The notes: generated from the letters alone by a model not told the origin. A stretch of 64,000 nucleotides of DNA from Oscillospiraceae bacterium (GCA_015065685.1 SVPU01000002.1:62001-126000); one strand, 5' to 3'. Shown: positions 1-64,000, counted from the first letter of the stretch. Numbers and translations: made by a program.

Positions 1-574
1 TATATTCCCTCTCCTTTGCGGTTAAATCGGGATATAAATCTTCAAGTTCTTGCGAAGTTATAAAGTGAATTTGCTTGGGTAAAAAATTATCTAACTGCGG
101 GAATTTTTTACAAACTGCATCTGCTGTGCGAACAAGTGCGCCATAAATACTTCTGACAGTGGCTTTTAAATATTCTTCGTTTCTGTCTTCCTTAAGAATA
201 ATTTTTTCCCAATCCCATTGGTCAACATATAGCGAATGAATGTTATCACACTTTTCATCGCGCCTAATAGCATTCATATCGGTATAAAGACCGGTATGAA
301 TCGGAAACTTATACTTAAGCAAAGCCATTCGTTTCCATTTTGCAAGACTGTGAACAACCTCAGCATATTCCCCTGTTTCCAAAATATCAAAACTAACAGG
401 GCGCTCAACGCCGTTTAAATCGTCATTAAGTCCACTTCCCCGCTTTACAAACAACGGTGCGGAGACACGCGATAAATCGAGGCTATCGCAAAGCTCAGCC
501 GCAAATTTATCCTTAACCAAGGCAATTGCGCTTTGAGTATCAAACTCGTTTAGCAAAGGAACATATTTTTCCAT
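1..574 (-). CDS. asnA: Aspartate--ammonia ligase (asparagine synthetase A), N-terminal part, truncated by window edge
   Basis: Not in the ORF track. Reading the minus strand from the ATG at 574 gives MEKYVPLLNEFDTQSAIALVKDKFAAELCDSLDLSRVSAPLFVKRGSGLNDDLNGVERPVSFDI...YVDQWDWEKII..., open to the window edge; typical AsnA motifs. Confidence 0.9.
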   Translation of the reverse strand, partial: MEKYVPLLNEFDTQSAIALVKDKFAAELCDSLDLSRVSAPLFVKRGSGLNDDLNGVERPVSFDILETGEYAEVVHSLAKWKRMALLKYKFPIHTGLYTDMNAIRRDEKCDNIHSLYVDQWDWEKIILKEDRNEEYLKATVRSIYGALVRTADAVCKKFPQLDNFLPKQIHFITSQELEDLYPDLTAKEREY

Positions 575-588
575 TAAAAACACTCCGA

Positions 589-1965
589 TTAATAAATACT
601 ACCAACAGTTCTTGGATAAAGAATGACATCGCGTATATTCTGGATGCCTGTAACATACATAATCATTCTTTCAAGTCCCAAACCAAAACCGCTGTGCGGC
701 ACAGAGCCAAAGCGGCGAAGAGCAATATAATGCTCATATTCTTCAATAGACATTCCCCTAACCTTCATTGCTTCCAACAATTTGTCAAGGTCTGCCTCAC
801 GCTCGCTGCAGCCGATAATCTCACCAACACCGGGAACTAAAAGGTCAGTGGCGGCAACTGTTTTACCGTCAGCATTCTGCTTCATATAAAAAGATTTAAT
901 TTCTTTGGGATAATCGGTTATGAAAACGGGTTTCTTGCAGATTTCTTCCGAAATATATCTCTCGTGCTCTGTCATTAAATCACAGCCCCATTCAACGGGA
1001 TACTGGAACTTAACATCGGCTTTTTTAAGTGCGTCGATAGCTTCGGTATAAGTCATAACAGCGAAATCATTTGAAACAACGCTATTAAGCTTATCAATAA
1101 GACCTTTCTCGAAATGAGCATCAAAGAACTTAAGCTCTTGTGGGCATTTTTCAATAACAGTGTTGATAATATGCTTTATAAGACCTTCTGCAATTTCAAT
1201 AATATCGGGCAACTCAGCAAAAGCAACTTCGGGTTCAACGTGCCAGAATTCCGCAACGTGTCGGGGTGTATTGCTCTTCTCTGCTCTGAAAGAAGGGCCA
1301 AATGTATAAATCTTGCCGAGCGCCATAGCGGCAACCTCGCCCTCTAACTGACCCGAAACACTGAGTGCTGCCCTTTTACCGAAGAAATCATCTGCGTTGT
1401 AATCCTCTTCGTTTTTATAGTCATTGCTATAACCAATTGTGGTAACCTTAAACATTTCACCGGCGCCTTCACAGTCGCTTGCGGTGATTAAAGGTGTGTG
1501 AACATATACAAAGCGTCTATCTTGGAAATATTCGTGAATTGCCTGAGAAACCACAGAACGAACTCTGAAAACAGCATTAAATGTATTTGTTCTGACTCTA
1601 AGGTGTGGAATGGTGCGCAAATATTCTAATGTGTGGCGTTTCTTCTGCAAAGGATATTCGGGCGGACATACGCCTAAAACCTCAATAGATTTTGCGTTGA
1701 TTTCAACAGAATCAACCGCAACCGCAGACTTAACAACAGTGCCAACAACCTTAAGAGATGTGCCGAGCTTCATAAACTCAGAAATTTCTGAAATCTGAGT
1801 TTTATCAATAACAATTTGCAGGTGCTTTAGTGAAGTACCGTCATTAAGCTCAATAAAAGCCATGTTTTTAGAATCTCTGGAAGTTCTCACCCAACCGCAA
1901 ACGGTTACGTCGGTGTTCAAAAAAGATTCCTTTTCAAAAATATCAATAATATCAATGTGTTTCAT
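589..1965 (-). CDS. asnS: Asparaginyl-tRNA synthetase; ORF track start at 2112 is over-extended into the T-box leader
   Basis: MKHIDIIDIFEKESFLNTDVTVCGWVRTSRDSKNMAFIELNDGTSLKHLQIV... and class II aaRS motif 3 GFGLGLERMIMYVTGIQNIRDVILYPR. GGAG RBS precedes the ATG at 1965. Confidence 0.93.
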   Translation of the reverse strand: MKHIDIIDIFEKESFLNTDVTVCGWVRTSRDSKNMAFIELNDGTSLKHLQIVIDKTQISEISEFMKLGTSLKVVGTVVKSAVAVDSVEINAKSIEVLGVCPPEYPLQKKRHTLEYLRTIPHLRVRTNTFNAVFRVRSVVSQAIHEYFQDRRFVYVHTPLITASDCEGAGEMFKVTTIGYSNDYKNEEDYNADDFFGKRAALSVSGQLEGEVAAMALGKIYTFGPSFRAEKSNTPRHVAEFWHVEPEVAFAELPDIIEIAEGLIKHIINTVIEKCPQELKFFDAHFEKGLIDKLNSVVSNDFAVMTYTEAIDALKKADVKFQYPVEWGCDLMTEHERYISEEICKKPVFITDYPKEIKSFYMKQNADGKTVAATDLLVPGVGEIIGCSEREADLDKLLEAMKVRGMSIEEYEHYIALRRFGSVPHSGFGLGLERMIMYVTGIQNIRDVILYPRTVGSIY

Positions 1966-1999
1966 AAAAAACTCCATTCCGCCAAAGGCTAAAAATAAA

Positions 2000-2250
2000 A
2001 CGTCTATCCATCCATATAATAGGACGAATAGACGTAAAGTATCCGCGGTACCACCTAATTTACTGTAAAAAAACAGTCGCTCAAAACGGTTTAACGCACC
2101 GCAACGACGCACCTACTAAGCAAACACCTTTCAGATTGCAGCTCCTGAGTGTTATTCATATCATCAAATTTACCACGCTCACACCAACCGCGGCTCGCTT
2201 TATAATTTAAATAATATTACTTCTCTCAATCATAGCCTTTAAAAATATCT
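2000..2250 (-). promoter_or_regulatory. T-box riboswitch leader, apparent Asn (AAC) specifier, with terminator hairpin
   Basis: Minus strand contains T-box core TTAGGTGGTACCGCGGATA (about 2042-2062), a stem I-like GAGCCGCGGTTGGTGTGAGC, specifier-loop-like GAATAACACTC, and terminator ACGTCTAT...ATAGACGTTTTATTTTT (about 1993-2036), directly upstream of asnS. Confidence 0.9.
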
Positions 2251-2255
2251 TAATC

Positions 2256-2284
2256 ATTATAACATTTACATAATAAAAAGTCAA
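2256..2284 (-). promoter_or_regulatory. Sigma-A-type promoter for the asnS/asnA leader
   Basis: TTGACT - 17 nt - TATAAT on the minus strand just upstream of the T-box leader and immediately after the engB stop codon. Confidence 0.75.
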
Positions 2285-2872
2285 CTAATTAAGCGAAAAG
2301 GAAGAAATTATCTCGCGAATTCGCTCCGCCGAAGCATGATCTTGAATTGAAAAAGGAATGATATCCGCCATATTAGCATATTCACCTAATTCTTCGTTGA
2401 TTAGCTCTAAACGCTTAGCAGTTTCGGTTTTATTAAGTTTATCTGATTTTGTGAGCACTATTGTGAACGGAATATTATTCGCAGATAAAAACTCAAGCAT
2501 TGAAATATCAAAATCGGTTGCGGGGTGGCGCATATCTATCAGTTGAAAAACCATTTTGATGTTTCTGCCTGTGCCAAAATAACTTTCCATCAACTCGCCC
2601 CAGCGTTCCTTTTCTTCATAAGAAACCTTCGCGTAGCCATAACCGGGCAAATCAACCAATCGCACCGAATCAACCTTAAAAAAGTTAATGGTAACCGTTT
2701 TTCCGGGCTTCGAGCTAACCCGTGCAAATGATTTACGATTAAGAATCTTATTAATAAGTGAAGATTTGCCAACATTTGACCTGCCGCTAAAACAAATCTC
2801 AGGAACATCTGAAGCTATGAATTGTTTAGCATTTGCAAACGAGGTTTCAAACTGTGCATTATTAAAATTCAT
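2285..2872 (-). CDS. engB: Ribosome biogenesis GTP-binding protein EngB/YsxC (YihA)
   Basis: GTPase motifs GRSNVGKSSLIN, VDLPGYGYA, TKSDK; located just downstream of lon as in many Firmicutes. Confidence 0.93.
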   Translation of the reverse strand: MNFNNAQFETSFANAKQFIASDVPEICFSGRSNVGKSSLINKILNRKSFARVSSKPGKTVTINFFKVDSVRLVDLPGYGYAKVSYEEKERWGELMESYFGTGRNIKMVFQLIDMRHPATDFDISMLEFLSANNIPFTIVLTKSDKLNKTETAKRLELINEELGEYANMADIIPFSIQDHASAERIREIISSFSLN

Positions 2873-2880
2873 TTTAACAC

Positions 2881-5280
2881 CTATTGTCTAACCGAATTAA
2901 TGTTAGTATTTTGAATTAAATTAGTGTTTACCGACCAATCAGAAGAATCTGTGAAAACATCAACAATTGCAGAAGAAATAATTTCATCAACAAAAGATAC
3001 GGGGACAAAATTAACATTCTGCTTTACGATTTCATCCACCTCTTCTAAATCGGGGATATTATCTTTTGGGATAAATACTGTTTTAACACCGCCGCGGAAT
3101 GCCGCCATTGACTTCTCTTTCAAACCGCCGATAGCTAAAACACGACCACGAATTGTAACCTCACCCGTCATCGCAATATCGCGTTTTATCGGTTTGTTGG
3201 TTAAAGCAGAAATTAAACCGGTGGTGATTGTTACACCTGCAGATGGTCCATCCTTTGGAACAGCAGCCTCGGTAGCGTGGATATGTATATCATTATCCTT
3301 ATAAAACCCAGGATTAATGCCATATTTTTCGGCGTTAGCACGAACAAAGCTAACGGCTGCCATTGCAGATTCTTTCATAACATCGCCAAGAGAGCCAGTA
3401 AGCTCAACCTTACCCGTTCCCTTCATTGCAGAAACCTCAAGCTGCATTATCTCGCCACCAACCGACGTCCAAGCAAGACCGTTGATAATGCCAACCTCAT
3501 CTTTTTCTAAAATAACTTCAGGTTTAAATTTGCGTTTCCCAAGCATTTTTTCAAGGTCGGATTCTTTGAGAATGATTTTCTCTGCTTCATTTGTTGCTAG
3601 CATTTTAGCAGATTTGCGGCAAAGCGATGCAATATTACGCTCAAGCTTTCTGACACCCGCTTCGCGTGTATAAAAATCAATAATACCATACAAAACGCCA
3701 TCACTAATCTTTAACTGATTCTTTTTGATACCGTGGCGTTCAAGCTGTTTTGCAACTAAATGTTTTTTTGCAATATTGAACTTTTCTTCCCTTGTATATG
3801 AAGAAAGCTCAATGATTTCCATTCTGTCTTTTAAAGGTGCGGGAATGGTGTTTATATTATTGGCCGTTGCAATAAACACAACCTTACTTAAATCATACGG
3901 TAATTCAACAAAATGGTCAACAAAGGTTGCATTTTGCTCGGGGTCTAAAACCTCTAAAAGTGCTGAAGAAGGGTCGCCCTTATAGTCATTGCCTAATTTA
4001 TCAATTTCATCAAGCAAAATTAAGGGATTTGAGCTTCCCGATTGCTTAATTGCATTAATAATTTTACCGGGCATTGCACCGATATAGGTTTTTCTGTGGC
4101 CGCGAATCTCGGCCTCATCGTGAATTCCGCCCAAAGAAATTCTTGCAAAGCGTCGTCCCATACATTCAGCAATGCTTTTGCCGATGGATGTTTTACCAAC
4201 ACCCGGAGGGCCAACTAAACAGATAATTTGTCCCTTAATATCGGGTGCTAATTTATAAACAGACAAAAGCTCCAAAATTCTTTCTTTAACCGGTTTCATA
4301 CCGTAAATATCACGCTCGAGGATTTTCGCAGCTTTTTTAATATCGGTTAAAACCTTGGTTACAGAATCCCAAGGCAATTCCAGACACAAATCAAGATATC
4401 CGCGCTCCACAGTGCCTTCGTGCGAGCCAAAAGGCATTTTTTGAAGCTTGGAAACATGGGAAGCTAACTTTTGTTTAACATCATCCGAGGCATTTAAAGA
4501 ATCAATAGCGGCATAATATCTATCAATCTCATCAGCAGAATCATCACCGTAAAGCTCAGTATTTATTACTCTGATTTGCTCCTTTAAATAATATTCACGT
4601 TGATTTTCATCAATTGCCGCGCGCGTTTTTTCGTTAATTTTACGGTCGATTTCTGATATTTCGCGCTCTTTGTTAAGCAGCTCTAAAAGAATTTTGCCTC
4701 GCTTTACGGGTGAGGTTTGTTCTAAAACATACTGCTTATCATCAAATGGAGCGTTAATATTAAATGCAATAAAATCACTGAGGTATCCAAGGTCATTTAT
4801 ACCATCAACAGCCGATAAAACATCGGGAGACAAAGATGGCAAAAGCGCAACATATTTGTGAAACTGAGCTTTAATTTTTCTAATTAAGGTCTCAGCATAA
4901 ATTTGGCGGTTAGTGATACCCTTTTCATCGAGCGGTAAAATATCTGATACCAAATAATTATTGCCCGCAAAGAAATCGGATATCTTTGCACGGTATAAGC
5001 CTTCAACCAACACCTTAACAAGATTATCAGAAACCTTTAAAATTTGTTTCACCTTAACAACGCAACCAATTTCATAAAGGTCGTTGCGAGTTGGCTCTTC
5101 AACATAAAAATCCTTTTGAGTTACAACAAACAGTAAACGGTTAGTGTCCATAGCCGTTTTCAAAGCATTGGCGGATTTTTTCCTTGCAACATCAAACGAT
5201 GCAATTGTTTTTGGAAAAATAACCATTCCCCTTAATGCTAAGAGCGGCATTTTTACTGCTGTCTCGTTAATTTCAACCAA
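2881..5280 (-). CDS. lon: ATP-dependent protease La (Lon)
   Basis: 799 aa; Walker A GPPGVGKTSIGKSIA, catalytic KDGPSAGVTITTGL, Lon substrate-binding N-terminus (MPLLALRGMVIFPKTI). Confidence 0.96.
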   Translation of the reverse strand: MVEINETAVKMPLLALRGMVIFPKTIASFDVARKKSANALKTAMDTNRLLFVVTQKDFYVEEPTRNDLYEIGCVVKVKQILKVSDNLVKVLVEGLYRAKISDFFAGNNYLVSDILPLDEKGITNRQIYAETLIRKIKAQFHKYVALLPSLSPDVLSAVDGINDLGYLSDFIAFNINAPFDDKQYVLEQTSPVKRGKILLELLNKEREISEIDRKINEKTRAAIDENQREYYLKEQIRVINTELYGDDSADEIDRYYAAIDSLNASDDVKQKLASHVSKLQKMPFGSHEGTVERGYLDLCLELPWDSVTKVLTDIKKAAKILERDIYGMKPVKERILELLSVYKLAPDIKGQIICLVGPPGVGKTSIGKSIAECMGRRFARISLGGIHDEAEIRGHRKTYIGAMPGKIINAIKQSGSSNPLILLDEIDKLGNDYKGDPSSALLEVLDPEQNATFVDHFVELPYDLSKVVFIATANNINTIPAPLKDRMEIIELSSYTREEKFNIAKKHLVAKQLERHGIKKNQLKISDGVLYGIIDFYTREAGVRKLERNIASLCRKSAKMLATNEAEKIILKESDLEKMLGKRKFKPEVILEKDEVGIINGLAWTSVGGEIMQLEVSAMKGTGKVELTGSLGDVMKESAMAAVSFVRANAEKYGINPGFYKDNDIHIHATEAAVPKDGPSAGVTITTGLISALTNKPIKRDIAMTGEVTIRGRVLAIGGLKEKSMAAFRGGVKTVFIPKDNIPDLEEVDEIVKQNVNFVPVSFVDEIISSAIVDVFTDSSDWSVNTNLIQNTNINSVRQ

Positions 5281-5292
5281 TTCAAGTTCTCC

Positions 5293-5841
5293 TTACCAAA
5301 CGGAATTATCATAAATAGCAGTGGCACAAAGTGCATTTTCTTCAAAAACAAACATAACATTATATCGCTCGAATTCTAAGGTTATAACCTTACCTTCGGG
5401 TGAGCCAAAAAGGAAAAATGCATTGTCTTCATTAATTGCTTCTTCGGTAAAATCAAAGGAACCCAGCTGTTCTTTAACCGAAACAACAACATCGCCTATA
5501 TCAAATCCGAAAGCATTCTCATAGCTTATAATATAGGTAACGCCATCATCCTCGTTTGCTTTTTTATAATAAAAATCATAGTTACCTGTTTGAATCAAAA
5601 CATCACTTTTACCTTCAATAACGCTATAAGGCGCCTCGCTTGATTCGCTTTCAGCTTCAAACCAATCCTTAATTTCCTCAACACTTGTACCAATGGCATA
5701 TTCGCACTCGGGAATTTTACCAAGATTAGCATAATATTCAATGTCAATATCATAATCATCAGAAGATGTTTTTGCATTTGAACAAGCGGCAAAACTAAAA
5801 ATCAGTACAAAAACTAATAAAATAGATAAAATTTTCTTCAT
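5293..5841 (-). CDS. Putative lipoprotein of unknown function
   Basis: Signal peptide with lipobox (MKKILSILLVFVLIFSFAACSNAK); no family recognised. Confidence 0.65.
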   Translation of the reverse strand: MKKILSILLVFVLIFSFAACSNAKTSSDDYDIDIEYYANLGKIPECEYAIGTSVEEIKDWFEAESESSEAPYSVIEGKSDVLIQTGNYDFYYKKANEDDGVTYIISYENAFGFDIGDVVVSVKEQLGSFDFTEEAINEDNAFFLFGSPEGKVITLEFERYNVMFVFEENALCATAIYDNSVW

Positions 5842-5845
5842 AAAT

Positions 5846-7297
5846 TTATTCCTTAATTCTTAATTTATTTAAAAGCTCGTGTCGTAAATTCCACAATTTT
5901 TCAGATAAATCAACATAGTAAGTATGCGGATTCTCAAAACGGGTAACTTCATCCCACAAAGCATCAACCTGCTCTGCTCTGTGCTTTGAAATTTCCTTAA
6001 CTGTGGGACATTCGTAAACCAGCTTTCCTTTTTCAAAAATCTTAACCTGCAGTTTTCTTGCAACAAAATTTGTAACAACCTTGCGCTTCCAGGTGTGAAC
6101 GGGGTCGAAAATTTCATAGGGCTCTGTGGATTCGATTTTTTCATCACCCAATGTAATAACATCGGCGATAGCTTTGCCGGTTGTTCTGTCATAAAGTCGC
6201 CAAGGAATTTTAACACCAGGTAGGGTTACCTTTGCGGCATTTTCGCTAATTTTAATTTTAGGGATAATTTCCCCATCGCTCTCAACTGCCGAAAGCTTAT
6301 AAACTCCACCAAAAACCGCTTCACTTGAAGCCGTAATCAAGCGTTCACCAACGCCGAAGCTATCAACCTTGGCTCCTTGGAAAATCATATCGCGGATAAG
6401 GTATTCATCAAGCGAGTTCGAAACGCAGATTTTACAGTCGGGATATCCTGCATCATCAAGCATTTTACGGGCTTTTTTAGAAATATAGGTAATATCTCCA
6501 CTATCAATTCTAATGCCTTTGGGGCGCTTTCCAAGCGGTTTTAAAACCTCATCAAAAACCTTTATGGCGTTAGGAATACCTGATTTTAAAACATTATAGG
6601 TATCAACGAGTAAAAGACAACTGTCAGGGTATTTTTGGGCATAAGTCTTAAATGCTTCGTATTCACTGTCGAACAACTGTACCCAGCTGTGAGCCATTGT
6701 GCCTGACGCTGCAACCTCAAAGTCTTTAGCAGTTAAAAGGCAGGATGTGCCTGTGCAACCGCCAATAATTGCAGCACGAGCGCCATAATAAGCAGCACCG
6801 TAGCCGTGAGCACGGCGCGCACCGAATTCCATAACAACTCTACCGTCAGCCGCACGAACAATTCTGTTGGATTTTGTTGCTATTAATGACTGATGATTTA
6901 TTGTAAGCAAAAGCATTGTTTCAAGCATCAAGGCCTGCATAGCGGGGCCGCGAACGGTTACAATCGGTTCTTGCGGGAAAATAACAGTTCCCTCCGGAAC
7001 AGCCCAAACATCGCAACTAAACTTAAAATTTCTGAGATATTCTAAGAAATCTTCTCTGAAAAGATTTAGGCTCCTTAAATATTCAATGTCTTCATCGGTG
7101 AATTGCAAACTAGACATATATTCAATAAGCTGCTCAAGCCCTGCCATAATGGCATAACCGCCCTTATCGGGAACTCGGCGGAAGAACATATCGAAATATG
7201 TTACGGTATCGCGCAGATCGCTATCGAAAATACCGTTAGCCATTGTTAGTTCATACATGTCCATAATCATTGTAAGATTTAGTTTTTTGTTTTCCAT
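5846..7297 (-). CDS. pncB: Nicotinate phosphoribosyltransferase
   Basis: MDMYELTMANGIFDS..., EFGARRAHGYGAAYYGARAAIIGGCTGTSCL, RIDSGDITYISKKARKMLD; typical NAPRTase motifs. Confidence 0.93.
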   Translation of the reverse strand: MENKKLNLTMIMDMYELTMANGIFDSDLRDTVTYFDMFFRRVPDKGGYAIMAGLEQLIEYMSSLQFTDEDIEYLRSLNLFREDFLEYLRNFKFSCDVWAVPEGTVIFPQEPIVTVRGPAMQALMLETMLLLTINHQSLIATKSNRIVRAADGRVVMEFGARRAHGYGAAYYGARAAIIGGCTGTSCLLTAKDFEVAASGTMAHSWVQLFDSEYEAFKTYAQKYPDSCLLLVDTYNVLKSGIPNAIKVFDEVLKPLGKRPKGIRIDSGDITYISKKARKMLDDAGYPDCKICVSNSLDEYLIRDMIFQGAKVDSFGVGERLITASSEAVFGGVYKLSAVESDGEIIPKIKISENAAKVTLPGVKIPWRLYDRTTGKAIADVITLGDEKIESTEPYEIFDPVHTWKRKVVTNFVARKLQVKIFEKGKLVYECPTVKEISKHRAEQVDALWDEVTRFENPHTYYVDLSEKLWNLRHELLNKLRIKE

Positions 7298-7333
7298 TTT
7301 AAAATCCTTTCAAATAAACAAAGCACGTGAAAA

Positions 7334-9022
7334 CTACATCTTTTCGGGTGCATCAATCTTCATCATTGTTAAAACATTTTTAATAACCGTTGCGGTAGCA
7401 CTGCAAAGCGTAAGTCTCGCTTGCATTAAGCTCTCTTCCTCACCTTTTACTCTGCAAGCAGAATAAAATTTATGGAATTTTGTCGCAAGTTCTTGCACAT
7501 AATGAGTGATTTTTGCAGGGTCATAAGCCTTAGCAGATGCAATAATTTCATCAGTTAAGGCAGCAATGTGTAAAATAAGTTCTTTTTCTTCTGCCGATGA
7601 TAAAAGCGCTAACTCACTAGCATTGCAAGTTCTTCTCGCTATTCCCTCAGCCTCTAAATTCCTGATAATACTGCAAATTCGCGCATAGGCATACTGAACA
7701 TAATAAACGGGGTTACTGTTCGATTCGTTAACTGCCAAATCCAAATCAAAATCAAAGTGGCTGTTAGGTTCTCGAAGATTAAAGAAGAATCTTGCGGCAT
7801 CAATCGGCACTTCGTCAAGAAGAGTTACAAGTGTGATAGCCTTACCCGAACGCTTAGAAGCCTTTATAACCTCGCCATCACGAACAAGACGAACCATCTG
7901 CATAAGCACAACATCGAGCCTGTCGGCATCAACTCCGAGTGCTGTTAAAGCAGCCTTGAGTCTCGGCACATAACCGTGATGGTCGGCTCCTAAAATATCA
8001 ATAGCCTTATCAAAGCCACGGGTTACGAGTTTATTGTAATGATAAGCAATATCGGGAACAACATAGGTTGGAACACCGTTAGCACGAACTAAAACGAAGT
8101 CTTTATCACAGCCAAAATCAGTGGCTTTAAACCAAAGAGCATCTTCTTCTGTGTAAGTGTGTCCGCTTTGTTTTAAAAGCTCAATAATTCTTGCGGTTTC
8201 GCCGTTGTTGTGAAGTGTGCTTTCTTTAAACCAGGTATCATAGGTTATGCGGTATTTACCGAGGTCTACCTCTAAACCCTTAATATTTTTAGGCAACGCA
8301 AATTCAACAAGCGCTGCTCTTCTCTCAGCTTCATCCCTTTCGATAAACGAATCGCCGTGAATTTCGGCGAAAGCCTTAGCATGCGCAATAATATCTTCAC
8401 CGTGATACGAATCCTCAGGCATTTCGATATTATCCTTATAAAGCTGCTGATATCTTAAATCAAGTGATAAACCAAATTTGTTCATCTGATTTCCCGCATC
8501 GTTAATATAGAACTCACGCTCGGTATAATAACCTGCAGTTTCCAAAACTGCCGCAAGGCAATCACCCAAAGCACCGCCACGCGCGTTACCGATATGCATA
8601 GGTCCCGTGGGATTGGCAGAAACGAATTCAACAAGAATTTTCTTACCCTCGCCAAAATCACTCTTGCCATAGTCTGCCTTCTTTTCTTCCACATCTAAAA
8701 TTATATCAGAATAATAATTTTCGTTTAGAAAGAAGTTTATAAAACCGGGACCCGCAATTTCGCAGGATTTAATATATGAATCTGAAAAATCAATATTTTC
8801 GGTTAAAATTTCAGCTATCTGGCGCGGTGCCTTGCGAAAGGTTCTTGCCCAAACCATTGCCGCATTAACCGCGTAATCTCCGTGCTCTCTGTTTGAAGGC
8901 ACTTCGATTACAAAATCAGTAAGTTGATTTTCATCCAACTGACCTTTAGCAACAGCAGCATTGGCAGCCAAAATAATTTTTTCTTTAATTTGTTCTTTTG
9001 CTTTTTTTACAACTAATGACAT
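7334..9022 (-). CDS. argS: Arginyl-tRNA synthetase
   Basis: VEFVSANPTGPMHIGNARGGALGDCLA (HIGH), DALBAR-like C-terminal domain YVQYAYARICSIIRN. Confidence 0.96.
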   Translation of the reverse strand: MSLVVKKAKEQIKEKIILAANAAVAKGQLDENQLTDFVIEVPSNREHGDYAVNAAMVWARTFRKAPRQIAEILTENIDFSDSYIKSCEIAGPGFINFFLNENYYSDIILDVEEKKADYGKSDFGEGKKILVEFVSANPTGPMHIGNARGGALGDCLAAVLETAGYYTEREFYINDAGNQMNKFGLSLDLRYQQLYKDNIEMPEDSYHGEDIIAHAKAFAEIHGDSFIERDEAERRAALVEFALPKNIKGLEVDLGKYRITYDTWFKESTLHNNGETARIIELLKQSGHTYTEEDALWFKATDFGCDKDFVLVRANGVPTYVVPDIAYHYNKLVTRGFDKAIDILGADHHGYVPRLKAALTALGVDADRLDVVLMQMVRLVRDGEVIKASKRSGKAITLVTLLDEVPIDAARFFFNLREPNSHFDFDLDLAVNESNSNPVYYVQYAYARICSIIRNLEAEGIARRTCNASELALLSSAEEKELILHIAALTDEIIASAKAYDPAKITHYVQELATKFHKFYSACRVKGEEESLMQARLTLCSATATVIKNVLTMMKIDAPEKM

Positions 9023-9451
9023 TTAATTCGCCTCTCTGATAGATATGTTAACTTCATTTTTACTTAATAACTGTAAATTAGTATCGATACTGTATTTCAA
9101 CTTAATTTTGCCGCCCGATTCATTTAAATCGAATTTCAAAAGTTCACCGAAAACGCCAATTGTAAGGTCGCCGTGCGGAGTTGAATAAAAGCAATTGTTT
9201 CTTTTGCCTTTTTCAATAAGTATTTTACTTTTCACACTGCCTGTTCTTTGAAGAACAACAGAATTTTCGTTTGTAATATAAATGTGGGTTTTAACCGTCT
9301 CGCCCGAATCAAGCATATGACTCTCATCATAAGAAAGATAATAACTTCCGTCTTTAAGACCGAATCGGCCATCGGTTACAAATTCAATGGTATCACTTTC
9401 TTCACCGAGACTTTGAATACCCTTTATATCAATAATAACATCCTTAATCAT
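9023..9451 (-). CDS. DUF1934 (YwiB-like) beta-barrel protein
   Basis: 142 aa; TVKTHIYITNENSVVLQRTG, STPHGDLTIGVF; abuts argS as is common in Firmicutes. Confidence 0.75.
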   Translation of the reverse strand: MIKDVIIDIKGIQSLGEESDTIEFVTDGRFGLKDGSYYLSYDESHMLDSGETVKTHIYITNENSVVLQRTGSVKSKILIEKGKRNNCFYSTPHGDLTIGVFGELLKFDLNESGGKIKLKYSIDTNLQLLSKNEVNISIREAN

Positions 9452-10266
9452 AGTTTGCTGATATCCACCTGTTTAATTTCATCATCATCAATTTTTTTGC
9501 CTAACAACACCGAAGCAATATTTTTAAAGGAATTGGGTCTGTCGCTTACAAAGTAACTATGCTTTCCAACATTGCAGCTCTCATTTTCCATTGAATTTTC
9601 CTTCAAAAATTCTTTAACTGCAATAGCGGTTGAGGTACCTGCTTCAATTAAGGTTACTTTATCACCAACAACCGATTTTATAGCACCCTTTAACACGGGA
9701 TAATGTGTGCAGCCTAAAATCACAGTATCACACTCGGCATCAGTAATCGGTTTTAAATATCTTTTAGCCGTTTCAACAACAATGGGGTCATCATCTGCAT
9801 ACCAACCCTCTTCAACAAGCGGCACAAAAACCGTACAGCTGTTTGAAACAACCTGTGCATCGGGTAATATACTTTTTATGTATTCGGCGTGTTTTTGGCT
9901 TCGAATTGTAGCTGAAGTTCCAAGAACGCCGATTTTACCGTTTTTTGTTACATTACACGCAGATTTTGCCGCATGGGACACCACTTCAAAAAAAGGAACA
10001 TCTAAATCAACACCAATATCCGAAGCAACCGAAGAAACCGTTCCACAAGCCGCAATAATCAACTTGACATTGTTTTTTAATAAGAATTCGGCATCCTCTC
10101 GGGCATATCTTCTGATAATTTCATTACTGCGGGTTCCATAAGGCACACGGCCTGTGTCACCAAAATAAATTATATCTTCCGAAGGCATATATCGGGAAAG
10201 CTCTTTAACAACCGTTAAACCGCCAAGACCCGAATCAAAAACACCTATTGCGCGTTTATCGAACAT
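9448..10266 (-). CDS. murI: Glutamate racemase
   Basis: IGVFDSGLGGLTVVKEL, IIAACGTVSSVA, VILGCTHYPVL; overlaps the DUF1934 start by 4 bp. Confidence 0.95.
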   Translation of the reverse strand: MFDKRAIGVFDSGLGGLTVVKELSRYMPSEDIIYFGDTGRVPYGTRSNEIIRRYAREDAEFLLKNNVKLIIAACGTVSSVASDIGVDLDVPFFEVVSHAAKSACNVTKNGKIGVLGTSATIRSQKHAEYIKSILPDAQVVSNSCTVFVPLVEEGWYADDDPIVVETAKRYLKPITDAECDTVILGCTHYPVLKGAIKSVVGDKVTLIEAGTSTAIAVKEFLKENSMENESCNVGKHSYFVSDRPNSFKNIASVLLGKKIDDDEIKQVDISKL

Positions 10267-10349
10267 ATAATCACCCCAAGATATTTATATTCAATTTATA
10301 ATACCATATTTAATTAAATATATCAATAACTATTTATATATAAATACAA

Positions 10350-10380
10350 AAAAAATGGCGGTCTTTTCGACCGCCATTAA
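10350..10380 (-). terminator. Rho-independent terminator after xerD
   Basis: ATGGCGGTC-GAAAA-GACCGCCAT followed by a T-run on the minus strand. Confidence 0.85.
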
Positions 10381-10382
10381 AA

Positions 10383-11273
10383 TCATTTTGCAAGTGGATG
10401 GAACTTAGCATAAGCCGTGTTATACTTGCTTTTAATCAATTTTGCATAAATTTGAGTTGAAGATATATCGGTATGACCGAGCATATCCTTAATATCCGAA
10501 AGCTTTGCACCGTTTTCGAGCAAATGTGCCGCAAACGAATGGCGCAGAGTGTGAGGTGTGATATCCTTCTTAATTCCCGCCATTTCAGCATAGTGCTTAA
10601 TAATCTTCCAAAAGCCTTGACGAGAGAGATGCTGGCCCGACATATTTGTGAAGAGCTTGTCCTCATTTTCATCAAGCACAATTGCAGGTCTTACATTATA
10701 AACATAATCGGTAAGACTTCTAACTGCAGCGGGATAAATCGGAACAATTCTCTCCTTTTTATCGTTATGCAAATGTATAATACCAATTTGCAAATTAATA
10801 TCATTCAAGGTAAGCTCAATCAGTTCGGAAACCTTGATGCCTGTGGCATAAAGCAGCTCAAGCATTGCTTTATCGCGAACGCTCTTGAAATCATCACCCT
10901 TAGGTTGCGAAAGCAATAAAACAATTTCCGAGGAATCGAGCACACCGGGTAATTTCTTCTCGGCTTTTTTGAGCTTGATTTTGTCTATTGGATTACTGTT
11001 CGCAATTCCTTTATTTATAAGAAAACGATAATAGCATCTGAGCGAAGCAGCAATTCTTGATTTTGTTGAATCAGATTTACCTAAAACGGATAAATAACTA
11101 AAATATTTATCAAGCAAGCCATTATCAACAGAAATAACATTATCAATTTTTTCAACCGAAGCACAGTATGATGTGAACTGATTTATATCGCGCAAATACG
11201 CTTCCGAAGTATTACTTGAAGACTTTTTTTCATTAAGTAAATAGCTTTTGAAAATTTCAATATAATCTGTCAT
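10383..11273 (-). CDS. xerD: Tyrosine recombinase, XerD-like
   Basis: 296 aa; SAM-like N-terminal domain, ATGIKVSELIELTL, HTLRHSFAAHLLENGAKLSDIKDMLGHTDISSTQIYAKL. Confidence 0.85.
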   Translation of the reverse strand: MTDYIEIFKSYLLNEKKSSSNTSEAYLRDINQFTSYCASVEKIDNVISVDNGLLDKYFSYLSVLGKSDSTKSRIAASLRCYYRFLINKGIANSNPIDKIKLKKAEKKLPGVLDSSEIVLLLSQPKGDDFKSVRDKAMLELLYATGIKVSELIELTLNDINLQIGIIHLHNDKKERIVPIYPAAVRSLTDYVYNVRPAIVLDENEDKLFTNMSGQHLSRQGFWKIIKHYAEMAGIKKDITPHTLRHSFAAHLLENGAKLSDIKDMLGHTDISSTQIYAKLIKSKYNTAYAKFHPLAK

Positions 11274-11291
11274 ACTGCACCTCCTTAAAAT

Positions 11292-11933
11292 TTATAAATT
11301 AAAACTCGATAATAAATTCACCGAAATCAAAGCATCAATTAAAGCTGCTATTAAAAACAACAAAATATACAACGAAAACTTAACCGAATATTTTTTGAAA
11401 TTTTCGTAAATCGGTTTGCTTGAATCTTCATAAAATGTATGTTTTGCAAGCAAAAAAGAAAAATCTAGTGATTGTAGCGAAGCTAAAATCGTACCAATTA
11501 TTATGAAAATCACAGTGGGAACAAAAATCACCGTGTGAAAAGCAATACCTTTGAGTGAAAATTCGGCGTAAAGAAAGGAAACTAGGCTACCGTAAAAAAC
11601 ACCGTTAAGCGCTACTATCATAGGTATAAAAACCACACCGAGCATTGAGGTTCCGAAAGCAAACAGTGATACGAAAATTATCATTGACCCTAAAAATGAA
11701 TCAAAAAATATTTTAAAAAATGTGGCATCAATTCGTTTTTCAATAAAACCGTTTAAGAAATTTTCGGGAATTTCTTTTAAAAGCGAGTATTTATCATAAA
11801 AAAATACACCAAAAAAGATACCGATTATTAAAAAAAGTGTGGTTAATATTAAAAGTTTATTGTCAACAAAGCACTTAAAAATATCTTTATAACCTTTTAT
11901 TCTGAAAACAGTTCCTCTGCTCACGATTATCAC
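11292..11933 (-). CDS. spoIIM: Stage II sporulation protein M-like membrane protein
   Basis: Multiple TM segments; FDSFLGSMIIFVSLFAFGTSMLGVVFIPMIVALNGVFYGSLVSFLYAEFSLKGIAFHTVIFVP; adjacent to xerD. Confidence 0.75.
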   Translation of the reverse strand: MIIVSRGTVFRIKGYKDIFKCFVDNKLLILTTLFLIIGIFFGVFFYDKYSLLKEIPENFLNGFIEKRIDATFFKIFFDSFLGSMIIFVSLFAFGTSMLGVVFIPMIVALNGVFYGSLVSFLYAEFSLKGIAFHTVIFVPTVIFIIIGTILASLQSLDFSFLLAKHTFYEDSSKPIYENFKKYSVKFSLYILLFLIAALIDALISVNLLSSFNL

Positions 11934-12301
11934 TCCGTTCTATTCAAAATAATATGAATGCAACGGACAAGATATTACAACAAGATTTAGTTGTTAGATT
12001 AAAAGCCTACACAAAATATTGAGAAATTCCGTTTTTATGTAAACCAAATCCCTAAGATAAAGCTCGAAGAAAATTAAGCATAGCCCGATATTTCTCGAGC
12101 ATAAATAGTTATACAACAATTTCTCTTTTAAATCAATTTACATTTTTGTAACCTTTTGGATTATGTTAACTTATTATGTTAACCACACAATATGTACCCC
12201 CGTATTTTGTCGAATAACCCTATTTATTGTAAAATATTTTTCTTTTATTTTCGCAAAATTTATGATATACTATATTAAAATGATTTTTACGGAGAGATAT
12301 T

Positions 12302-13036
12302 ATGAATAAAACGGTGTTAATTACAGGTTCATCGAAAGGAATCGGTGCGGCAACCGCAATTTTGTTTGCTCAAAAAGGATACAATGTTGTTATAAACTAT
12401 AATGATTCTTATGAATCAGCTTCCCTGCTCTGCCGTTCCTTAGTTTCAAACGGCTATTCTGTTATGACTCACAAGGCAAATGTTGCAAATAAGCTTGAGG
12501 TTGAATTAATGGTTAAGGAAACGCTATATAAATTCGGCAGTCTTGATATTCTCGTTAATAATGCCGGCATTTCACAACAAGCGGTTATAACCGAAACCAG
12601 CGAAATTGATTTTGATAGAATAATCGACGTTAATTTAAAGGGTGTATTTAATTGCTGCAAATCTGTTATACCCTCAATGGTGAGCCGTCAATCAGGTAAA
12701 ATAATCAATATATCTTCTATGTGGGGTCAGGTTGGCGCTTCATGTGAGGTTGCTTATTCGGCTTCAAAAGCTGGTGTAATCGGTCTTACAAAAGCCTTGG
12801 CAAAGGAATTGGCCCCCAGTGGAATTACCGTTAACGCTATCGCCCCCGGTCTTATAGAAACAAGTATGAACTCAAATTTAACAATTGAAGAATTATCTGA
12901 TTTTGTTAACGAAATACCGCTAGGCAGAATGGGCAGCGCCGATGAAATTGCGGCTGCCATCGAATTCTTAGCATCCGATAAAGCTGATTACATAACAGGA
13001 CAAGTTCTTGGTATAAACGGTGGATATGTAATTTAA
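12302..13036 (+). CDS. SDR-family 3-oxoacyl-ACP reductase-like protein (YmfI/FabG-like)
   Basis: TGSSKGIGAATA, NNAGIS, YSASKAGVIGLTKALAKELAPSGITVNAIAPG, GQVLGINGGYVI. Confidence 0.9.
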   Translation: MNKTVLITGSSKGIGAATAILFAQKGYNVVINYNDSYESASLLCRSLVSNGYSVMTHKANVANKLEVELMVKETLYKFGSLDILVNNAGISQQAVITETSEIDFDRIIDVNLKGVFNCCKSVIPSMVSRQSGKIINISSMWGQVGASCEVAYSASKAGVIGLTKALAKELAPSGITVNAIAPGLIETSMNSNLTIEELSDFVNEIPLGRMGSADEIAAAIEFLASDKADYITGQVLGINGGYVI

Positions 13037-13049
13037 AATTAACCTATAT

Positions 13050-13088
13050 AAAAACTCCCGATACATTTTGTATCGGGAGTTTTGTTGT
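13050..13088. terminator. Bidirectional-looking hairpin terminator between convergent fabG-like gene and addA
   Basis: ACTCCCGATACA-TTT-TGTATCGGGAGT with A-run upstream and T-run downstream. Confidence 0.85.
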
Positions 13089-13103
13089 TTCAAGGCAGCA
13101 TCA

Positions 13104-16100
13104 TCAAATTAAAATATAATCTGATAAATTGAAAGAATAAATGATTTTTTCTTTAACCGGTTTGCCGAAAATCTTTTCGCAAGCCTTAGCATAAAAATTT
13201 AACTGCTCTGCATAAGACTCGGCTAAATAATTAATATCATCCACTCTGTCAGTTTTAAAGTCGAGAATAACAATTCCATCTTGCTCTTCAAAACAAATAT
13301 CAACAGCACCTTGAACAATAATGCTTTCGCTTTCAAAACGCTTATCAAGGTGAGGCGCAACTTGTGTTGCAGGAACTTCTGTCAAAAAACGCATCTCGCG
13401 TTTAATATTCTGCGATTTTAAAATTCGTTTGAAAATATCACTATCAAAGAATTTCGCAATCTTTTCAGTGCTAATGGCGTTATATTCCCTCTCAGAAATA
13501 AACTGCCATTCTAAAAGTCTATCCAACTCTCCGCCGATATCATGAAATTTTTCAAAATCATAAAACTGCATAACCTTGTGCATCGCAGTTCCTATCTCGG
13601 TTGCTGTTATGCCTTTATTGCTCATAAAACCGGGCTTTGTGGCAAAAGCAAATTTGGCACTTTCGGCGCTGTTTGCAAGCTTAGAAACCGATGCCTTGGA
13701 TTCAACTGAAATCAGTTCCTCGAACGGATACTCAAAAGATAAATTTTCATTTATTTTTTGCACTAAATCTGCGTCAAGCTCATAATTATTTTCAACCAAA
13801 GCTTCGGTTGAAGCGGTATCAGCCCAATCAGTAATTTCGATATCAATTTTGCTGTTACTTGCAACAGCAATAATTGATGAAGCCGTTCCACGCAGCTTGT
13901 CGCCGTTTGGATGCAAAAGAAGAGAAATAAGTAGCCAATCAAGATAAGACTTAGTTTTTGAGAAGAGACTACCGTTAATTTCATTTCCGCTAGCCAAGAG
14001 CAACATTTTTAAATCTTCAATTTTCTTATCAAAATTTGAAATTGAAGAAGTTAAAATCAGCTTGTCCTGTGTTCGCGTCATAGCAACATATAAAAGCCTT
14101 AATTCTTCACTAAGTCGTTCAATGCGGATTTTCTCAAGAATTGCTTGGTAACCCACAGTTGTAACCTTCTGCTTTATATCCTCATCGAAATATTTATAGC
14201 CAATACCAAAATCAGTTGTATATAATGTTGATTCCTTAGATTCGCTGCTATTAAATTCGCCTGAAAGATTAGCAACAATACAAATCGGGAATTGCAAGCC
14301 CTTTGAAGCGTGAATACTCATAATTTTAACTGCATTATCCGAGGAATTTGCACTTTTATTATTTGCAACATTCTGATTTTTAACATATTTTAAAAATCCT
14401 GAAAGTGTTGGGAAATTAGCGGCCGAATATTGCTCTGCCAAATCGCAGAATAACAAAAGATTGTTCTTTCTTCTTGTGCCATCCTCCATTGAAGAAACTA
14501 AATCAAAATATCCGGTTTCAATTAAAGTGTTAAAAACGAAAGTCGGCAAAGGATTCACAACAGAAGCTAATCTGAATTTTTTGATTTCTTTAATTAAGCT
14601 TTCCGCCTTTTTATTGCCGTTTTCTGAGGCTTTTAAAAATGCGGAATATAAATTACCATCCCGCTTTTCAGCGCGAATTTCAGCCAATTCATCAGCACTA
14701 AACTTAAAAATCGGAGACATCGCAACAGATAATAGCTCGATATCTAATGTGGGATTATCAATTACCGCCAACAGCGATGTGATAACCGCAACCTCAATGG
14801 AATCTGCAAAGCTATCTGCCGTATATGATACAGGTATACCCTGCTTTTTTAGTTCCTCGGCTATTATCGGTGCCTTTAGCTTTGCTGAACGCAAAAGAAT
14901 TGCAAAATCAGAATATTTTGCCTCTCTCAAATTTTCATTATCGAGCTTTATTATTTTCTTGTTATCAACCGTTTCCTTGATTATTTCAGCAATATGCCTT
15001 GCCTCATAAATTATTTTGGATTCTTCAGAGCCCTTGCAATTTATTATGTGAAGCTCAGTGGCGGATGTATCAACTTTCGGAAAAACAGCAGCAGGAAGCA
15101 ATTTTTCTTCTTCGTTATACAAAATATCACCAGTGTTTTGTGTCATAAAAAGCGTGAAGAAGAAATTTATAAACTCACAAACATCCGATTTGCATCTGAA
15201 ATTACTGCTTAAAATAATTTTCTTGGTGTCATCTTCAAGAGCCTCATCAGACAATATAGCATTGTTTTTCTTTTTAAGAAAGTTTTTCGGGTTTGCACCG
15301 CGAAAAGCATAAATGCTCTGCTTGATATCTCCCACTGCAAACAGTTTTTGCGAATTATCCGATAACACAGTAAAGAGAATATCTTGCAAATCATTAGTGT
15401 CTTGATATTCATCAACCAAAATTTCATCAAAGCGCGATAATAATTCCTCGGCATCGGCCTTGAGCCTAATTTCGCCATTGGAATTACATTCACAAAGCAA
15501 TTTTAAAGCCATATGCTCTGTATTGTGGAAAGTAAAACAGTTTTCGGTTTTATATTCTGCAAACAGTTCATCATCAAAACGGCATAAAATTTCTGCTAAA
15601 AGCCTTGTTGGAGCCAATAATTTTGAAAACTGCTCGCAAATAGTTTTCTTATCCGCAAAGAAGAGCTTATTTAATTTTTCAATTTCCTTTAAGGTGTAAT
15701 TTTTATAAATTTCTTTTGCGGTGTTAACCTCTAAAACATCCGAAAATCCTCTCAATGTCGGAAGTGAAGTGAGCGAAAACTCTGAGAGCAGATTATAAAA
15801 ATTATCCCACTCGTTTGTTTTAAGGGCTTCATCAAAATCCGCTAAACGCTCAGAAAGCTCACAAAAGTAAGGAAAATAAGTCTCATTAGCCTTTTCATAG
15901 TCGCTTAACAAATCAAGACCACGGCCCAGCATTTCCCTCAAGCCGCTAACAATTTCCCCTGCTCTTTCAAAGCAGTATTTCCACCAAATATTCTCTGGCG
16001 AAAAACTGCTATAAAAATCCCTAAACGAGCTAAACCACATTTTGGGGAACGGCAACTGACGGCTATATTCAAAAATTCCCAAAACAAAATCTATAAATGA

Positions 16101-16604
16101 CTGCTCATCATATTCAGTGCCGATTATATCGAGAAGCGTTAGAAAATCTTCATCCTTTTTCTTTAAATATTCGCCAATAATTCGGTTTAAAACCTTGCGG
16201 TTTATCGCGTCTAAAGAAGTGCCATCTAAAATCTTGAAATCGGGTGATATATCAACCCTTTCAAAATTCTCGCGCACCAAATCAATGCAAAATGAATCTA
16301 TTGTGCAGATTTTCGCACTTGAAAGTAAATGCTTTTGTTTTAAAAGCGCAACATCACCCGGATTATTTCTGCATTCTTCATCCAATCGTTTTTCAATTCT
16401 TGTGCGCATTTCAGCGGCAGCTGCATTTGTGAAGGTTACAATCAAGAGTCTGTCCGCACTGATTGGTGTTTGCTTAGAACAAAGCATTGAGATAACACGC
16501 TCAACCAAAACGGCAGTTTTTCCCGAGCCCGCCGCGGCGGATACTAAAACATTACCCTTTGTGGTAATCGCCTTTAATTGTTCATCAGTCGGACAAAATT
16601 TCAT
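13104..16604 (-). CDS. addA: ATP-dependent helicase/nuclease subunit A
   Basis: UvrD-like motifs VSAAAGSGKTAVLVERV, VDEYQDTNDLQ, SIHASKGLQFPICIV, RLLYVAMTRTQDKLIL; C-terminal nuclease VILDFKTDRV. Confidence 0.95.
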   Translation of the reverse strand: MKFCPTDEQLKAITTKGNVLVSAAAGSGKTAVLVERVISMLCSKQTPISADRLLIVTFTNAAAAEMRTRIEKRLDEECRNNPGDVALLKQKHLLSSAKICTIDSFCIDLVRENFERVDISPDFKILDGTSLDAINRKVLNRIIGEYLKKKDEDFLTLLDIIGTEYDEQSFIDFVLGIFEYSRQLPFPKMWFSSFRDFYSSFSPENIWWKYCFERAGEIVSGLREMLGRGLDLLSDYEKANETYFPYFCELSERLADFDEALKTNEWDNFYNLLSEFSLTSLPTLRGFSDVLEVNTAKEIYKNYTLKEIEKLNKLFFADKKTICEQFSKLLAPTRLLAEILCRFDDELFAEYKTENCFTFHNTEHMALKLLCECNSNGEIRLKADAEELLSRFDEILVDEYQDTNDLQDILFTVLSDNSQKLFAVGDIKQSIYAFRGANPKNFLKKKNNAILSDEALEDDTKKIILSSNFRCKSDVCEFINFFFTLFMTQNTGDILYNEEEKLLPAAVFPKVDTSATELHIINCKGSEESKIIYEARHIAEIIKETVDNKKIIKLDNENLREAKYSDFAILLRSAKLKAPIIAEELKKQGIPVSYTADSFADSIEVAVITSLLAVIDNPTLDIELLSVAMSPIFKFSADELAEIRAEKRDGNLYSAFLKASENGNKKAESLIKEIKKFRLASVVNPLPTFVFNTLIETGYFDLVSSMEDGTRRKNNLLLFCDLAEQYSAANFPTLSGFLKYVKNQNVANNKSANSSDNAVKIMSIHASKGLQFPICIVANLSGEFNSSESKESTLYTTDFGIGYKYFDEDIKQKVTTVGYQAILEKIRIERLSEELRLLYVAMTRTQDKLILTSSISNFDKKIEDLKMLLLASGNEINGSLFSKTKSYLDWLLISLLLHPNGDKLRGTASSIIAVASNSKIDIEITDWADTASTEALVENNYELDADLVQKINENLSFEYPFEELISVESKASVSKLANSAESAKFAFATKPGFMSNKGITATEIGTAMHKVMQFYDFEKFHDIGGELDRLLEWQFISEREYNAISTEKIAKFFDSDIFKRILKSQNIKREMRFLTEVPATQVAPHLDKRFESESIIVQGAVDICFEEQDGIVILDFKTDRVDDINYLAESYAEQLNFYAKACEKIFGKPVKEKIIYSFNLSDYILI

Positions 16605-19600
16605 TGTTTCCCTCCTTCCTTAATTGCTCAAAAACTTCGGTGTTGCTCAAGTCAGGCACTCTTTGAGGAATAGCATTTTCGAAGGCGCAAACCGAGGCAA
16701 AATCGCAATATTTACAAGCGGGTGTTTCCCTACCGTCAATCGGAGAAACCGCAATATCACCGCTTGAAATAATTTCACCCGTTTTGCTCATCACTTTTTC
16801 AAGATGATCAAAAATCTCTTTAAAGCCATCACTTTCAATATAGCTTGAAGCGCGCTTTGAAATACTGCCATCCTTGTTAAAATATAGCTTAGGAACGAAT
16901 TCTCCGTTACCGTCTTTTTCCATTGCCTTATATAAAGCTTCATCGGCTTGTAAAAGCCCGTTCATAGCCATACCTTTATTATTTAAATCGCGTTTTGATG
17001 GCTGATATAAAATACCCGCTGCAAAATCATCGGAAATGCCCTTTCCGCGCGTTATTGAGTAAAGATATATTAGCATCTGCAAATTAAGGCCAAAGAGAAT
17101 GTCAGGCAATTTAAAGCTCTTTGAACCGGTTTTATAATCAATGATTCTGATATAACCGTTGTATTCATCAACTCGGTCTATACTACCGATAATAGAAACC
17201 TCGCCATTTGAATACTTAAATCGCGGCGAATCTATCTCGGCATTTTCGCCGCCGATTTTAAGCTCACACGAAACGGGTTTAAAATCGCTTTGAGAGAGTT
17301 CAAGTGCAATATGTCTTACAACCTCTTTTAAAGAGCGAATCAGCCTTGAAATCAAAAACTCGATGCGCTCATCTATAACACTTGCAAACCCTCCAACACT
17401 GTCAAGATAAGCTTTTACATATTTTTCGGTTAAAGCATCTAAATTTTCATCTGTTAAATTCGAAAGGTTATCTTTATGTTCATTGATTAAGGATTCGAGA
17501 ACAAAATGCACAATTGTTCCCTTTTGCATAACATCAAATTCTGCAGGCTGAATTTTTTTAACCCTTAAGCCGTATTTGCAGAAAAAAGAAAAACGGCAAC
17601 GGTAAAAAGTGTCAAGCTTTGTTGCGGACAGTGTTATATTTTTTCCAAAAAGCTTTTGTGCATTTTCACTTGTGATTTTCTTTTCGAAAGTGTTATCCAA
17701 GACCCCAAAATCAACTGTGTTATTATTTTCACTTAAAGCTTTTGCCAATGTCAAAAAATCGGAATTTTGCTTGCGCAGCCGTTTATAGCTTTCGCTCACA
17801 AGTGCCGATTCGGTTTCGGGCAAATTGTTGATGTCAAGAGTCTTTTCGGGTTCTGTTCTTAATTCTAATTCAAAGTTATCTGTAAGTGATTTTATCAGCG
17901 AAGAAGGCTCCAGGGCTTGTCCATCAAAGGTTTGCTCAGAATATGAAATATAAACCTCATTCGAAGCACAGCAGAGGTTTGAATATAATAAATATTCTTC
18001 ATCAATGGCAGAAAAAATTGAATTATCGGAAATTTCAAGTTCATATTTTTCAATTAAATTTTTTCGCTCAATCAAATTGAAAACGCCCGAATTCTGAACG
18101 GCTTTCGGGAAAACCCCTTGGTTAACGCCCAAAATAAATGCAATCTTAGGTCTTGATGGTCTGATTCTGTCAGCCGCACCAAAAGTAACCTCATCCAACA
18201 TCTGCGGAATAACACCGATATCCGCATTAGATAAAGCAAGATTTATGGTTTCAAGATAATCGGAAACAGTTATGTCTTTTTCGCCGTAACTATTAACTAA
18301 ACTATTGAGAATTTTTATAAATTCATCATAGCATTGGCGCAGAGTTTCGTATGTATAAGATTTATCAATTTTTGAGAGTTTGCTTGATAAATTAATTAAC
18401 TTTTCAAAACTTCCGCATTCATCAAATAAATTAATAAGGGCGCTTGTCATCGATTTAGCGTTTTTGCCTATCGAATTTTTAAAGTTAATTAGCGGCGTGA
18501 TTGCTTTGATTCTAATTTCATTTATTTCATATAACTTAATTTTATTTTTTGAATTTTTATTTTCTTCAGCAACCAAACCATCGGGATTCATATCCCAGGT
18601 TCTTTGCCACATTTCACCCTTTATATTCCAAATAAACACGTAATTTTCAAGAAGTGAAATTTCTTCAAAACTCAATGTGCCAAGACCCGTTTTGTGAAAA
18701 TTGAGAATATCCTCAGAGGCGAATCTAATGGCTTTAATAGCAGACTCGGCCGCTCGTGATAGCGGAAAAGCATAAAGCGGAATTCTAGCATCATAAAACA
18801 CGCTGACATCATTTTTTTTGCAAGCTGCAGAAATTAACTGCTTATAGGTTTCGGGGTCGCGAGCAATAACACAAAAGTCGCGATAACGGTAATTTTTTGT
18901 GCGCACTAATTTTCTGATATTTCTTGCAACAAACTCCGCCTCATCAAATGGCGTTGCACATTTACACACAGTAACACCATTTAATTTTCGCGAATCGCCC
19001 TTTTCGCCTTTTAAAAATTCCTCAAAAAAACTAAGTGATTCATTAGAAAAATTGGAGCCGTTTAAGGTTATGCTATCCGCAATTTTAATACCGTGTTTTT
19101 TGGCAATTGCTTTAATTTTTGAAACTGCAATTCTAATGTTAGCAAAAAGATTATATTCCGCAGTTTTATCCACATCATTTGTGAGGGCAATATAAACATC
19201 CTTTGCCCCTGTTAAAACTCTTTCAATAATCTTATACTGTTGGCCTGTAAAACCCTTAAACGAATCAATAAAAACAGTTTTTCCATCAAAGAAATTAAAG
19301 TTTTGTAAATCGTTATACAATTTTGTAATATTATTGATTGGGTCGATGAATTTTTCACCTAATAACAAATCATAAGATTCAAAAATCAATGAAATATCAT
19401 TTAGTTTTGCTTTAAGCGTGGGTTCATTCACATTATCACTAAGAATTTTTAAATCGGTTGATGAAATTGAATTGATTTTAAATTCACTAATTGTATCAAC
19501 CATTGTTTTTGCAAAGTTAATGGAATTAGAATACTTTGACCATAAAGTCAAATCGGATGATACCTCATTTAAGGCTCGCTTCATAAAAATCAGTTTATCG

Positions 19601-19857
19601 CTATCAGAAAGAAGTATACCCGCAAAACCGCCAACATTGCGGTCAACTGCATCACAAAGTCTTGTAAAACTAAGAACTTCTACGTTGCTTGAAGCTTTTT
19701 CACCAAGCAATTTAACAATTTCTTTTTCGCTTTCAAAAGAAAATTGTTCGGGCACCAATAGGCAACATTTATCACCTTTTTCAGATAAACTTTTTATCAT
19801 ATTTAAAATTGTAAAAGTTTTTCCCGAAGAGGGTTTTCCGAATATAAACTGAAGCAT
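16585..19857 (-). CDS. addB: ATP-dependent helicase/nuclease subunit B
   Basis: FGKPSSGKTFTILN, RIIDYKTGSKSF nuclease motif, Fe-S cysteines (YRCRFSFFCKYG and CKYCDFASVC); overlaps addA by 20 bp. Confidence 0.95.
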   Translation of the reverse strand: MLQFIFGKPSSGKTFTILNMIKSLSEKGDKCCLLVPEQFSFESEKEIVKLLGEKASSNVEVLSFTRLCDAVDRNVGGFAGILLSDSDKLIFMKRALNEVSSDLTLWSKYSNSINFAKTMVDTISEFKINSISSTDLKILSDNVNEPTLKAKLNDISLIFESYDLLLGEKFIDPINNITKLYNDLQNFNFFDGKTVFIDSFKGFTGQQYKIIERVLTGAKDVYIALTNDVDKTAEYNLFANIRIAVSKIKAIAKKHGIKIADSITLNGSNFSNESLSFFEEFLKGEKGDSRKLNGVTVCKCATPFDEAEFVARNIRKLVRTKNYRYRDFCVIARDPETYKQLISAACKKNDVSVFYDARIPLYAFPLSRAAESAIKAIRFASEDILNFHKTGLGTLSFEEISLLENYVFIWNIKGEMWQRTWDMNPDGLVAEENKNSKNKIKLYEINEIRIKAITPLINFKNSIGKNAKSMTSALINLFDECGSFEKLINLSSKLSKIDKSYTYETLRQCYDEFIKILNSLVNSYGEKDITVSDYLETINLALSNADIGVIPQMLDEVTFGAADRIRPSRPKIAFILGVNQGVFPKAVQNSGVFNLIERKNLIEKYELEISDNSIFSAIDEEYLLYSNLCCASNEVYISYSEQTFDGQALEPSSLIKSLTDNFELELRTEPEKTLDINNLPETESALVSESYKRLRKQNSDFLTLAKALSENNNTVDFGVLDNTFEKKITSENAQKLFGKNITLSATKLDTFYRCRFSFFCKYGLRVKKIQPAEFDVMQKGTIVHFVLESLINEHKDNLSNLTDENLDALTEKYVKAYLDSVGGFASVIDERIEFLISRLIRSLKEVVRHIALELSQSDFKPVSCELKIGGENAEIDSPRFKYSNGEVSIIGSIDRVDEYNGYIRIIDYKTGSKSFKLPDILFGLNLQMLIYLYSITRGKGISDDFAAGILYQPSKRDLNNKGMAMNGLLQADEALYKAMEKDGNGEFVPKLYFNKDGSISKRASSYIESDGFKEIFDHLEKVMSKTGEIISSGDIAVSPIDGRETPACKYCDFASVCAFENAIPQRVPDLSNTEVFEQLRKEGNNEILSD

Positions 19858-19940
19858 TTTTTCACCAACCTTTAAACTTCTTTTATTTTAACACATTTTT
19901 TCACAATTTACGAGTAAATTTTATAAAATTTCAGTAATTC

Positions 19941-20210
19941 TTAAAAATTACTAAACAGTATTTGAAAAATTAACAATAAACAAACACCCGGTATTCCAAA
20001 CACCGATGCACCTATAACAGAAAAATAATTATACGGTATGTAAATTCCCGAAAATTTGCTTGTTAAATTTATCATTAAAAGTACAAAAACACCTAAAAAC
20101 GAATTAAAAAACAATGTTTTAATCGGTTTACCGCTTAAGATTGAAAAAATTACTATTATAAATGAAGAGAGCGCCAACAACACAATCGCAGCATATTTTA
20201 AAAAACTCAT
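19941..20210 (-). CDS. bofA: Pro-sigma-K processing inhibitor BofA family protein
   Basis: 89 aa hydrophobic protein ending YFSVIGASVFGIPGVCLLLIFQILF, matching BofA C-terminal pattern. Confidence 0.7.
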   Translation of the reverse strand: MSFLKYAAIVLLALSSFIIVIFSILSGKPIKTLFFNSFLGVFVLLMINLTSKFSGIYIPYNYFSVIGASVFGIPGVCLLLIFQILFSNF

Positions 20211-20244
20211 ATAATCACCAAATTATTATATGCCGACTGTGTTT

Positions 20245-20282
20245 TAAAAAATAACCGTATCACCAAAAGATGATACGGTTAA
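20245..20282 (-). terminator. Rho-independent terminator downstream of the cohesin-like gene
   Basis: AACCGTATCA-TCTTTTGG-TGATACGGTT then TATTTTTTAAA on the minus strand. Confidence 0.85.
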
Positions 20283-20286
20283 AATT

Positions 20287-21864
20287 TTACTCTTCCTCTT
20301 GTTCATCATCCTCTAAACCGATTAAATCATCAGTTTCTTCAGATTCGTCATAGTCTTCGTCCAAATCTTCAGTTTCAGAAGCAAATGAGAAATTGTTTAA
20401 TGAAACACTTTCAAACGGTTCGCTATCAAAATCAAAGGTTTCGATTTCATCTTCAATATTGTTGTCGCGTTTAAAAAGTTTCATAACCACTAAAACAATT
20501 AATACAATAGCAGCCACGAGTAATAAAGTAACGCTGATAACAATAACTTTTGCATTAACTGTTAATGAACTGAATCTATCAAAGAAACCGATTTCTTCAT
20601 CATCAATCGGCGCATCGGTTTGTTTGAAAGCCTTGAGTTCGGGGAAACGTTGCAAAACATTCTCGGCACTATCATATCTATAGAAAGAGTATTTACCATC
20701 ATTATAGCAATAAATATAATAGAAATCCGAAAGCGCAGAATCGGAATCAGAATAGCAACAAACATCGAATCCATTGATTCTTGTGTTAGAACGGTAATAA
20801 TTCTCAGGTACTGCTAATTCACTAGGTAAATCGGCCAAAATATAAGTAAACTCACCCTGAGTAATATAGGCTAATTTAGTAAATGTTTCGGTTTCTTCAT
20901 CATAAGTAAAAGGAACAAATTCTTCACTACCATCGGCCTTTAGGTAGAAAATCTCATAATTTTCCGCTTCATCAACCGCAACAGTAACAGTAGTCCCTTT
21001 GAACTCTTTTTCTTTAACTGTGAAACCTTTAAACAACTGAATTGTTGAAATATCGGATATTATGGTGTAAGGCGCACCTTCAACAGTGGCAGCAAACGGG
21101 TCTTCCGATACGGTTGGCTCGTCGCTCGAAGTGGGTTCATCTGCGGTTTCGCTACGTGTAATATTAATCGTATAAGTCTTTTGAGTACCGTCAGGTGCAG
21201 TTACAACAACAGTGCGCGTGTTAAGACCGATTTGAAGCTTGGGGGTACCTGTAACCTCAACCTTTGCATTTGCATCAGCCGCTCTTGCAGATACTCGGCA
21301 CTCGGTAACAGAATTAGCAACTGCAACATCATAGGTTGTGCGGTCGGGCGAAAAACTAGGAGTTAATTTAATATTAATTAAAGAAAGTGCTCTTAGATTG
21401 GCATTGGAAGAAAGAGTTGCGTCAACCACAGATAAAGATGCTGATGCGCCTGCAATCGTAACATCTTTTAAATTTGGTGGAACTCCGTCCGACATGCCAC
21501 CACTTACTTTGATATTAGAAGAACCAGCTTTAAGAGCTTTGAATACCAGTTTATGACTAGATAAAGTAACAGGTTCGGCAACACTATGAGTAACATAAAT
21601 TTTAGCAACGCCAGCGCCGCCCCCAGTACCGCCACTAACATATTCTAAAACCTCAGGATTATAGGTAACCTCTAAGGTAACAACCGATATTGCCTCACCT
21701 TTTACCGAAACAGTTACATTAATTTCATCGCCCGGATTATAAGTTTTATTTTCAAAATTTATATAGGTTTCACCTTGAGCGAAACAATTTATTGGTAGTA
21801 TAGAAAGTGATAATACAAAAATAAAAACCAGCGATAAGACGATACTTAAAATTTTTCTTTTCAT
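20287..21864 (-). CDS. Membrane-anchored cohesin-like protein: signal peptide - cohesin-like domain - cadherin-like beta-sandwich - unknown region - TM - acidic cytoplasmic tail
   Basis: ETYINFENKTYNPGDEINVTVSVKGEAISVVTLEVTYNPEVLEYVSGG... (cohesin-like); LSSNANLRALSLINIKLTPSFSPDRTTYDVAVANSVTECRVSA...PDGTQKTYTINITR (cadherin-like beta sandwich); TM VIVISVTLLLVAAIVLIVLVVMKLFKR; tail DEDYDESEETDDLIGLEDDEQEEE. Confidence 0.8.
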   Translation of the reverse strand: MKRKILSIVLSLVFIFVLSLSILPINCFAQGETYINFENKTYNPGDEINVTVSVKGEAISVVTLEVTYNPEVLEYVSGGTGGGAGVAKIYVTHSVAEPVTLSSHKLVFKALKAGSSNIKVSGGMSDGVPPNLKDVTIAGASASLSVVDATLSSNANLRALSLINIKLTPSFSPDRTTYDVAVANSVTECRVSARAADANAKVEVTGTPKLQIGLNTRTVVVTAPDGTQKTYTINITRSETADEPTSSDEPTVSEDPFAATVEGAPYTIISDISTIQLFKGFTVKEKEFKGTTVTVAVDEAENYEIFYLKADGSEEFVPFTYDEETETFTKLAYITQGEFTYILADLPSELAVPENYYRSNTRINGFDVCCYSDSDSALSDFYYIYCYNDGKYSFYRYDSAENVLQRFPELKAFKQTDAPIDDEEIGFFDRFSSLTVNAKVIVISVTLLLVAAIVLIVLVVMKLFKRDNNIEDEIETFDFDSEPFESVSLNNFSFASETEDLDEDYDESEETDDLIGLEDDEQEEE

Positions 21865-21906
21865 AACAAAACCTCATTTATAAGAAATAATGTAATATTT
21901 AATATA

Positions 21907-23709
21907 TTATAAAGGATATTTAATCGGGTCATATAAATACCAAACCAATAAACCAATATCAGCTGCGGTAATTTTTCCATCGTTATTAACATCAGCATTT
22001 CTTTTACCAGAAGAAGATAAACCATATTTATTAGAATCATATAAATGCCAAATAATTAAACCAATATCAGATGCAGTAATATTACCGTCGTTATTCGTAT
22101 CACCCTTGTTGTATGTTGGTTGAGGTGGCGCAGGCGGCTCAACGGGAGGTGAAACCGTTGTAACTGTGAGCTTGCAAGCGGTATCTGCAAAAACATTTAT
22201 AAAATAATTTGTAACATAACCTGTCTCGGCAGAAACCTTCAGTGAAATCAGATTATATCCTGCATTAATGTTGAAATAAGGCTGTCCCGCATAAGAAGCA
22301 TTCACAACCGGTTTAACATAAATGCTTGCATCACCGTTTAGATACAAATCGTAACTGTAATTATACATTGAGAAAGACGGTGTGAGGCCTATAGCAGAAA
22401 TGTTCTCAAAATAATAATTATTTTTATAGGAATTTTTTATTGGTTGATTTGAAACAACATCAGGCATTGATGAAAAAACAGGAATTTTAAAGTTCAACAC
22501 AAAATCGGTTGCATCCTGATAGGTTTTAGCAAGTGATACACCTTTCGAGCGCGCATCATGAACTGCCTGTGCATATTGATGCCACAAACGGTCGGGATTA
22601 TGGACATTGAAATCTTGATAATAATAAGTATCCTGTCCCGATGAGATATAGTTGTTCGAAAGGAATTTCGCACCACCGATAATAGCAGCCGAGCGTGTGT
22701 TCCAATTTTCTTGCTTAGCACGTTTTAAACCGTTAAGCAAAACTGCTGAAGCATCTCCACCAGAGGCACCGATATTAAAGAAATTATAATATCCGTAATA
22801 TTCATTGTTAGCACCGGTATACACGCCGGAAACCATATTACTAACACTCGTTCCAATTTCTTGGCGGATTTTTGAAGCTAATATATAAGGGCTAACACCC
22901 GAGCTTTGTGCAGCAGCCATAATAACCTTTGCATAAGAGCCTCCGTAAGCCGTGTCGTTAGGGTCGTTATAACCGTTTTCCATAAAGGTGCCTTTAATAA
23001 TTTTTAAAACACCCGCTTCATTTTGAACGGCAGGGTTATACCCTTGTTGCAAGAACATATAAATTTCGCTCGAATTAAGGAAGTTGCGCGGGTCCATATA
23101 ATAAGCAATGAGTTCTCTTGAAGCAGCTGCCCAATTACCGTTAGTTACAACCCACTCATTCTTAGACCAATCAAAAGCACCGGGTCCCATAGAAAGCCAA
23201 GAAATCGCATCTGAAGAGAAGCTTGTTTGTTTTCGCATATTAATCGACTGCAGTGCAACCGCCTCATCAAATGTCATAGCAACGGGATCGGGAATAAAAT
23301 CCCAATTAGGATACGCTGCATGAAGTGAACGCAATGCATTGTGATAGCTTGCAGGAAAGGCTTGTAATTTGGTTTCAAAATCACCGTCGGGGTTATATGT
23401 TACAATTCTAATATATGACGGATCGTAAAATATATATCCCGTTACTTGCTGTGTTCCGTTATGGTATGTAATCTGATACCAGATGCTATCACCCGTTTGA
23501 ACAGAGGAAAGAACGGTAGCGCTGGTATAGGAAAGCTTCTCAATTACAGGAAATGTTGTTGCAGGGCCTGTTCTAACATTAACATTATCGCCCTCGATAT
23601 ATGCAGTGGTTACTGTTGCAGCAGATGTGAAATTGCAGCTATAAAGTGCCGAAGTGAGAAGCAACACAACCGCTAAAAAAACCGATAATGATTTTTTAAA
23701 ACTTTTCAT
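21907..23709 (-). CDS. Secreted SH3b - glucosaminidase (GH73-like) - beta-sandwich - Pro linker - type I-like dockerin protein
   Basis: SH3b: AYIEGDNVNVRTGPATTFPVIEKL; glucosaminidase: PSYIRIV...AYYMDPRNFLNSSEIYMFLQQGYNP...SKIRQEIGTSVSN...YYNFFNIGASGG; dockerin: GDTNNDGNITASDIGLIIWHLYD...ADVNNDGKITAADIGLLVWYLYDPIKYPL. Confidence 0.9.
   Translation of the reverse strand: MKSFKKSLSVFLAVVLLLTSALYSCNFTSAATVTTAYIEGDNVNVRTGPATTFPVIEKLSYTSATVLSSVQTGDSIWYQITYHNGTQQVTGYIFYDPSYIRIVTYNPDGDFETKLQAFPASYHNALRSLHAAYPNWDFIPDPVAMTFDEAVALQSINMRKQTSFSSDAISWLSMGPGAFDWSKNEWVVTNGNWAAASRELIAYYMDPRNFLNSSEIYMFLQQGYNPAVQNEAGVLKIIKGTFMENGYNDPNDTAYGGSYAKVIMAAAQSSGVSPYILASKIRQEIGTSVSNMVSGVYTGANNEYYGYYNFFNIGASGGDASAVLLNGLKRAKQENWNTRSAAIIGGAKFLSNNYISSGQDTYYYQDFNVHNPDRLWHQYAQAVHDARSKGVSLAKTYQDATDFVLNFKIPVFSSMPDVVSNQPIKNSYKNNYYFENISAIGLTPSFSMYNYSYDLYLNGDASIYVKPVVNASYAGQPYFNINAGYNLISLKVSAETGYVTNYFINVFADTACKLTVTTVSPPVEPPAPPQPTYNKGDTNNDGNITASDIGLIIWHLYDSNKYGLSSSGKRNADVNNDGKITAADIGLLVWYLYDPIKYPL
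21910..22113 (-). other. Dockerin module (two F-hand Ca2+-binding repeats)
   Basis: Repeats DTNNDGNITASDIGLIIWHL and DVNNDGKITAADIGLLVWYL both have the D-x-N-x-D-G-x-I-x-x-x-D loop; preceded by PPVEPPAPPQP linker. Confidence 0.93.
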
Positions 23710-23857
23710 TAAAATACCTCACAAATAAATTTATGAAACATACAAATTTATTATATCTTTTTTCGGCAAATGTGTCAACCGAATTCGACAAAAAAATATT
23801 ACTAAAATTCCCAATAATTACAAAAACGACCTTACTTTTCGTAAAGCCGTTTAAATA

Positions 23858-24643
23858 CTATAATCCTTTTGCAATGCTGACAATATCACCAACACCGTCT
23901 AAAACAATTGATGGACGGTAACCATAGGTTTTAAGCGTTTCTCTTGTGGAAACGCCCGAAAGCACGAGCACAGTTGACATACCGCTTTCAAGACCCGAAA
24001 TAATATCAGTGTCCATTCGGTCTCCAACCATAACCGCCTCTGCAGAGTGGCAATGCAAAAGCTTGAGACCTGTTCGCATCATTAACGGGTTTGGTTTGCC
24101 GCAGAAATATGCCTTTTTACCCGTAGCAATCTCAATAGGTGCTACCAAGGCGCCACAAGCGGGCATAATGCCGTTTTCAACCGGTCCCGAAACATCGGAA
24201 TTCGCACCAATCAGCTTAGCACCACCCAAAACAAGATTGGTGGCCTTAGTCAAAGAATCCAAAGAATAAGATTTACCCTCGCCAACCACAACATAATCGG
24301 GATTAACATCATTCATTGTGATTCCCGCATCATATAAAGCGTTAAAAAGACCCGCTTCTCCGATTGCATAAACAGAGCAACCAGGTGCTTGCTCCTTTAA
24401 AAATGAAGCCGTTGCCAAGGCGCTTGTATAAAAACGCTCCTCGGGAACTTCAAGGCCCATTCTCGCAAGCTTCTGCTGCAGCTCGCGAGGAGTGTAACCG
24501 CTGTTGTTTGTCAAAAATAGATATTCCTTTTTCTCTTCTTGCAACCAGTTTATAAATTCAACAACACCCGGTAAAATCTTATTTCCGTGATATATAACAC
24601 CGTCCATATCACAAATAAAACCTTTTTTTGCATTAAAATCCAT
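23858..24643 (-). CDS. HAD-IIA family hydrolase (NagD-like sugar phosphatase)
   Basis: GFICDMDGVIYHGNKILPG, FLTNNSGYTPRE, CGKPNPLMMRTGL, MVGDRMDTDIISGLESGMSTVLVLSGV. Confidence 0.9.
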   Translation of the reverse strand: MDFNAKKGFICDMDGVIYHGNKILPGVVEFINWLQEEKKEYLFLTNNSGYTPRELQQKLARMGLEVPEERFYTSALATASFLKEQAPGCSVYAIGEAGLFNALYDAGITMNDVNPDYVVVGEGKSYSLDSLTKATNLVLGGAKLIGANSDVSGPVENGIMPACGALVAPIEIATGKKAYFCGKPNPLMMRTGLKLLHCHSAEAVMVGDRMDTDIISGLESGMSTVLVLSGVSTRETLKTYGYRPSIVLDGVGDIVSIAKGL

Positions 24644-24652
24644 AGTATACCT

Positions 24653-25843
24653 CTATTTTATAATTCGAGCTTCTAAATAGAAGCGTTTATCATCTGCACA
24701 ACCCATAGAAAATGTTTTTCTCGGTAGTGAGCCATCCTGTGAAACAGCTTTAAATAAATCAGATTTACCCATGCCCTCAAAAATAAAGCCCAAAGTATTT
24801 TCATTTTTGCAAAGCTGTCGCACAGAATCTGTTCCGTGTATATAGTCGATAGTTATACCCTTTTCTCTGATATAGCCATCAAGAAAGGTTTGAAGTGTGG
24901 CAACACACAAGGTGCCCTTTCCTTTAACTGAAATTTCTTTCTCGATTTCACCATAAACACAGGTAAATTTCTGCGCATCTTCTCCAAAATATTCGCCGCC
25001 GCACCAAGCAACAAAGTCTGCCATAACACTTTTGGCATCAGCGCCGAAAAGCACGCGGTAAATCGGCTCAAATTCGAGCGAGTTATCATGAATATTAACA
25101 ACCTCAACCAAGGCGTAGCGACTTCCCTTGCCCATTTTATAGCATTCCTTAGCAGTCGCAAGCGAATGGTTACCGTCGCCCACAGCGTAAACCAAGCCAT
25201 CGGCACTATTTTTAGATAATTCCAATAATGCATTCTGCACATTAGTTATGTAATCCGAAGGCAAAGAATATCCAATAATCGAGCCCGCATTTTGCATCAG
25301 GGTAAAATCATAAACCTTTTCAAGCGCCCCAGTCGCCTCAACGCAACCGAAAACTGTATTTTGCGGGTCATCAATCAGCATCATAATATGAGGAATTTCA
25401 AGCACAGCATCCTTTCTGATTTCAACACGCGGCGGAATTCGTTCTAGCACGGTCTCTTCTGTTGCTCTTGTTGCGGTTTTAGCTCCTTTTTTATAAGAAT
25501 AATCCTCTAAATCAATGAGTCCAACAAGACCCTTACGAACCTTGCCGTTTTTCAAAGTTCTTTGAGTATAAATGATAGAGTTTTCAATCGTTTTAAAAAC
25601 ATTGTCAGACAAATAATCATTCATTGTCTGATTAATTTTTTTAATTTTTTCAGAATCATCATCACTAAGATACGCCTCAGGCAAAATAATATTTAAAGCC
25701 GATGGCGCACAACCCACCGTTTCCTTAACTTTCTCCCAATACTCAGGTTCTGAAGTATATTGGTCGCAAGCAATAACCGACCACAAATGTGCATCCTTTT
25801 TCGGCAATAAAATGTTGGCCGGTAAGAGAAATTGTTTTTCCAT
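24653..25843 (-). CDS. DUF1015 family protein
   Basis: 396 aa; SVIACDQYTSEPEYWEKV, VGDGNHSLATAKECY; DUF1015-like. Confidence 0.8.
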   Translation of the reverse strand: MEKQFLLPANILLPKKDAHLWSVIACDQYTSEPEYWEKVKETVGCAPSALNIILPEAYLSDDDSEKIKKINQTMNDYLSDNVFKTIENSIIYTQRTLKNGKVRKGLVGLIDLEDYSYKKGAKTATRATEETVLERIPPRVEIRKDAVLEIPHIMMLIDDPQNTVFGCVEATGALEKVYDFTLMQNAGSIIGYSLPSDYITNVQNALLELSKNSADGLVYAVGDGNHSLATAKECYKMGKGSRYALVEVVNIHDNSLEFEPIYRVLFGADAKSVMADFVAWCGGEYFGEDAQKFTCVYGEIEKEISVKGKGTLCVATLQTFLDGYIREKGITIDYIHGTDSVRQLCKNENTLGFIFEGMGKSDLFKAVSQDGSLPRKTFSMGCADDKRFYLEARIIK

Positions 25844-25859
25844 AAAAAGCTCCTTAAAC

Positions 25860-26603
25860 CTATTTGTAGCACGAAAACTCGATTGCTGTAATTAAATCGT
25901 CAACCGGATTAATATAAACCGTGATGCCGTTTCTACGGTCTTTTTTAGTAACAAAATAATCAAGATAATATGATGTATCAGAAACCTTATAGAAATGTGA
26001 TGGGGTTCCCAATGTATCAACAATATCTGTTATTGCCATTGTGTTTGTAATACCATTAACAGAAAAACTGTTATATGCAGCATTGTTTAAATAAAAATCG
26101 TTCATAATTTTGAACTTAACTATATTACAATCTTTAATTTTTCTTGAAGAGCGCGATGAATTAAAGAATTGTGCATAAATTTTCGCACCATTTTCATTAA
26201 TGAAAACCACATCAACAGTCTCATAAGTGAAAATGAGTGAATTTCCATCATAAGCATTTCCCTCTGCGATTTGCCAACCAATCTCTTCAAGCTTGCTCAT
26301 TCTCATTGGAACAGTAAATTCATCGCCAGCAAAGGTAGCATCAATCTCGAATTTCTTGCCGAGATAAATATTCGCATAATTTTCTTCATCAAAAAGGCTG
26401 ATATCAAAATAATTAGACATTACTCTATCGAGAGACATAATTGTAGTGTCAACATTTTCATCAGCGATATTTTCGGCTTCCTTATCAGTAACCTCCTCCA
26501 CCGAGGAAACACCGTAGTCATCATCAACAGGACTACACGCCGCAGCAGAAAAAATCAAAAGAACCGAAATAATAAGACAAAATATTTTAGTGGTTTTTTT
26601 CAT
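25860..26603 (-). CDS. Putative lipoprotein of unknown function
   Basis: Lipobox signal peptide MKKTTKIFCLIISVLLIFSAAACSPVDD. Confidence 0.65.
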   Translation of the reverse strand: MKKTTKIFCLIISVLLIFSAAACSPVDDDYGVSSVEEVTDKEAENIADENVDTTIMSLDRVMSNYFDISLFDEENYANIYLGKKFEIDATFAGDEFTVPMRMSKLEEIGWQIAEGNAYDGNSLIFTYETVDVVFINENGAKIYAQFFNSSRSSRKIKDCNIVKFKIMNDFYLNNAAYNSFSVNGITNTMAITDIVDTLGTPSHFYKVSDTSYYLDYFVTKKDRRNGITVYINPVDDLITAIEFSCYK

Positions 26604-26640
26604 CGAATCACTCCATACTAAAAATTATTTTTAATTAAAT

Positions 26641-27576
26641 TCAAGAGGTATATGTGTTTAAAAAGTCGCCCACGGTTTGCTTAACATTTTCAGTATCAAC
26701 CAAAAAGCTTAAACCGTGCGATGCGCCTTCAACAGTTAAGATTTTACATTTATCACAAGCGTTTTCATAAGCTTTTTGGGACATTTCGCACGGCACAAAA
26801 TTATCACATTTACCGTGGATAAATAGTATCGGCATAGTGCATTTCTTAACAACCTCAACCGTGTTGTCCTTATAAAGCGAAAATTTACCGAATAACAAAC
26901 AAAAAACATTTAAAAACGGAATGAAAAAGTTGGCATTAATCTTGAAACTGTCCTTCGCAACCTTTTTAATAATATCCACAGGTGAAGTAAATCCACAATC
27001 GGCAATAACGCATTTAACCTGGCTCGGCAATCCTCTCTTGCAAGCTAAAACAACCGTTGTGGCTCCCATTGAAAGACCGCTGAATGCAATTTCCTCGGCA
27101 CCAAATTTACTAACCATCAGATTTGCCCAAGAAACCGCATCGTAGCTTTCTTTAACACCAAAGGTAATAAGTTTACCTTCGCTTCTGCCGTGGCTTCTCT
27201 GATCAATCAGCAAAACATTGAAGCCAAAATTTAAATACATACTAACCGCACACGAAAAATCTCTTGCGGCGGAAGAACGGTATCCGTGAACAAGAATTAT
27301 AGTCTTTTTCGAATTATTGTCATAATATCTCGCGGCTAATTTCAGTCCATCAAAGCTTGTTGTATAAATCCATTTATGCGGTTTTGAATTAACAACATCA
27401 ATGCCGTTTTGTATTGTTTCTTTAAATTCCTCGAGTGGTTTATTAACAGGCGAATCCATATCATCAACATCGCCCATATTTTGTTTTATAAAAGCAAGTG
27501 CAAAGAAATAAAACAGAACACCTAAGAAAACAAGCAAAATTATTAAAATTAGAAAAAACCAAAACAAATTAATCAC
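26641..27576 (-). CDS. Alpha/beta hydrolase with N-terminal TM anchor
   Basis: TIILVHGYRSS, GLSMGATTVVLA, DQRSHGRSEG, ILFIHGKCDNFVP. Confidence 0.88.
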   Translation of the reverse strand: MINLFWFFLILIILLVFLGVLFYFFALAFIKQNMGDVDDMDSPVNKPLEEFKETIQNGIDVVNSKPHKWIYTTSFDGLKLAARYYDNNSKKTIILVHGYRSSAARDFSCAVSMYLNFGFNVLLIDQRSHGRSEGKLITFGVKESYDAVSWANLMVSKFGAEEIAFSGLSMGATTVVLACKRGLPSQVKCVIADCGFTSPVDIIKKVAKDSFKINANFFIPFLNVFCLLFGKFSLYKDNTVEVVKKCTMPILFIHGKCDNFVPCEMSQKAYENACDKCKILTVEGASHGLSFLVDTENVKQTVGDFLNTYTS

Positions 27577-27622
27577 CTTTATTTGTATTGCCTTTTAACA
27601 GAAAAAAATACAGTAGCATGCA

Positions 27623-28846
27623 TTAATTTTCAACAACAAATTTGTTATAAACCTTTTTGCCCTTTTTAACTATAACTTCGCCAAAGTCGGCAATATCGAA
27701 GCTCATAGCAGGGTCGGTGATTTTTTGGTTATCAACCGAAACACCGCCTTGTTGGATAAGTCTTCTTCCCTCGCCCTTTGAGGCAATAAGGCCGGCTTTT
27801 ACCATCATATCCAAAATACCGATTTTGCCATCGATGAAATCAGCTGCCGAAAGTGTGGTAGTGGGCATATTTTCATCATTACCGGCACCGCCGAACACTG
27901 CTCTTGCAGTTGCCTGTGCTTTTTCTGCCTCTTCTTCTCCGTGAACAAGTTTGGTAAGCTCATATGCCAAAATTTCTTTTGCAGTGTTTAATTGGCTGCC
28001 TTCCCAAGCATCCATCTTATCAATTTCTTCGAGCGGCAAGAAGGTAAGCATTCTGATGCATTTAAGAACATCCTTATCACCAACATTGCGCCAATATTGA
28101 TAGAACTCATAGGGAGAAGTCTTTTCGGGGTCAAGCCATACAGCACCGCCAACGGTTTTACCCATCTTCTTACCCTCGGAATTGAGCAACAAGGTAATTG
28201 TCATAGCATATGCATCCTTACCAAGCTTTTTGCGGATAAGCTCAGTACCGCCGAGCATATTACTCCATTGGTCATCGCCGCCGAACTGCATATTACAGCC
28301 ATATTCCTTGAAAAGATGATAGAAGTCATAGCTTTGCATAATCATATAGTTAAACTCAAGGAATGAGAGACCCTTTTCCATTCTCTGCTTATAACATTCT
28401 GCGCGAAGCATATTGTTAACCGAGAAGCACGCTCCAACCTCACGCAAAAGGTCAATATAGTTTAACTTTAAAAGCCAATCAGCGTTATTAACCATTTGTG
28501 CCTTGCCTTCGCCAAATTCAATGAATTTGCTCATCTGCTTTTTAAAGCAATCGCAATTGTGCTGAATTTGTTCGGCAGTCATCATAGAACGCATATCAGT
28601 TCTGCCCGAAGGGTCGCCTATATGACCAGTACCGCCACCTATTAGCGCAATAGGCTTGTTGCCTGCCATCTGCAAGCGTTTCATAAGGCAAAGTGCCATA
28701 AAGTGTCCAACATGCAAGCTGTCTGCAGTGGGGTCAAAACCAATATAAAAGGTTGCTTTACCCTCGTTAATAAGCTCTTTAATTTCATCCTCATCAGTAA
28801 CCTGAGCGATAAGTCCTCTCGCTACTAATTCATCATAAATCTTCAT
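27623..28846 (-). CDS. tyrS: Tyrosyl-tRNA synthetase
   Basis: FYIGFDPTADSLHVGHFMAL, QFGGDDQWSNMLGG, KMGKTVGGAVWLDP (KMSKS-like), C-terminal S4 domain. Confidence 0.95.
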   Translation of the reverse strand: MKIYDELVARGLIAQVTDEDEIKELINEGKATFYIGFDPTADSLHVGHFMALCLMKRLQMAGNKPIALIGGGTGHIGDPSGRTDMRSMMTAEQIQHNCDCFKKQMSKFIEFGEGKAQMVNNADWLLKLNYIDLLREVGACFSVNNMLRAECYKQRMEKGLSFLEFNYMIMQSYDFYHLFKEYGCNMQFGGDDQWSNMLGGTELIRKKLGKDAYAMTITLLLNSEGKKMGKTVGGAVWLDPEKTSPYEFYQYWRNVGDKDVLKCIRMLTFLPLEEIDKMDAWEGSQLNTAKEILAYELTKLVHGEEEAEKAQATARAVFGGAGNDENMPTTTLSAADFIDGKIGILDMMVKAGLIASKGEGRRLIQQGGVSVDNQKITDPAMSFDIADFGEVIVKKGKKVYNKFVVEN

Positions 28847-28849
28847 AAT

Positions 28850-30508
28850 TTAACTCCTATCTATCATTTCTTTCGCAGAATTATAAATATTTTCAGTAAT
28901 ATCACTACCTGACATAATTCGCGAAATTTCTTTAATTTTTCCGTCGTAATCGAGCGGCGTAACTTCGGTATAAGTTCTGCCGTTATTACTGCTTTTTGAA
29001 ATTAGCAAATGATTATCCGCTTTAGCGGCAATCTGCGCTAAATGGGTTACACAAATAACCTGTGTATTCTTTGAAACCTTTTTAAGCTGGGCAGCCGTTC
29101 GCTCAGCCGCAAAGCCGCTGATACCGGTGTCAATCTCATCGAATATCATAGTTTCCACATTATCGCGGCCCAAAAGCGAGCTCTTAATGCTAAGCATTAT
29201 TCTTGAAAGCTCACCGCCGGAAGCAATTTTGGAAAGCGGTTTTAAATTTTCCCCTAAGTTTGCCGAAATTAAGAATTCAACATTGTCGCACCCGTTTTTA
29301 GTGTATCTTCCACCCTTTATATCCACAACAAATTTAACATTCGGCATATTAAGATAGCTTAAAACCTCGCAAACCTCACGCTCGAAATTTTGAGCAGCTT
29401 TTATTCTTGTTTCGGTTAAAATTTCGGCCAGAGAAATAAGCTTTAATTTTGATTCTTCAAGCAATTTTGAAAGCTCGCCGATTCGCTTATCATAGCCTTC
29501 AATATTTTGCAGCTGCAGCTTAGCATCACTTAAAAATTCAAGCATTTTTTCTTCGGAGCCACCGTATTTAAGCATAAGTCTCTGCAAAAAGTCGAGCCTG
29601 CCGTTAATACTGTTAACATCCAAATTTGAAGCATCAAGAGAATCAAGATAACCGCTTATATTAGCCGCAGAATCCTCTGTTAGTGAAATTATTTCACTTA
29701 GCTTTAAAGCAAAACTGTCAAACTCATTCGATTTTAATCCACTGATTGATTTATAGGCGTTTTTGAGAAGAGTTAAAGCTCCGTCGTTCTCAGAATCACC
29801 GCTTAAAAGCTGTGAAGCGGCGGTAAAACCCTTTAAAACCGATTCATAATTTTCGGCAATTTCGAGCGAATGCTTAAGCTCTTCAATTTCGCCAATTTTT
29901 ATATTTGCAGTCTCAAGCTCATTGATCTGATATTTTAAAAGCTCGGTTTTGCGCTCCTTATCAGATTCAAATTCTTCAAGCGATACTAATTCTTTGCGAA
30001 TTTTGTTAAGATTTTTAAACTCGGAATAATATTCACTAATTTCATTCTCGTTTTGTGCCACTGCATCAATAAACGAAACATGCTTTTCGGGATTAAGCAA
30101 ATCCTGATTATCGTGCTGACCGTGAATATTGATAAGAGCTGATGCTATCTCACGCAAAACAGAAGCAGTAAATGGTTTACCGTTAATCTTGATTAAACCT
30201 TTGCCCGCAAGGCTTAATTTTCTTGTGATTAACACATTGCCATCTTCATCGGGAAAAACATCAAAGCATTTTAAAAATTCAATAGTCTCATCAGAAAAAT
30301 CGCCAAACAAAGCAGAAACCTCTGCCGAATCGCATCCATTTCTGATTAAATCCTTTGAGGTACGCTCGCCCAAAACCGCGTTTATAGAATCAATAACAAT
30401 TGATTTACCCGCACCCGTTTCACCCGTTAAAACATTAAATCCGTTTTTAAATTCAATTTCAGAACGCTCTATAACCGCAATATTTTCAATATGTAAATAT
30501 TTCAGCAT
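28850..30508 (-). CDS. recN: DNA repair protein RecN
   Basis: LHIENIAVIERSEIEFKNGFNVLTGETGAGKSIVIDSI, IASGGELSRIMLSIK, FDEIDTGISG. Confidence 0.95.
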   Translation of the reverse strand: MLKYLHIENIAVIERSEIEFKNGFNVLTGETGAGKSIVIDSINAVLGERTSKDLIRNGCDSAEVSALFGDFSDETIEFLKCFDVFPDEDGNVLITRKLSLAGKGLIKINGKPFTASVLREIASALINIHGQHDNQDLLNPEKHVSFIDAVAQNENEISEYYSEFKNLNKIRKELVSLEEFESDKERKTELLKYQINELETANIKIGEIEELKHSLEIAENYESVLKGFTAASQLLSGDSENDGALTLLKNAYKSISGLKSNEFDSFALKLSEIISLTEDSAANISGYLDSLDASNLDVNSINGRLDFLQRLMLKYGGSEEKMLEFLSDAKLQLQNIEGYDKRIGELSKLLEESKLKLISLAEILTETRIKAAQNFEREVCEVLSYLNMPNVKFVVDIKGGRYTKNGCDNVEFLISANLGENLKPLSKIASGGELSRIMLSIKSSLLGRDNVETMIFDEIDTGISGFAAERTAAQLKKVSKNTQVICVTHLAQIAAKADNHLLISKSSNNGRTYTEVTPLDYDGKIKEISRIMSGSDITENIYNSAKEMIDRS

Positions 30509-30521
30509 AAGATTACCGCCA

Positions 30522-30992
30522 TTATAAAAGCTTATTAATGCTTTCGCACAAACGCTTGGATTCCTCTTCGCCTGCAGTTACGATAATAATTGTATCGTCG
30601 CCCGCAAGAGAGCCCAACATCATATCACCAAACAACTCATCAACCGCAACACAAGCGCTCGAAGCCATACCGACATCGCATTTAATCACAACATTGTTAA
30701 GTGAATATTTAACATATTTCACTGCTCTGATTAAAAACTCTTGATAGCGGTTATATGACTTTGCAGAGTTTGCACTCTGGCGATGTGAGAGATAACGGTA
30801 ATTTCCGTTTTCATCTCTTCCCTTAACGAGCTTCAACTCTCTTATATCGCGCGAAACTGTTGACTGTGTAACATTAAAGCCTGCATCTTCAAGACCGTTT
30901 TGCAAATCCTCTTGAGTTAAACAGATTTTTTGCGAAATAAGTTCAAGAATTTTTTCTTGTCTTTTAGTTTTCAATTTAAACACTCCTACCAT
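30522..30992 (-). CDS. argR: Arginine repressor
   Basis: KTKRQEKILELISQKICLTQEDLQNGLEDAGFNVTQSTVSRDIRELKLVK; GDDTIIIV C-terminal motif. Confidence 0.93.
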   Translation of the reverse strand: MVGVFKLKTKRQEKILELISQKICLTQEDLQNGLEDAGFNVTQSTVSRDIRELKLVKGRDENGNYRYLSHRQSANSAKSYNRYQEFLIRAVKYVKYSLNNVVIKCDVGMASSACVAVDELFGDMMLGSLAGDDTIIIVTAGEEESKRLCESINKLL

Positions 30993-31821
30993 CTTTAAAT
31001 TTATAGGATAACGTCTTAAAAAAAGAGCGATTATTCAGCCTTATTAACTGCACCGTCTTTTCAGAACGCTTAATTATAACTTCGGTATTAGGCTTCATTG
31101 AAGCCACCTTTCTGCCATCAACAGTTAAATAAATATCTGTTCTTTTCTTTGAGAAAGCCTTAAGCTTAATTATGTTATATGAGCCCAAAAGAATTGGTTT
31201 TGCAGAAAGTGAATGAGAGCATATCGGTGTGATGCAAAAAGACTCTGTAAGCGGGTCAATGATAGGTCCCCCTGCAGACATTGAATATGCGGTTGAGCCT
31301 GTAGGCGTTGAAACTATAAGGCCATCAGCCCTATAATTTACGGCATCCTTGCCAACACTGGCAGAAATATCAATAATTCTTGATATAAAGCCACTTGTTA
31401 TAACTGCATCATTAAGAGCGTTATATTCATTTATTAGCTTACCGTTATCATAAACACTAACCGAAAGCATCATTCTTTTTTCAATTACATATTCTTTGGT
31501 TTTGAGTTTTTCAATCAAACCCAACTCATTCTGTTCGATATTCGCAAGATAACCCATTCTACCCGCATTGATACCGAGGACAGGTTTATTATCAAGGGCG
31601 GCGCGTTTGGCATAGCGCATAATAGTACCGTCTCCACCAATGGTAATAATAAAGTCTGCGATTTTAAAAAGCTCATCCTCGGGCAAATGGTTAAAGCCCG
31701 TAGCACAGATATTATCGGGTATATACGCTTCAAAACCATTTGCATTAAGTATTCCCGATAGCCTTTCAACAACTTCGGCAGAGCCGTATTTATCGAGATT
31801 AGGTATAACTGCAACCTTCAT
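30976..31821 (-). CDS. nadK: NAD kinase
   Basis: TIGGDGTIMRYAKRA, GINAGRMGYLA, STPTGSTAYSMSAGGPIIDP. Confidence 0.95.
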   Translation of the reverse strand: MKVAVIPNLDKYGSAEVVERLSGILNANGFEAYIPDNICATGFNHLPEDELFKIADFIITIGGDGTIMRYAKRAALDNKPVLGINAGRMGYLANIEQNELGLIEKLKTKEYVIEKRMMLSVSVYDNGKLINEYNALNDAVITSGFISRIIDISASVGKDAVNYRADGLIVSTPTGSTAYSMSAGGPIIDPLTESFCITPICSHSLSAKPILLGSYNIIKLKAFSKKRTDIYLTVDGRKVASMKPNTEVIIKRSEKTVQLIRLNNRSFFKTLSYKFKDGRSV

Positions 31822-31834
31822 CTAATCTTCCTTT

Positions 31835-32641
31835 CTAGATATTCAAAGCCTCGTAAGAAGCGTTAACTATGTCTTCTGCATTAACCCTTACCGAATGATT
31901 TTCATCATTCTTCTCAATGTAACATAAATACTCAATATTTCCCTCAGGGCCTTTAACCGGTGAAAAGTCAAGACCAAGCAATGAAAATTGTTCTTCTTTT
32001 ATTAGTTCGAGAATTTTTTCAATAACAGCAATGTGAACATTTTTTTCTCTGACAACACCTTTTTTGCCCACATTCTCTTTTCCCGCCTCAAACTGCGGTT
32101 TAATAAGACAAACTGCCCTACCGCCTTGCTTTAATAGTGTTCGCATAACAGGTAAAATATGTGAAAGCGAAATAAAAGAAACATCAACCGAGGCAAAATC
32201 TAATTCTTCAGGGATTTGCTCGTTTGTTACATATCTGAAGTTAGTTCTCTCAAGGTTAACAACGCGCTCATCGGTCCTTAGTTTCCATGCAAGTTGTCCG
32301 TAACCTACATCAATTGCATAAACCTTGCTAGCGCCGTTTTGAAGCATACAATCGGTAAAGCCACCTGTTGATGCGCCAATATCGGCACAAACAAAGCCGT
32401 TTAAATTAACACCGAAAACATTTACTGCTTTTTCAAGCTTTAATCCACCGCGGCTAACATATTTAAGCCCATGACCACGAACTTCAATAACATCATCGGG
32501 TTTTACGGTGTTTCCCGCTTTATCTGATTTCTGATTGTTAACAAAAACAATTCCCGCCATAATTAAGGCTTTTGCCTTTTCTCTGCTTTCGGCAAAACCA
32601 CGCTCAAAAAGTGCAACATCTAATCTGATTTTATCTGCCAT
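31835..32641 (-). CDS. tlyA: TlyA family rRNA (cytidine-2'-O)-methyltransferase/hemolysin-like
   Basis: S4 domain then YVSRGGLKLEKAV, DIGASTGGFTDCMLQNGASKVYAIDVGYGQL. Confidence 0.92.
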   Translation of the reverse strand: MADKIRLDVALFERGFAESREKAKALIMAGIVFVNNQKSDKAGNTVKPDDVIEVRGHGLKYVSRGGLKLEKAVNVFGVNLNGFVCADIGASTGGFTDCMLQNGASKVYAIDVGYGQLAWKLRTDERVVNLERTNFRYVTNEQIPEELDFASVDVSFISLSHILPVMRTLLKQGGRAVCLIKPQFEAGKENVGKKGVVREKNVHIAVIEKILELIKEEQFSLLGLDFSPVKGPEGNIEYLCYIEKNDENHSVRVNAEDIVNASYEALNI

Positions 32642-34472
32642 TATCTACTCCGTTAATAAATTTAATCATTGAAGCACTGTCAAGACCGTTTAAAGCAAGT
32701 GCTCTGCCAACAGTCATTGATGGCACAAATTTATTATTGATTGCCCGAATTTTAAATTCACCCTTGAAACCGTTTTCGTGCAGTAATGCCGATAAATGCT
32801 CACCTACACCGCCACTTTTTTCGGTTTCTTCAAAAATGAAAATTCGTTTATAATTTAAAATTTCGGTAATTAGTTTATCCTCAAGCGGAAAGATTTTATT
32901 GAGTTTTAAAACATCAAAATTCTTTTGCTTTTCATAAGCCTTACAAGCCTCGAAAAACAGCCTTCCGTAAGAAATAACCAAAGTATCGTTCCGCGATTTG
33001 AAAAAATTATAATCCGATTTAAAATCGAAATTAATATTTTCACACTCTGCACCGCGAGGATAGCGGATTGCAACATTATTATCATTTTGTGCGGCAAATT
33101 CAATGCGATATTCCAATTCCTTATGGGTTGCAGGTGAATAAATTTGAATTTTAGGCACACTCGTTAAAAACGAAATATCAAACACGCCTTGGTGCGTCTC
33201 GCCGTCTTCTCCAACAATTCCCGCGCGGTCAATTAAAAGCCGAAGCGGCAAACCTTCGGTTGCAACATCGTGAACGAGCTGATCATAAGCTCTTTGCAGA
33301 AAGGATGAATAAACCACAAAGAAAGGCTTTGCACCTTGCTTGCTAAGACCCGCAGAAAATGTTACAGCGTGTTGCTCAGCAATGCCAACATCGAAAAATC
33401 TCTCGGGGAATTTTTCTTGAAACTCTGAAAGTCCCGTTCCTTCGGTCATAGCAGCGGTTATTGCGCATATTTTAGAGTCGGTTTCTGCCAACTTACAAAG
33501 GGTTTTGCCCGCAATACTCGAAAAAGTGTCCGCTTTATTAACCGCACACCCCTCACAAATATCAAACGGAGAAACCCCGTGATAATTTTTGGGGAATTCT
33601 TCAGCTAATGAATAACCCTTGCCTTTAGTTGTTACAACGTGAATAAGCGAAGGCTCGTTACTCTCATAGGCAATTTTAAATAAATCCTCCATTTGAGAAA
33701 TATTATGGCCATCAACCGGACCTAAATAATCAAACCCTAGAGATGTGAAAATATTCTTTTTATAAATAACTGTCTTAAAAGCATCCTTTAAAACAGAAAT
33801 AACATGCTTTAAATATTTACCGATAAAAGGTATGCCCATCAAAATTTTGGCTATAGCATTTTTAAATTTATGATAACGCGGTTTATTGCGCATTTTAGTT
33901 AAGCTGCGTGCAAGCGAGCCAACATTTTCTGAAATGGACATTTCATTATCATTCAAGATAACAATGAAATTTCCTTTTGAGCTGCCCGCATTATTTAATG
34001 CTTCATAGGCCATGCCGCCTGTCATGGCACCATCCCCAATAACAGCAACGGCTGTTCCCTTTTGACCCAAAAGCTTTTTGGCTTTGAAAATACCGAAAGC
34101 TGCCGAAATTGAATTACTGCTATGTCCTGTGATAAAGGGGTCGTGCTCGCTTTCACTCGGTCTCATAAACCCTGAAATGCCACCCTCCGTGCGCAATGAG
34201 GCAAATTTATCAAAACGGCCTGTTAGCAGCTTGTGAGTATAACACTGATGACCGACATCGAAAATGATAGCATCTTCAGGGGAATTGAAAACCCTGTGAA
34301 GAGCCACTGTCAATTCTACCGAGCCTAAATTAGAGGCCAGATGACCGCCGTTTTTAGAAACAGTTTCAATAATGCAGTTTCTGATTTCATCACACAAAAC
34401 CGATAATTCATTTTTATTCAATTTTTTAATATCTGTTGGAGACTTAATATCTTTTAAAATTGAATATTCCAA
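32631..34472 (-). CDS. dxs: 1-deoxy-D-xylulose-5-phosphate synthase
   Basis: SNLGSVELTVALHRVFNSPEDAIIFDVGHQCYTHKLLTGR, IGDGAMTGGMAYEALNNAG, DRAGIVGEDGETHQGVFD. Confidence 0.96.
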   Translation of the reverse strand: MEYSILKDIKSPTDIKKLNKNELSVLCDEIRNCIIETVSKNGGHLASNLGSVELTVALHRVFNSPEDAIIFDVGHQCYTHKLLTGRFDKFASLRTEGGISGFMRPSESEHDPFITGHSSNSISAAFGIFKAKKLLGQKGTAVAVIGDGAMTGGMAYEALNNAGSSKGNFIVILNDNEMSISENVGSLARSLTKMRNKPRYHKFKNAIAKILMGIPFIGKYLKHVISVLKDAFKTVIYKKNIFTSLGFDYLGPVDGHNISQMEDLFKIAYESNEPSLIHVVTTKGKGYSLAEEFPKNYHGVSPFDICEGCAVNKADTFSSIAGKTLCKLAETDSKICAITAAMTEGTGLSEFQEKFPERFFDVGIAEQHAVTFSAGLSKQGAKPFFVVYSSFLQRAYDQLVHDVATEGLPLRLLIDRAGIVGEDGETHQGVFDISFLTSVPKIQIYSPATHKELEYRIEFAAQNDNNVAIRYPRGAECENINFDFKSDYNFFKSRNDTLVISYGRLFFEACKAYEKQKNFDVLKLNKIFPLEDKLITEILNYKRIFIFEETEKSGGVGEHLSALLHENGFKGEFKIRAINNKFVPSMTVGRALALNGLDSASMIKFINGVDNGR

Positions 34473-34489
34473 AATGTTACAACATCCTT

Positions 34490-35365
34490 TTAATAATTTC
34501 TGTTAAGTAAGCTTGAGGTTAACTCGATTAAAAACTCTGTATTGCCCTCGAATTTTGATAAACACTCAAGTGCCTTTTGTGTTAATTCTTGCGCCAATGC
34601 CTTGGCGTTCTCGAGACCCAAAATACTAACGAGCGTTGTTTTATTATTATCGGCATCACTTCCAATGGGTTTGCCGAGCAGCTTTTCATCGCCCGTGATA
34701 TCAAGAATATCATCAATAATCTGAAAGGCTAATCCCAAATTCAAAGCATAGTTGGTGGCGTTTTGCAAATCTTCTTCACTGCCGCCGCCCAAAACAACAC
34801 CGATTTCTGCAGAAGCCGAAAGCAAAGCACCCGTTTTCATCATATACATTCTGGTGATTTGCTCTGCGTTTGGGGTGCATTCTTCAAACCAAAGGTCTAA
34901 AACCTGACCACCAATCATTCCGTTAAAGCCCGCACGTTCTGCTAATATGCTAATGGCCTTAATCTTTCTCTCGGCACAAGCAGAAGAATCGGCAGCAATT
35001 TTAAAGCTTTCCGTTAATAGATTATCCCCTGCAAGCAGAGCAATATCCTCGCCAAACTTTTTATGGCACGCAGGTTTTCCTCTTCTCAAATCATCGTTAT
35101 CCATGCAAGGCAAATCATCGTGGATAAGCGAATATGTGTGAATCATTTCGATTGCCACACAAAAAGGAAGCACATCGCTATCGGCAGCTCCGAAAAGCTT
35201 TGCAAATTCTAGCATTAATATAGGTCTTATTCTTTTTCCGCCCAAAAGCAAGCTGTAACGCGATGCTTGGTTAACAAGCGCATATTCTGAATTACTTTCG
35301 GGGAATTTTTCATTGATTGTTTTCTCAATCAGATTAACATAACTTTCAAATTTCGATTTAAACAA
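34490..35365 (-). CDS. ispA: Polyprenyl (farnesyl/geranylgeranyl) diphosphate synthase
   Basis: GGKRIRPIL, IHTYSLIHDDLPCMDNDDLRRGKPACHKKFGEDIALLAGDNLL, FQIIDDILDITGD. Confidence 0.94.
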   Translation of the reverse strand: MFKSKFESYVNLIEKTINEKFPESNSEYALVNQASRYSLLLGGKRIRPILMLEFAKLFGAADSDVLPFCVAIEMIHTYSLIHDDLPCMDNDDLRRGKPACHKKFGEDIALLAGDNLLTESFKIAADSSACAERKIKAISILAERAGFNGMIGGQVLDLWFEECTPNAEQITRMYMMKTGALLSASAEIGVVLGGGSEEDLQNATNYALNLGLAFQIIDDILDITGDEKLLGKPIGSDADNNKTTLVSILGLENAKALAQELTQKALECLSKFEGNTEFLIELTSSLLNRNY

Positions 35366-35367
35366 GT

Positions 35368-35571
35368 CTACGTCTCCGCCTCAAACTCAGTAAGCTCAAC
35401 AATTTTAGTTTTTGCATTTTCCAAGGCTTTTTTGCAATCTAAAGAATTTTTCATACCCTCTTCAAAAAGCGAAATAGACTCTTCAAGTGAAATATCGCCT
35501 TTTTCGAGTTGTTCAACAATTTTTTCTAATGAAGAAAGAGATTTCTCAAAATCAGTATTTTTTTCAGACAT
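35368..35571 (-). CDS. xseB: Exodeoxyribonuclease VII small subunit
   Basis: 67 aa; FEKSLSSLEKIVEQLEKGDISLEESISLFEEGM. Confidence 0.93.
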   Translation of the reverse strand: MSEKNTDFEKSLSSLEKIVEQLEKGDISLEESISLFEEGMKNSLDCKKALENAKTKIVELTEFEAET

Positions 35572-35598
35572 AATATTAACCTTTCGTGAAAATTATGA

Positions 35599-36807
35599 TT
35601 ATTTGACGTTTACTTCGATAATCTCACAAGAAGCGCTACCATCAGCAAATTTAAGATTAAGCAAATCTTTTTTACTAATTTCATTAACCGAAGTAACATT
35701 CACCCCATTTTTACTAACCGCAGTGTAGCCTCGGGTTAGCGTTTTTAATGGGCTTAATGTTTCAAGCTTTGAAACCAATTTCTCAAAAGTTTTTTCATCG
35801 GCCTCGAAATTGCTTAAAGCTGCATTTTTTAATCGTTCAACCAAGCTATCAACCGATTGATAGCGATGATTTACGATCGAGTCAACAGGTTTTGAAAAAT
35901 AAACATTCGATTCATATTTTTCAAGCTTGGCTTTGCAGAGCGAATATTTCGAATTAAGAGAATTTTTTAAGTTGTTTTGGTAGCGTGAAATAATCCTTTG
36001 AAAATCATCAACAGATGGCACCGCAAGCTCTGCTGCTGCAGACGGTGTTGGCGCTCTGAGGTCAGCAACGAAATCGCAAATTGTAAAATCGGTTTCGTGG
36101 CCAACAGCTGAAATCACAGGAATGGGAGATTCATAAATCTTTCGTGCTAGTCGCTCATCGTTAAAAGCCCATAAATCTTCAATTGAACCGCCGCCGCGAC
36201 CGATTATGATAACATCAATACCATCTAAAGCATAAACTCTATCGAGCGAGTTTAGCATTTCGCCAACGGCCAGCTCGCCCTGAACTGAAACCGGACACAT
36301 AACAATTTCTGCCACAGGCCAACGCCGCGATAAAATGTTTATAATATCCTGAACAGCAGCTCCTGTTTTTGAAGTGATAACTGCAATTCTTTTAGGGAAT
36401 TTTGGCAAGGCTCTTTTAGAAGAAGCATCAAATAAACCCTCGCCCTCAAGCTTAGCTTTTATTTGTTCAAACTTTAAAGCTATATCGCCGATTCCGCTTG
36501 GAAGCATTTCTTCGGCATAAAACTGATATTGTCCATCCTTTTCATAAAGCGAAACTCTACCTCGCAATGTAACCTTAAGACCATCACAAACATCAAATTT
36601 AATTTTTTGTGCATTGCCTTTAAACATAACGCATCGGATGGCAGCATCATTATCTTTAAGGGTGAAATACAAGTGTCCGCTTGAGTAATGACTTTTGAAG
36701 TTTGAAATCTCGCCCGCAACACTAACATTGAAAAGCTTTTGGTCGCTCTCAATCAAGGAACGGACATATAGATTTAATTGCCTTACTGTTAAAACAGAAT
36801 TCAACAT
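35599..36807 (-). CDS. xseA: Exodeoxyribonuclease VII large subunit
   Basis: OB-fold SVAGEISNFKSHYSSGHLYFTLKD, ITSKTGAAVQDIINIL, GRGGGSIEDLWAFNDE, RAPTPSAAAELAVP. Confidence 0.95.
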   Translation of the reverse strand: MLNSVLTVRQLNLYVRSLIESDQKLFNVSVAGEISNFKSHYSSGHLYFTLKDNDAAIRCVMFKGNAQKIKFDVCDGLKVTLRGRVSLYEKDGQYQFYAEEMLPSGIGDIALKFEQIKAKLEGEGLFDASSKRALPKFPKRIAVITSKTGAAVQDIINILSRRWPVAEIVMCPVSVQGELAVGEMLNSLDRVYALDGIDVIIIGRGGGSIEDLWAFNDERLARKIYESPIPVISAVGHETDFTICDFVADLRAPTPSAAAELAVPSVDDFQRIISRYQNNLKNSLNSKYSLCKAKLEKYESNVYFSKPVDSIVNHRYQSVDSLVERLKNAALSNFEADEKTFEKLVSKLETLSPLKTLTRGYTAVSKNGVNVTSVNEISKKDLLNLKFADGSASCEIIEVNVK

Positions 36808-36811
36808 AACC

Positions 36812-37204
36812 TTAAGCTTCTTTAACTATTGTAGCAAGAATGCCGTTAACGAATGAGGCATCTTCCTTGGTTGCATATTTTTTGCAAATTTCAACAGCCT
36901 CGTTAATCGACACCGAAACGGGAATTTCTTCAAAAAACTTAATTTCATATATTGCAAGTCTTAAAACAGCAAGAGCAGTTTTTGAAATTCTTTCGATTTT
37001 CCAACCAACAGCATTTTTTGAAATTAATTCATCGATTAGTTCAACATTCTCATAAACTCCAAAGAATACTTGTTTTATGTAATCATCGGGTTTTAGGTCT
37101 CTTGCTTCATTAGCAAGCTCGATAATTTGCTCAACACTGTCTTTATTAAAAATCTTTTCAAAAATCAAAATAAAAGCTTCTTCACGCGCCAATTTTCTCG
37201 TCAT
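36812..37204 (-). CDS. nusB: Transcription antitermination factor NusB
   Basis: 130 aa; RKLAREEAFILIFEK...EEIPVSVSINEAVEICKKYATKEDASFVNGILATI. Confidence 0.92.
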   Translation of the reverse strand: MTRKLAREEAFILIFEKIFNKDSVEQIIELANEARDLKPDDYIKQVFFGVYENVELIDELISKNAVGWKIERISKTALAVLRLAIYEIKFFEEIPVSVSINEAVEICKKYATKEDASFVNGILATIVKEA

Positions 37205-37309
37205 AAAAAAATCCCCTTATAATAGTTAACTATAATTATATATTATTATATACTTAAATATGCATTATTTCAAGCATAAAATGCATATTTTAATGAATAT
37301 TTTCAAAAA

Positions 37310-37355
37310 AAATAAAGAGAAAAAACCGAAAAAAATTCAGTTTCTTCTCTTTTAA
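37310..37355 (-). terminator. Rho-independent terminator after the THUMP methyltransferase gene
   Basis: AAAGAGAAGAAACTGAA-TTTTT-TTCGGTTTTTTCTCTTT then T-run (minus strand). Confidence 0.75.
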
Positions 37356-37359
37356 AAAA

Positions 37360-38481
37360 TTAGCCCTTAAAATACATAAATAATTGGCATTTAATCATGC
37401 CATTATAAAGCTTGCGGCGCTTATCAGCGGTCTTGCCGAAAAAGTGCTCGAATTCATCATGTGGACTGATAATATAATACTTCTGTCCATCACCGAATTT
37501 AAAGCGCTCGCCCATTGTTTTATAGAGCTGTTCGGCCGTCTTAATATCAAGCAAACGCTCACCGTAAGGCGGATTCGTAATTGTTAAGCATCTCTCTTTA
37601 GGCGGCGTAAAATCTTTAATATCAGCAACTGCGGCTTTAACATATTTTTCAACGCCTGCTTTTTTAGCATTTTGCATTGTAAGCTCAACACATTTGGGGT
37701 CAATATCAAAGCCCTGCGCCTTAAAATCAATGTTATGTCTGATTAAATCCTGCGCCCTTGTTCTTTCCTCACGCCAAATTTGTGAATTAAGAAAAGAAAA
37801 TCTTTCTGCCGCAAAATATCTGCGAAGACCGGGCGCAATATTGGCTGCCATCATTGCAGATTCAATAAGCAAGGTTCCGCTTCCGCAAAATGGGTCGAAA
37901 AGCTGTGTATCAGGATAGATTCGAGCCAAATCGCACATTGCAGCACCCAAAGTCTCTTTAAGCGGTGCATCATTAGAATTTTTGCGGTATCCCCTTTTGT
38001 GCAAGCCATCTCCCGAAGTGTCAATCATCATAGTAACTGCGTTTTTGTTTATTGAAAAACGCACCTTAATTTCAGTTCCGGTTTCGGGGAAAATATTTAA
38101 CGAATATTTCTGCTTTAATCTTTCAACAATCGCTTTTTTTATAATTGACTGACAGTCAGGAATGCTGTGTAATTGCGAGTTTATACTCCACCCGTTAACA
38201 GGAAAAGCATCATCTCTTAAAATATAATTCTCCCAAGCAATTGCCTTAACATTATCAAACAGTTCCGTGAAGGTAAGTGCGGTAAATTCGCCAACATTTA
38301 TAAGAATTCGTTCGGCAAATCGCGAGCAAATATTTGCCCTTGCCAGCATATTGGCATCGCCCTGCAGAAGCACTCTGCCATTCTCAGTGTTAACTGTCTC
38401 AAAGCCCATTCTTCTGAACTCATCGGCGGCAACACTTTCAATACCGAACAGGCAAGGTGCCACCAAATTAAATTTTTCCAT
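37360..38481 (-). CDS. THUMP-domain class I SAM-dependent RNA methyltransferase (RlmL/YpsC-like)
   Basis: FDPFCGSGTLLIESAMMAANIAPGL, TITNPPYGERL; GAGG RBS favours start at 38481 rather than 38493. Confidence 0.9.
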   Translation of the reverse strand: MEKFNLVAPCLFGIESVAADEFRRMGFETVNTENGRVLLQGDANMLARANICSRFAERILINVGEFTALTFTELFDNVKAIAWENYILRDDAFPVNGWSINSQLHSIPDCQSIIKKAIVERLKQKYSLNIFPETGTEIKVRFSINKNAVTMMIDTSGDGLHKRGYRKNSNDAPLKETLGAAMCDLARIYPDTQLFDPFCGSGTLLIESAMMAANIAPGLRRYFAAERFSFLNSQIWREERTRAQDLIRHNIDFKAQGFDIDPKCVELTMQNAKKAGVEKYVKAAVADIKDFTPPKERCLTITNPPYGERLLDIKTAEQLYKTMGERFKFGDGQKYYIISPHDEFEHFFGKTADKRRKLYNGMIKCQLFMYFKG

Positions 38482-38482
38482 T

Positions 38483-39328
38483 TTAAACCTCACATTCCGC
38501 GTGTCTCGTTACATAACAGCCAACATTAACCGCAACGGGTAAACCCGCGATATGAGTCGGCGCAGTTTCAATATTAACCGCAAGCGCAGTCGTTTTCCCA
38601 CCAAAGCCTTGCGGACCTATATTAAGCGTGTTAATTTCTTTTAAAAGCTCTTCTTCTAAATCTGAATAAAACTTATTGTCGTTTCGCAGATTAGTATTGC
38701 GGCATAATGCTTTTTTTGAAAGCAAGGCACATTGCTCAAAGTCGCCACCGATTCCAACACCTATTACCATTGGCGGACAGGGGTTTGATGCTGCGGCTTT
38801 CACAGCATTTATAACTGTTTCTTTAACACCCATTAAGCTATCAGAGGGATTTAACATTTTTATGGTGCTCATATTTTCACTGCCGAATCCTTTGGGACAA
38901 ACAGTGATTTTCACTCTGTCCCCGCTAACGATTTCCGTGTGGATAACAGCAGGGGTATTATCATTTGTGTTAACTCTGTCAATTGGGTCCGAAACAATGG
39001 ATTTACGAAGTAAGCCCTTTTCATAGCCTCTTCGCACGCCTTCGTTTATTGCTTCATTAAGCTGACCGTTTGTGAAATGCACATCTTGTCCCACCTCTAA
39101 AAAAACAACAGCCATACCCGTGTCCTGACAAATGGGCAAATTCAAACATTTAGCGGTTTCACAGTTTTTCAGCGTATCACAAAGCACGGAATATGCCAAT
39201 TCATTTGTCTCAGATTCCTTAGCTCTATTAAGCTTTTCGGTGATATCGTTCGGTAAAACCATATTTGCCTTTATGCATAAATCTTCAACACATTCGGTAA
39301 TTTTTTCGCAAGAAATTTCTCTAATCAA
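38483..39328 (-). CDS. Fumarate hydratase / tartrate dehydratase alpha-subunit-like (class I, Fe-S)
   Basis: LNLPICQDTGMAVVFLEVGQDVHFTNGQLNEAINEGVRRGYEKGLLRKSIVSDPIDRVNTNDNTPAVIHTE, GIGGDFEQCALLSKKAL, THIAGLPVAVNVGCYVTRHAE. Confidence 0.92.
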   Translation of the reverse strand: MIREISCEKITECVEDLCIKANMVLPNDITEKLNRAKESETNELAYSVLCDTLKNCETAKCLNLPICQDTGMAVVFLEVGQDVHFTNGQLNEAINEGVRRGYEKGLLRKSIVSDPIDRVNTNDNTPAVIHTEIVSGDRVKITVCPKGFGSENMSTIKMLNPSDSLMGVKETVINAVKAAASNPCPPMVIGVGIGGDFEQCALLSKKALCRNTNLRNDNKFYSDLEEELLKEINTLNIGPQGFGGKTTALAVNIETAPTHIAGLPVAVNVGCYVTRHAECEV

Positions 39329-39345
39329 AATTTCACCCCATTTTA

Positions 39346-39382
39346 AAAGAAAAGGTGGAACTGCCGAAGGCGTTCCACCCGA
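39346..39382 (-). terminator. Rho-independent terminator after the S1-domain gene
   Basis: GGTGGAACGCC-TTC-GGCAGTTCCACC followed by TTTTCTTTT on the minus strand. Confidence 0.85.
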
Positions 39383-39386
39383 AAAT

Positions 39387-39833
39387 TTATCTTACCGCGC
39401 CACGCTTTGAACGCTTGGCTTCGGGATTTTTTCTCTTTAAGTCAGAAAACTTTTCATCGCTTGTTTGCTTGAAACGACTCATCATTTCTTCAAAGCTTGC
39501 GGGTTCCTGCTTTTTAGGTGTCCAAGTGTAAGAACCATCGGGCTTAGGTGGCGCCGGACGCTTCTCAGAACGATTAAAACGTTCACCCTTCTTTTCGGGT
39601 TCTAAGGCTTTTTTAATACTGAGAGAAATCTTACCGTCATCCCCAATATTTAAAACCTTCATTTTAACAACATCGTTGATTTTAACGACCTGTTTAATGT
39701 CCTCAACATATGTACGGGAAACCTCAGAAATATGTACTAAACCCGATTTACCATCGCCCAAATCAACAAAAACACCGAAATTGGTTATTCCTGTTACCTT
39801 ACCTTCAACAATTTGTCCCACAGTGAGTTGCAT
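39387..39833 (-). CDS. S1 RNA-binding domain protein (YabR-like)
   Basis: VGQIVEGKVTGITNFGVFVDLGDGKSGLVHISEVSRTYVEDI...VKMKVLNIGDDGKISLSIKKA. Confidence 0.88.
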   Translation of the reverse strand: MQLTVGQIVEGKVTGITNFGVFVDLGDGKSGLVHISEVSRTYVEDIKQVVKINDVVKMKVLNIGDDGKISLSIKKALEPEKKGERFNRSEKRPAPPKPDGSYTWTPKKQEPASFEEMMSRFKQTSDEKFSDLKRKNPEAKRSKRGAVR

Positions 39834-39869
39834 AGAAAAACGAAATCCTCCTCAAAATTTCATATAAAA

Positions 39870-40160
39870 TCAATTACCCGATATATCAATAAAAACTTGC
39901 TCATCGGAATAAATATAGCCTAATCTTTCTCTGGCAGCTTTCTCAATTAATTTTGAGTCCGATTCGTATTCAAGAAGTGTGCGAAGCTCTTCAATACTGT
40001 TTTGCTGTGTCTGGTATTCCTCTTTGAGAGCGGAAAGCTCCTTATAGCTTTGGTTAAGCGTTCCCCAAAGGCCTAAGAGTGTGAAAACCATATAACCGCA
40101 AACAAACACAATAAACAGTCTAAGAATAATACTTTTATTTTTTTTAGGCTTACGTTTCAT
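39870..40160 (-). CDS. divIC: Septum formation initiator / DivIC-FtsL-like protein
   Basis: Short TM protein with coiled coil and KAARERLGYIYSDEQVFIDI; GGAG RBS before ATG at 40160, so the 40226 start is over-extended. Confidence 0.82.
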   Translation of the reverse strand: MKRKPKKNKSIILRLFIVFVCGYMVFTLLGLWGTLNQSYKELSALKEEYQTQQNSIEELRTLLEYESDSKLIEKAARERLGYIYSDEQVFIDISGN

Positions 40161-40222
40161 TTTTAAAGCTCCATAAAGCGAATTAAAGTACTTAGTTAGT
40201 ATACACAACCCCAAAGTTTTTT

Positions 40223-40669
40223 TCAAGCCTTTTTTCTGCGATTTACAACATTTTTAAATATTTTTTTATAAATTTCTTTTGTTTTGTTCGAAAGCTTAGA
40301 AATTTTGCGAAAAATAATGCTGAGAACTCTTTTTTGAAAATGAAAAAATCGAATAAAAATCAGAAAAACCTTTTCAAAAACAAATAAAAAAATTATCGAT
40401 AGTGTGAAACGGCATACAACAAAACCGATTATTAAACCGATGATTGTATATGCTCTGGGCGCTCCGTTTGTAACGCTTAACAAAAAACAAAATGTGATTG
40501 GCGTTATAACCGAAAAATAAAAAATATCCTGCAGAAAAACCGAGTTGGAAGAAAAATATTTAACCTTTCTTAAAGCTCTCAAAGCGTCATAAAACAAGCA
40601 AAAAGCAATTCCCAATCCGCAGAAATACAATAAACCTATCAGTTGTGATTTTATATCAATTTCCCACAT
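40223..40669 (-). CDS. yabQ: Spore cortex biosynthesis protein YabQ-like
   Basis: Multi-TM protein (GIAFCLFYDALRALRKV...LQDIFYFSVITPITFCFLLSVTNGAPRAYTIIGLIIGF) directly after yabP-like gene. Confidence 0.82.
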   Translation of the reverse strand: MWEIDIKSQLIGLLYFCGLGIAFCLFYDALRALRKVKYFSSNSVFLQDIFYFSVITPITFCFLLSVTNGAPRAYTIIGLIIGFVVCRFTLSIIFLFVFEKVFLIFIRFFHFQKRVLSIIFRKISKLSNKTKEIYKKIFKNVVNRRKKA

Positions 40670-40671
40670 AA

Positions 40672-40950
40672 TTATCTGAACAATTTTGAAAAGAAGCCTT
40701 GGCCCGAATCTTGTGCCGTATAAATCACTGCGTGTATTCTTCCCTCGCCGTTTAAATCACCGTTTTCGTTATTAAAATTCGTGATTTGCAAATTATTACC
40801 CTTAACAGCCAATTTACCAAGTGAAGTATCAAGCAGAATATTCTCTTCATCAAAATTAATTATATCTTTGATTCCCGAAAACACAAATTTTTTTCTGTTT
40901 TCTATAATTATGTTATGGTTAAGATATGTTTTTTCTTCCAAAAAAAGCAC
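40672..40950 (-). CDS. yabP: Sporulation protein YabP-like
   Basis: NHNIIIENRKKFVFSGIKDIINFDEENILLDTSLGKLAVKGNNLQITNFNNENGDLNGEGRIHAVIY; position between S4 gene and yabQ. Confidence 0.88.
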   Translation of the reverse strand: MLFLEEKTYLNHNIIIENRKKFVFSGIKDIINFDEENILLDTSLGKLAVKGNNLQITNFNNENGDLNGEGRIHAVIYTAQDSGQGFFSKLFR

Positions 40951-40994
40951 CCCTCGAAAATATTCTAATTAAATATATTTCGGGAGTGCAATTC

Positions 40995-41237
40995 TTATTC
41001 GCAAATTTTATACATTAATGCCGCATCTTCTTTTTTAACCGTCTCAGAAATTGCGGTAACTTGTGCCTTAAACTGTCTCGCACCAAAAGTGATTTCAATA
41101 ATATCTCCGATTTTAACATCGTAAGATGCGCGAGCAGCTTTTCCGTTAACGATAACTCGGCCCGCATCGCACGCCTCGTTGGCTATTGTTCTTCTTTTGA
41201 TAATGCGAGAAATTTTTAAATATTTATCAAGTCTCAT
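40995..41237 (-). CDS. S4 domain RNA-binding protein (RqcP/YabO/Hsp15-like)
   Basis: MRLDKYLKISRIIKRRTIANEACDAGRVIVNGKAARASYDVKIGDIIEITFG. Confidence 0.92.
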   Translation of the reverse strand: MRLDKYLKISRIIKRRTIANEACDAGRVIVNGKAARASYDVKIGDIIEITFGARQFKAQVTAISETVKKEDAALMYKICE

Positions 41238-41249
41238 TGTAACCTCTTA

Positions 41250-41282
41250 AAAATTTAAGCCGTCCTTTTGGACGGCTTAATC
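41250..41282 (-). terminator. Terminator after hup
   Basis: AAGCCGTCC-AAAA-GGACGGCTT followed by AAATTTTTAAG on the minus strand. Confidence 0.75.
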
Positions 41283-41287
41283 AGTAA

Positions 41288-41560
41288 TTATTTTACAGCG
41301 TCTTTTAAAGCTTTACCAGCTTTGAAAACAGGATTCTTAGAAGCAGCGATCTTAATCTTAGCGCCTGTCTGAGGATTGATACCTGTTCTAGCATCACGCT
41401 TGCGGATTTCGAATGTACCGAAACCAACGAGCTGGATCTTTTCGCCTTTTTTAAGTTCAGCAGCAACTGTGTCAACAAAAGCTGCAAGAGCCTTGTCAGC
41501 ATCCTTTTTAGCAATACCTGCTTTTTCTGCAATAGCAGCAACTAATTCTGTCTTGTTCAT
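41288..41560 (-). CDS. hup: HU-family DNA-binding protein
   Basis: [98 protein letters not shown] before ATG at 41560. Confidence 0.96.
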
Positions 41561-41693
41561 TTTTAAAACCTCCAAATTTTTTTAACAAAAAAGTATTAAT
41601 TGAATGATTCGCCTTAGTAATATTAACATATCCATTGTTGAAAATCAATAGTTTTTTAGTAATTTTTTCAAATTTTCTCAATAAATTGTACTT

Positions 41694-43358
41694 TTAACGG
41701 CCTTTTACCTTGAAAAAAGCACAAATTATGGGAAAATTTGACAGCTCTTCTTTCGTAAACGCATTAGATATGAGCAAAATGAAAAAATAAATCAAAGCTG
41801 CTAATAAAATTGCAAAAACCGTTATAAGTGATGATTCACCAAAGATTGTTACAAAAAAGGCACTTACACCGCAGAAAATCGCAGCAATAAAGGGCTTATA
41901 AACCGAAGCAAAAAATATTTTGAAATATCCTTTAATTTTCGAAATTGAATATAGATTTAAGACGAAAATCACAAGGAAACAACAAAGTGTTGCAATCACA
42001 CTACCATAAATATTGAGCGTTATATTTGCGGTTAAAATCAAATTAAGAGCCACTTTTAACAAGATACCAATCATTGTATTTCTCATTGCAATCATTTGCT
42101 TATCAAGCCCCTGAAGAATACAATTTTGAACAACACAAAATCCCGCAAAAATAGTAGCAACGCCAAATAAAATCAGCATTTTGCCGCCAAGACTCGCAGA
42201 AGCATCTCCGCCGTAAAGCAGACTTAAAATTCTCGGTCCTATTGCAATAAGTCCGGCTGCAGCAGGCAGTGTTATAACCGCTGTCATTTTAACGGTTTTT
42301 GAATAAGTTTCTTTTAATGAACCCCAGTCTTTTTTGGAAAAAGCCGAGGCAAAAAGAGGAATTGCACTCACCCCAATCGAGATGGTTAGGGTTGGAATTA
42401 AATTATAAACCGCAAACGCTTTGCTGCGAATTCCATATAGTAAGGTTGGCAATTCTAAATAAGAAATTGAACTATTAGAAATTTCATTAAACTCCGTTAA
42501 AATCCCGCCATATAATTGGCTAAAAAAAGCGGAATTTTGGCTAACAGAATATGTCAGCTGCCATCTGACAGTTAGCGTATCAATAAGAGCTATAATACTA
42601 CCGCACAAAGCCGCAAACGAAATTGCAAAGGCCACTGTTAAAAAGTGTTTTGCCGTAATACCCGTTTCATTTTTAACCGATTCTGTTTTAGGTATTAACA
42701 GCTTGTCCTTTTTAAATTTAAGGTGCAAATAAAGTGCAGAAACAAAGCTTCCAAAGGAAATGCCAAGTATTGCAGCAGCTGCCGCTAAGGCGGGATTATT
42801 TGTGGTTTTAATAACCAACATTGCCACACCAAAGCCGAAAATAAGTTTTCCTACCGCTTCATAAACATTCGAAACCGCCGCGGGAGACATATTGTTAATT
42901 CCCTCATAAAATCCTCGATAAACCGATGCAAAACAGCAAAAAATTATTGAGGGTAAAAGGCATAAGTATCCATAAATACTTTGCATGGATTTATCAGTAA
43001 AATAAACAAGTGGGAAAATTAGCACTAATAATAACGCAGTTGCAACGAGCCCGATTTTAAGAAGTAATTTTCTTGAAACCAAGAAAATGTTTTTTGCATC
43101 TTCCCCGCTTTTCTGAGCAAATTTTTCAGCCACTAATTTTGAAACAACAATTGGAAAACCGGAAACCGCCAATGTGGAAATCGGAACGAACAAATCATGC
43201 ACAGCAGAAAAATAACCAAAGCCCAAATCACCAAGACAAAAATCCATAGAAAGCGGTATAACAAACACCGCACTTATAATCTTTGCTAAAAGCGTTGAAA
43301 AAAGTAAAAGAAACGCACCCTTTTCAAGTGTTTGTTCCGTTTTTAAAGTTTTACTCAT
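41694..43358 (-). CDS. MATE-like polysaccharide biosynthesis/flippase membrane protein (SpoVB-like)
   Basis: About 14 TM segments; KGAFLLLFSTLLAKIISAVFVIPLS, GFPIVVSKLVAE, YRGFYEGINNMSPAAVSNVYEAVGKL. Confidence 0.85.
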   Translation of the reverse strand: MSKTLKTEQTLEKGAFLLLFSTLLAKIISAVFVIPLSMDFCLGDLGFGYFSAVHDLFVPISTLAVSGFPIVVSKLVAEKFAQKSGEDAKNIFLVSRKLLLKIGLVATALLLVLIFPLVYFTDKSMQSIYGYLCLLPSIIFCCFASVYRGFYEGINNMSPAAVSNVYEAVGKLIFGFGVAMLVIKTTNNPALAAAAAILGISFGSFVSALYLHLKFKKDKLLIPKTESVKNETGITAKHFLTVAFAISFAALCGSIIALIDTLTVRWQLTYSVSQNSAFFSQLYGGILTEFNEISNSSISYLELPTLLYGIRSKAFAVYNLIPTLTISIGVSAIPLFASAFSKKDWGSLKETYSKTVKMTAVITLPAAAGLIAIGPRILSLLYGGDASASLGGKMLILFGVATIFAGFCVVQNCILQGLDKQMIAMRNTMIGILLKVALNLILTANITLNIYGSVIATLCCFLVIFVLNLYSISKIKGYFKIFFASVYKPFIAAIFCGVSAFFVTIFGESSLITVFAILLAALIYFFILLISNAFTKEELSNFPIICAFFKVKGR

Positions 43359-44079
43359 ATTTTTTCCCTTCATATGAACAATTAATCATTACCTCAATGA
43401 GTTTGAGAATGAAGCTTGAAAGCTCAGCTTGTGCATATAGATTCATTTCGCGGTAGCTATCGATTGCACTTTCTCCTGCATCGTCCGAAATTTTTCTGAG
43501 CGACAAAAAAGGAACATCGGCAAAATCGCACACATAAGCGATTGCCGCAGTCTCCATATCACACGACATAGCACCGAAATTATCCCTCAAGGAATTTCTA
43601 ACTGCCGCGTCGCATATAAAGCGGTCGCCGGAAACTGCAGTACCCTTATTTATCTCCAGTACCTTTTCGCAAAACAACTGCAAAAGCTCATTATTAGCCT
43701 TGTAAATATACTTCTGAAGAGGTTTTTCACAAAGCTTGTACCCGATTCCCGTTAAATCAAAATCGTGCTCTAAAAAGGCATCACACAAGCATAGCTCGCC
43801 CTTATGTACATTGCTTATTCCACCTGAAAGGCCGTAATTCAGAATGACATTGCAACCGATATCACACAAGTGCATAGCGGCAGCAGCGGCATTGACCTTA
43901 CCAATACCGCAAAGTATTGAAATCACCTCTGCAGAGCTACGGTCGGTTTTGATCGTAAACTTGTGTGCGGTTCTGCCTAAAAAATCATAAGCAGAAAATT
44001 CCCTTGACTCAATAAATTCCTTTAGCGATTTATATTCATCAATATCCGCAACAATAATACCGATTTTTAACATATTCAT
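43351..44079 (-). CDS. 5'-methylthioadenosine/S-adenosylhomocysteine nucleosidase-like (MTAN) phosphorylase-superfamily protein
   Basis: KIGIIVADIDEYKSL, GIGKVNAAAAAMHLCD, NYGLSGGI, SCDMETAAIAYVCDFADVPFLSLRKISDDA. Confidence 0.82.
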   Translation of the reverse strand: MNMLKIGIIVADIDEYKSLKEFIESREFSAYDFLGRTAHKFTIKTDRSSAEVISILCGIGKVNAAAAAMHLCDIGCNVILNYGLSGGISNVHKGELCLCDAFLEHDFDLTGIGYKLCEKPLQKYIYKANNELLQLFCEKVLEINKGTAVSGDRFICDAAVRNSLRDNFGAMSCDMETAAIAYVCDFADVPFLSLRKISDDAGESAIDSYREMNLYAQAELSSFILKLIEVMINCSYEGKKYE

Positions 44080-44457
44080 TTATTCTTCTTCACTATCTAT
44101 AATAATTTTTTCGCCGCATTTTGAGCAAAATACCGCATTTTCCTCAACTAATGCACCACACTTAGCACAAATTCTTTTGTTCTTGGCCGCATTAATTTCT
44201 TCGTTTATAGAATTGATTTTTTCGTTCTTTTCTGTGATTGAATTAACCAATTCTCTGGTTTGATTATCGACATTTTCATCATCTTTAATCAATTCATAAT
44301 AAATTTCGCCTAGCTTTTCAAAATCCTTAGCTCTTTTTGCCTTTTCTGAAGCAACATCAAATTTTTGTTTTTGGGTTGTTACAACCTCATTGGTTTTTTT
44401 GCAAGCAACCTCAAAAAAATCCTTTGCTTTTTCAACAGCATTGTCTAAAAAATCCAT
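44080..44457 (-). CDS. Coiled-coil protein with C-terminal zinc ribbon
   Basis: C-terminus CAKCGALVEENAVFCSKCGEKI; long helical N-terminus. Confidence 0.7.
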   Translation of the reverse strand: MDFLDNAVEKAKDFFEVACKKTNEVVTTQKQKFDVASEKAKRAKDFEKLGEIYYELIKDDENVDNQTRELVNSITEKNEKINSINEEINAAKNKRICAKCGALVEENAVFCSKCGEKIIIDSEEE

Positions 44458-44506
44458 AATAAAACCTCCGTTATTTTAGTTTATATAATTTTAAAATAAA
44501 ACCCAA

Positions 44507-45451
44507 TTAATTATATTTGCCATTGCCGATAAATTCTCTTATAAGCGAATTTGGGGGCACATAGCGACTATCTAACGAATCAAATTTTTCGATAGCATTT
44601 ATTGTTCTTGAAAAATAATTATATAGCGGATTATCGGGTGAAATCTCATTTCTTAATTTTAAAAATTCATCCCTATAGACACAAGGCTCATAAATGTGCA
44701 ATGTTTTTATCAAAACATCTGCGGTGTTTTTATGGCAATAAAGATATTTTCTTTCCCCTTCAATAACACCGTTCCAGAGCCTTAGTGTATCCTCCAAAGA
44801 AGCGCCTCTGAAAATCTTATCACGCAATGTTCTTCTGACAAGTCTTATTTGTCGGCTTGAGAGCAGCTGTTCGCCAAAGCTGTCGAGAATAGAACAGTTA
44901 ACGCTAATATATGCTTTAAAAATATTCTTCTTCGGCACAAAATCTGTAATTAGCGGATTCATCGCATGAAGACCCTCTACAATGATAATACCCTTATTTG
45001 AAATATCAACTAGCTTATAATCGGGTATGCTCTTTTTAAGCGCGAAATCATAATGAGGCAATTTGGTTTTTCCCGTGCTTATTATCTCATTGAAACACTT
45101 TTTTATCAAATCAATGTTCAAAGCATTAACCGATTCAATATCCTTGCTGCCGTCCTCCAAAACGGGAATAAATTCATTTGAAAGATAAAAATCATCCAGT
45201 GATACAACCGTTGTTTTTTCACCGAGTTGTTCTAATTTTTCGCACAGAATATGCGCCGTTGTTGTTTTGCCAGAACCTGAAGGACCCGCTAAAGCCACAA
45301 TTTTTATATCATCATCAAATGCAATTTTTTCAGCAACCGAATAAATCTCGTTTATATATTGTTCTTCGGCAAAAGCCACCAATTTTTCAGGCGTTTTAAC
45401 CGCATTATTAATTTCTGTAACCGTAATCTGCATAAAAACTATTGATGCCAT
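44507..45451 (-). CDS. udk: Uridine kinase-like P-loop kinase
   Basis: LAGPSGSGKTTTAHILCEKL, VVSLDDFYL, HYDFALKKSIPDYKLVDISNKGIIIVEGLHAMN. Confidence 0.85.
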   Translation of the reverse strand: MASIVFMQITVTEINNAVKTPEKLVAFAEEQYINEIYSVAEKIAFDDDIKIVALAGPSGSGKTTTAHILCEKLEQLGEKTTVVSLDDFYLSNEFIPVLEDGSKDIESVNALNIDLIKKCFNEIISTGKTKLPHYDFALKKSIPDYKLVDISNKGIIIVEGLHAMNPLITDFVPKKNIFKAYISVNCSILDSFGEQLLSSRQIRLVRRTLRDKIFRGASLEDTLRLWNGVIEGERKYLYCHKNTADVLIKTLHIYEPCVYRDEFLKLRNEISPDNPLYNYFSRTINAIEKFDSLDSRYVPPNSLIREFIGNGKYN

Positions 45452-46871
45452 CCTTTCGTGAAATTATTTCGTTGAAACGCTCAATATATTCATATGGATA
45501 TTTAAAATTAAAAATTCGTTCTATATAATTTCCGCCCGGCTCACGAAGCTTAGTAACCGCAGAAGCACCGCAGGCTAAAATCGAGTGGGTTTCATCCATA
45601 ATATAAACATTATATAAGCATTCGTAACCCTTTTTAGAATAGCCAACATTTTCAAGGTTGCCAACCGTTTTACTTTGTCTATACATATAATACGGGACAA
45701 TCCCGTTAGCGCTTAGCATATCGTGAGCGGTATCAACCATTAATGATGCCGTTTTGCCTATCTCGGTTTCGGGCAAATCTCCCTTTAAATTCATAAAAGA
45801 AGAGCGTTTTAAAGACAGCGAATGAACAGTTACGCTCTCGGGATTAAGCTTTAAAATTTCATCTAAGGTTAATTTAAAGCTTTCATAGGAATCACCGGGA
45901 AGTCCTGCAATTAAATCCATATTAATATTAGTAAAACCCATTTTTCTAGCCATATTAAAGGCATCGACGGTATCTCGGCTTGTGTGCTTTCTACCTATTA
46001 TGCCGAGCACAGAATCGTTCATAGTTTGGGGGTTAATGCTAATTCTTGTGGCTCCGAAATCTTTAATAACTTGCAGTTTTTCTTCTGAAAAGGTATCAGG
46101 TCTGCCCGCTTCCACAGTGTATTCTCTCAAATGAGACAAATCAAAATTTTCTCGCACCGCTTGCATTATTTTCTTTATTTCATCTGCCGAAACGGCAGTT
46201 GGAGTTCCACCGCCAATATAAACCGTTTCAAGCCTTAAGCCGTTTTCCTTTGAGATTTTTGCAGTTAACTCAATTTCCTTACACAAAAGTTCAACATATT
46301 TTGGAATTAACTTTTTTGCTGATTCGACCGAGTGTGAAACAAAAGAGCAATATGAACACCTGCTTGGACAAAAAGGAATTGATATATAAAGACTGAAGGA
46401 ATTTTTCTCTGATAAAGAGATAATCTTATGCTCGCCCTCAAAGGTTTCTTTGCAGAGCTTTAGCTTTTTATCAGTAACCTTTAATTTATTTTTAAAATAG
46501 TCCTCCGCTTCCCCATTGCCTAAAGAGCTTGAGAGCCTTGAAAAAAGCTTTGCAGGGCGAACTCCCGTTAATAATCCCCATTGAGGATAATAGCCCGTGA
46601 GTTCGGTAAAGCAGTTAAAAAGCGCGGTTGCAATTTTGAGCTCTGCCTCTTTTTCGATTTCACTAACAGCATCAATTATCTTTGAAAATTGGGTGGTTTT
46701 TCCATTAAGACAAACCTTTGCAGTTGCTTTATTTTCCTTAATTTCAGTAATAGCATAGTCATCAGAAAGAGAAATCTCATTAAAGAATTCTATCTTTTCA
46801 AAAGGCAAAAAAATTCTTATTAACTTTTCAAGTTCATATTTAAAATCGTGTCCAATCAAGCAAAGATTCAT
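45408..46871 (-). CDS. hemZ: Coproporphyrinogen dehydrogenase HemZ-like radical SAM protein
   Basis: YISIPFCPSRCSYCSFVSHSVESAKKLIPKYVELLCKEIE, VYIGGGTPTAVSADEI, GLPGDSYESFKLTL. Confidence 0.9.
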   Translation of the reverse strand: MNLCLIGHDFKYELEKLIRIFLPFEKIEFFNEISLSDDYAITEIKENKATAKVCLNGKTTQFSKIIDAVSEIEKEAELKIATALFNCFTELTGYYPQWGLLTGVRPAKLFSRLSSSLGNGEAEDYFKNKLKVTDKKLKLCKETFEGEHKIISLSEKNSFSLYISIPFCPSRCSYCSFVSHSVESAKKLIPKYVELLCKEIELTAKISKENGLRLETVYIGGGTPTAVSADEIKKIMQAVRENFDLSHLREYTVEAGRPDTFSEEKLQVIKDFGATRISINPQTMNDSVLGIIGRKHTSRDTVDAFNMARKMGFTNINMDLIAGLPGDSYESFKLTLDEILKLNPESVTVHSLSLKRSSFMNLKGDLPETEIGKTASLMVDTAHDMLSANGIVPYYMYRQSKTVGNLENVGYSKKGYECLYNVYIMDETHSILACGASAVTKLREPGGNYIERIFNFKYPYEYIERFNEIISRKDGINSFYADYGYRN

Positions 46872-46881
46872 ATGTTTTCCT

Positions 46882-47493
46882 TTATCTTATAAATGGGTTA
46901 TAAAGTTTTTCGTGAGCGATGGTGGTTATAGGTCCATGGCCCGAATAAACGACCGTTTCATCGGGTAATGAAAACAATTTTTTTATAGAAGCATTTAACA
47001 CGCCGAAATCGCCACCCGGGAAATCAGTTCTGCCAATAGATTCGCAAAACAAGGTGTCTCCCGCAAAAAGAACATCATCAATCAAATAGCAAGAGCCACC
47101 AATTGTATGACCTGGTGTGTGAATCACATTAATTTCGATATCGCCAACCTTTAAAATGCTTTTGTCTTTAAGTTCGATATCGGCATTAAAATTCTTTAAA
47201 GGTAAACCGAAAAGGTTTGATAAATTAACATTATTATCGTTCAAGCCTTCGGCATCAAGCTCGCCAATTGCAATTTTAGTGTTTGTTTTTTCACTTAAAT
47301 CTTTTGCAAAACCAATATGGTCAAAATGGCAATGTGTTAAAAGAATTAGCCTTTCTTTTAAGTTGTTGACATTTAAAAACTCGGCTGCTTCTTGGCATTC
47401 AAATCCGGGGTCAATAACAATGGCGGCATTATCACTTGAAATTAAGTAACAATTAGTGCCGATTCCTCCCAAAACGATAGTTTTAATTTCCAT
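46882..47493 (-). CDS. MBL-fold metallo-hydrolase (glyoxalase II-like)
   Basis: LLTHCHFDHIGFAKDLSEKT, HTPGHTIGGSCYLIDDVLFAGDTLFCESIGRTDFPGG, VYSGHGPITTI; GGAG RBS before ATG 47493. Confidence 0.9.
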   Translation of the reverse strand: MEIKTIVLGGIGTNCYLISSDNAAIVIDPGFECQEAAEFLNVNNLKERLILLTHCHFDHIGFAKDLSEKTNTKIAIGELDAEGLNDNNVNLSNLFGLPLKNFNADIELKDKSILKVGDIEINVIHTPGHTIGGSCYLIDDVLFAGDTLFCESIGRTDFPGGDFGVLNASIKKLFSLPDETVVYSGHGPITTIAHEKLYNPFIR

Positions 47494-47947
47494 TTTTTCT
47501 CCAAATTTCAGTGTCGTAAAGAATTGTAACAGGACCTTGGTTAACAAGGCTCACATTCATATCCGCACCGAATTCACCTTCATCAACCTTTTTAACACCT
47601 GCTTCGCGTAATTTTTCGCAGAAATATTTATATAACCTTTCTGCATTTACGGGCTCTAAAGCATTTATAAAAGAAGGTCTATTCCCTTTTTTAACATCCG
47701 CAAGTAAGGTGAACTGTGAAATGGCAAGAATTTCGCCATCAACATCTAAAATTGATAAATTCATTTTATCATTTTCGTCACAGAAAATTCTCAAATTTGA
47801 AATTTTCTTGGCCAAAATTTCAGCATCCGCCTCGGTATCGCCCTCGGCGGCACCAAGCAGCACCATATAACCTTTATTGCAACTACCGATAATTTTTCCA
47901 TCAACCTCAACAGAAGCCGAGGAAACTCTTTGTATAACAGCTTTCAT
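47483..47947 (-). CDS. dtd: D-aminoacyl-tRNA deacylase
   Basis: MKAVIQRVSSASVEVDGKIIGSCNKGYMVLLG, ILAISQFTLLADVKKGNRPSF, VSLVNQGPVTILYDT. Confidence 0.94.
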   Translation of the reverse strand: MKAVIQRVSSASVEVDGKIIGSCNKGYMVLLGAAEGDTEADAEILAKKISNLRIFCDENDKMNLSILDVDGEILAISQFTLLADVKKGNRPSFINALEPVNAERLYKYFCEKLREAGVKKVDEGEFGADMNVSLVNQGPVTILYDTEIWRKNGN

Positions 47948-50139
47948 TATTGATTAATCCTTTCCACGCTATATGCGCCTTGAATCTTTTCAATGCGCAT
48001 AATAATGCTTCTTAAATGCTCAACGCTTTCTGCGCTGATGGTAACCGTAACCATACAGTTGCCACCCTTAGCTTCACGCGCATTAATGCTATGAACAGGC
48101 ACTCGCATATTATTGATGGCATTCATAACATCAATAACTATACCGTCGCGATCGATAAACATCGCTTGAATGGTTGTTGTAAACGATTCGGTTCTATTAC
48201 CTGCCCAATGTGCAGAAATCCAACGCTCAGGCTCTTCTGATTCTGCAATATTCTTAGGAACATTGTTGCAGTCAATCTTATGAATCGAAACACCGTGCCC
48301 GCGTGTTATAAAGCCGATAATTTCATCTCCAGGAAGCGGTGCACAGCATTTTGAAAGCTTAATAAGACAGTTATCAATTCCCTCAACAATAACACCCTCG
48401 GAGGATTTGAAAGCCTTGCTTTCATTGATGGGCACAATTTCGGGTGCCTTAGCAGAAGAATGCTTTCGGTTAACATCCTCCTTAACTCTCGGAATAATTT
48501 TAGAAAGCAGAATTCCGCCATAACCGATTGCGGCATAGAATTCTTCACCATTTGCAAGCTTAAGCTTTTTAGCTAAATCTTCAATATAGCTTTCATATTC
48601 TTCATCATCAAACTCAATACCGTTTCTGCGAAGCTCTTTTTCAAAATCGGTTCTGCCCGCAACGATATTTTCGGCTCGCTTTTCCTTTTTAAACCAAGAC
48701 CTGATTTTAGCCTTTGCTTGCGTTGTAACAGCAATATTAAGCCAATCGCGGCTTGGTCCGTGGCCTGCTTGGTTTGTGGTTAAAATTTCGATTACCTCAC
48801 CTGTTTTAACCTCGTGGTTAATAGGCACAATTTTACCATCAACCTTAGCGCCAACCATTTTAACACCAACGGCTGAATGGATAGCAAAAGCAAAGTCAAC
48901 AACGGTAGCACCAACAGGAAGATTTATTACATCGCCCTTGGGAGTTACGGCAAAAACATCCTCTTCAGCCAAATCAACCTTAATACTGCGCACAATATCA
49001 GTAACATCGGGCGCAGTATCCTGACTATCAAGAATCTGCCTAATCCAAGCAAGGCGGTCTTCCATTTTCTTATCGTTGTCGGTAATGCCCTCTTTATATT
49101 TCCAGTGCGCCGCAATACCGAATTCTGCAGTGTGGTGCATTTCGAAGGTTCTGATTTGAATTTCAAAGGGTATTCCCGCACGACTGATAACAGTTGTGTG
49201 AAGCGACTGATACATATTAGGCTTCGGTGTTGAAATATAGTCCTTAAACCTATTGGGAATAGGTCTGAACATATCGTGCATAATACCAAGGATATTGTAA
49301 CAGTCTGCAACAGTGTCCGTTATGATTCTGATGGCATAAACATCGTAAATTTCATCAAAATCTTTTCCTTGAACATACATTTTTCTATAAATGCCGTGAA
49401 CAGATTTAACTCTGCCTTGAAACTTAAGGTTAACCTCGGGCATTTCTTCCTTGAGTCTATCTGCAATTCTATTCTTAATTTCCTCAAGGATTTGTTCTCT
49501 ATGTCTCTTGTGTAGCGTAAGAGATTTCTCAATTTCCTCATAAGCCACGGGGTCAAGGTGCTTGATAGATAAATCCTCAAGCTCTTCCTTTACGGGTCTA
49601 ATACCGAGTCTATGTGCAATAGGGGCATAAATCTCCAAGGTTTCAACCGAAACATCGCGTTGCTTTTGGCTTGGCATAGCGTCAAGTGTTCTCATATTGT
49701 GAAGTCTATCGGCTAGTTTAATAATAATAACTCTGATATCCTGACCCATCGCAATAAGCATTTTTCTAAGGCTTTCTGCTTGTTGCTGTTCTTTGGTTGA
49801 AAAATTAAGTCTGCCGATTTTAGTAACACCGTCAACAATAAGTGCTACCTCTTCGCCAAATTTTTCTTTGATATCTTCGAGTGTAAAATCGGTATCCTCA
49901 ACAACATCGTGAAGCAGTGCCGCCGCAATAGACTGCGAATCCATACCGAGAGATACAATTATTTTCGCAACATTAAATGGATGGATATAATAATCCTCAT
50001 TAGATTTGCGCTTTTGACCTTCGTGAGCAATAACACAAATTTCGAATGCTTTTTTGATCATATCAAAATCGAAATTATTACCAACAGAAGTCATACATTC
50101 ATATAATTCGTTGTAATCTCTTAAATGTTTATCCAACAT
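47947..50139 (-). CDS. relA: RelA/SpoT bifunctional (p)ppGpp synthetase/hydrolase
   Basis: HD domain (AALLHDVVEDTDFTLEDIKEKFG), synthetase KPNMYQSLHTTVISRAGIPFEIQIRTFEMH, TGS and ACT domains. Confidence 0.96.
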   Translation of the reverse strand: MLDKHLRDYNELYECMTSVGNNFDFDMIKKAFEICVIAHEGQKRKSNEDYYIHPFNVAKIIVSLGMDSQSIAAALLHDVVEDTDFTLEDIKEKFGEEVALIVDGVTKIGRLNFSTKEQQQAESLRKMLIAMGQDIRVIIIKLADRLHNMRTLDAMPSQKQRDVSVETLEIYAPIAHRLGIRPVKEELEDLSIKHLDPVAYEEIEKSLTLHKRHREQILEEIKNRIADRLKEEMPEVNLKFQGRVKSVHGIYRKMYVQGKDFDEIYDVYAIRIITDTVADCYNILGIMHDMFRPIPNRFKDYISTPKPNMYQSLHTTVISRAGIPFEIQIRTFEMHHTAEFGIAAHWKYKEGITDNDKKMEDRLAWIRQILDSQDTAPDVTDIVRSIKVDLAEEDVFAVTPKGDVINLPVGATVVDFAFAIHSAVGVKMVGAKVDGKIVPINHEVKTGEVIEILTTNQAGHGPSRDWLNIAVTTQAKAKIRSWFKKEKRAENIVAGRTDFEKELRRNGIEFDDEEYESYIEDLAKKLKLANGEEFYAAIGYGGILLSKIIPRVKEDVNRKHSSAKAPEIVPINESKAFKSSEGVIVEGIDNCLIKLSKCCAPLPGDEIIGFITRGHGVSIHKIDCNNVPKNIAESEEPERWISAHWAGNRTESFTTTIQAMFIDRDGIVIDVMNAINNMRVPVHSINAREAKGGNCMVTVTISAESVEHLRSIIMRIEKIQGAYSVERINQ

Positions 50140-52153
50140 TGTTATTGCTCCTTTCAGTTAAAAATTTAAATGTTGCGGAAGAATTAAGATTGGTTTTCGC
50201 AGCATTCCCAACTGCACAGTATGAAGAATTAGCGCTTTGGGTTATTAAATTAAGTTCTAATAAAACCTTTAATGCAATATATGTTTTTGCATAACCGATG
50301 CTTTTAATGAAAATGCTTTTTATTCTTTCTTCCAATATCGGTTTTTCGCAGATTTTCTTATAAATTATTCCAATATCCTCGCGCGTTGGCAAAATAATGC
50401 TTGTGCAAAAATCGCGGCCGGTTTCAAAGCGGTCAATCTGCTCAATATCATAAAATAAGCTTTCATCATCAATACCATTCATTCTAAGGGCTTTAATCTG
50501 CACCGAAAGCATATAATTATCGTTATAATAATTTGCTTCGGCACCTACGGCTAAATCGAGAATATCGCCCACCTCATAACAAAAATTATCAGTTGAGGTG
50601 CCAAACAGAACGCATTGGAAAGAATTGTTGCCTTTAGAAAACAAAAGTCTCAAATGCTTGTTGTTTGAAATGGGTGAAATTCTTTCGAGCTTTGCACCAA
50701 AAATTCCAAAAAGCGGAGTTTTATTGCCATAACCATAAGGCTCTAGCGATTGTAAAGCAAAGCACAAATCAAGTGAAAGTGCCGCAGGATTCAATTTGCA
50801 GTCAAGCTTTAAAACAGGTGGATTATATTCCTTTAAATATGCAAAGTCATTGATTCTGTTACGGAATTCATCAACATCATCAGTCTTTAAGGTTACACCT
50901 GCTGCCTGGTCATGACCGCCGAATTTAATCATTAAATCCTCACAGTGCGCCAAAGCTTCATAAAGTGAAAAGCCTTCAATGCTTCTGCCCGAGCCGGAAG
51001 CAATTTCGCCATCAGATGATACAAGAATTGTGGGTTTTCCGTATTTTTCGGCAATTCGGGACGCAACAATACCAACAACACCGTGATGCCAATCATTACC
51101 CATAACAACGATAACACGGTTAAAGCCATAGCCCTTTTCTTCAATTATTTTAACCGCCTCTTCGAAAATCTTTTTCTCAATTTGTTGGCGTGAGGCGTTA
51201 TCTGCATCAATTTCATTTGCAATGCTGAGTGCCGTCATCATATTATCTGTGGTGAGCAATTCCACAGCGCGAGAAGCCTTTCCCATTCTTCCTGCCGCGT
51301 TTATTCTCGGTGCAATGCCAAATGCTATTTTTTGAGCATTAACTGAATCGCGAGCGATTCCCGCAACATTAAGAAGTGCAGAAATTCCAACAAGCGGTGA
51401 ATTTTTAATTTTTTCCGCACCGAATTTCACAATGCTGCGATTTTCAAGCTCCAAAGGCATAATATCTGCAATGGTTGCTACAGTTAAAAGGTCAGCATAT
51501 TCAGAAAATAGTTCCTCAGGCTCGCAGTTTTCCATAACACAAATAAGGCGGTAAGCAACAACCGTTCCGCAAACCGATTTATAAGATGATGGGCAATCAT
51601 TTCTGTGGGGATCAACCACAGCGGCAGCATTGGGCAATTCATCTGAAGGCAAATGATGGTCGGTCACCACCAGAGTGATACCGAGTTTTTCAGCCAAAGC
51701 CGCTTCTTCGAATGATTTAATTCCGTTATCAACAGTAATAATCAGTTTAACGCCCTGATTATGAAGTTTATGAATTGCATCGGTATTCATACCGTAACCC
51801 TCTTGAAAACGGTCAGGTATGTAATAAATAACATCGGCACCTTTAGATTTTAAATATCGGTAAAGAAGCGATGTTGCACAAACACCGTCGCAGTCATAAT
51901 CTCCGTAAACAGCAATTTTTTCGCCGTCTTCAATCACCGCATTTATAATTTCAGCGGCGCGAACTATATCAGCAGTTTCCAGGGGATTGGAAAAAATCAG
52001 TTCATCCGAAACAAATTCTTCCAAAGCGCAAGGGTCGGCATAGCCTCTCGAAGAGGCTATAAGAGCAACAATAGGGTCAATTTCACATTCGAAAGACAAT
52101 GCTTTAGCAAGCTCCTTATCATATTCCGCAACCTGCCATTTTTTGAAACCCAT
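50129..52153 (-). CDS. recJ: Single-stranded-DNA-specific exonuclease RecJ
   Basis: VYGDYDCDGVCATSLLYRYL, VTDHHLPSDELPNAAAVVDPHR, SGSGRSIEGFSLYEAL, KFGGHDQAAGVTL. Confidence 0.95.
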   Translation of the reverse strand: MGFKKWQVAEYDKELAKALSFECEIDPIVALIASSRGYADPCALEEFVSDELIFSNPLETADIVRAAEIINAVIEDGEKIAVYGDYDCDGVCATSLLYRYLKSKGADVIYYIPDRFQEGYGMNTDAIHKLHNQGVKLIITVDNGIKSFEEAALAEKLGITLVVTDHHLPSDELPNAAAVVDPHRNDCPSSYKSVCGTVVAYRLICVMENCEPEELFSEYADLLTVATIADIMPLELENRSIVKFGAEKIKNSPLVGISALLNVAGIARDSVNAQKIAFGIAPRINAAGRMGKASRAVELLTTDNMMTALSIANEIDADNASRQQIEKKIFEEAVKIIEEKGYGFNRVIVVMGNDWHHGVVGIVASRIAEKYGKPTILVSSDGEIASGSGRSIEGFSLYEALAHCEDLMIKFGGHDQAAGVTLKTDDVDEFRNRINDFAYLKEYNPPVLKLDCKLNPAALSLDLCFALQSLEPYGYGNKTPLFGIFGAKLERISPISNNKHLRLLFSKGNNSFQCVLFGTSTDNFCYEVGDILDLAVGAEANYYNDNYMLSVQIKALRMNGIDDESLFYDIEQIDRFETGRDFCTSIILPTREDIGIIYKKICEKPILEERIKSIFIKSIGYAKTYIALKVLLELNLITQSANSSYCAVGNAAKTNLNSSATFKFLTERSNNNVG

Positions 52154-52257
52154 ATTATCACCCCTTTTTGAAAATATAATTAGCCATTTTATTAAAATAT
52201 TTTACCACTTTTTTATAGACTTTTCAATATCTTTGAATAATAAATTATTCAAACAAT

Positions 52258-52292
52258 AAAAAAACTCCGACAGTTTTAACCATCGGAGCATA
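52258..52292 (-). terminator. Terminator downstream of isocitrate dehydrogenase gene
   Basis: GCTCCGATGGTTAAAACTGTCGGAGTTTTTTTATTG on the minus strand. Confidence 0.8.
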
Positions 52293-52296
52293 AAAA

Positions 52297-53445
52297 TTAA
52301 AGCTTTTCGATTGTTTCCATTAGGTAATCGCCAAGTTCTGAACAGGTTGCGCCATCGCTTCTGCCTGTTATTACATACTTAGGTTCAACCTCTGTGCATA
52401 TATGAAGTGCTTTATCAAGTTTGTCGGCATATTCTGTGAAACCGATGTGGCGAAGCATCATTTCGCTTGCCTTGAACATACTTGTGGGGTTAGCATACAT
52501 ACCTCTGCCCTCTTCCATCATACGAGGTGCGGAGCCGTGAATTGCTTCAAACATTGAATAAACATCACCAAGGTTTGCGCTTCCCGCAGTACCAACACCG
52601 CCTTGTAACTGTGCGGCTTCATCGGTAATGATATCGCCGTAAAGATTAGGAAGAAGAATAACCTGAAACTTTGAGCGAACTCGTGGATTTACAAGGTTTG
52701 CGGTCATAATGTCGATATACCAGTCTTCTGCTTCAATTCCGGGATAATCTTTAGCAACCTCGTGACAGATTTCAGAGAACTTACCGTCTGTCTTTTTCAT
52801 AATGTTTGCCTTTGTAACGATAGCAACATTGGTTTTTCCGTTATTTTTGGCATATTCGAAAGCCGCGCGGGCAATTCTCTTTGTACCCTCATTAGTTGTA
52901 ACCTTAAAGTCAAAAGCAAGTGTATCGGGAATTTCAACACCGCGAGAGCCTAAAACATATTCGCCCTCGGTGTTTTCACGGAAGAATGTCCAGTCAATAT
53001 TATCCTCAGGAACTGCAACAGGGCGAACATTTGCATAAAGGTCAAGTTCTCTTCTCATAGCAACGTTTGCGCTCTCGAGTGTACCACCCTTAAGGGTTGT
53101 TGTGGGGGCTTTGAGAATTACATTACAAGCCTTAATTTCTGCAAGAACATCATCAGGAATCGCCTTGTTATGAGCAATTCTGTTTTCAATGGTAAGCCCC
53201 TCAATAGTTCTGATTTCAACCTTACCCTCTGCAATTTCCTTTTTTAAAATAAACTCAAGAACTCTAACAGATTCTGCAGAAATAATCGGGCCGATACCGT
53301 CGCCACCGCAAACACCGATGATTATTTTATCGAGTTTTTTATAATCGGTATATGCTTTATCCTGTTCCATTTTACGCTGACGCGCAATCTGTTCTTCTAA
53401 AATTGAACGAAACTGTTCAACCGCTGCATTTACATAGTTTTCCAT
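52297..53445 (-). CDS. icd: Isocitrate/isopropylmalate-family dehydrogenase, probable isocitrate dehydrogenase
   Basis: IIGVCGGDGIGPIISAESVRVLE, TFFRENTEGEYVLGSRG, NLYGDIITDEAAQLQGGVGTAGSANLGDVYSMFEAIHGSAP; follows aconitase. Confidence 0.88.
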   Translation of the reverse strand: MENYVNAAVEQFRSILEEQIARQRKMEQDKAYTDYKKLDKIIIGVCGGDGIGPIISAESVRVLEFILKKEIAEGKVEIRTIEGLTIENRIAHNKAIPDDVLAEIKACNVILKAPTTTLKGGTLESANVAMRRELDLYANVRPVAVPEDNIDWTFFRENTEGEYVLGSRGVEIPDTLAFDFKVTTNEGTKRIARAAFEYAKNNGKTNVAIVTKANIMKKTDGKFSEICHEVAKDYPGIEAEDWYIDIMTANLVNPRVRSKFQVILLPNLYGDIITDEAAQLQGGVGTAGSANLGDVYSMFEAIHGSAPRMMEEGRGMYANPTSMFKASEMMLRHIGFTEYADKLDKALHICTEVEPKYVITGRSDGATCSELGDYLMETIEKL

Positions 53446-53447
53446 AA

Positions 53448-55376
53448 TTATTCTCCTTTTTTGGTGTAACTTAAAAGACCGCCTGCTTTAAGAATCGCTT
53501 TTTGTCTTTCGGTGAAAGAAACTGCAAGTGAGAAACTCTCGCCTGTTGTTTCATTTTTTAAAGTAATTTCGCCCTTATCCATACCACTGAAAACATCTGA
53601 AAGTGTCAATTCATCGCCTTGATTCAGCTTATCATAATCATCGGGATTTTTAAAGGTTAACGGCATAATACCCGCATTTATAAGGTTTGCAACGTGGATA
53701 CGCGCAAAACTCTTGGTGATAACGGCACGAACACCCAAATACATAGGAACAAGTGCTGCATGTTCACGGGAAGAACCTTGACCGTAGTTACTGCCGCCAA
53801 CGATAATACTTTTGCCAAGTTCTTTTGCTCTTTCGGGGAATGTATCATCACAAACACCGAAGCAGAATTTTGAAAGGTGCGGAATGTTAGAACGATAAGG
53901 CAAAATTTTAGCACCCGCAGGCATAATATGGTCGGTTGTGATATTATCGCCAACCTTTAAACCGATTTTTGCAGTTAACGAATCGGTTTGCGGAATTTCT
54001 GTTGGAAAAGGTTTAATGTTGGGACCGCGAAGAACCTCTAAGCTCTCAGCCTCTTCGGGTGAAGCAGGCTCGATAACGGCGGTATCATCAATAAGGAATT
54101 TTTCGGGCATTTTAATTTCGGGCATTTCGCCTAAAAGTCTCGGGTCAGTTATATAACCCGTAAGTGCCGCCGCAACTGCAGTTTCGGGTGAAACAAGGTA
54201 AACCTGACCATCCGCAGTACCGCTTCTGCCTTCGAAGTTTCTGTTGAATGTTCTAAGTGATACACCCGCACTGTTCGGTGAGAAGCCCATACCGATACAA
54301 GGTCCGCAAGCACATTCAAGCAAGCGTGCACCCGATGCCAAAATATCGGTTAATGCACCACAATCAGCCAACATTTTAAGCACCTGCTTTGAGCCGGGTG
54401 AAATCGAAAGGCTAACAAGCGGGTCAATAACCTTTCCCTTAAGAAGCGCCGCAACCTTTAGCATATCGAGTAAAGAAGAGTTGGTACACGAGCCAATACA
54501 AACTTGATCAACCTTAGTTCCCTGCAAAGATGCAACTGTAACGATATTATCAGGACTATGGGGACAAGCAATGAGCGGCTCAAGCTCGGAAAGATTTATA
54601 TCAATCACTTTATCATAAACTGCATCTGCATCACTTGATAACTCTATATAATCCTCGCCTCTGCCCTCTGCTTCCAAAAAAGCCTTTGTGATTTCATCAG
54701 ACGGGAAAATAGATGTTGTGGCACCGAGCTCTGTTCCCATATTCGTAATCGTGGCTCTCTCTGGCACAGAAAGAGTTTTAATGCCCTCTCCACCCCATTC
54801 AATTATTGCACCCACGCCGCCTTTAACCGACAAAATGCGCAATATCTCAAGGCTTATGTCCTTTGCCGTTACAAAAGGATTAAGCTTGCCTGTTAGATTT
54901 ACCTTGTACATTTTGGGCATTGTAATATAATAAGCGCCGCCACCCATTGCAACAGCAACGTCAAGACCGCCCGCACCCATTGCGAGCATACCGATACCGC
55001 CACCCGTTGGAGTATGGCTATCAGAACCGATAAGAGTTTTGCCGGGTTTGCCGAATCTTTCAAGATGCACCTGATGGCAAATGCCGTTACCCGGACGTGA
55101 GAAATAAATTCCGTGTTTTTTGCACACAGACTGAATATATCTGTGGTCGTCGGCATTTTCAAAGCCAGACTGCAAGGTATTATGGTCAATATAAGCCACA
55201 CTGCGCTCGGTTTTAACACGGTCAAGTCCCATCGTTTCAAACTCAAGATAAGCCATTGTACCGGTTGCATCCTGAGTTAAGGTTTGGTCGATTTTAAGTG
55301 CAACCTCTGAACCCACGGTCATATCACCGCTAATCAAGTGTGATTTAATAATTTTTTGTGCAATAGTTAAACCCAT
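53448..55376 (-). CDS. acnA: Aconitate hydratase (short, about 642 aa, mitochondrial/AcnA-like type)
   Basis: LIGSDSHTPTGGGIGMLAMGAGGLDVAVAM, CIGSCTNSSLLDMLKVAALLKG, GGSNYGQGSSREHAALVPMYLGVRAVITKSFARIH. Confidence 0.93.
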   Translation of the reverse strand: MGLTIAQKIIKSHLISGDMTVGSEVALKIDQTLTQDATGTMAYLEFETMGLDRVKTERSVAYIDHNTLQSGFENADDHRYIQSVCKKHGIYFSRPGNGICHQVHLERFGKPGKTLIGSDSHTPTGGGIGMLAMGAGGLDVAVAMGGGAYYITMPKMYKVNLTGKLNPFVTAKDISLEILRILSVKGGVGAIIEWGGEGIKTLSVPERATITNMGTELGATTSIFPSDEITKAFLEAEGRGEDYIELSSDADAVYDKVIDINLSELEPLIACPHSPDNIVTVASLQGTKVDQVCIGSCTNSSLLDMLKVAALLKGKVIDPLVSLSISPGSKQVLKMLADCGALTDILASGARLLECACGPCIGMGFSPNSAGVSLRTFNRNFEGRSGTADGQVYLVSPETAVAAALTGYITDPRLLGEMPEIKMPEKFLIDDTAVIEPASPEEAESLEVLRGPNIKPFPTEIPQTDSLTAKIGLKVGDNITTDHIMPAGAKILPYRSNIPHLSKFCFGVCDDTFPERAKELGKSIIVGGSNYGQGSSREHAALVPMYLGVRAVITKSFARIHVANLINAGIMPLTFKNPDDYDKLNQGDELTLSDVFSGMDKGEITLKNETTGESFSLAVSFTERQKAILKAGGLLSYTKKGE

Positions 55377-55381
55377 TATAA

Positions 55382-56020
55382 TTATCCTTTCTTGATATGA
55401 TTAAAAGCATTTTCAACATGTTCTTTTGCATATTTTGCAGCGAGTTCAGAATCGCCTAAAGCCACCGCATCATAAATTTTTCTGTGCTCTTCAACCGATG
55501 CAGTTGCACGGCTATTGCTCTGCATAGATGCTTTTCTGTATTTTTGAGTTTTTTTGTGAAGCGGCAATAATGTATCGTAAAAAACTATACTTCCGCTCAA
55601 TTCATACATTTTATTATGGAATTTGTTATCCATTTTTTTGATATGGTCGGCATCTTGTTTAGCAAGATAAAATTCTTGCAATTCCAAGATTTCTTTGAGT
55701 TCGGCTAACTGTTCATCAGTTCTGTTTTCTGCCGCCATTGAAGCCACCAAACATTCAATCTGTTCGCGAATTAAATAAATATCTTCCAAATCTTTTTCTG
55801 TAACACCAATAACAACAGAACCTTTACCCGAATCTTCAATTAAATGTTCTTGCTCAAGACGTCTTAGCGCTTCTCTTATAGGTGTTCGGCTAACACCAAG
55901 TTCGGCACTTAGTTTGCTTTCGGTTAAAATTTCACCGCGGTTATATTTACCGCTTAAAATATCGGTTTCTAAGTGTTCAAAAACCTGGTCAGCAAGGGAA
56001 ACCGTTTTATGTTCAATCAT
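55382..56020 (-). CDS. GntR-family transcriptional regulator (FCD/FadR-type)
   Basis: LADQVFEHLETDILSGKYNRGEILTESKLSAELGVSRTPIREALRRLEQEHLIE followed by helical FCD-like domain (KMDNKFHNKMYELSG...EHRKIYDAVALGD). Confidence 0.93.
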   Translation of the reverse strand: MIEHKTVSLADQVFEHLETDILSGKYNRGEILTESKLSAELGVSRTPIREALRRLEQEHLIEDSGKGSVVIGVTEKDLEDIYLIREQIECLVASMAAENRTDEQLAELKEILELQEFYLAKQDADHIKKMDNKFHNKMYELSGSIVFYDTLLPLHKKTQKYRKASMQSNSRATASVEEHRKIYDAVALGDSELAAKYAKEHVENAFNHIKKG

Positions 56021-56038
56021 AATTTCTTCCTCACATCT

Positions 56039-57406
56039 TTAAAATTTTCCGTTTGAAAGTTCGTGAATTTTACTTTCAAGTTCATCATTGGAAAGCGGAG
56101 TTTGTCTTCCGTCCTCATATTCCTTGTCAACCCACTCTTTAATAGCAATAACAAGCGGGTCTTTTTTATCAAGTATATTTTCTTTGGAAAGTTTATAGTT
56201 ATTGTTAATCCAATAAGCAATACCGGCAAGACCGCTTGTTTTACTGATAGTTACCGAAGCAGGTCGATTAAGTAGTTTTTCGGTATTGAATATATTATAA
56301 ATTTCCTCGTCTTTCAAAAGTCCGTCTGCGTGAATTCCCGCCCTTGTTACGTTAAAGTTTCTGCCCACAAAGGGTGTCATTGGCGGAATTTTATAACCCA
56401 TTTCATTTTTGAAATATTCGGCAATTTCGGTAATAGCGGTTGTATCCATTCCGTCAAGTGAGCCTCTCAGCGATGCATATTCCATAATCATAGCCTCTAG
56501 CGGCACATTGCCGGTTCTTTCTCCAATTCCAAGTAACGAGCAGTTAACGGCGCAAGCACCATAAAGCCACGCGGTTGAAGCGTTTGCAACAGCCTTATAA
56601 AAATCATTGTGGCCGTGCCATTCGAGCATTTCCGAAGGTACATCAGAATAATGCTGTAAACCGTAAATAATACCGGGAACACTACGGGGCAGCGCCACCT
56701 CGCTGTAAGGCACACCGTAACCCATTGTGTCACAAGCACGAATTCTAACGGGGATTCCCGCATCTTTAGACATTTTCATAAGTTCATTAACAAAAGGAAC
56801 AACAAAACCGTAAAAATCGGCTCTTGTTATATCTTCAAGATGACACCTCGGCATAACGCCCGATTCAAATGCTTCGGCAACGGCTTTTAAATATGTATCC
56901 ATCGCTTGTCTTCTTGACATTTTAAGTTTTTTGAATATGTGATAATCACTGCAGGAAACCAAAATACCCGTTTCTCTGACACCTAAATCTTTAACAAGTT
57001 TAAAGTCTTCCTTACTTGCTCTAATCCAGGTTGTGATTTCGGGGAATTTAAGGCCCAAAGCCTGACACTGTTCCAATGCCTCTCTGTCTTTTTTGCTATA
57101 AACAAAAAATTCAGTTTGACGGATTATTCCGAACGGACCGCCGAGTTTTGACATAAGTTTATATAGGTCAACTATCTGCTTTACGGTATACGGCTCAACC
57201 GATTGCTGACCGTCTCTTAAAGAAGTGTCAGTAATCCAGATATCCTGCGGCATATTCATCGGCACTCTTCTGTGGTTGAATGCCACCTTCGGAACATCTT
57301 CATAATTATAAAGGTCTCTGTATAAATTAGGGTCTTCAACATCTTGCAAAGAATATCTATACATAGACTGTTCGAGCAAATTAGTTTTATTAGATAATTC
57401 TAACAT
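56039..57406 (-). CDS. HMGL-like/isopropylmalate-synthase-family protein, probable Re-citrate synthase (alternative: homocitrate synthase)
   Basis: ITDTSLRDGQQSVEPYTVKQIVDLYKLMSKLGGPFGIIRQTEFFVYSKKDREALEQC...EWHGHNDFYKAVANASTAWLYGACAVNCSLLGIGERTGN; operon with aconitase and isocitrate dehydrogenase; GAGGTGAT RBS before ATG 57406. Confidence 0.8.
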   Translation of the reverse strand: MLELSNKTNLLEQSMYRYSLQDVEDPNLYRDLYNYEDVPKVAFNHRRVPMNMPQDIWITDTSLRDGQQSVEPYTVKQIVDLYKLMSKLGGPFGIIRQTEFFVYSKKDREALEQCQALGLKFPEITTWIRASKEDFKLVKDLGVRETGILVSCSDYHIFKKLKMSRRQAMDTYLKAVAEAFESGVMPRCHLEDITRADFYGFVVPFVNELMKMSKDAGIPVRIRACDTMGYGVPYSEVALPRSVPGIIYGLQHYSDVPSEMLEWHGHNDFYKAVANASTAWLYGACAVNCSLLGIGERTGNVPLEAMIMEYASLRGSLDGMDTTAITEIAEYFKNEMGYKIPPMTPFVGRNFNVTRAGIHADGLLKDEEIYNIFNTEKLLNRPASVTISKTSGLAGIAYWINNNYKLSKENILDKKDPLVIAIKEWVDKEYEDGRQTPLSNDELESKIHELSNGKF

Positions 57407-57420
57407 TTTTATCACCTCAC

Positions 57421-57464
57421 GTATAACTGTATACAATTATACACAAGTGCAAGTATTCTGTCAA
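57421..57464 (-). promoter_or_regulatory. Consensus promoter with overlapping 22-bp near-perfect palindrome (putative GntR operator)
   Basis: Minus strand TTGACA-17 nt-TATAAT (57464..57436); palindrome GTATAAcTGTATACAaTTATAC at 57421-57442 overlaps the -10 box. Confidence 0.8.
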
Positions 57465-57499
57465 TATCATTCCCCTACTTTTTTAAACATTTTAGCAAA

Positions 57500-57541
57500 A
57501 AAATAAAGCAGAACAAACAATAAAGTCTGTTCTGCTTAAAA
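57500..57541 (-). terminator. Terminator after ECF S-component gene
   Basis: AAGCAGAACA-GACTTTATTGTT-TGTTCTGCTT followed by TATTTTTTT on the minus strand. Confidence 0.85.
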
Positions 57542-57553
57542 ATTTAAATGAAT

Positions 57554-58147
57554 TTATGCTTTAAGTTTACGCTCGAAACTTAAAACACGCACAATTACGG
57601 GGCTTAAAACAACATTAAAAATCAATTCGAATATGAAGTTGCCACCAACAAGGCCTAAAATCATATATGCAAAAGTATTTTCATATTTTACGCTAGAAGT
57701 TATTGCCCATAGATTGATTGTATCCAAAAAGAAAATGCTGCAACCAAGTAAAAATACACCCGTGTTCACAATAGGACAAACTATAGCAGCTGCTATAATA
57801 GCAAGATATTGGTTAAACTTAGCCAAAAACTTATAAACCAATCCTGCAATAAGTCCGCAAGCGAGTCCTTTCAAAAGAACCGTAGTCACTGTTCCGGGAA
57901 CACTTATTGCTAAAAATACTGCGGCATCGCCACTTAACAGTACGGCTATTCCAAATGCAAAACCAAGCCATGCACCAATAGCAACACCACATGTGGCGGC
58001 GCCCAAAACGATTGGTATTAACACAAGCGAAACGGAAAATGTACCAAATCGAATAAACGACCCCATCAACTGCAAAATTACAACGAGTGCTGTAAATATT
58101 GCACCCAAAACCAATTTTTGCGTGTTTGTTCTTCTTTCATTTGTCAT
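57554..58147 (-). CDS. ECF transporter S component, possibly pantothenate-specific
   Basis: MTNERRTNTQKLVLGAIFTALVVILQLMGSFIRFGTFSVSLVLIPIVLGAATCGVAIGAWLGFAFG; CGGAGG RBS before ATG 58147; downstream of coaX. Confidence 0.8.
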   Translation of the reverse strand: MTNERRTNTQKLVLGAIFTALVVILQLMGSFIRFGTFSVSLVLIPIVLGAATCGVAIGAWLGFAFGIAVLLSGDAAVFLAISVPGTVTTVLLKGLACGLIAGLVYKFLAKFNQYLAIIAAAIVCPIVNTGVFLLGCSIFFLDTINLWAITSSVKYENTFAYMILGLVGGNFIFELIFNVVLSPVIVRVLSFERKLKA

Positions 58148-58219
58148 AAAAATTACCTCCGATACTGTCCATATGGTACAGTTCATAATAATATGTAAAA
58201 CGCCGTTTGGCGTAATTAC

Positions 58220-58984
58220 CTAATTGTTTTTATCGTAAATCGCACGAAGACCGTCAAGCAAGAGGTTTTCGTTATAAATAATAGTTGATTTACAATATTT
58301 GATAATCTCTTTTGAAAGACCGCCTGTTGCAACAACGGTGGGCTTTTCGCCAAGATTTTCTTCGATGCGTTCAAGCAACCCATCAATCATAGCAGCAGTT
58401 CCAAAAACAAGACCCGACTGCATACATTCAATAGTGTTAGTTCCAATAACAGATTTAGGTGCTTCAATCGGAATCGAGGTTAACTGCGCGGTATTTTCAG
58501 TCAGAGCCTTCAAAGTGAGTCTAACTCCCGAAGCAATCGCGCCGCCCAAGAATGTGCCGTTTTTATCAAGCACACTAATGGTTGATGCGGTACCCATATC
58601 AATAACAACACAAGGCATCTGATATGCTTCGATAGCACCCACTGCCCCCGCCACCAAATCGGCACCAAGCTGTGCGGGATTATCAATTTTTATATTAAGA
58701 CCGGTTTTAACACCGGGACCTAACATCAAAGGCACAATATGGCAAAGCTTGGCAACTGCATCGCTAATACTCTTCCCAACGGACGGCACAACGGAAGAGA
58801 TGATTGCATCCTCAATTTCTTCTGAAGATATACCGTATAAAGAAAAAATACTTTGCATTTCAATTGCATATTGGTCAGATGTTTTTTTCTGCTCAGTAGC
58901 AAGCCTTGCGGTGAATTTTAAAATGCTTGAATCATAAGCACCGAGAGTTATATTAGTATTTCCTATGTCAATTGTAAGTAGCAC
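58220..58984 (-). CDS. coaX: Type III pantothenate kinase
   Basis: LLTIDIGNTNITLGAYD, DQYAIEMQSIFSLYGI, GLNIKIDNPAQLGADLVAGAVGAIE, VIDMGTASTISVLDKNGTFLGGAIASGV. Confidence 0.95.
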   Translation of the reverse strand: MLLTIDIGNTNITLGAYDSSILKFTARLATEQKKTSDQYAIEMQSIFSLYGISSEEIEDAIISSVVPSVGKSISDAVAKLCHIVPLMLGPGVKTGLNIKIDNPAQLGADLVAGAVGAIEAYQMPCVVIDMGTASTISVLDKNGTFLGGAIASGVRLTLKALTENTAQLTSIPIEAPKSVIGTNTIECMQSGLVFGTAAMIDGLLERIEENLGEKPTVVATGGLSKEIIKYCKSTIIYNENLLLDGLRAIYDKNN

Positions 58985-59051
58985 GAAAATACCCCCAAAT
59001 TATTTCTTTATAGTATTATATAATTATATATAGTAAAAATCAAGAATTTTA

Positions 59052-59080
59052 TTGACAATTTGGGATTTTGTTGTTATAAT
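59052..59080 (+). promoter_or_regulatory. Consensus sigma-A promoter for rpsF-ssb-rpsR
   Basis: TTGACA-17 nt-TATAAT upstream of rpsF. Confidence 0.85.
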
Positions 59081-59085
59081 ACAGT

Positions 59086-59160
59086 GTGCTAAACGGAAAA
59101 ATATGTATTTTCGTTAGCTCCTTGCTTCGACAAAGTGCGAAGCCAATAGTCCAAAGGGAG
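59086..59160 (+). promoter_or_regulatory. Structured rpsF leader, candidate S6/S18 autoregulatory leader
   Basis: Two hairpins in the 5' UTR: GCTAAACGGAAAAATATGTATTTTCGTTAGC (59088-59118) and GCTTCG-ACAAAGTG-CGAAGC (59124-59143). Confidence 0.45.
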
Positions 59161-59170
59161 GTGCAAAGAA

Positions 59171-59452
59171 ATGACCAATAAGTATGAGGCTGGTGTTATT
59201 TTTTCTGTTGCAGGTGGCGAAGAAGCAACTGCTGCTTTAAAAGAAAAAATCAACGACCTTATCGCTAAAAACGGTACAATCGAAAGTGTTGACGATTGGG
59301 GCAAGCGTCGTCTTGCTTATCTCATCAACGACGAGGCTGAGGGTTACTATGTTTTCTACAATTTTGAAAGCAACCCCGATTTCCCCGCTGAGCTTGAGCG
59401 TATCGTAAAAATTACCGACGGTGTTTTACGCGTTATGGTAATTAAAAAGTAA
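59171..59452 (+). CDS. rpsF: 30S ribosomal protein S6
   Basis: NKYEAGVIFSVAGGEEATAALKEKINDLIAKNGTIESVDDWGKRRLAYLINDEAEGYYVFYNFES. Confidence 0.96.
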   Translation: MTNKYEAGVIFSVAGGEEATAALKEKINDLIAKNGTIESVDDWGKRRLAYLINDEAEGYYVFYNFESNPDFPAELERIVKITDGVLRVMVIKK

Positions 59453-59465
59453 TGGAGGTTTAAAA

Positions 59466-59888
59466 ATGTTTAACTTAGTTGTTTTAACCGGCAGACTTAC
59501 TGCTGACCCTGAGCTTAAAACCACTGCTAACGGACTTTCGGTCACAACTTTCTCCATTGCCGTTGACCGCCGTTATCGTTCCGGTGAAGAACGTCAGACC
59601 GATTTTATCAATATCGTCGCATGGCGTCAAACCGCAGAGTTTATAACTAAATACTTCAAAAAAGGCAGTCTTATCGGTATTGAGGGTGCTATTCAAACCC
59701 GTAGATATCAAGATAAGAACGGTAATAACCGCACCGCTTTTGAAGTTATTGCAAATAACGTTCAGTTTGTTGAATCTAAGAGAGATAACACAATGGGTGG
59801 CGATGCTGCTCCTGCTACTTTCTCTAATGCTGACGTTAACGATTTCGCTGATTTAGGCGATGTAACTGACGACGATTTGCCGTTTTAA
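59466..59888 (+). CDS. ssb: Single-stranded DNA-binding protein
   Basis: MFNLVVLTGRLTADPELKTTANGLSVTTFSIAVDRRYRSGEERQTDFINIVAWRQTAEFITKYFKKGSLIGIEGAIQTR; acidic tip DVTDDDLPF. Confidence 0.97.
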   Translation: MFNLVVLTGRLTADPELKTTANGLSVTTFSIAVDRRYRSGEERQTDFINIVAWRQTAEFITKYFKKGSLIGIEGAIQTRRYQDKNGNNRTAFEVIANNVQFVESKRDNTMGGDAAPATFSNADVNDFADLGDVTDDDLPF

Positions 59889-59917
59889 TTTAAAATTCAA
59901 TTAAGGAGGGCTTTTAA

Positions 59918-60163
59918 ATGGAAAACGAAAGAAACGATAGACCGATGCACAAGAAACCCCGCAAGAAGGTTTGCCATTTCTGCGTTGATCGTGTTGAAAG
60001 CATTGATTATAAGGATGTAGCTCGTCTTCGCAAATATATTTCAGAGCGTGCGAAGATTCTTCCCCGCCGTGCAACCGGCACCTGCGCTGCTCACCAGCGC
60101 GAGTTGACAACCGCTATTAAGCGTGCTCGTCAAATGGCTTTACTTCCTTATGTAAACGATTAA
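59918..60163 (+). CDS. rpsR: 30S ribosomal protein S18
   Basis: [64 protein letters not shown]. Confidence 0.97.
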
Positions 60164-60169
60164 TAAAAA

Positions 60170-60207
60170 TTAAACTGCTTTGCAAAATGCAAGGCAGTTT
60201 TTTTATT
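60170..60207 (+). terminator. Terminator after rpsR
   Basis: AACTGCTTTGCAAAATGCAAGGCAGTTTTTTTATTTT. Confidence 0.85.
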
Positions 60208-60271
60208 TTAAAAATTTTGAATAAATATTTTTTTATTGAACACAATATTAACACAAAAAGGAGTTGAAATT

Positions 60272-60475
60272 ATGTTCGATAAAATTTGTTTGATTCTTAT
60301 TATAATCGGTGCGCTCAACTGGGGTCTTGTTGGTCTCTTTGAGTTCGACTTGGTTGCTTGGGCATTTGGTGGACCGACAGCGCTTATCAGCCGAATTGTT
60401 TACACCGTTATAGCATTGGCGGGAATCTGGTGCATTTCACTTTTATTCCGCAACAGAACCGAGGCCGGAGATTAA
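60272..60475 (+). CDS. DUF378 small membrane protein
   Basis: MFDKICLILIIIGALNWGLVGLFEFDLVAWAFGGPTALISRIVYTVIALAGIWCISLLF; GGAG RBS before ATG 60272. Confidence 0.88.
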   Translation: MFDKICLILIIIGALNWGLVGLFEFDLVAWAFGGPTALISRIVYTVIALAGIWCISLLFRNRTEAGD

Positions 60476-60506
60476 AAAAAGGAGCGAGTAATCGCTCCTT
60501 TTTTTA
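60474..60506. terminator. Bidirectional terminator between DUF378 gene and nhaC-like gene
   Basis: AAAAAAAGGAGCGA-GTAA-TCGCTCCTTTTTTT. Confidence 0.88.
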
Positions 60507-60519
60507 TACATATTTTAAT

Positions 60520-62121
60520 TTATGCAGCCTTCTTTGTGAAAACTTTGATTCCAAACAATGTTAAAATAGTTAATACAACACCAATTGGTAATACGATAAC
60601 CCAATTTGAAACAAAGCCTGAAATGATGTAGCACACAAATGAAATACCTGCAACGGTTAATGAATAAGGCATCTGGGTTGAAACGTGGTTAATATGGTCG
60701 CACTGTGCACCTGCAGATGACATAATTGTTGTATCCGAAATCGGTGAGCAGTGGTCGCCGCAAACGGAACCCGCAAGGCAAGCAGACATACCAATAATAC
60801 CGAGTGTGCTGCCAACAGGGAAAATTGCAAGAACAATAGGAATTAAGATACCGAAGGTTCCCCAAGATGTACCTGTTGCGAAAGATATACCACAAGCAAC
60901 CAAGAAGATAATTGCGGGTAAGAAATTGCTTAAGCCTTCAGCGCCGGAAAGAGCGAGCTTTACAAATGTGTCAGACTCTAAAAGACCGGTCATATTCTTA
61001 AGAGCTGTTGCAAGTGTTAAAATAAGAATTGCAGGCACCATTGCCTTAAAGCCCTTAGGAATACAAGCCATTGCCTGTTTAAAGGTTACAAGTCTTCTTG
61101 CAATGAAATAAATCATAACGAAAATCAATGTAATAAGTCCGCCCCAAGGAAGACCAACTGTGGCATCAGTATTACCGAATGCTTCAGCAAATCCAAGACC
61201 GCCTGACTGACCTATGTAATAAAGTGCATAAACACATACGCCAATAAGTACTACAATTGGGAGAATGAGGTCGATAACTTTTGCATGTGATTTATCAAGA
61301 ATTTCTTCCTCATCATATTCAACCTCATCTTCATCCTTAACCTCGCCGCCGAATGTGAAAAGGTCGCCCTTTAAAGCATTTGCTTCGTGTAAACGCATCG
61401 GGCCGTAATCAAACTTCATAAGAGTGATTGCGATGATAAATACGAATGTTAAAAGTGAATAGAAGTTAAAAGGAATTGCCTTAATAAAGAGTGAAAGACC
61501 ATCCTGACCTTCAGGAACATACTCAGAAACTGCAGCAGCCCAAGAAGAAATCGGAGCAATCATACATATCGGAGCGGCGGTAGCATCAATAAGATAAGAA
61601 AGCTTTGCGCGTGAGATTTTAGCCTCGTCAGTTACAGGACGCATTACAGCACCAACTGTAAGGCAGTTGAAATAGTCGTCAATGAAAATAAGCACACCAA
61701 ATGCAAATGTTGCAAGCGAAGCACCAATTCTTCCCTTAACATGCTTTGCAGCCCATCTACCAAACGCCTGTGAACCGCCCGCATTATTGAGTAATGCAAC
61801 AATAACGCCAAGAACCACAAGGAAAATAAAGATACCTGCTGTTCCTGAAACAGAAGCGATTAAACCATCGTTTGTGATACTGTCAACAGTTTTAAGAGGA
61901 CTAAATCCATTAGCAAGCAAGCCACCCACTAAAACGCCCACAAACAGTGAAGAATAAACCTCTTTTGTGATAAGTGCTAAACCGATAGCAACTACAGGGG
62001 GAAATAATGACCATAGCGTTCCAACGGGGTCGGTAATTTTACCTGTGAATGCACAAAGCACACCGAATCCGATAACGAATGCTAAAATCAAAATTTTTGA
62101 GATAACGTTTTTCGTCTTCAT
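60520..62121 (-). CDS. NhaC-family Na+/H+ antiporter-like transporter, probable lysine transporter
   Basis: MKTKNVISKILILAFVIGFGVLCAFTGKITDPVGTLWSLFPPVVAIGLALITKEVYSSLFVGVLVGG...FIDDYFNCLTVGAVMRPVTDE...FATGTSWGTFGILIPIV...GDHCSPISDTTIMSSAGAQCDHINHV; GGAG RBS before 62121; lysine riboswitch upstream. Confidence 0.88.
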   Translation of the reverse strand: MKTKNVISKILILAFVIGFGVLCAFTGKITDPVGTLWSLFPPVVAIGLALITKEVYSSLFVGVLVGGLLANGFSPLKTVDSITNDGLIASVSGTAGIFIFLVVLGVIVALLNNAGGSQAFGRWAAKHVKGRIGASLATFAFGVLIFIDDYFNCLTVGAVMRPVTDEAKISRAKLSYLIDATAAPICMIAPISSWAAAVSEYVPEGQDGLSLFIKAIPFNFYSLLTFVFIIAITLMKFDYGPMRLHEANALKGDLFTFGGEVKDEDEVEYDEEEILDKSHAKVIDLILPIVVLIGVCVYALYYIGQSGGLGFAEAFGNTDATVGLPWGGLITLIFVMIYFIARRLVTFKQAMACIPKGFKAMVPAILILTLATALKNMTGLLESDTFVKLALSGAEGLSNFLPAIIFLVACGISFATGTSWGTFGILIPIVLAIFPVGSTLGIIGMSACLAGSVCGDHCSPISDTTIMSSAGAQCDHINHVSTQMPYSLTVAGISFVCYIISGFVSNWVIVLPIGVVLTILTLFGIKVFTKKAA

Positions 62122-62144
62122 TTTTTTCTCTCCTTTAAAATAAT

Positions 62145-62175
62145 AAAAACCGCGATGCACAGCACCACGGTTAAA
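62145..62175 (-). terminator. Riboswitch expression-platform terminator hairpin
   Basis: ACCGTGGTGC-TGT-GCATCGCGGTTTTTATTATTTT on the minus strand. Confidence 0.7.
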
Positions 62176-62184
62176 CTTGAAGTT

Positions 62185-62342
62185 TAGATAGCGCTCCACA
62201 TCTGTGACAGTCGGTTACATATTCTGTAACAAACCAACAACGGCTATGAACAGCTTCCCCGTTGTTTCGGCGATATCCCCTTTTGTGCACCCGAGCCTGT
62301 CCGCCAAAAAGAGCACTACTAATGAATAACGCACCTCTATCG
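62185..62342 (-). promoter_or_regulatory. Lysine riboswitch (L box)
   Basis: Minus strand ATAGAGGTGCG...TTAGTAGTGCTC...GGCGGACAGGCTCGGGTGCACAAAAGGGGATATCGCCGAAACAACGGGGAAGCTGTTCATAGCCGTTGTTGGTTTGTTACAGAATATGTAACCGACTGTCACAGATGTGGAGCGCTATC, matching conserved L-box blocks (AGAGGTGCG, GGGGA..CGCCGAA, ACTGTCAC..TGTGGAG.GCTAT). Confidence 0.93.
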
Positions 62343-62356
62343 GTATTTATACGAAA

Positions 62357-62385
62357 ATAATATCATATTTTGCGATAAATGTCAA
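62357..62385 (-). promoter_or_regulatory. Sigma-A promoter for lysine riboswitch/nhaC-like transcript
   Basis: TTGACA-17 nt-TATTAT on the minus strand upstream of the L-box. Confidence 0.8.
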
Positions 62386-62405
62386 CACATTAAAGCGTTA
62401 AAACA

Positions 62406-64000
62406 CTAAATATTGTTATAAAACCTGAAAATATTTTCTGCAACATCTTTATTAATGGTTTTTACGGTGCATAATTCTTCAACAGTTGCATTTTTAATTT
62501 TTTTAATGCTTCCAAAATGCTTTAGCAGCACCTCTGCCCTACTTTTTCCAACACCCTTAATATTCAACAGTTCAGATTTTAAAGTGTTTTTAGAATGCAA
62601 GGATTTATGATAACCAATTGCAAAACGGTGCACTTCATTTTGAATATTTGTGATAAGTGTGAAGCATTTACGGTTTGATTTAATTGAAATATCACCGCCC
62701 GTTGTAGCAATTGCTCTAGTTCTGTGCTTAGAATCCTTAACCATACCAAAAATCGGAACATTGATATTATATTTTTGAAAAATCGGCAAAACGGCATTGA
62801 TTTGACCCACGGCGCCATCAAGCAAAATCAAATCAGGCAGAATTTTAAAGGCTTCATCCTCCCCTTTTTCATACTCATTAAACCGTCTGTCCAAAACCTC
62901 GGCCATTGAACGATAATCATCCTGACCAACAAAGCCTTTAATTTTAAATTTGCGATAGAACTGCTTAAGGGGTCTAGCATCCTTAAAAACAATCATACCC
63001 GCGACGTTATCACTGCCCGCCGTGTTGGAAATATCGTAAGATTCTATATATCTCGGCACGGTTTCAAGCCCCAAAAGCTGCGCCAATTCATTCAAAGCGC
63101 CCATTTCTCTGCCCGTTCTTTCGGTAACCTCCGAAAGATTTTCTGCAGCATTGCTCTGGCACATTCTAAGAATTTTAAGCTGCTCTCCCCTTTGCGGATT
63201 TAAAAACTGCACATTATGACCCGATTTTTCACTGAGCCATCTCTCAGTTAAGCAAAAATCATCGTTGCAGTCAATTAAAATGCGCGGTGGAATATCATTT
63301 GCGTTAGAATAATAAACGCTCAAAAACTCATTATAAATCGATGATTTATCAACAAAACCGTCAATTATAAAATTCTTTTTATCAACTAAACGATAATTGC
63401 GGAAGATTAAAACTGCAACGCAGGCCTTTTCGCCAATTAAAACCGAAGAAAAAACATCCTGCGATTTATAAGAAATGCTAACAACCTTTTGATGCTCTTT
63501 AATTTTGTTTATTGCATTAATTCTGTCGCGAAGTCTCGCTGCAGTTTCAAACTGCAGATTTTCTGCCGCGGCATTCATTTTTTCGGTTAAGAATTCAATC
63601 GAATTTTTACCGTTTTCGCCGAATTTGATAAAATCCTTTGCCGATTCTATTGTCTCGAGATAATCCTCTAGGGATATATTACCCTTACAAGGCGCATCAC
63701 AAAGCCCTATGTGGTAATTCAAACAAGGTTTTGAGGGGTTATCAAAGCTGCGGTTACAATTCGGCAACTTGAAAATCTTTCTTGCTTCGTCAACCGTTTC
63801 CTTAACAACAAAGCCCGAATTATATGGGCCTATATAATCATCCTTTTCCGAAACAATTTTTGCCGATTCAATTTTCGGCCATTTGTCATTCGTTATTTTA
63901 ATGTATGAATAGCCCTTATCATCCTTAAGCAAAATGTTATATTTCGGTTGATGCTGTTTAATGAGTGAATTTTCTAAAATTAGCGCTTCGAACTCACTAT
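62406..64000 (-). CDS. uvrC: Excinuclease ABC subunit C, C-terminal part; N-terminus beyond the window
   Basis: Open frame continues past the ORF-track start to the window edge (SEFEALILENSLIKQHQPKYNILLKDDKGYSYIKI...); PCLNYHIGLCDAPC, ESYDISNTAGSDNVAGMIVFKD, HhH GVGKSRAEVLLKHFGSIKKIKNA. Confidence 0.95.
   Translation of the reverse strand, partial: SEFEALILENSLIKQHQPKYNILLKDDKGYSYIKITNDKWPKIESAKIVSEKDDYIGPYNSGFVVKETVDEARKIFKLPNCNRSFDNPSKPCLNYHIGLCDAPCKGNISLEDYLETIESAKDFIKFGENGKNSIEFLTEKMNAAAENLQFETAARLRDRINAINKIKEHQKVVSISYKSQDVFSSVLIGEKACVAVLIFRNYRLVDKKNFIIDGFVDKSSIYNEFLSVYYSNANDIPPRILIDCNDDFCLTERWLSEKSGHNVQFLNPQRGEQLKILRMCQSNAAENLSEVTERTGREMGALNELAQLLGLETVPRYIESYDISNTAGSDNVAGMIVFKDARPLKQFYRKFKIKGFVGQDDYRSMAEVLDRRFNEYEKGEDEAFKILPDLILLDGAVGQINAVLPIFQKYNINVPIFGMVKDSKHRTRAIATTGGDISIKSNRKCFTLITNIQNEVHRFAIGYHKSLHSKNTLKSELLNIKGVGKSRAEVLLKHFGSIKKIKNATVEELCTVKTINKDVAENIFRFYNNI

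Follow-up and report, generated by a model that had tools for sequence, protein, structure and literature searches.

A putative non-cellulosomal cohesin-dockerin clasp linking a glucosaminidase-type wall hydrolase to a membrane protein encoded beside it

Two adjacent genes, here called A and B, in a 64,000-nucleotide window (the whole stretch of DNA that was analyzed) likely encode a dedicated, non-cellulosomal cohesin-dockerin clasp that holds a glycan-strand hydrolase at the membrane, a reading to which we assign a probability of roughly 0.76. The domain identities, the operon layout, the conservation of the pair, its one-to-one occurrence in reduced genomes, and the replacement of enzyme or dockerin in relatives are shown by computation; binding, catalysis, and the stage of wall metabolism at which the pair acts are inferred. 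Research on cohesin-dockerin pairs has dealt almost entirely with their part in holding polysaccharide-degrading complexes together, and the present reading, if true, would place the module in the service of the cell's own envelope, through a conserved pair that is often the only one in small genomes. A minimal, non-cellulosomal use of the interaction, docking a wall enzyme to the membrane, had been proposed in an earlier sequence-only reading of the window; that proposal is supported, with binding still an inference for which there are no binding data.

B lies downstream of A on the same strand, with 42 nt separating the A stop from the B start, and a GAGG ribosome-binding site precedes the ATG of each gene. 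The layout is as follows, in coordinates of the window:

21907..23709, minus strand: gene A, secreted SH3b - SagB/LytG-type glucosaminidase (GH73-like) - dockerin protein, 600 aa
20287..21864, minus strand: gene B, signal peptide - cohesin - cadherin-like - unknown ectodomain - transmembrane (TM) helix - acidic tail, 525 aa
23750..23778, minus strand: sigma-A promoter, TTGACA-17-TATAAT, 12/12 consensus, ~40 nt 5' of the A start codon
20252..20281, minus strand: intrinsic terminator directly 3' of B, 13-bp stem followed by a T run
23824..23852, minus strand: intrinsic terminator belonging to the preceding gene, 5' of the A promoter

Judged by this arrangement of promoter and terminators, A and B likely constitute an operon of only two genes, transcription being inferred from the sequence. 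The strong terminator 3' of B stands between B and its downstream neighbor, bofA. An upstream DUF1015 gene and a downstream bofA-addB pair are common to many loci of the genus (at least twelve other loci have bofA-addB 3' of B); this synteny is a genus-level neighborhood, and other families have different neighbors. The sequence-only reading had described adjacent, co-directional genes with a 42-bp gap and a GAGG site each, all of which held to the exact coordinate; the 12/12 promoter and the flanking terminators had been missed.

The product of gene A comprises a signal peptide, an SH3_3 domain, a glucosaminidase core, a divergent stretch (in some homologues a cadherin-like match), a proline linker, and a two-repeat dockerin, and it has no anchor of its own other than the SH3b domain:

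23428..23589, minus strand: SH3_3 domain of A, residues 41-94 (Pfam E 3.3e-6)
22510..23142, minus strand: glucosaminidase core of A, residues 190-400 (NCBIfam SagB E 1.2e-16; profile match to 6u0o_B E 2.6e-27)
21934..22107, minus strand: two-repeat type I dockerin of A, residues 535-592 (Pfam Dockerin_1 E 3.9e-12, both Ca loops canonical)

The core belongs to the SagB/LytG-type glucosaminidase fold family and retains its conserved Glu; when the A family profile was compared with solved structures, SagB (6u0o_B, E 2.6e-27) and autolysin E (E 2.2e-25) were matched. Residue E284, within the motif RQEIG, is shared by at least 90% of the 57 homologues and is likely the catalytic acid, although activity is inferred from sequence alone. 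The dockerin matches PF00404 across positions 1-56 of 57 (E 3.9e-12) and meets the criteria for a type I dockerin; its Ca loops are GDTNNDGNITASD and ADVNNDGKITAAD, in which D537, D541, D548, D573, D577, and D584 are at least 90% conserved among A homologues, and the domain is present in 56 of the 57 aligned homologues. The secreted SH3b/glucosaminidase with proline linker and two-repeat dockerin that had been described earlier is thus upheld, except that the suggested match to PF01832 failed: a Pfam search of the A protein gave no match to the catalytic part with that model, and NCBIfam SagB matched instead.

Gene B encodes the presumptive anchor, whose parts were located as follows:

21415..21765, minus strand: cohesin of B, residues 34-150 (Pfam E 3.3e-4; leave-out family HMM E 4.9e-27; hhalign 97.1%)
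21154..21381, minus strand: cadherin-like beta-sandwich of B, PF12733, residues 162-237 (E 1.5e-13)
20635..21081, minus strand: ectodomain of B, termed BCT, residues 262-410 (from alignment; a conserved, uncharacterized family marker)
20476..20538, minus strand: C-terminal TM helix of B, residues ~443-463 (hydropathy and alignment)
20290..20475, minus strand: cytoplasmic acidic tail of B (net charge -26)

That the N-terminal domain is a cohesin is very likely, the evidence being weak by Pfam and firm by profile comparison. Against PF00963 the single protein scored 21.3 bits (E 3.3e-4), below the cut-off of 24.1, and 24.2 bits, above it, in the whole-genome search. The B family profile, when set against solved cohesins, matched 3l8q with an E of 6.3e-10 and aligned with the NagJ cohesin of Clostridium perfringens (2jh2) across nearly its full length (E 6.6e-4), and hhalign comparison of the B cohesin profile with 18 strong cohesins from congeners gave a probability of 97.1% (E 6e-11), whereas the cadherin-like and BCT domains, used as controls against the same congener profiles, reached ~3% or less. 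In six-fold cross-validation, a cohesin-type domain was found in all 62 aligned B proteins. The signal peptide, cohesin-like N-terminal domain, and C-terminal TM helix claimed by the sequence-only reading therefore held, and the lack of any significant cohesin match, which it had named as grounds for refutation, is not borne out by profile comparison. The BCT ectodomain had no match in the PDB at E<=1 and none in Pfam.

The pair is conserved in many Clostridia. In 60 of 70 same-genus genomes (62 when contig breaks are counted), A and B stand side by side in the same orientation, which answers the co-occurrence check proposed at the outset, and 65 such pairs were found in total, in 63 genomes. 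Because the A and B homologues across the genus share a protein identity of just ~25 to 61%, the arrangement has outlasted much sequence change. Among the other ten congeners, two have contig breaks with the dockerin end still directly 5' of B, two have B truncated by a contig end, and three, all incomplete genomes, lack the pair and addB as well; the addB region is present without the pair in a further two, and B is present without A in the last. Beyond the genus, pairs were found in two genomes that represent two further families of the order, and in a metagenome-assembled genome titled Bacilli (L071), whose A protein ends in a good dockerin. AlphaFold2, run with alignments of two sequences (the protein of the window and that of L071), returned no usable model for A (mean pLDDT 32) or for B (mean pLDDT 45). 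Paralogues of A that reach the dockerin region and have no adjacent B were found in six dockerin-rich genomes, an observation that weighs against the clasp reading. One contig scan yielded a single distant relative.

Whether the dockerin of A is dedicated to the cohesin of B was addressed by counting both modules in profile searches. The genome that carries the window (1.48 Mb, 24 contigs, 91% complete) contains three dockerins and three cohesins at three places; the two dockerins and two cohesins other than those of A and B are combined in two large surface proteins that also have a TM segment and carbohydrate-binding-like repeats, and these two further cohesins are possible alternative binding sites for A. 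No multi-cohesin scaffoldin was found in this genome by PF00963 search, and none of its dockerins apart from that of A is carried by a recognized glycoside hydrolase, so that the many dockerin CAZymes and the scaffoldin elsewhere in the genome that would have refuted the earlier proposal are not in evidence. Twelve pair-bearing genomes have one dockerin at E<=0.001; in all 12 the sole dockerin is that of A, and in nine of them the sole cohesin is that of B. One of these single-dockerin genomes is 99% complete in ~10 contigs. One genome of another family also has just one dockerin, and the protein that bears it adjoins B.

Dockerin sequences were compared within three congeners that carry 29-32 dockerins each (G019, G052, and G034), using 19, 10, and 10 others, respectively, which are part of each set, and leaving out catalytic domains. 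These other dockerins share a mean identity of 64-89% among themselves and motifs such as NGRDYALLIQYINGW or NNKDLTRLFQYLSDW. The A dockerins share at most 38-45% identity with the other sampled dockerins of their own genome and up to 54-80% with the A dockerins of other species; among the dockerins sampled in these three congeners, the A dockerin is thus a distinct sequence class. Conventional cellulosome or amylosome membership of the pair was considered and rejected, given the three-plus-three modules of its own genome, the one-plus-one count in nine congeners, and the distinct dockerin class. In a partial mirror-tree analysis of 55 pairs, the dockerin-cohesin correlation was 0.198 (8 of 1000 permutations were as high), against 0.032 for the dockerin and A's own catalytic domain; this signal is supportive only, because it is small and nearly equaled by the dockerin-BCT correlation (0.192).

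Further evidence comes from a survey with the BCT profile, which, among the 388 genomes and 220 genera of the class that were sampled, placed the B family in 32 genomes and 17 genera, and beyond the class in two further genomes of the phylum. BCT proteins are often encoded just 3' of a dockerin protein. A GH73-type enzyme with a dockerin lies directly upstream of B in 13 of the 32 genomes; in three, all of one family, a SpoIID/LytB-SH3-dockerin protein adjoins B in place of the glucosaminidase, and in one more a dockerin protein with partial coverage lies 5' of B. Eight genomes of one genus (f67) and a ninth genome, G440, have a GH73-type enzyme without a dockerin beside B. Two others showed no partner within the stretch read, two ended at contig boundaries, and two, whose neighborhoods were not read, were left out of the partner tally. 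The cohesin-BCT genes of both genomes beyond the class likewise have a dockerin protein 5' of them. In one congener SLH (S-layer) repeats stand in place of A's dockerin. The exchange of the enzyme with clasp and anchor kept, like the exchange of the clasp for another surface anchor, fits a role of the dockerin in attachment. Glycan strands are the substrate of SpoIID/LytB and SagB-type enzymes alike, which points to the wall and not to food polysaccharides.

The survey also revealed lineages in which the clasp is incomplete. In three genomes (G440 among them), B has a recognizable cohesin and no dockerin was detected anywhere by PF00404 search, and dockerins are likewise absent from nine of ten f67 genomes. 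In f67, the A-like enzyme lacks a dockerin and the BCT protein is still adjacent; the N-terminus of B aligns marginally with the cohesin profile (64%, E 6e-5), and co-loss of the cohesin with the dockerin is not inferred, as this N-terminus is still weakly cohesin-like. The dockerin-less B genomes count against the clasp reading; undetected partners, or another use of the cohesin domain, may account for them.

Under the proposed mechanism, both proteins would be secreted, and B would be retained in the membrane by its C-terminal helix, presenting its N-terminal cohesin on a cadherin-like/BCT stalk, either beneath the wall or inside it. The Ca2+-loaded C-terminal dockerin of A would clip onto this cohesin, and the SH3b-glucosaminidase would thereby be held at the membrane, where it may act on glycan strands at the point at which new strands emerge. 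The role would most likely be vegetative, with new glycan strands trimmed or released in growth or separation, as by SagB with SpdC. In Staphylococcus aureus, the membrane protein SpdC (LyrA) directs the glucosaminidase SagB, and glycan strands are shortened and released (PMC12272431); the A core is of the same fold family, and the outcome, a glucosaminidase held by a membrane protein, would be alike. There are also differences: B, unlike the CAAX-protease-type SpdC, is a single-pass cohesin protein; attachment would be through dockerin and cohesin; and A, with 60.8 bits where the SagB cut-off is 425, is not a SagB orthologue. With no such orthologue in A and no CAAX protease (SpdC-type) domain in B by Pfam search, the pair falls outside the SagB-SpdC system, although it may still work alike.

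Other known systems offer partial parallels. The NagJ and NagH enzymes of C. perfringens (PDB 2ozn; also 2jh2, 2o4e, and 2jnk) are non-cellulosomal secreted enzymes joined by cohesin-like and dockerin modules; the B cohesin aligns at nearly full length to that of NagJ, and the A dockerin profile to 2jnk. NagJ and NagH both act on host glycans. Unlike them, A and B would pair a peptidoglycan-type hydrolase with a dedicated, adjacently encoded membrane anchor. In the Ruminococcus bromii amylosome, for which Ca2+-dependent docking of dockerins to whole cells has been reported (PMC5814915), as in the Limousia mucinolysome and in cellulosomes, dockerin enzymes are received by cell-surface cohesins. 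These systems, however, are nutrient-degrading, many-enzyme assemblies with sortase-anchored scaffoldins, whereas A and B would comprise one enzyme and one TM anchor, with a separate dockerin class and, by inference, the cell's own wall as target.

Three alternative explanations merit consideration. The pair might be one exit of a larger cellulosome-like network, in which the A dockerin binds scaffoldin cohesins and the B cohesin anchors dockerin CAZymes or scaffoldins. Dockerins number up to 36, and cohesins up to 14, in some congeners, the genome of the window itself encodes two proteins that combine CBM-like repeats, dockerin, cohesin, and TM segment, and R. bromii and Limousia employ cell-bound cohesins for such networks (PMC5814915, PMC12997984). 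This explanation is nonetheless unlikely in view of the nine genomes with one dockerin and one cohesin only, the separate class of the A dockerin in G019, G052, and G034, and the want of any own-genome dockerin, except A's, on a recognized glycoside hydrolase. A sporulation-specific hydrolase complex likewise seems improbable. It is favored by bofA as the downstream neighbor, by bofA-addB after B in other loci, and by the SpoIID/LytB enzymes that carry the same clasp in relatives; against it stand the pair's own 12/12 sigma-A promoter, the terminator between B and bofA, and a bofA-addB synteny that is limited to the genus, with neighbors changing in other families. Sporulation was rejected as the leading reading on the promoter and terminator evidence. 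As for the roles listed by the sequence-only reading, the sequence does not choose among growth, division, and separation, and sporulation is less likely because of the consensus vegetative promoter and the terminator that B has before bofA.

It is possible, too, that B is mainly a membrane regulator or partner of the hydrolase, acting through its BCT and cadherin-like domains, with the cohesin-dockerin contact an accessory gained or lost by lineage. In G440 and the f67 genus, the GH73-type enzyme that adjoins the BCT protein is dockerin-less, the dockerin correlates with BCT too (partial correlation 0.192), and the acidic tail hints at a cytoplasmic partner. On the other side, the dockerin is present in 56 of 57 aligned A homologues and the cohesin-type domain in 62 of 62 aligned B proteins, and the dockerin is kept where the enzyme becomes SpoIID/LytB. 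The regulator reading is compatible with the clasp reading and does not exclude it.

No description of this cohesin-dockerin wall-hydrolase pair was found in the open-access literature searched; subscription papers were mostly outside that search, and the absence is no proof. GH73-dockerin proteins have been recorded before, one in each of three Ruminococcus albus strains (PMC4081043, Table 3). Those proteins, however, were recorded as cellulosomal inventory, and neither a cohesin-TM partner gene nor a wall function is described for them in the relevant sections of that paper; non-cellulosomal cohesin and dockerin modules have reportedly been reviewed (Peer et al. 2009, cited in PMC4081043). 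Should the clasp reading be true, it would provide a function for the orphan dockerins and cohesins of non-cellulolytic genomes, a simple one-to-one system in which to test the membrane confinement of wall hydrolases in Gram-positive bacteria, and, for genome annotators, a reason against counting such genes as cellulosomal. A bolder reading, which could as readily prove wrong as right, is that of a widespread house-keeping branch of cohesin-dockerin pairs in Clostridia, wherein a dedicated clasp tethers peptidoglycan glycan-strand enzymes that can be exchanged for one another (a glucosaminidase, or else SpoIID/LytB), and the anchor is a single-pass BCT protein whose cytoplasmic tail is acidic; this branch would be distinct from the cellulosomes with which the same lineages degrade nutrients, and may predate them.

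Lastly, the cadherin-like domain, the conserved ectodomain, and the strongly acidic cytoplasmic tail of B had all escaped the sequence-only reading. The tail may provide a link to a cytoplasmic partner, a tentative suggestion; an FDxV-like motif occurs in 33 of 61 B tails, against 10.4 expected in shuffled tails (uncorrected for relatedness).

Across the congeners, which all belong to a single genus, the number of dockerins per genome ranges from 1 to 36 (examples being G019, G052, G034, G061 and G007). Because this number varies so widely within one genus, elaborate dockerin systems appear to have been acquired or lost repeatedly, with the pair of glucosaminidase-dockerin gene A and cohesin-membrane anchor gene B staying constant. 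The window's own genome (G000) also encodes two large surface proteins that carry both modules:

L008:4443-10037 (G000:C18), large surface protein, 1864 aa
L009:6223-10893 (G000:C13), large surface protein, at least 1556 aa

In each, carbohydrate-binding-like repeats (including CBM_4_9 in one of the two) come before a dockerin that adjoins a cohesin without any gap, and beyond the cohesin lie a cadherin-like domain and then a transmembrane segment; the dockerin and cohesin may form an intramolecular unit. An ABC sugar transporter lies near the L008 protein, and glycyl-radical enzymes near that of L009.

Short single-cohesin proteins, with a strong cohesin in an open frame of about 165-240 aa, are common among the congeners and were not found in the window's own genome; two examples are as follows:

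G006:C53:636-1013, short single-cohesin protein
G023:C6:31051-31425, short single-cohesin protein

The cytoplasmic tail of B (window 20290-20475, compared with 60 homologues) is mostly acidic, in many cases strongly, and an FDxV-like motif recurs in 33 of the 61 tails versus 10.4 expected from shuffled tails, uncorrected for kinship.

Variant arrangements were also observed. In L108 (G002:C71), the A homologue bears three S-layer homology repeats where the dockerin would be, and the adjoining B lacks the cadherin-like domain. At L217, L218 and L221, a protein with cohesin and BCT (the conserved uncharacterised ectodomain of B) adjoins a SpoIID/LytB-SH3-dockerin protein, and a second cohesin-BCT gene lies nearby on the same strand in all three. 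L073 (G047:C67) encodes an additional protein of 365 aa between A and B, its N-terminus resembling the cohesin region of B. Second B paralogues without A (L102, L109 and L110) lie immediately 3' of homologues of one window gene:

25860-26603, lipoprotein-like gene of the window
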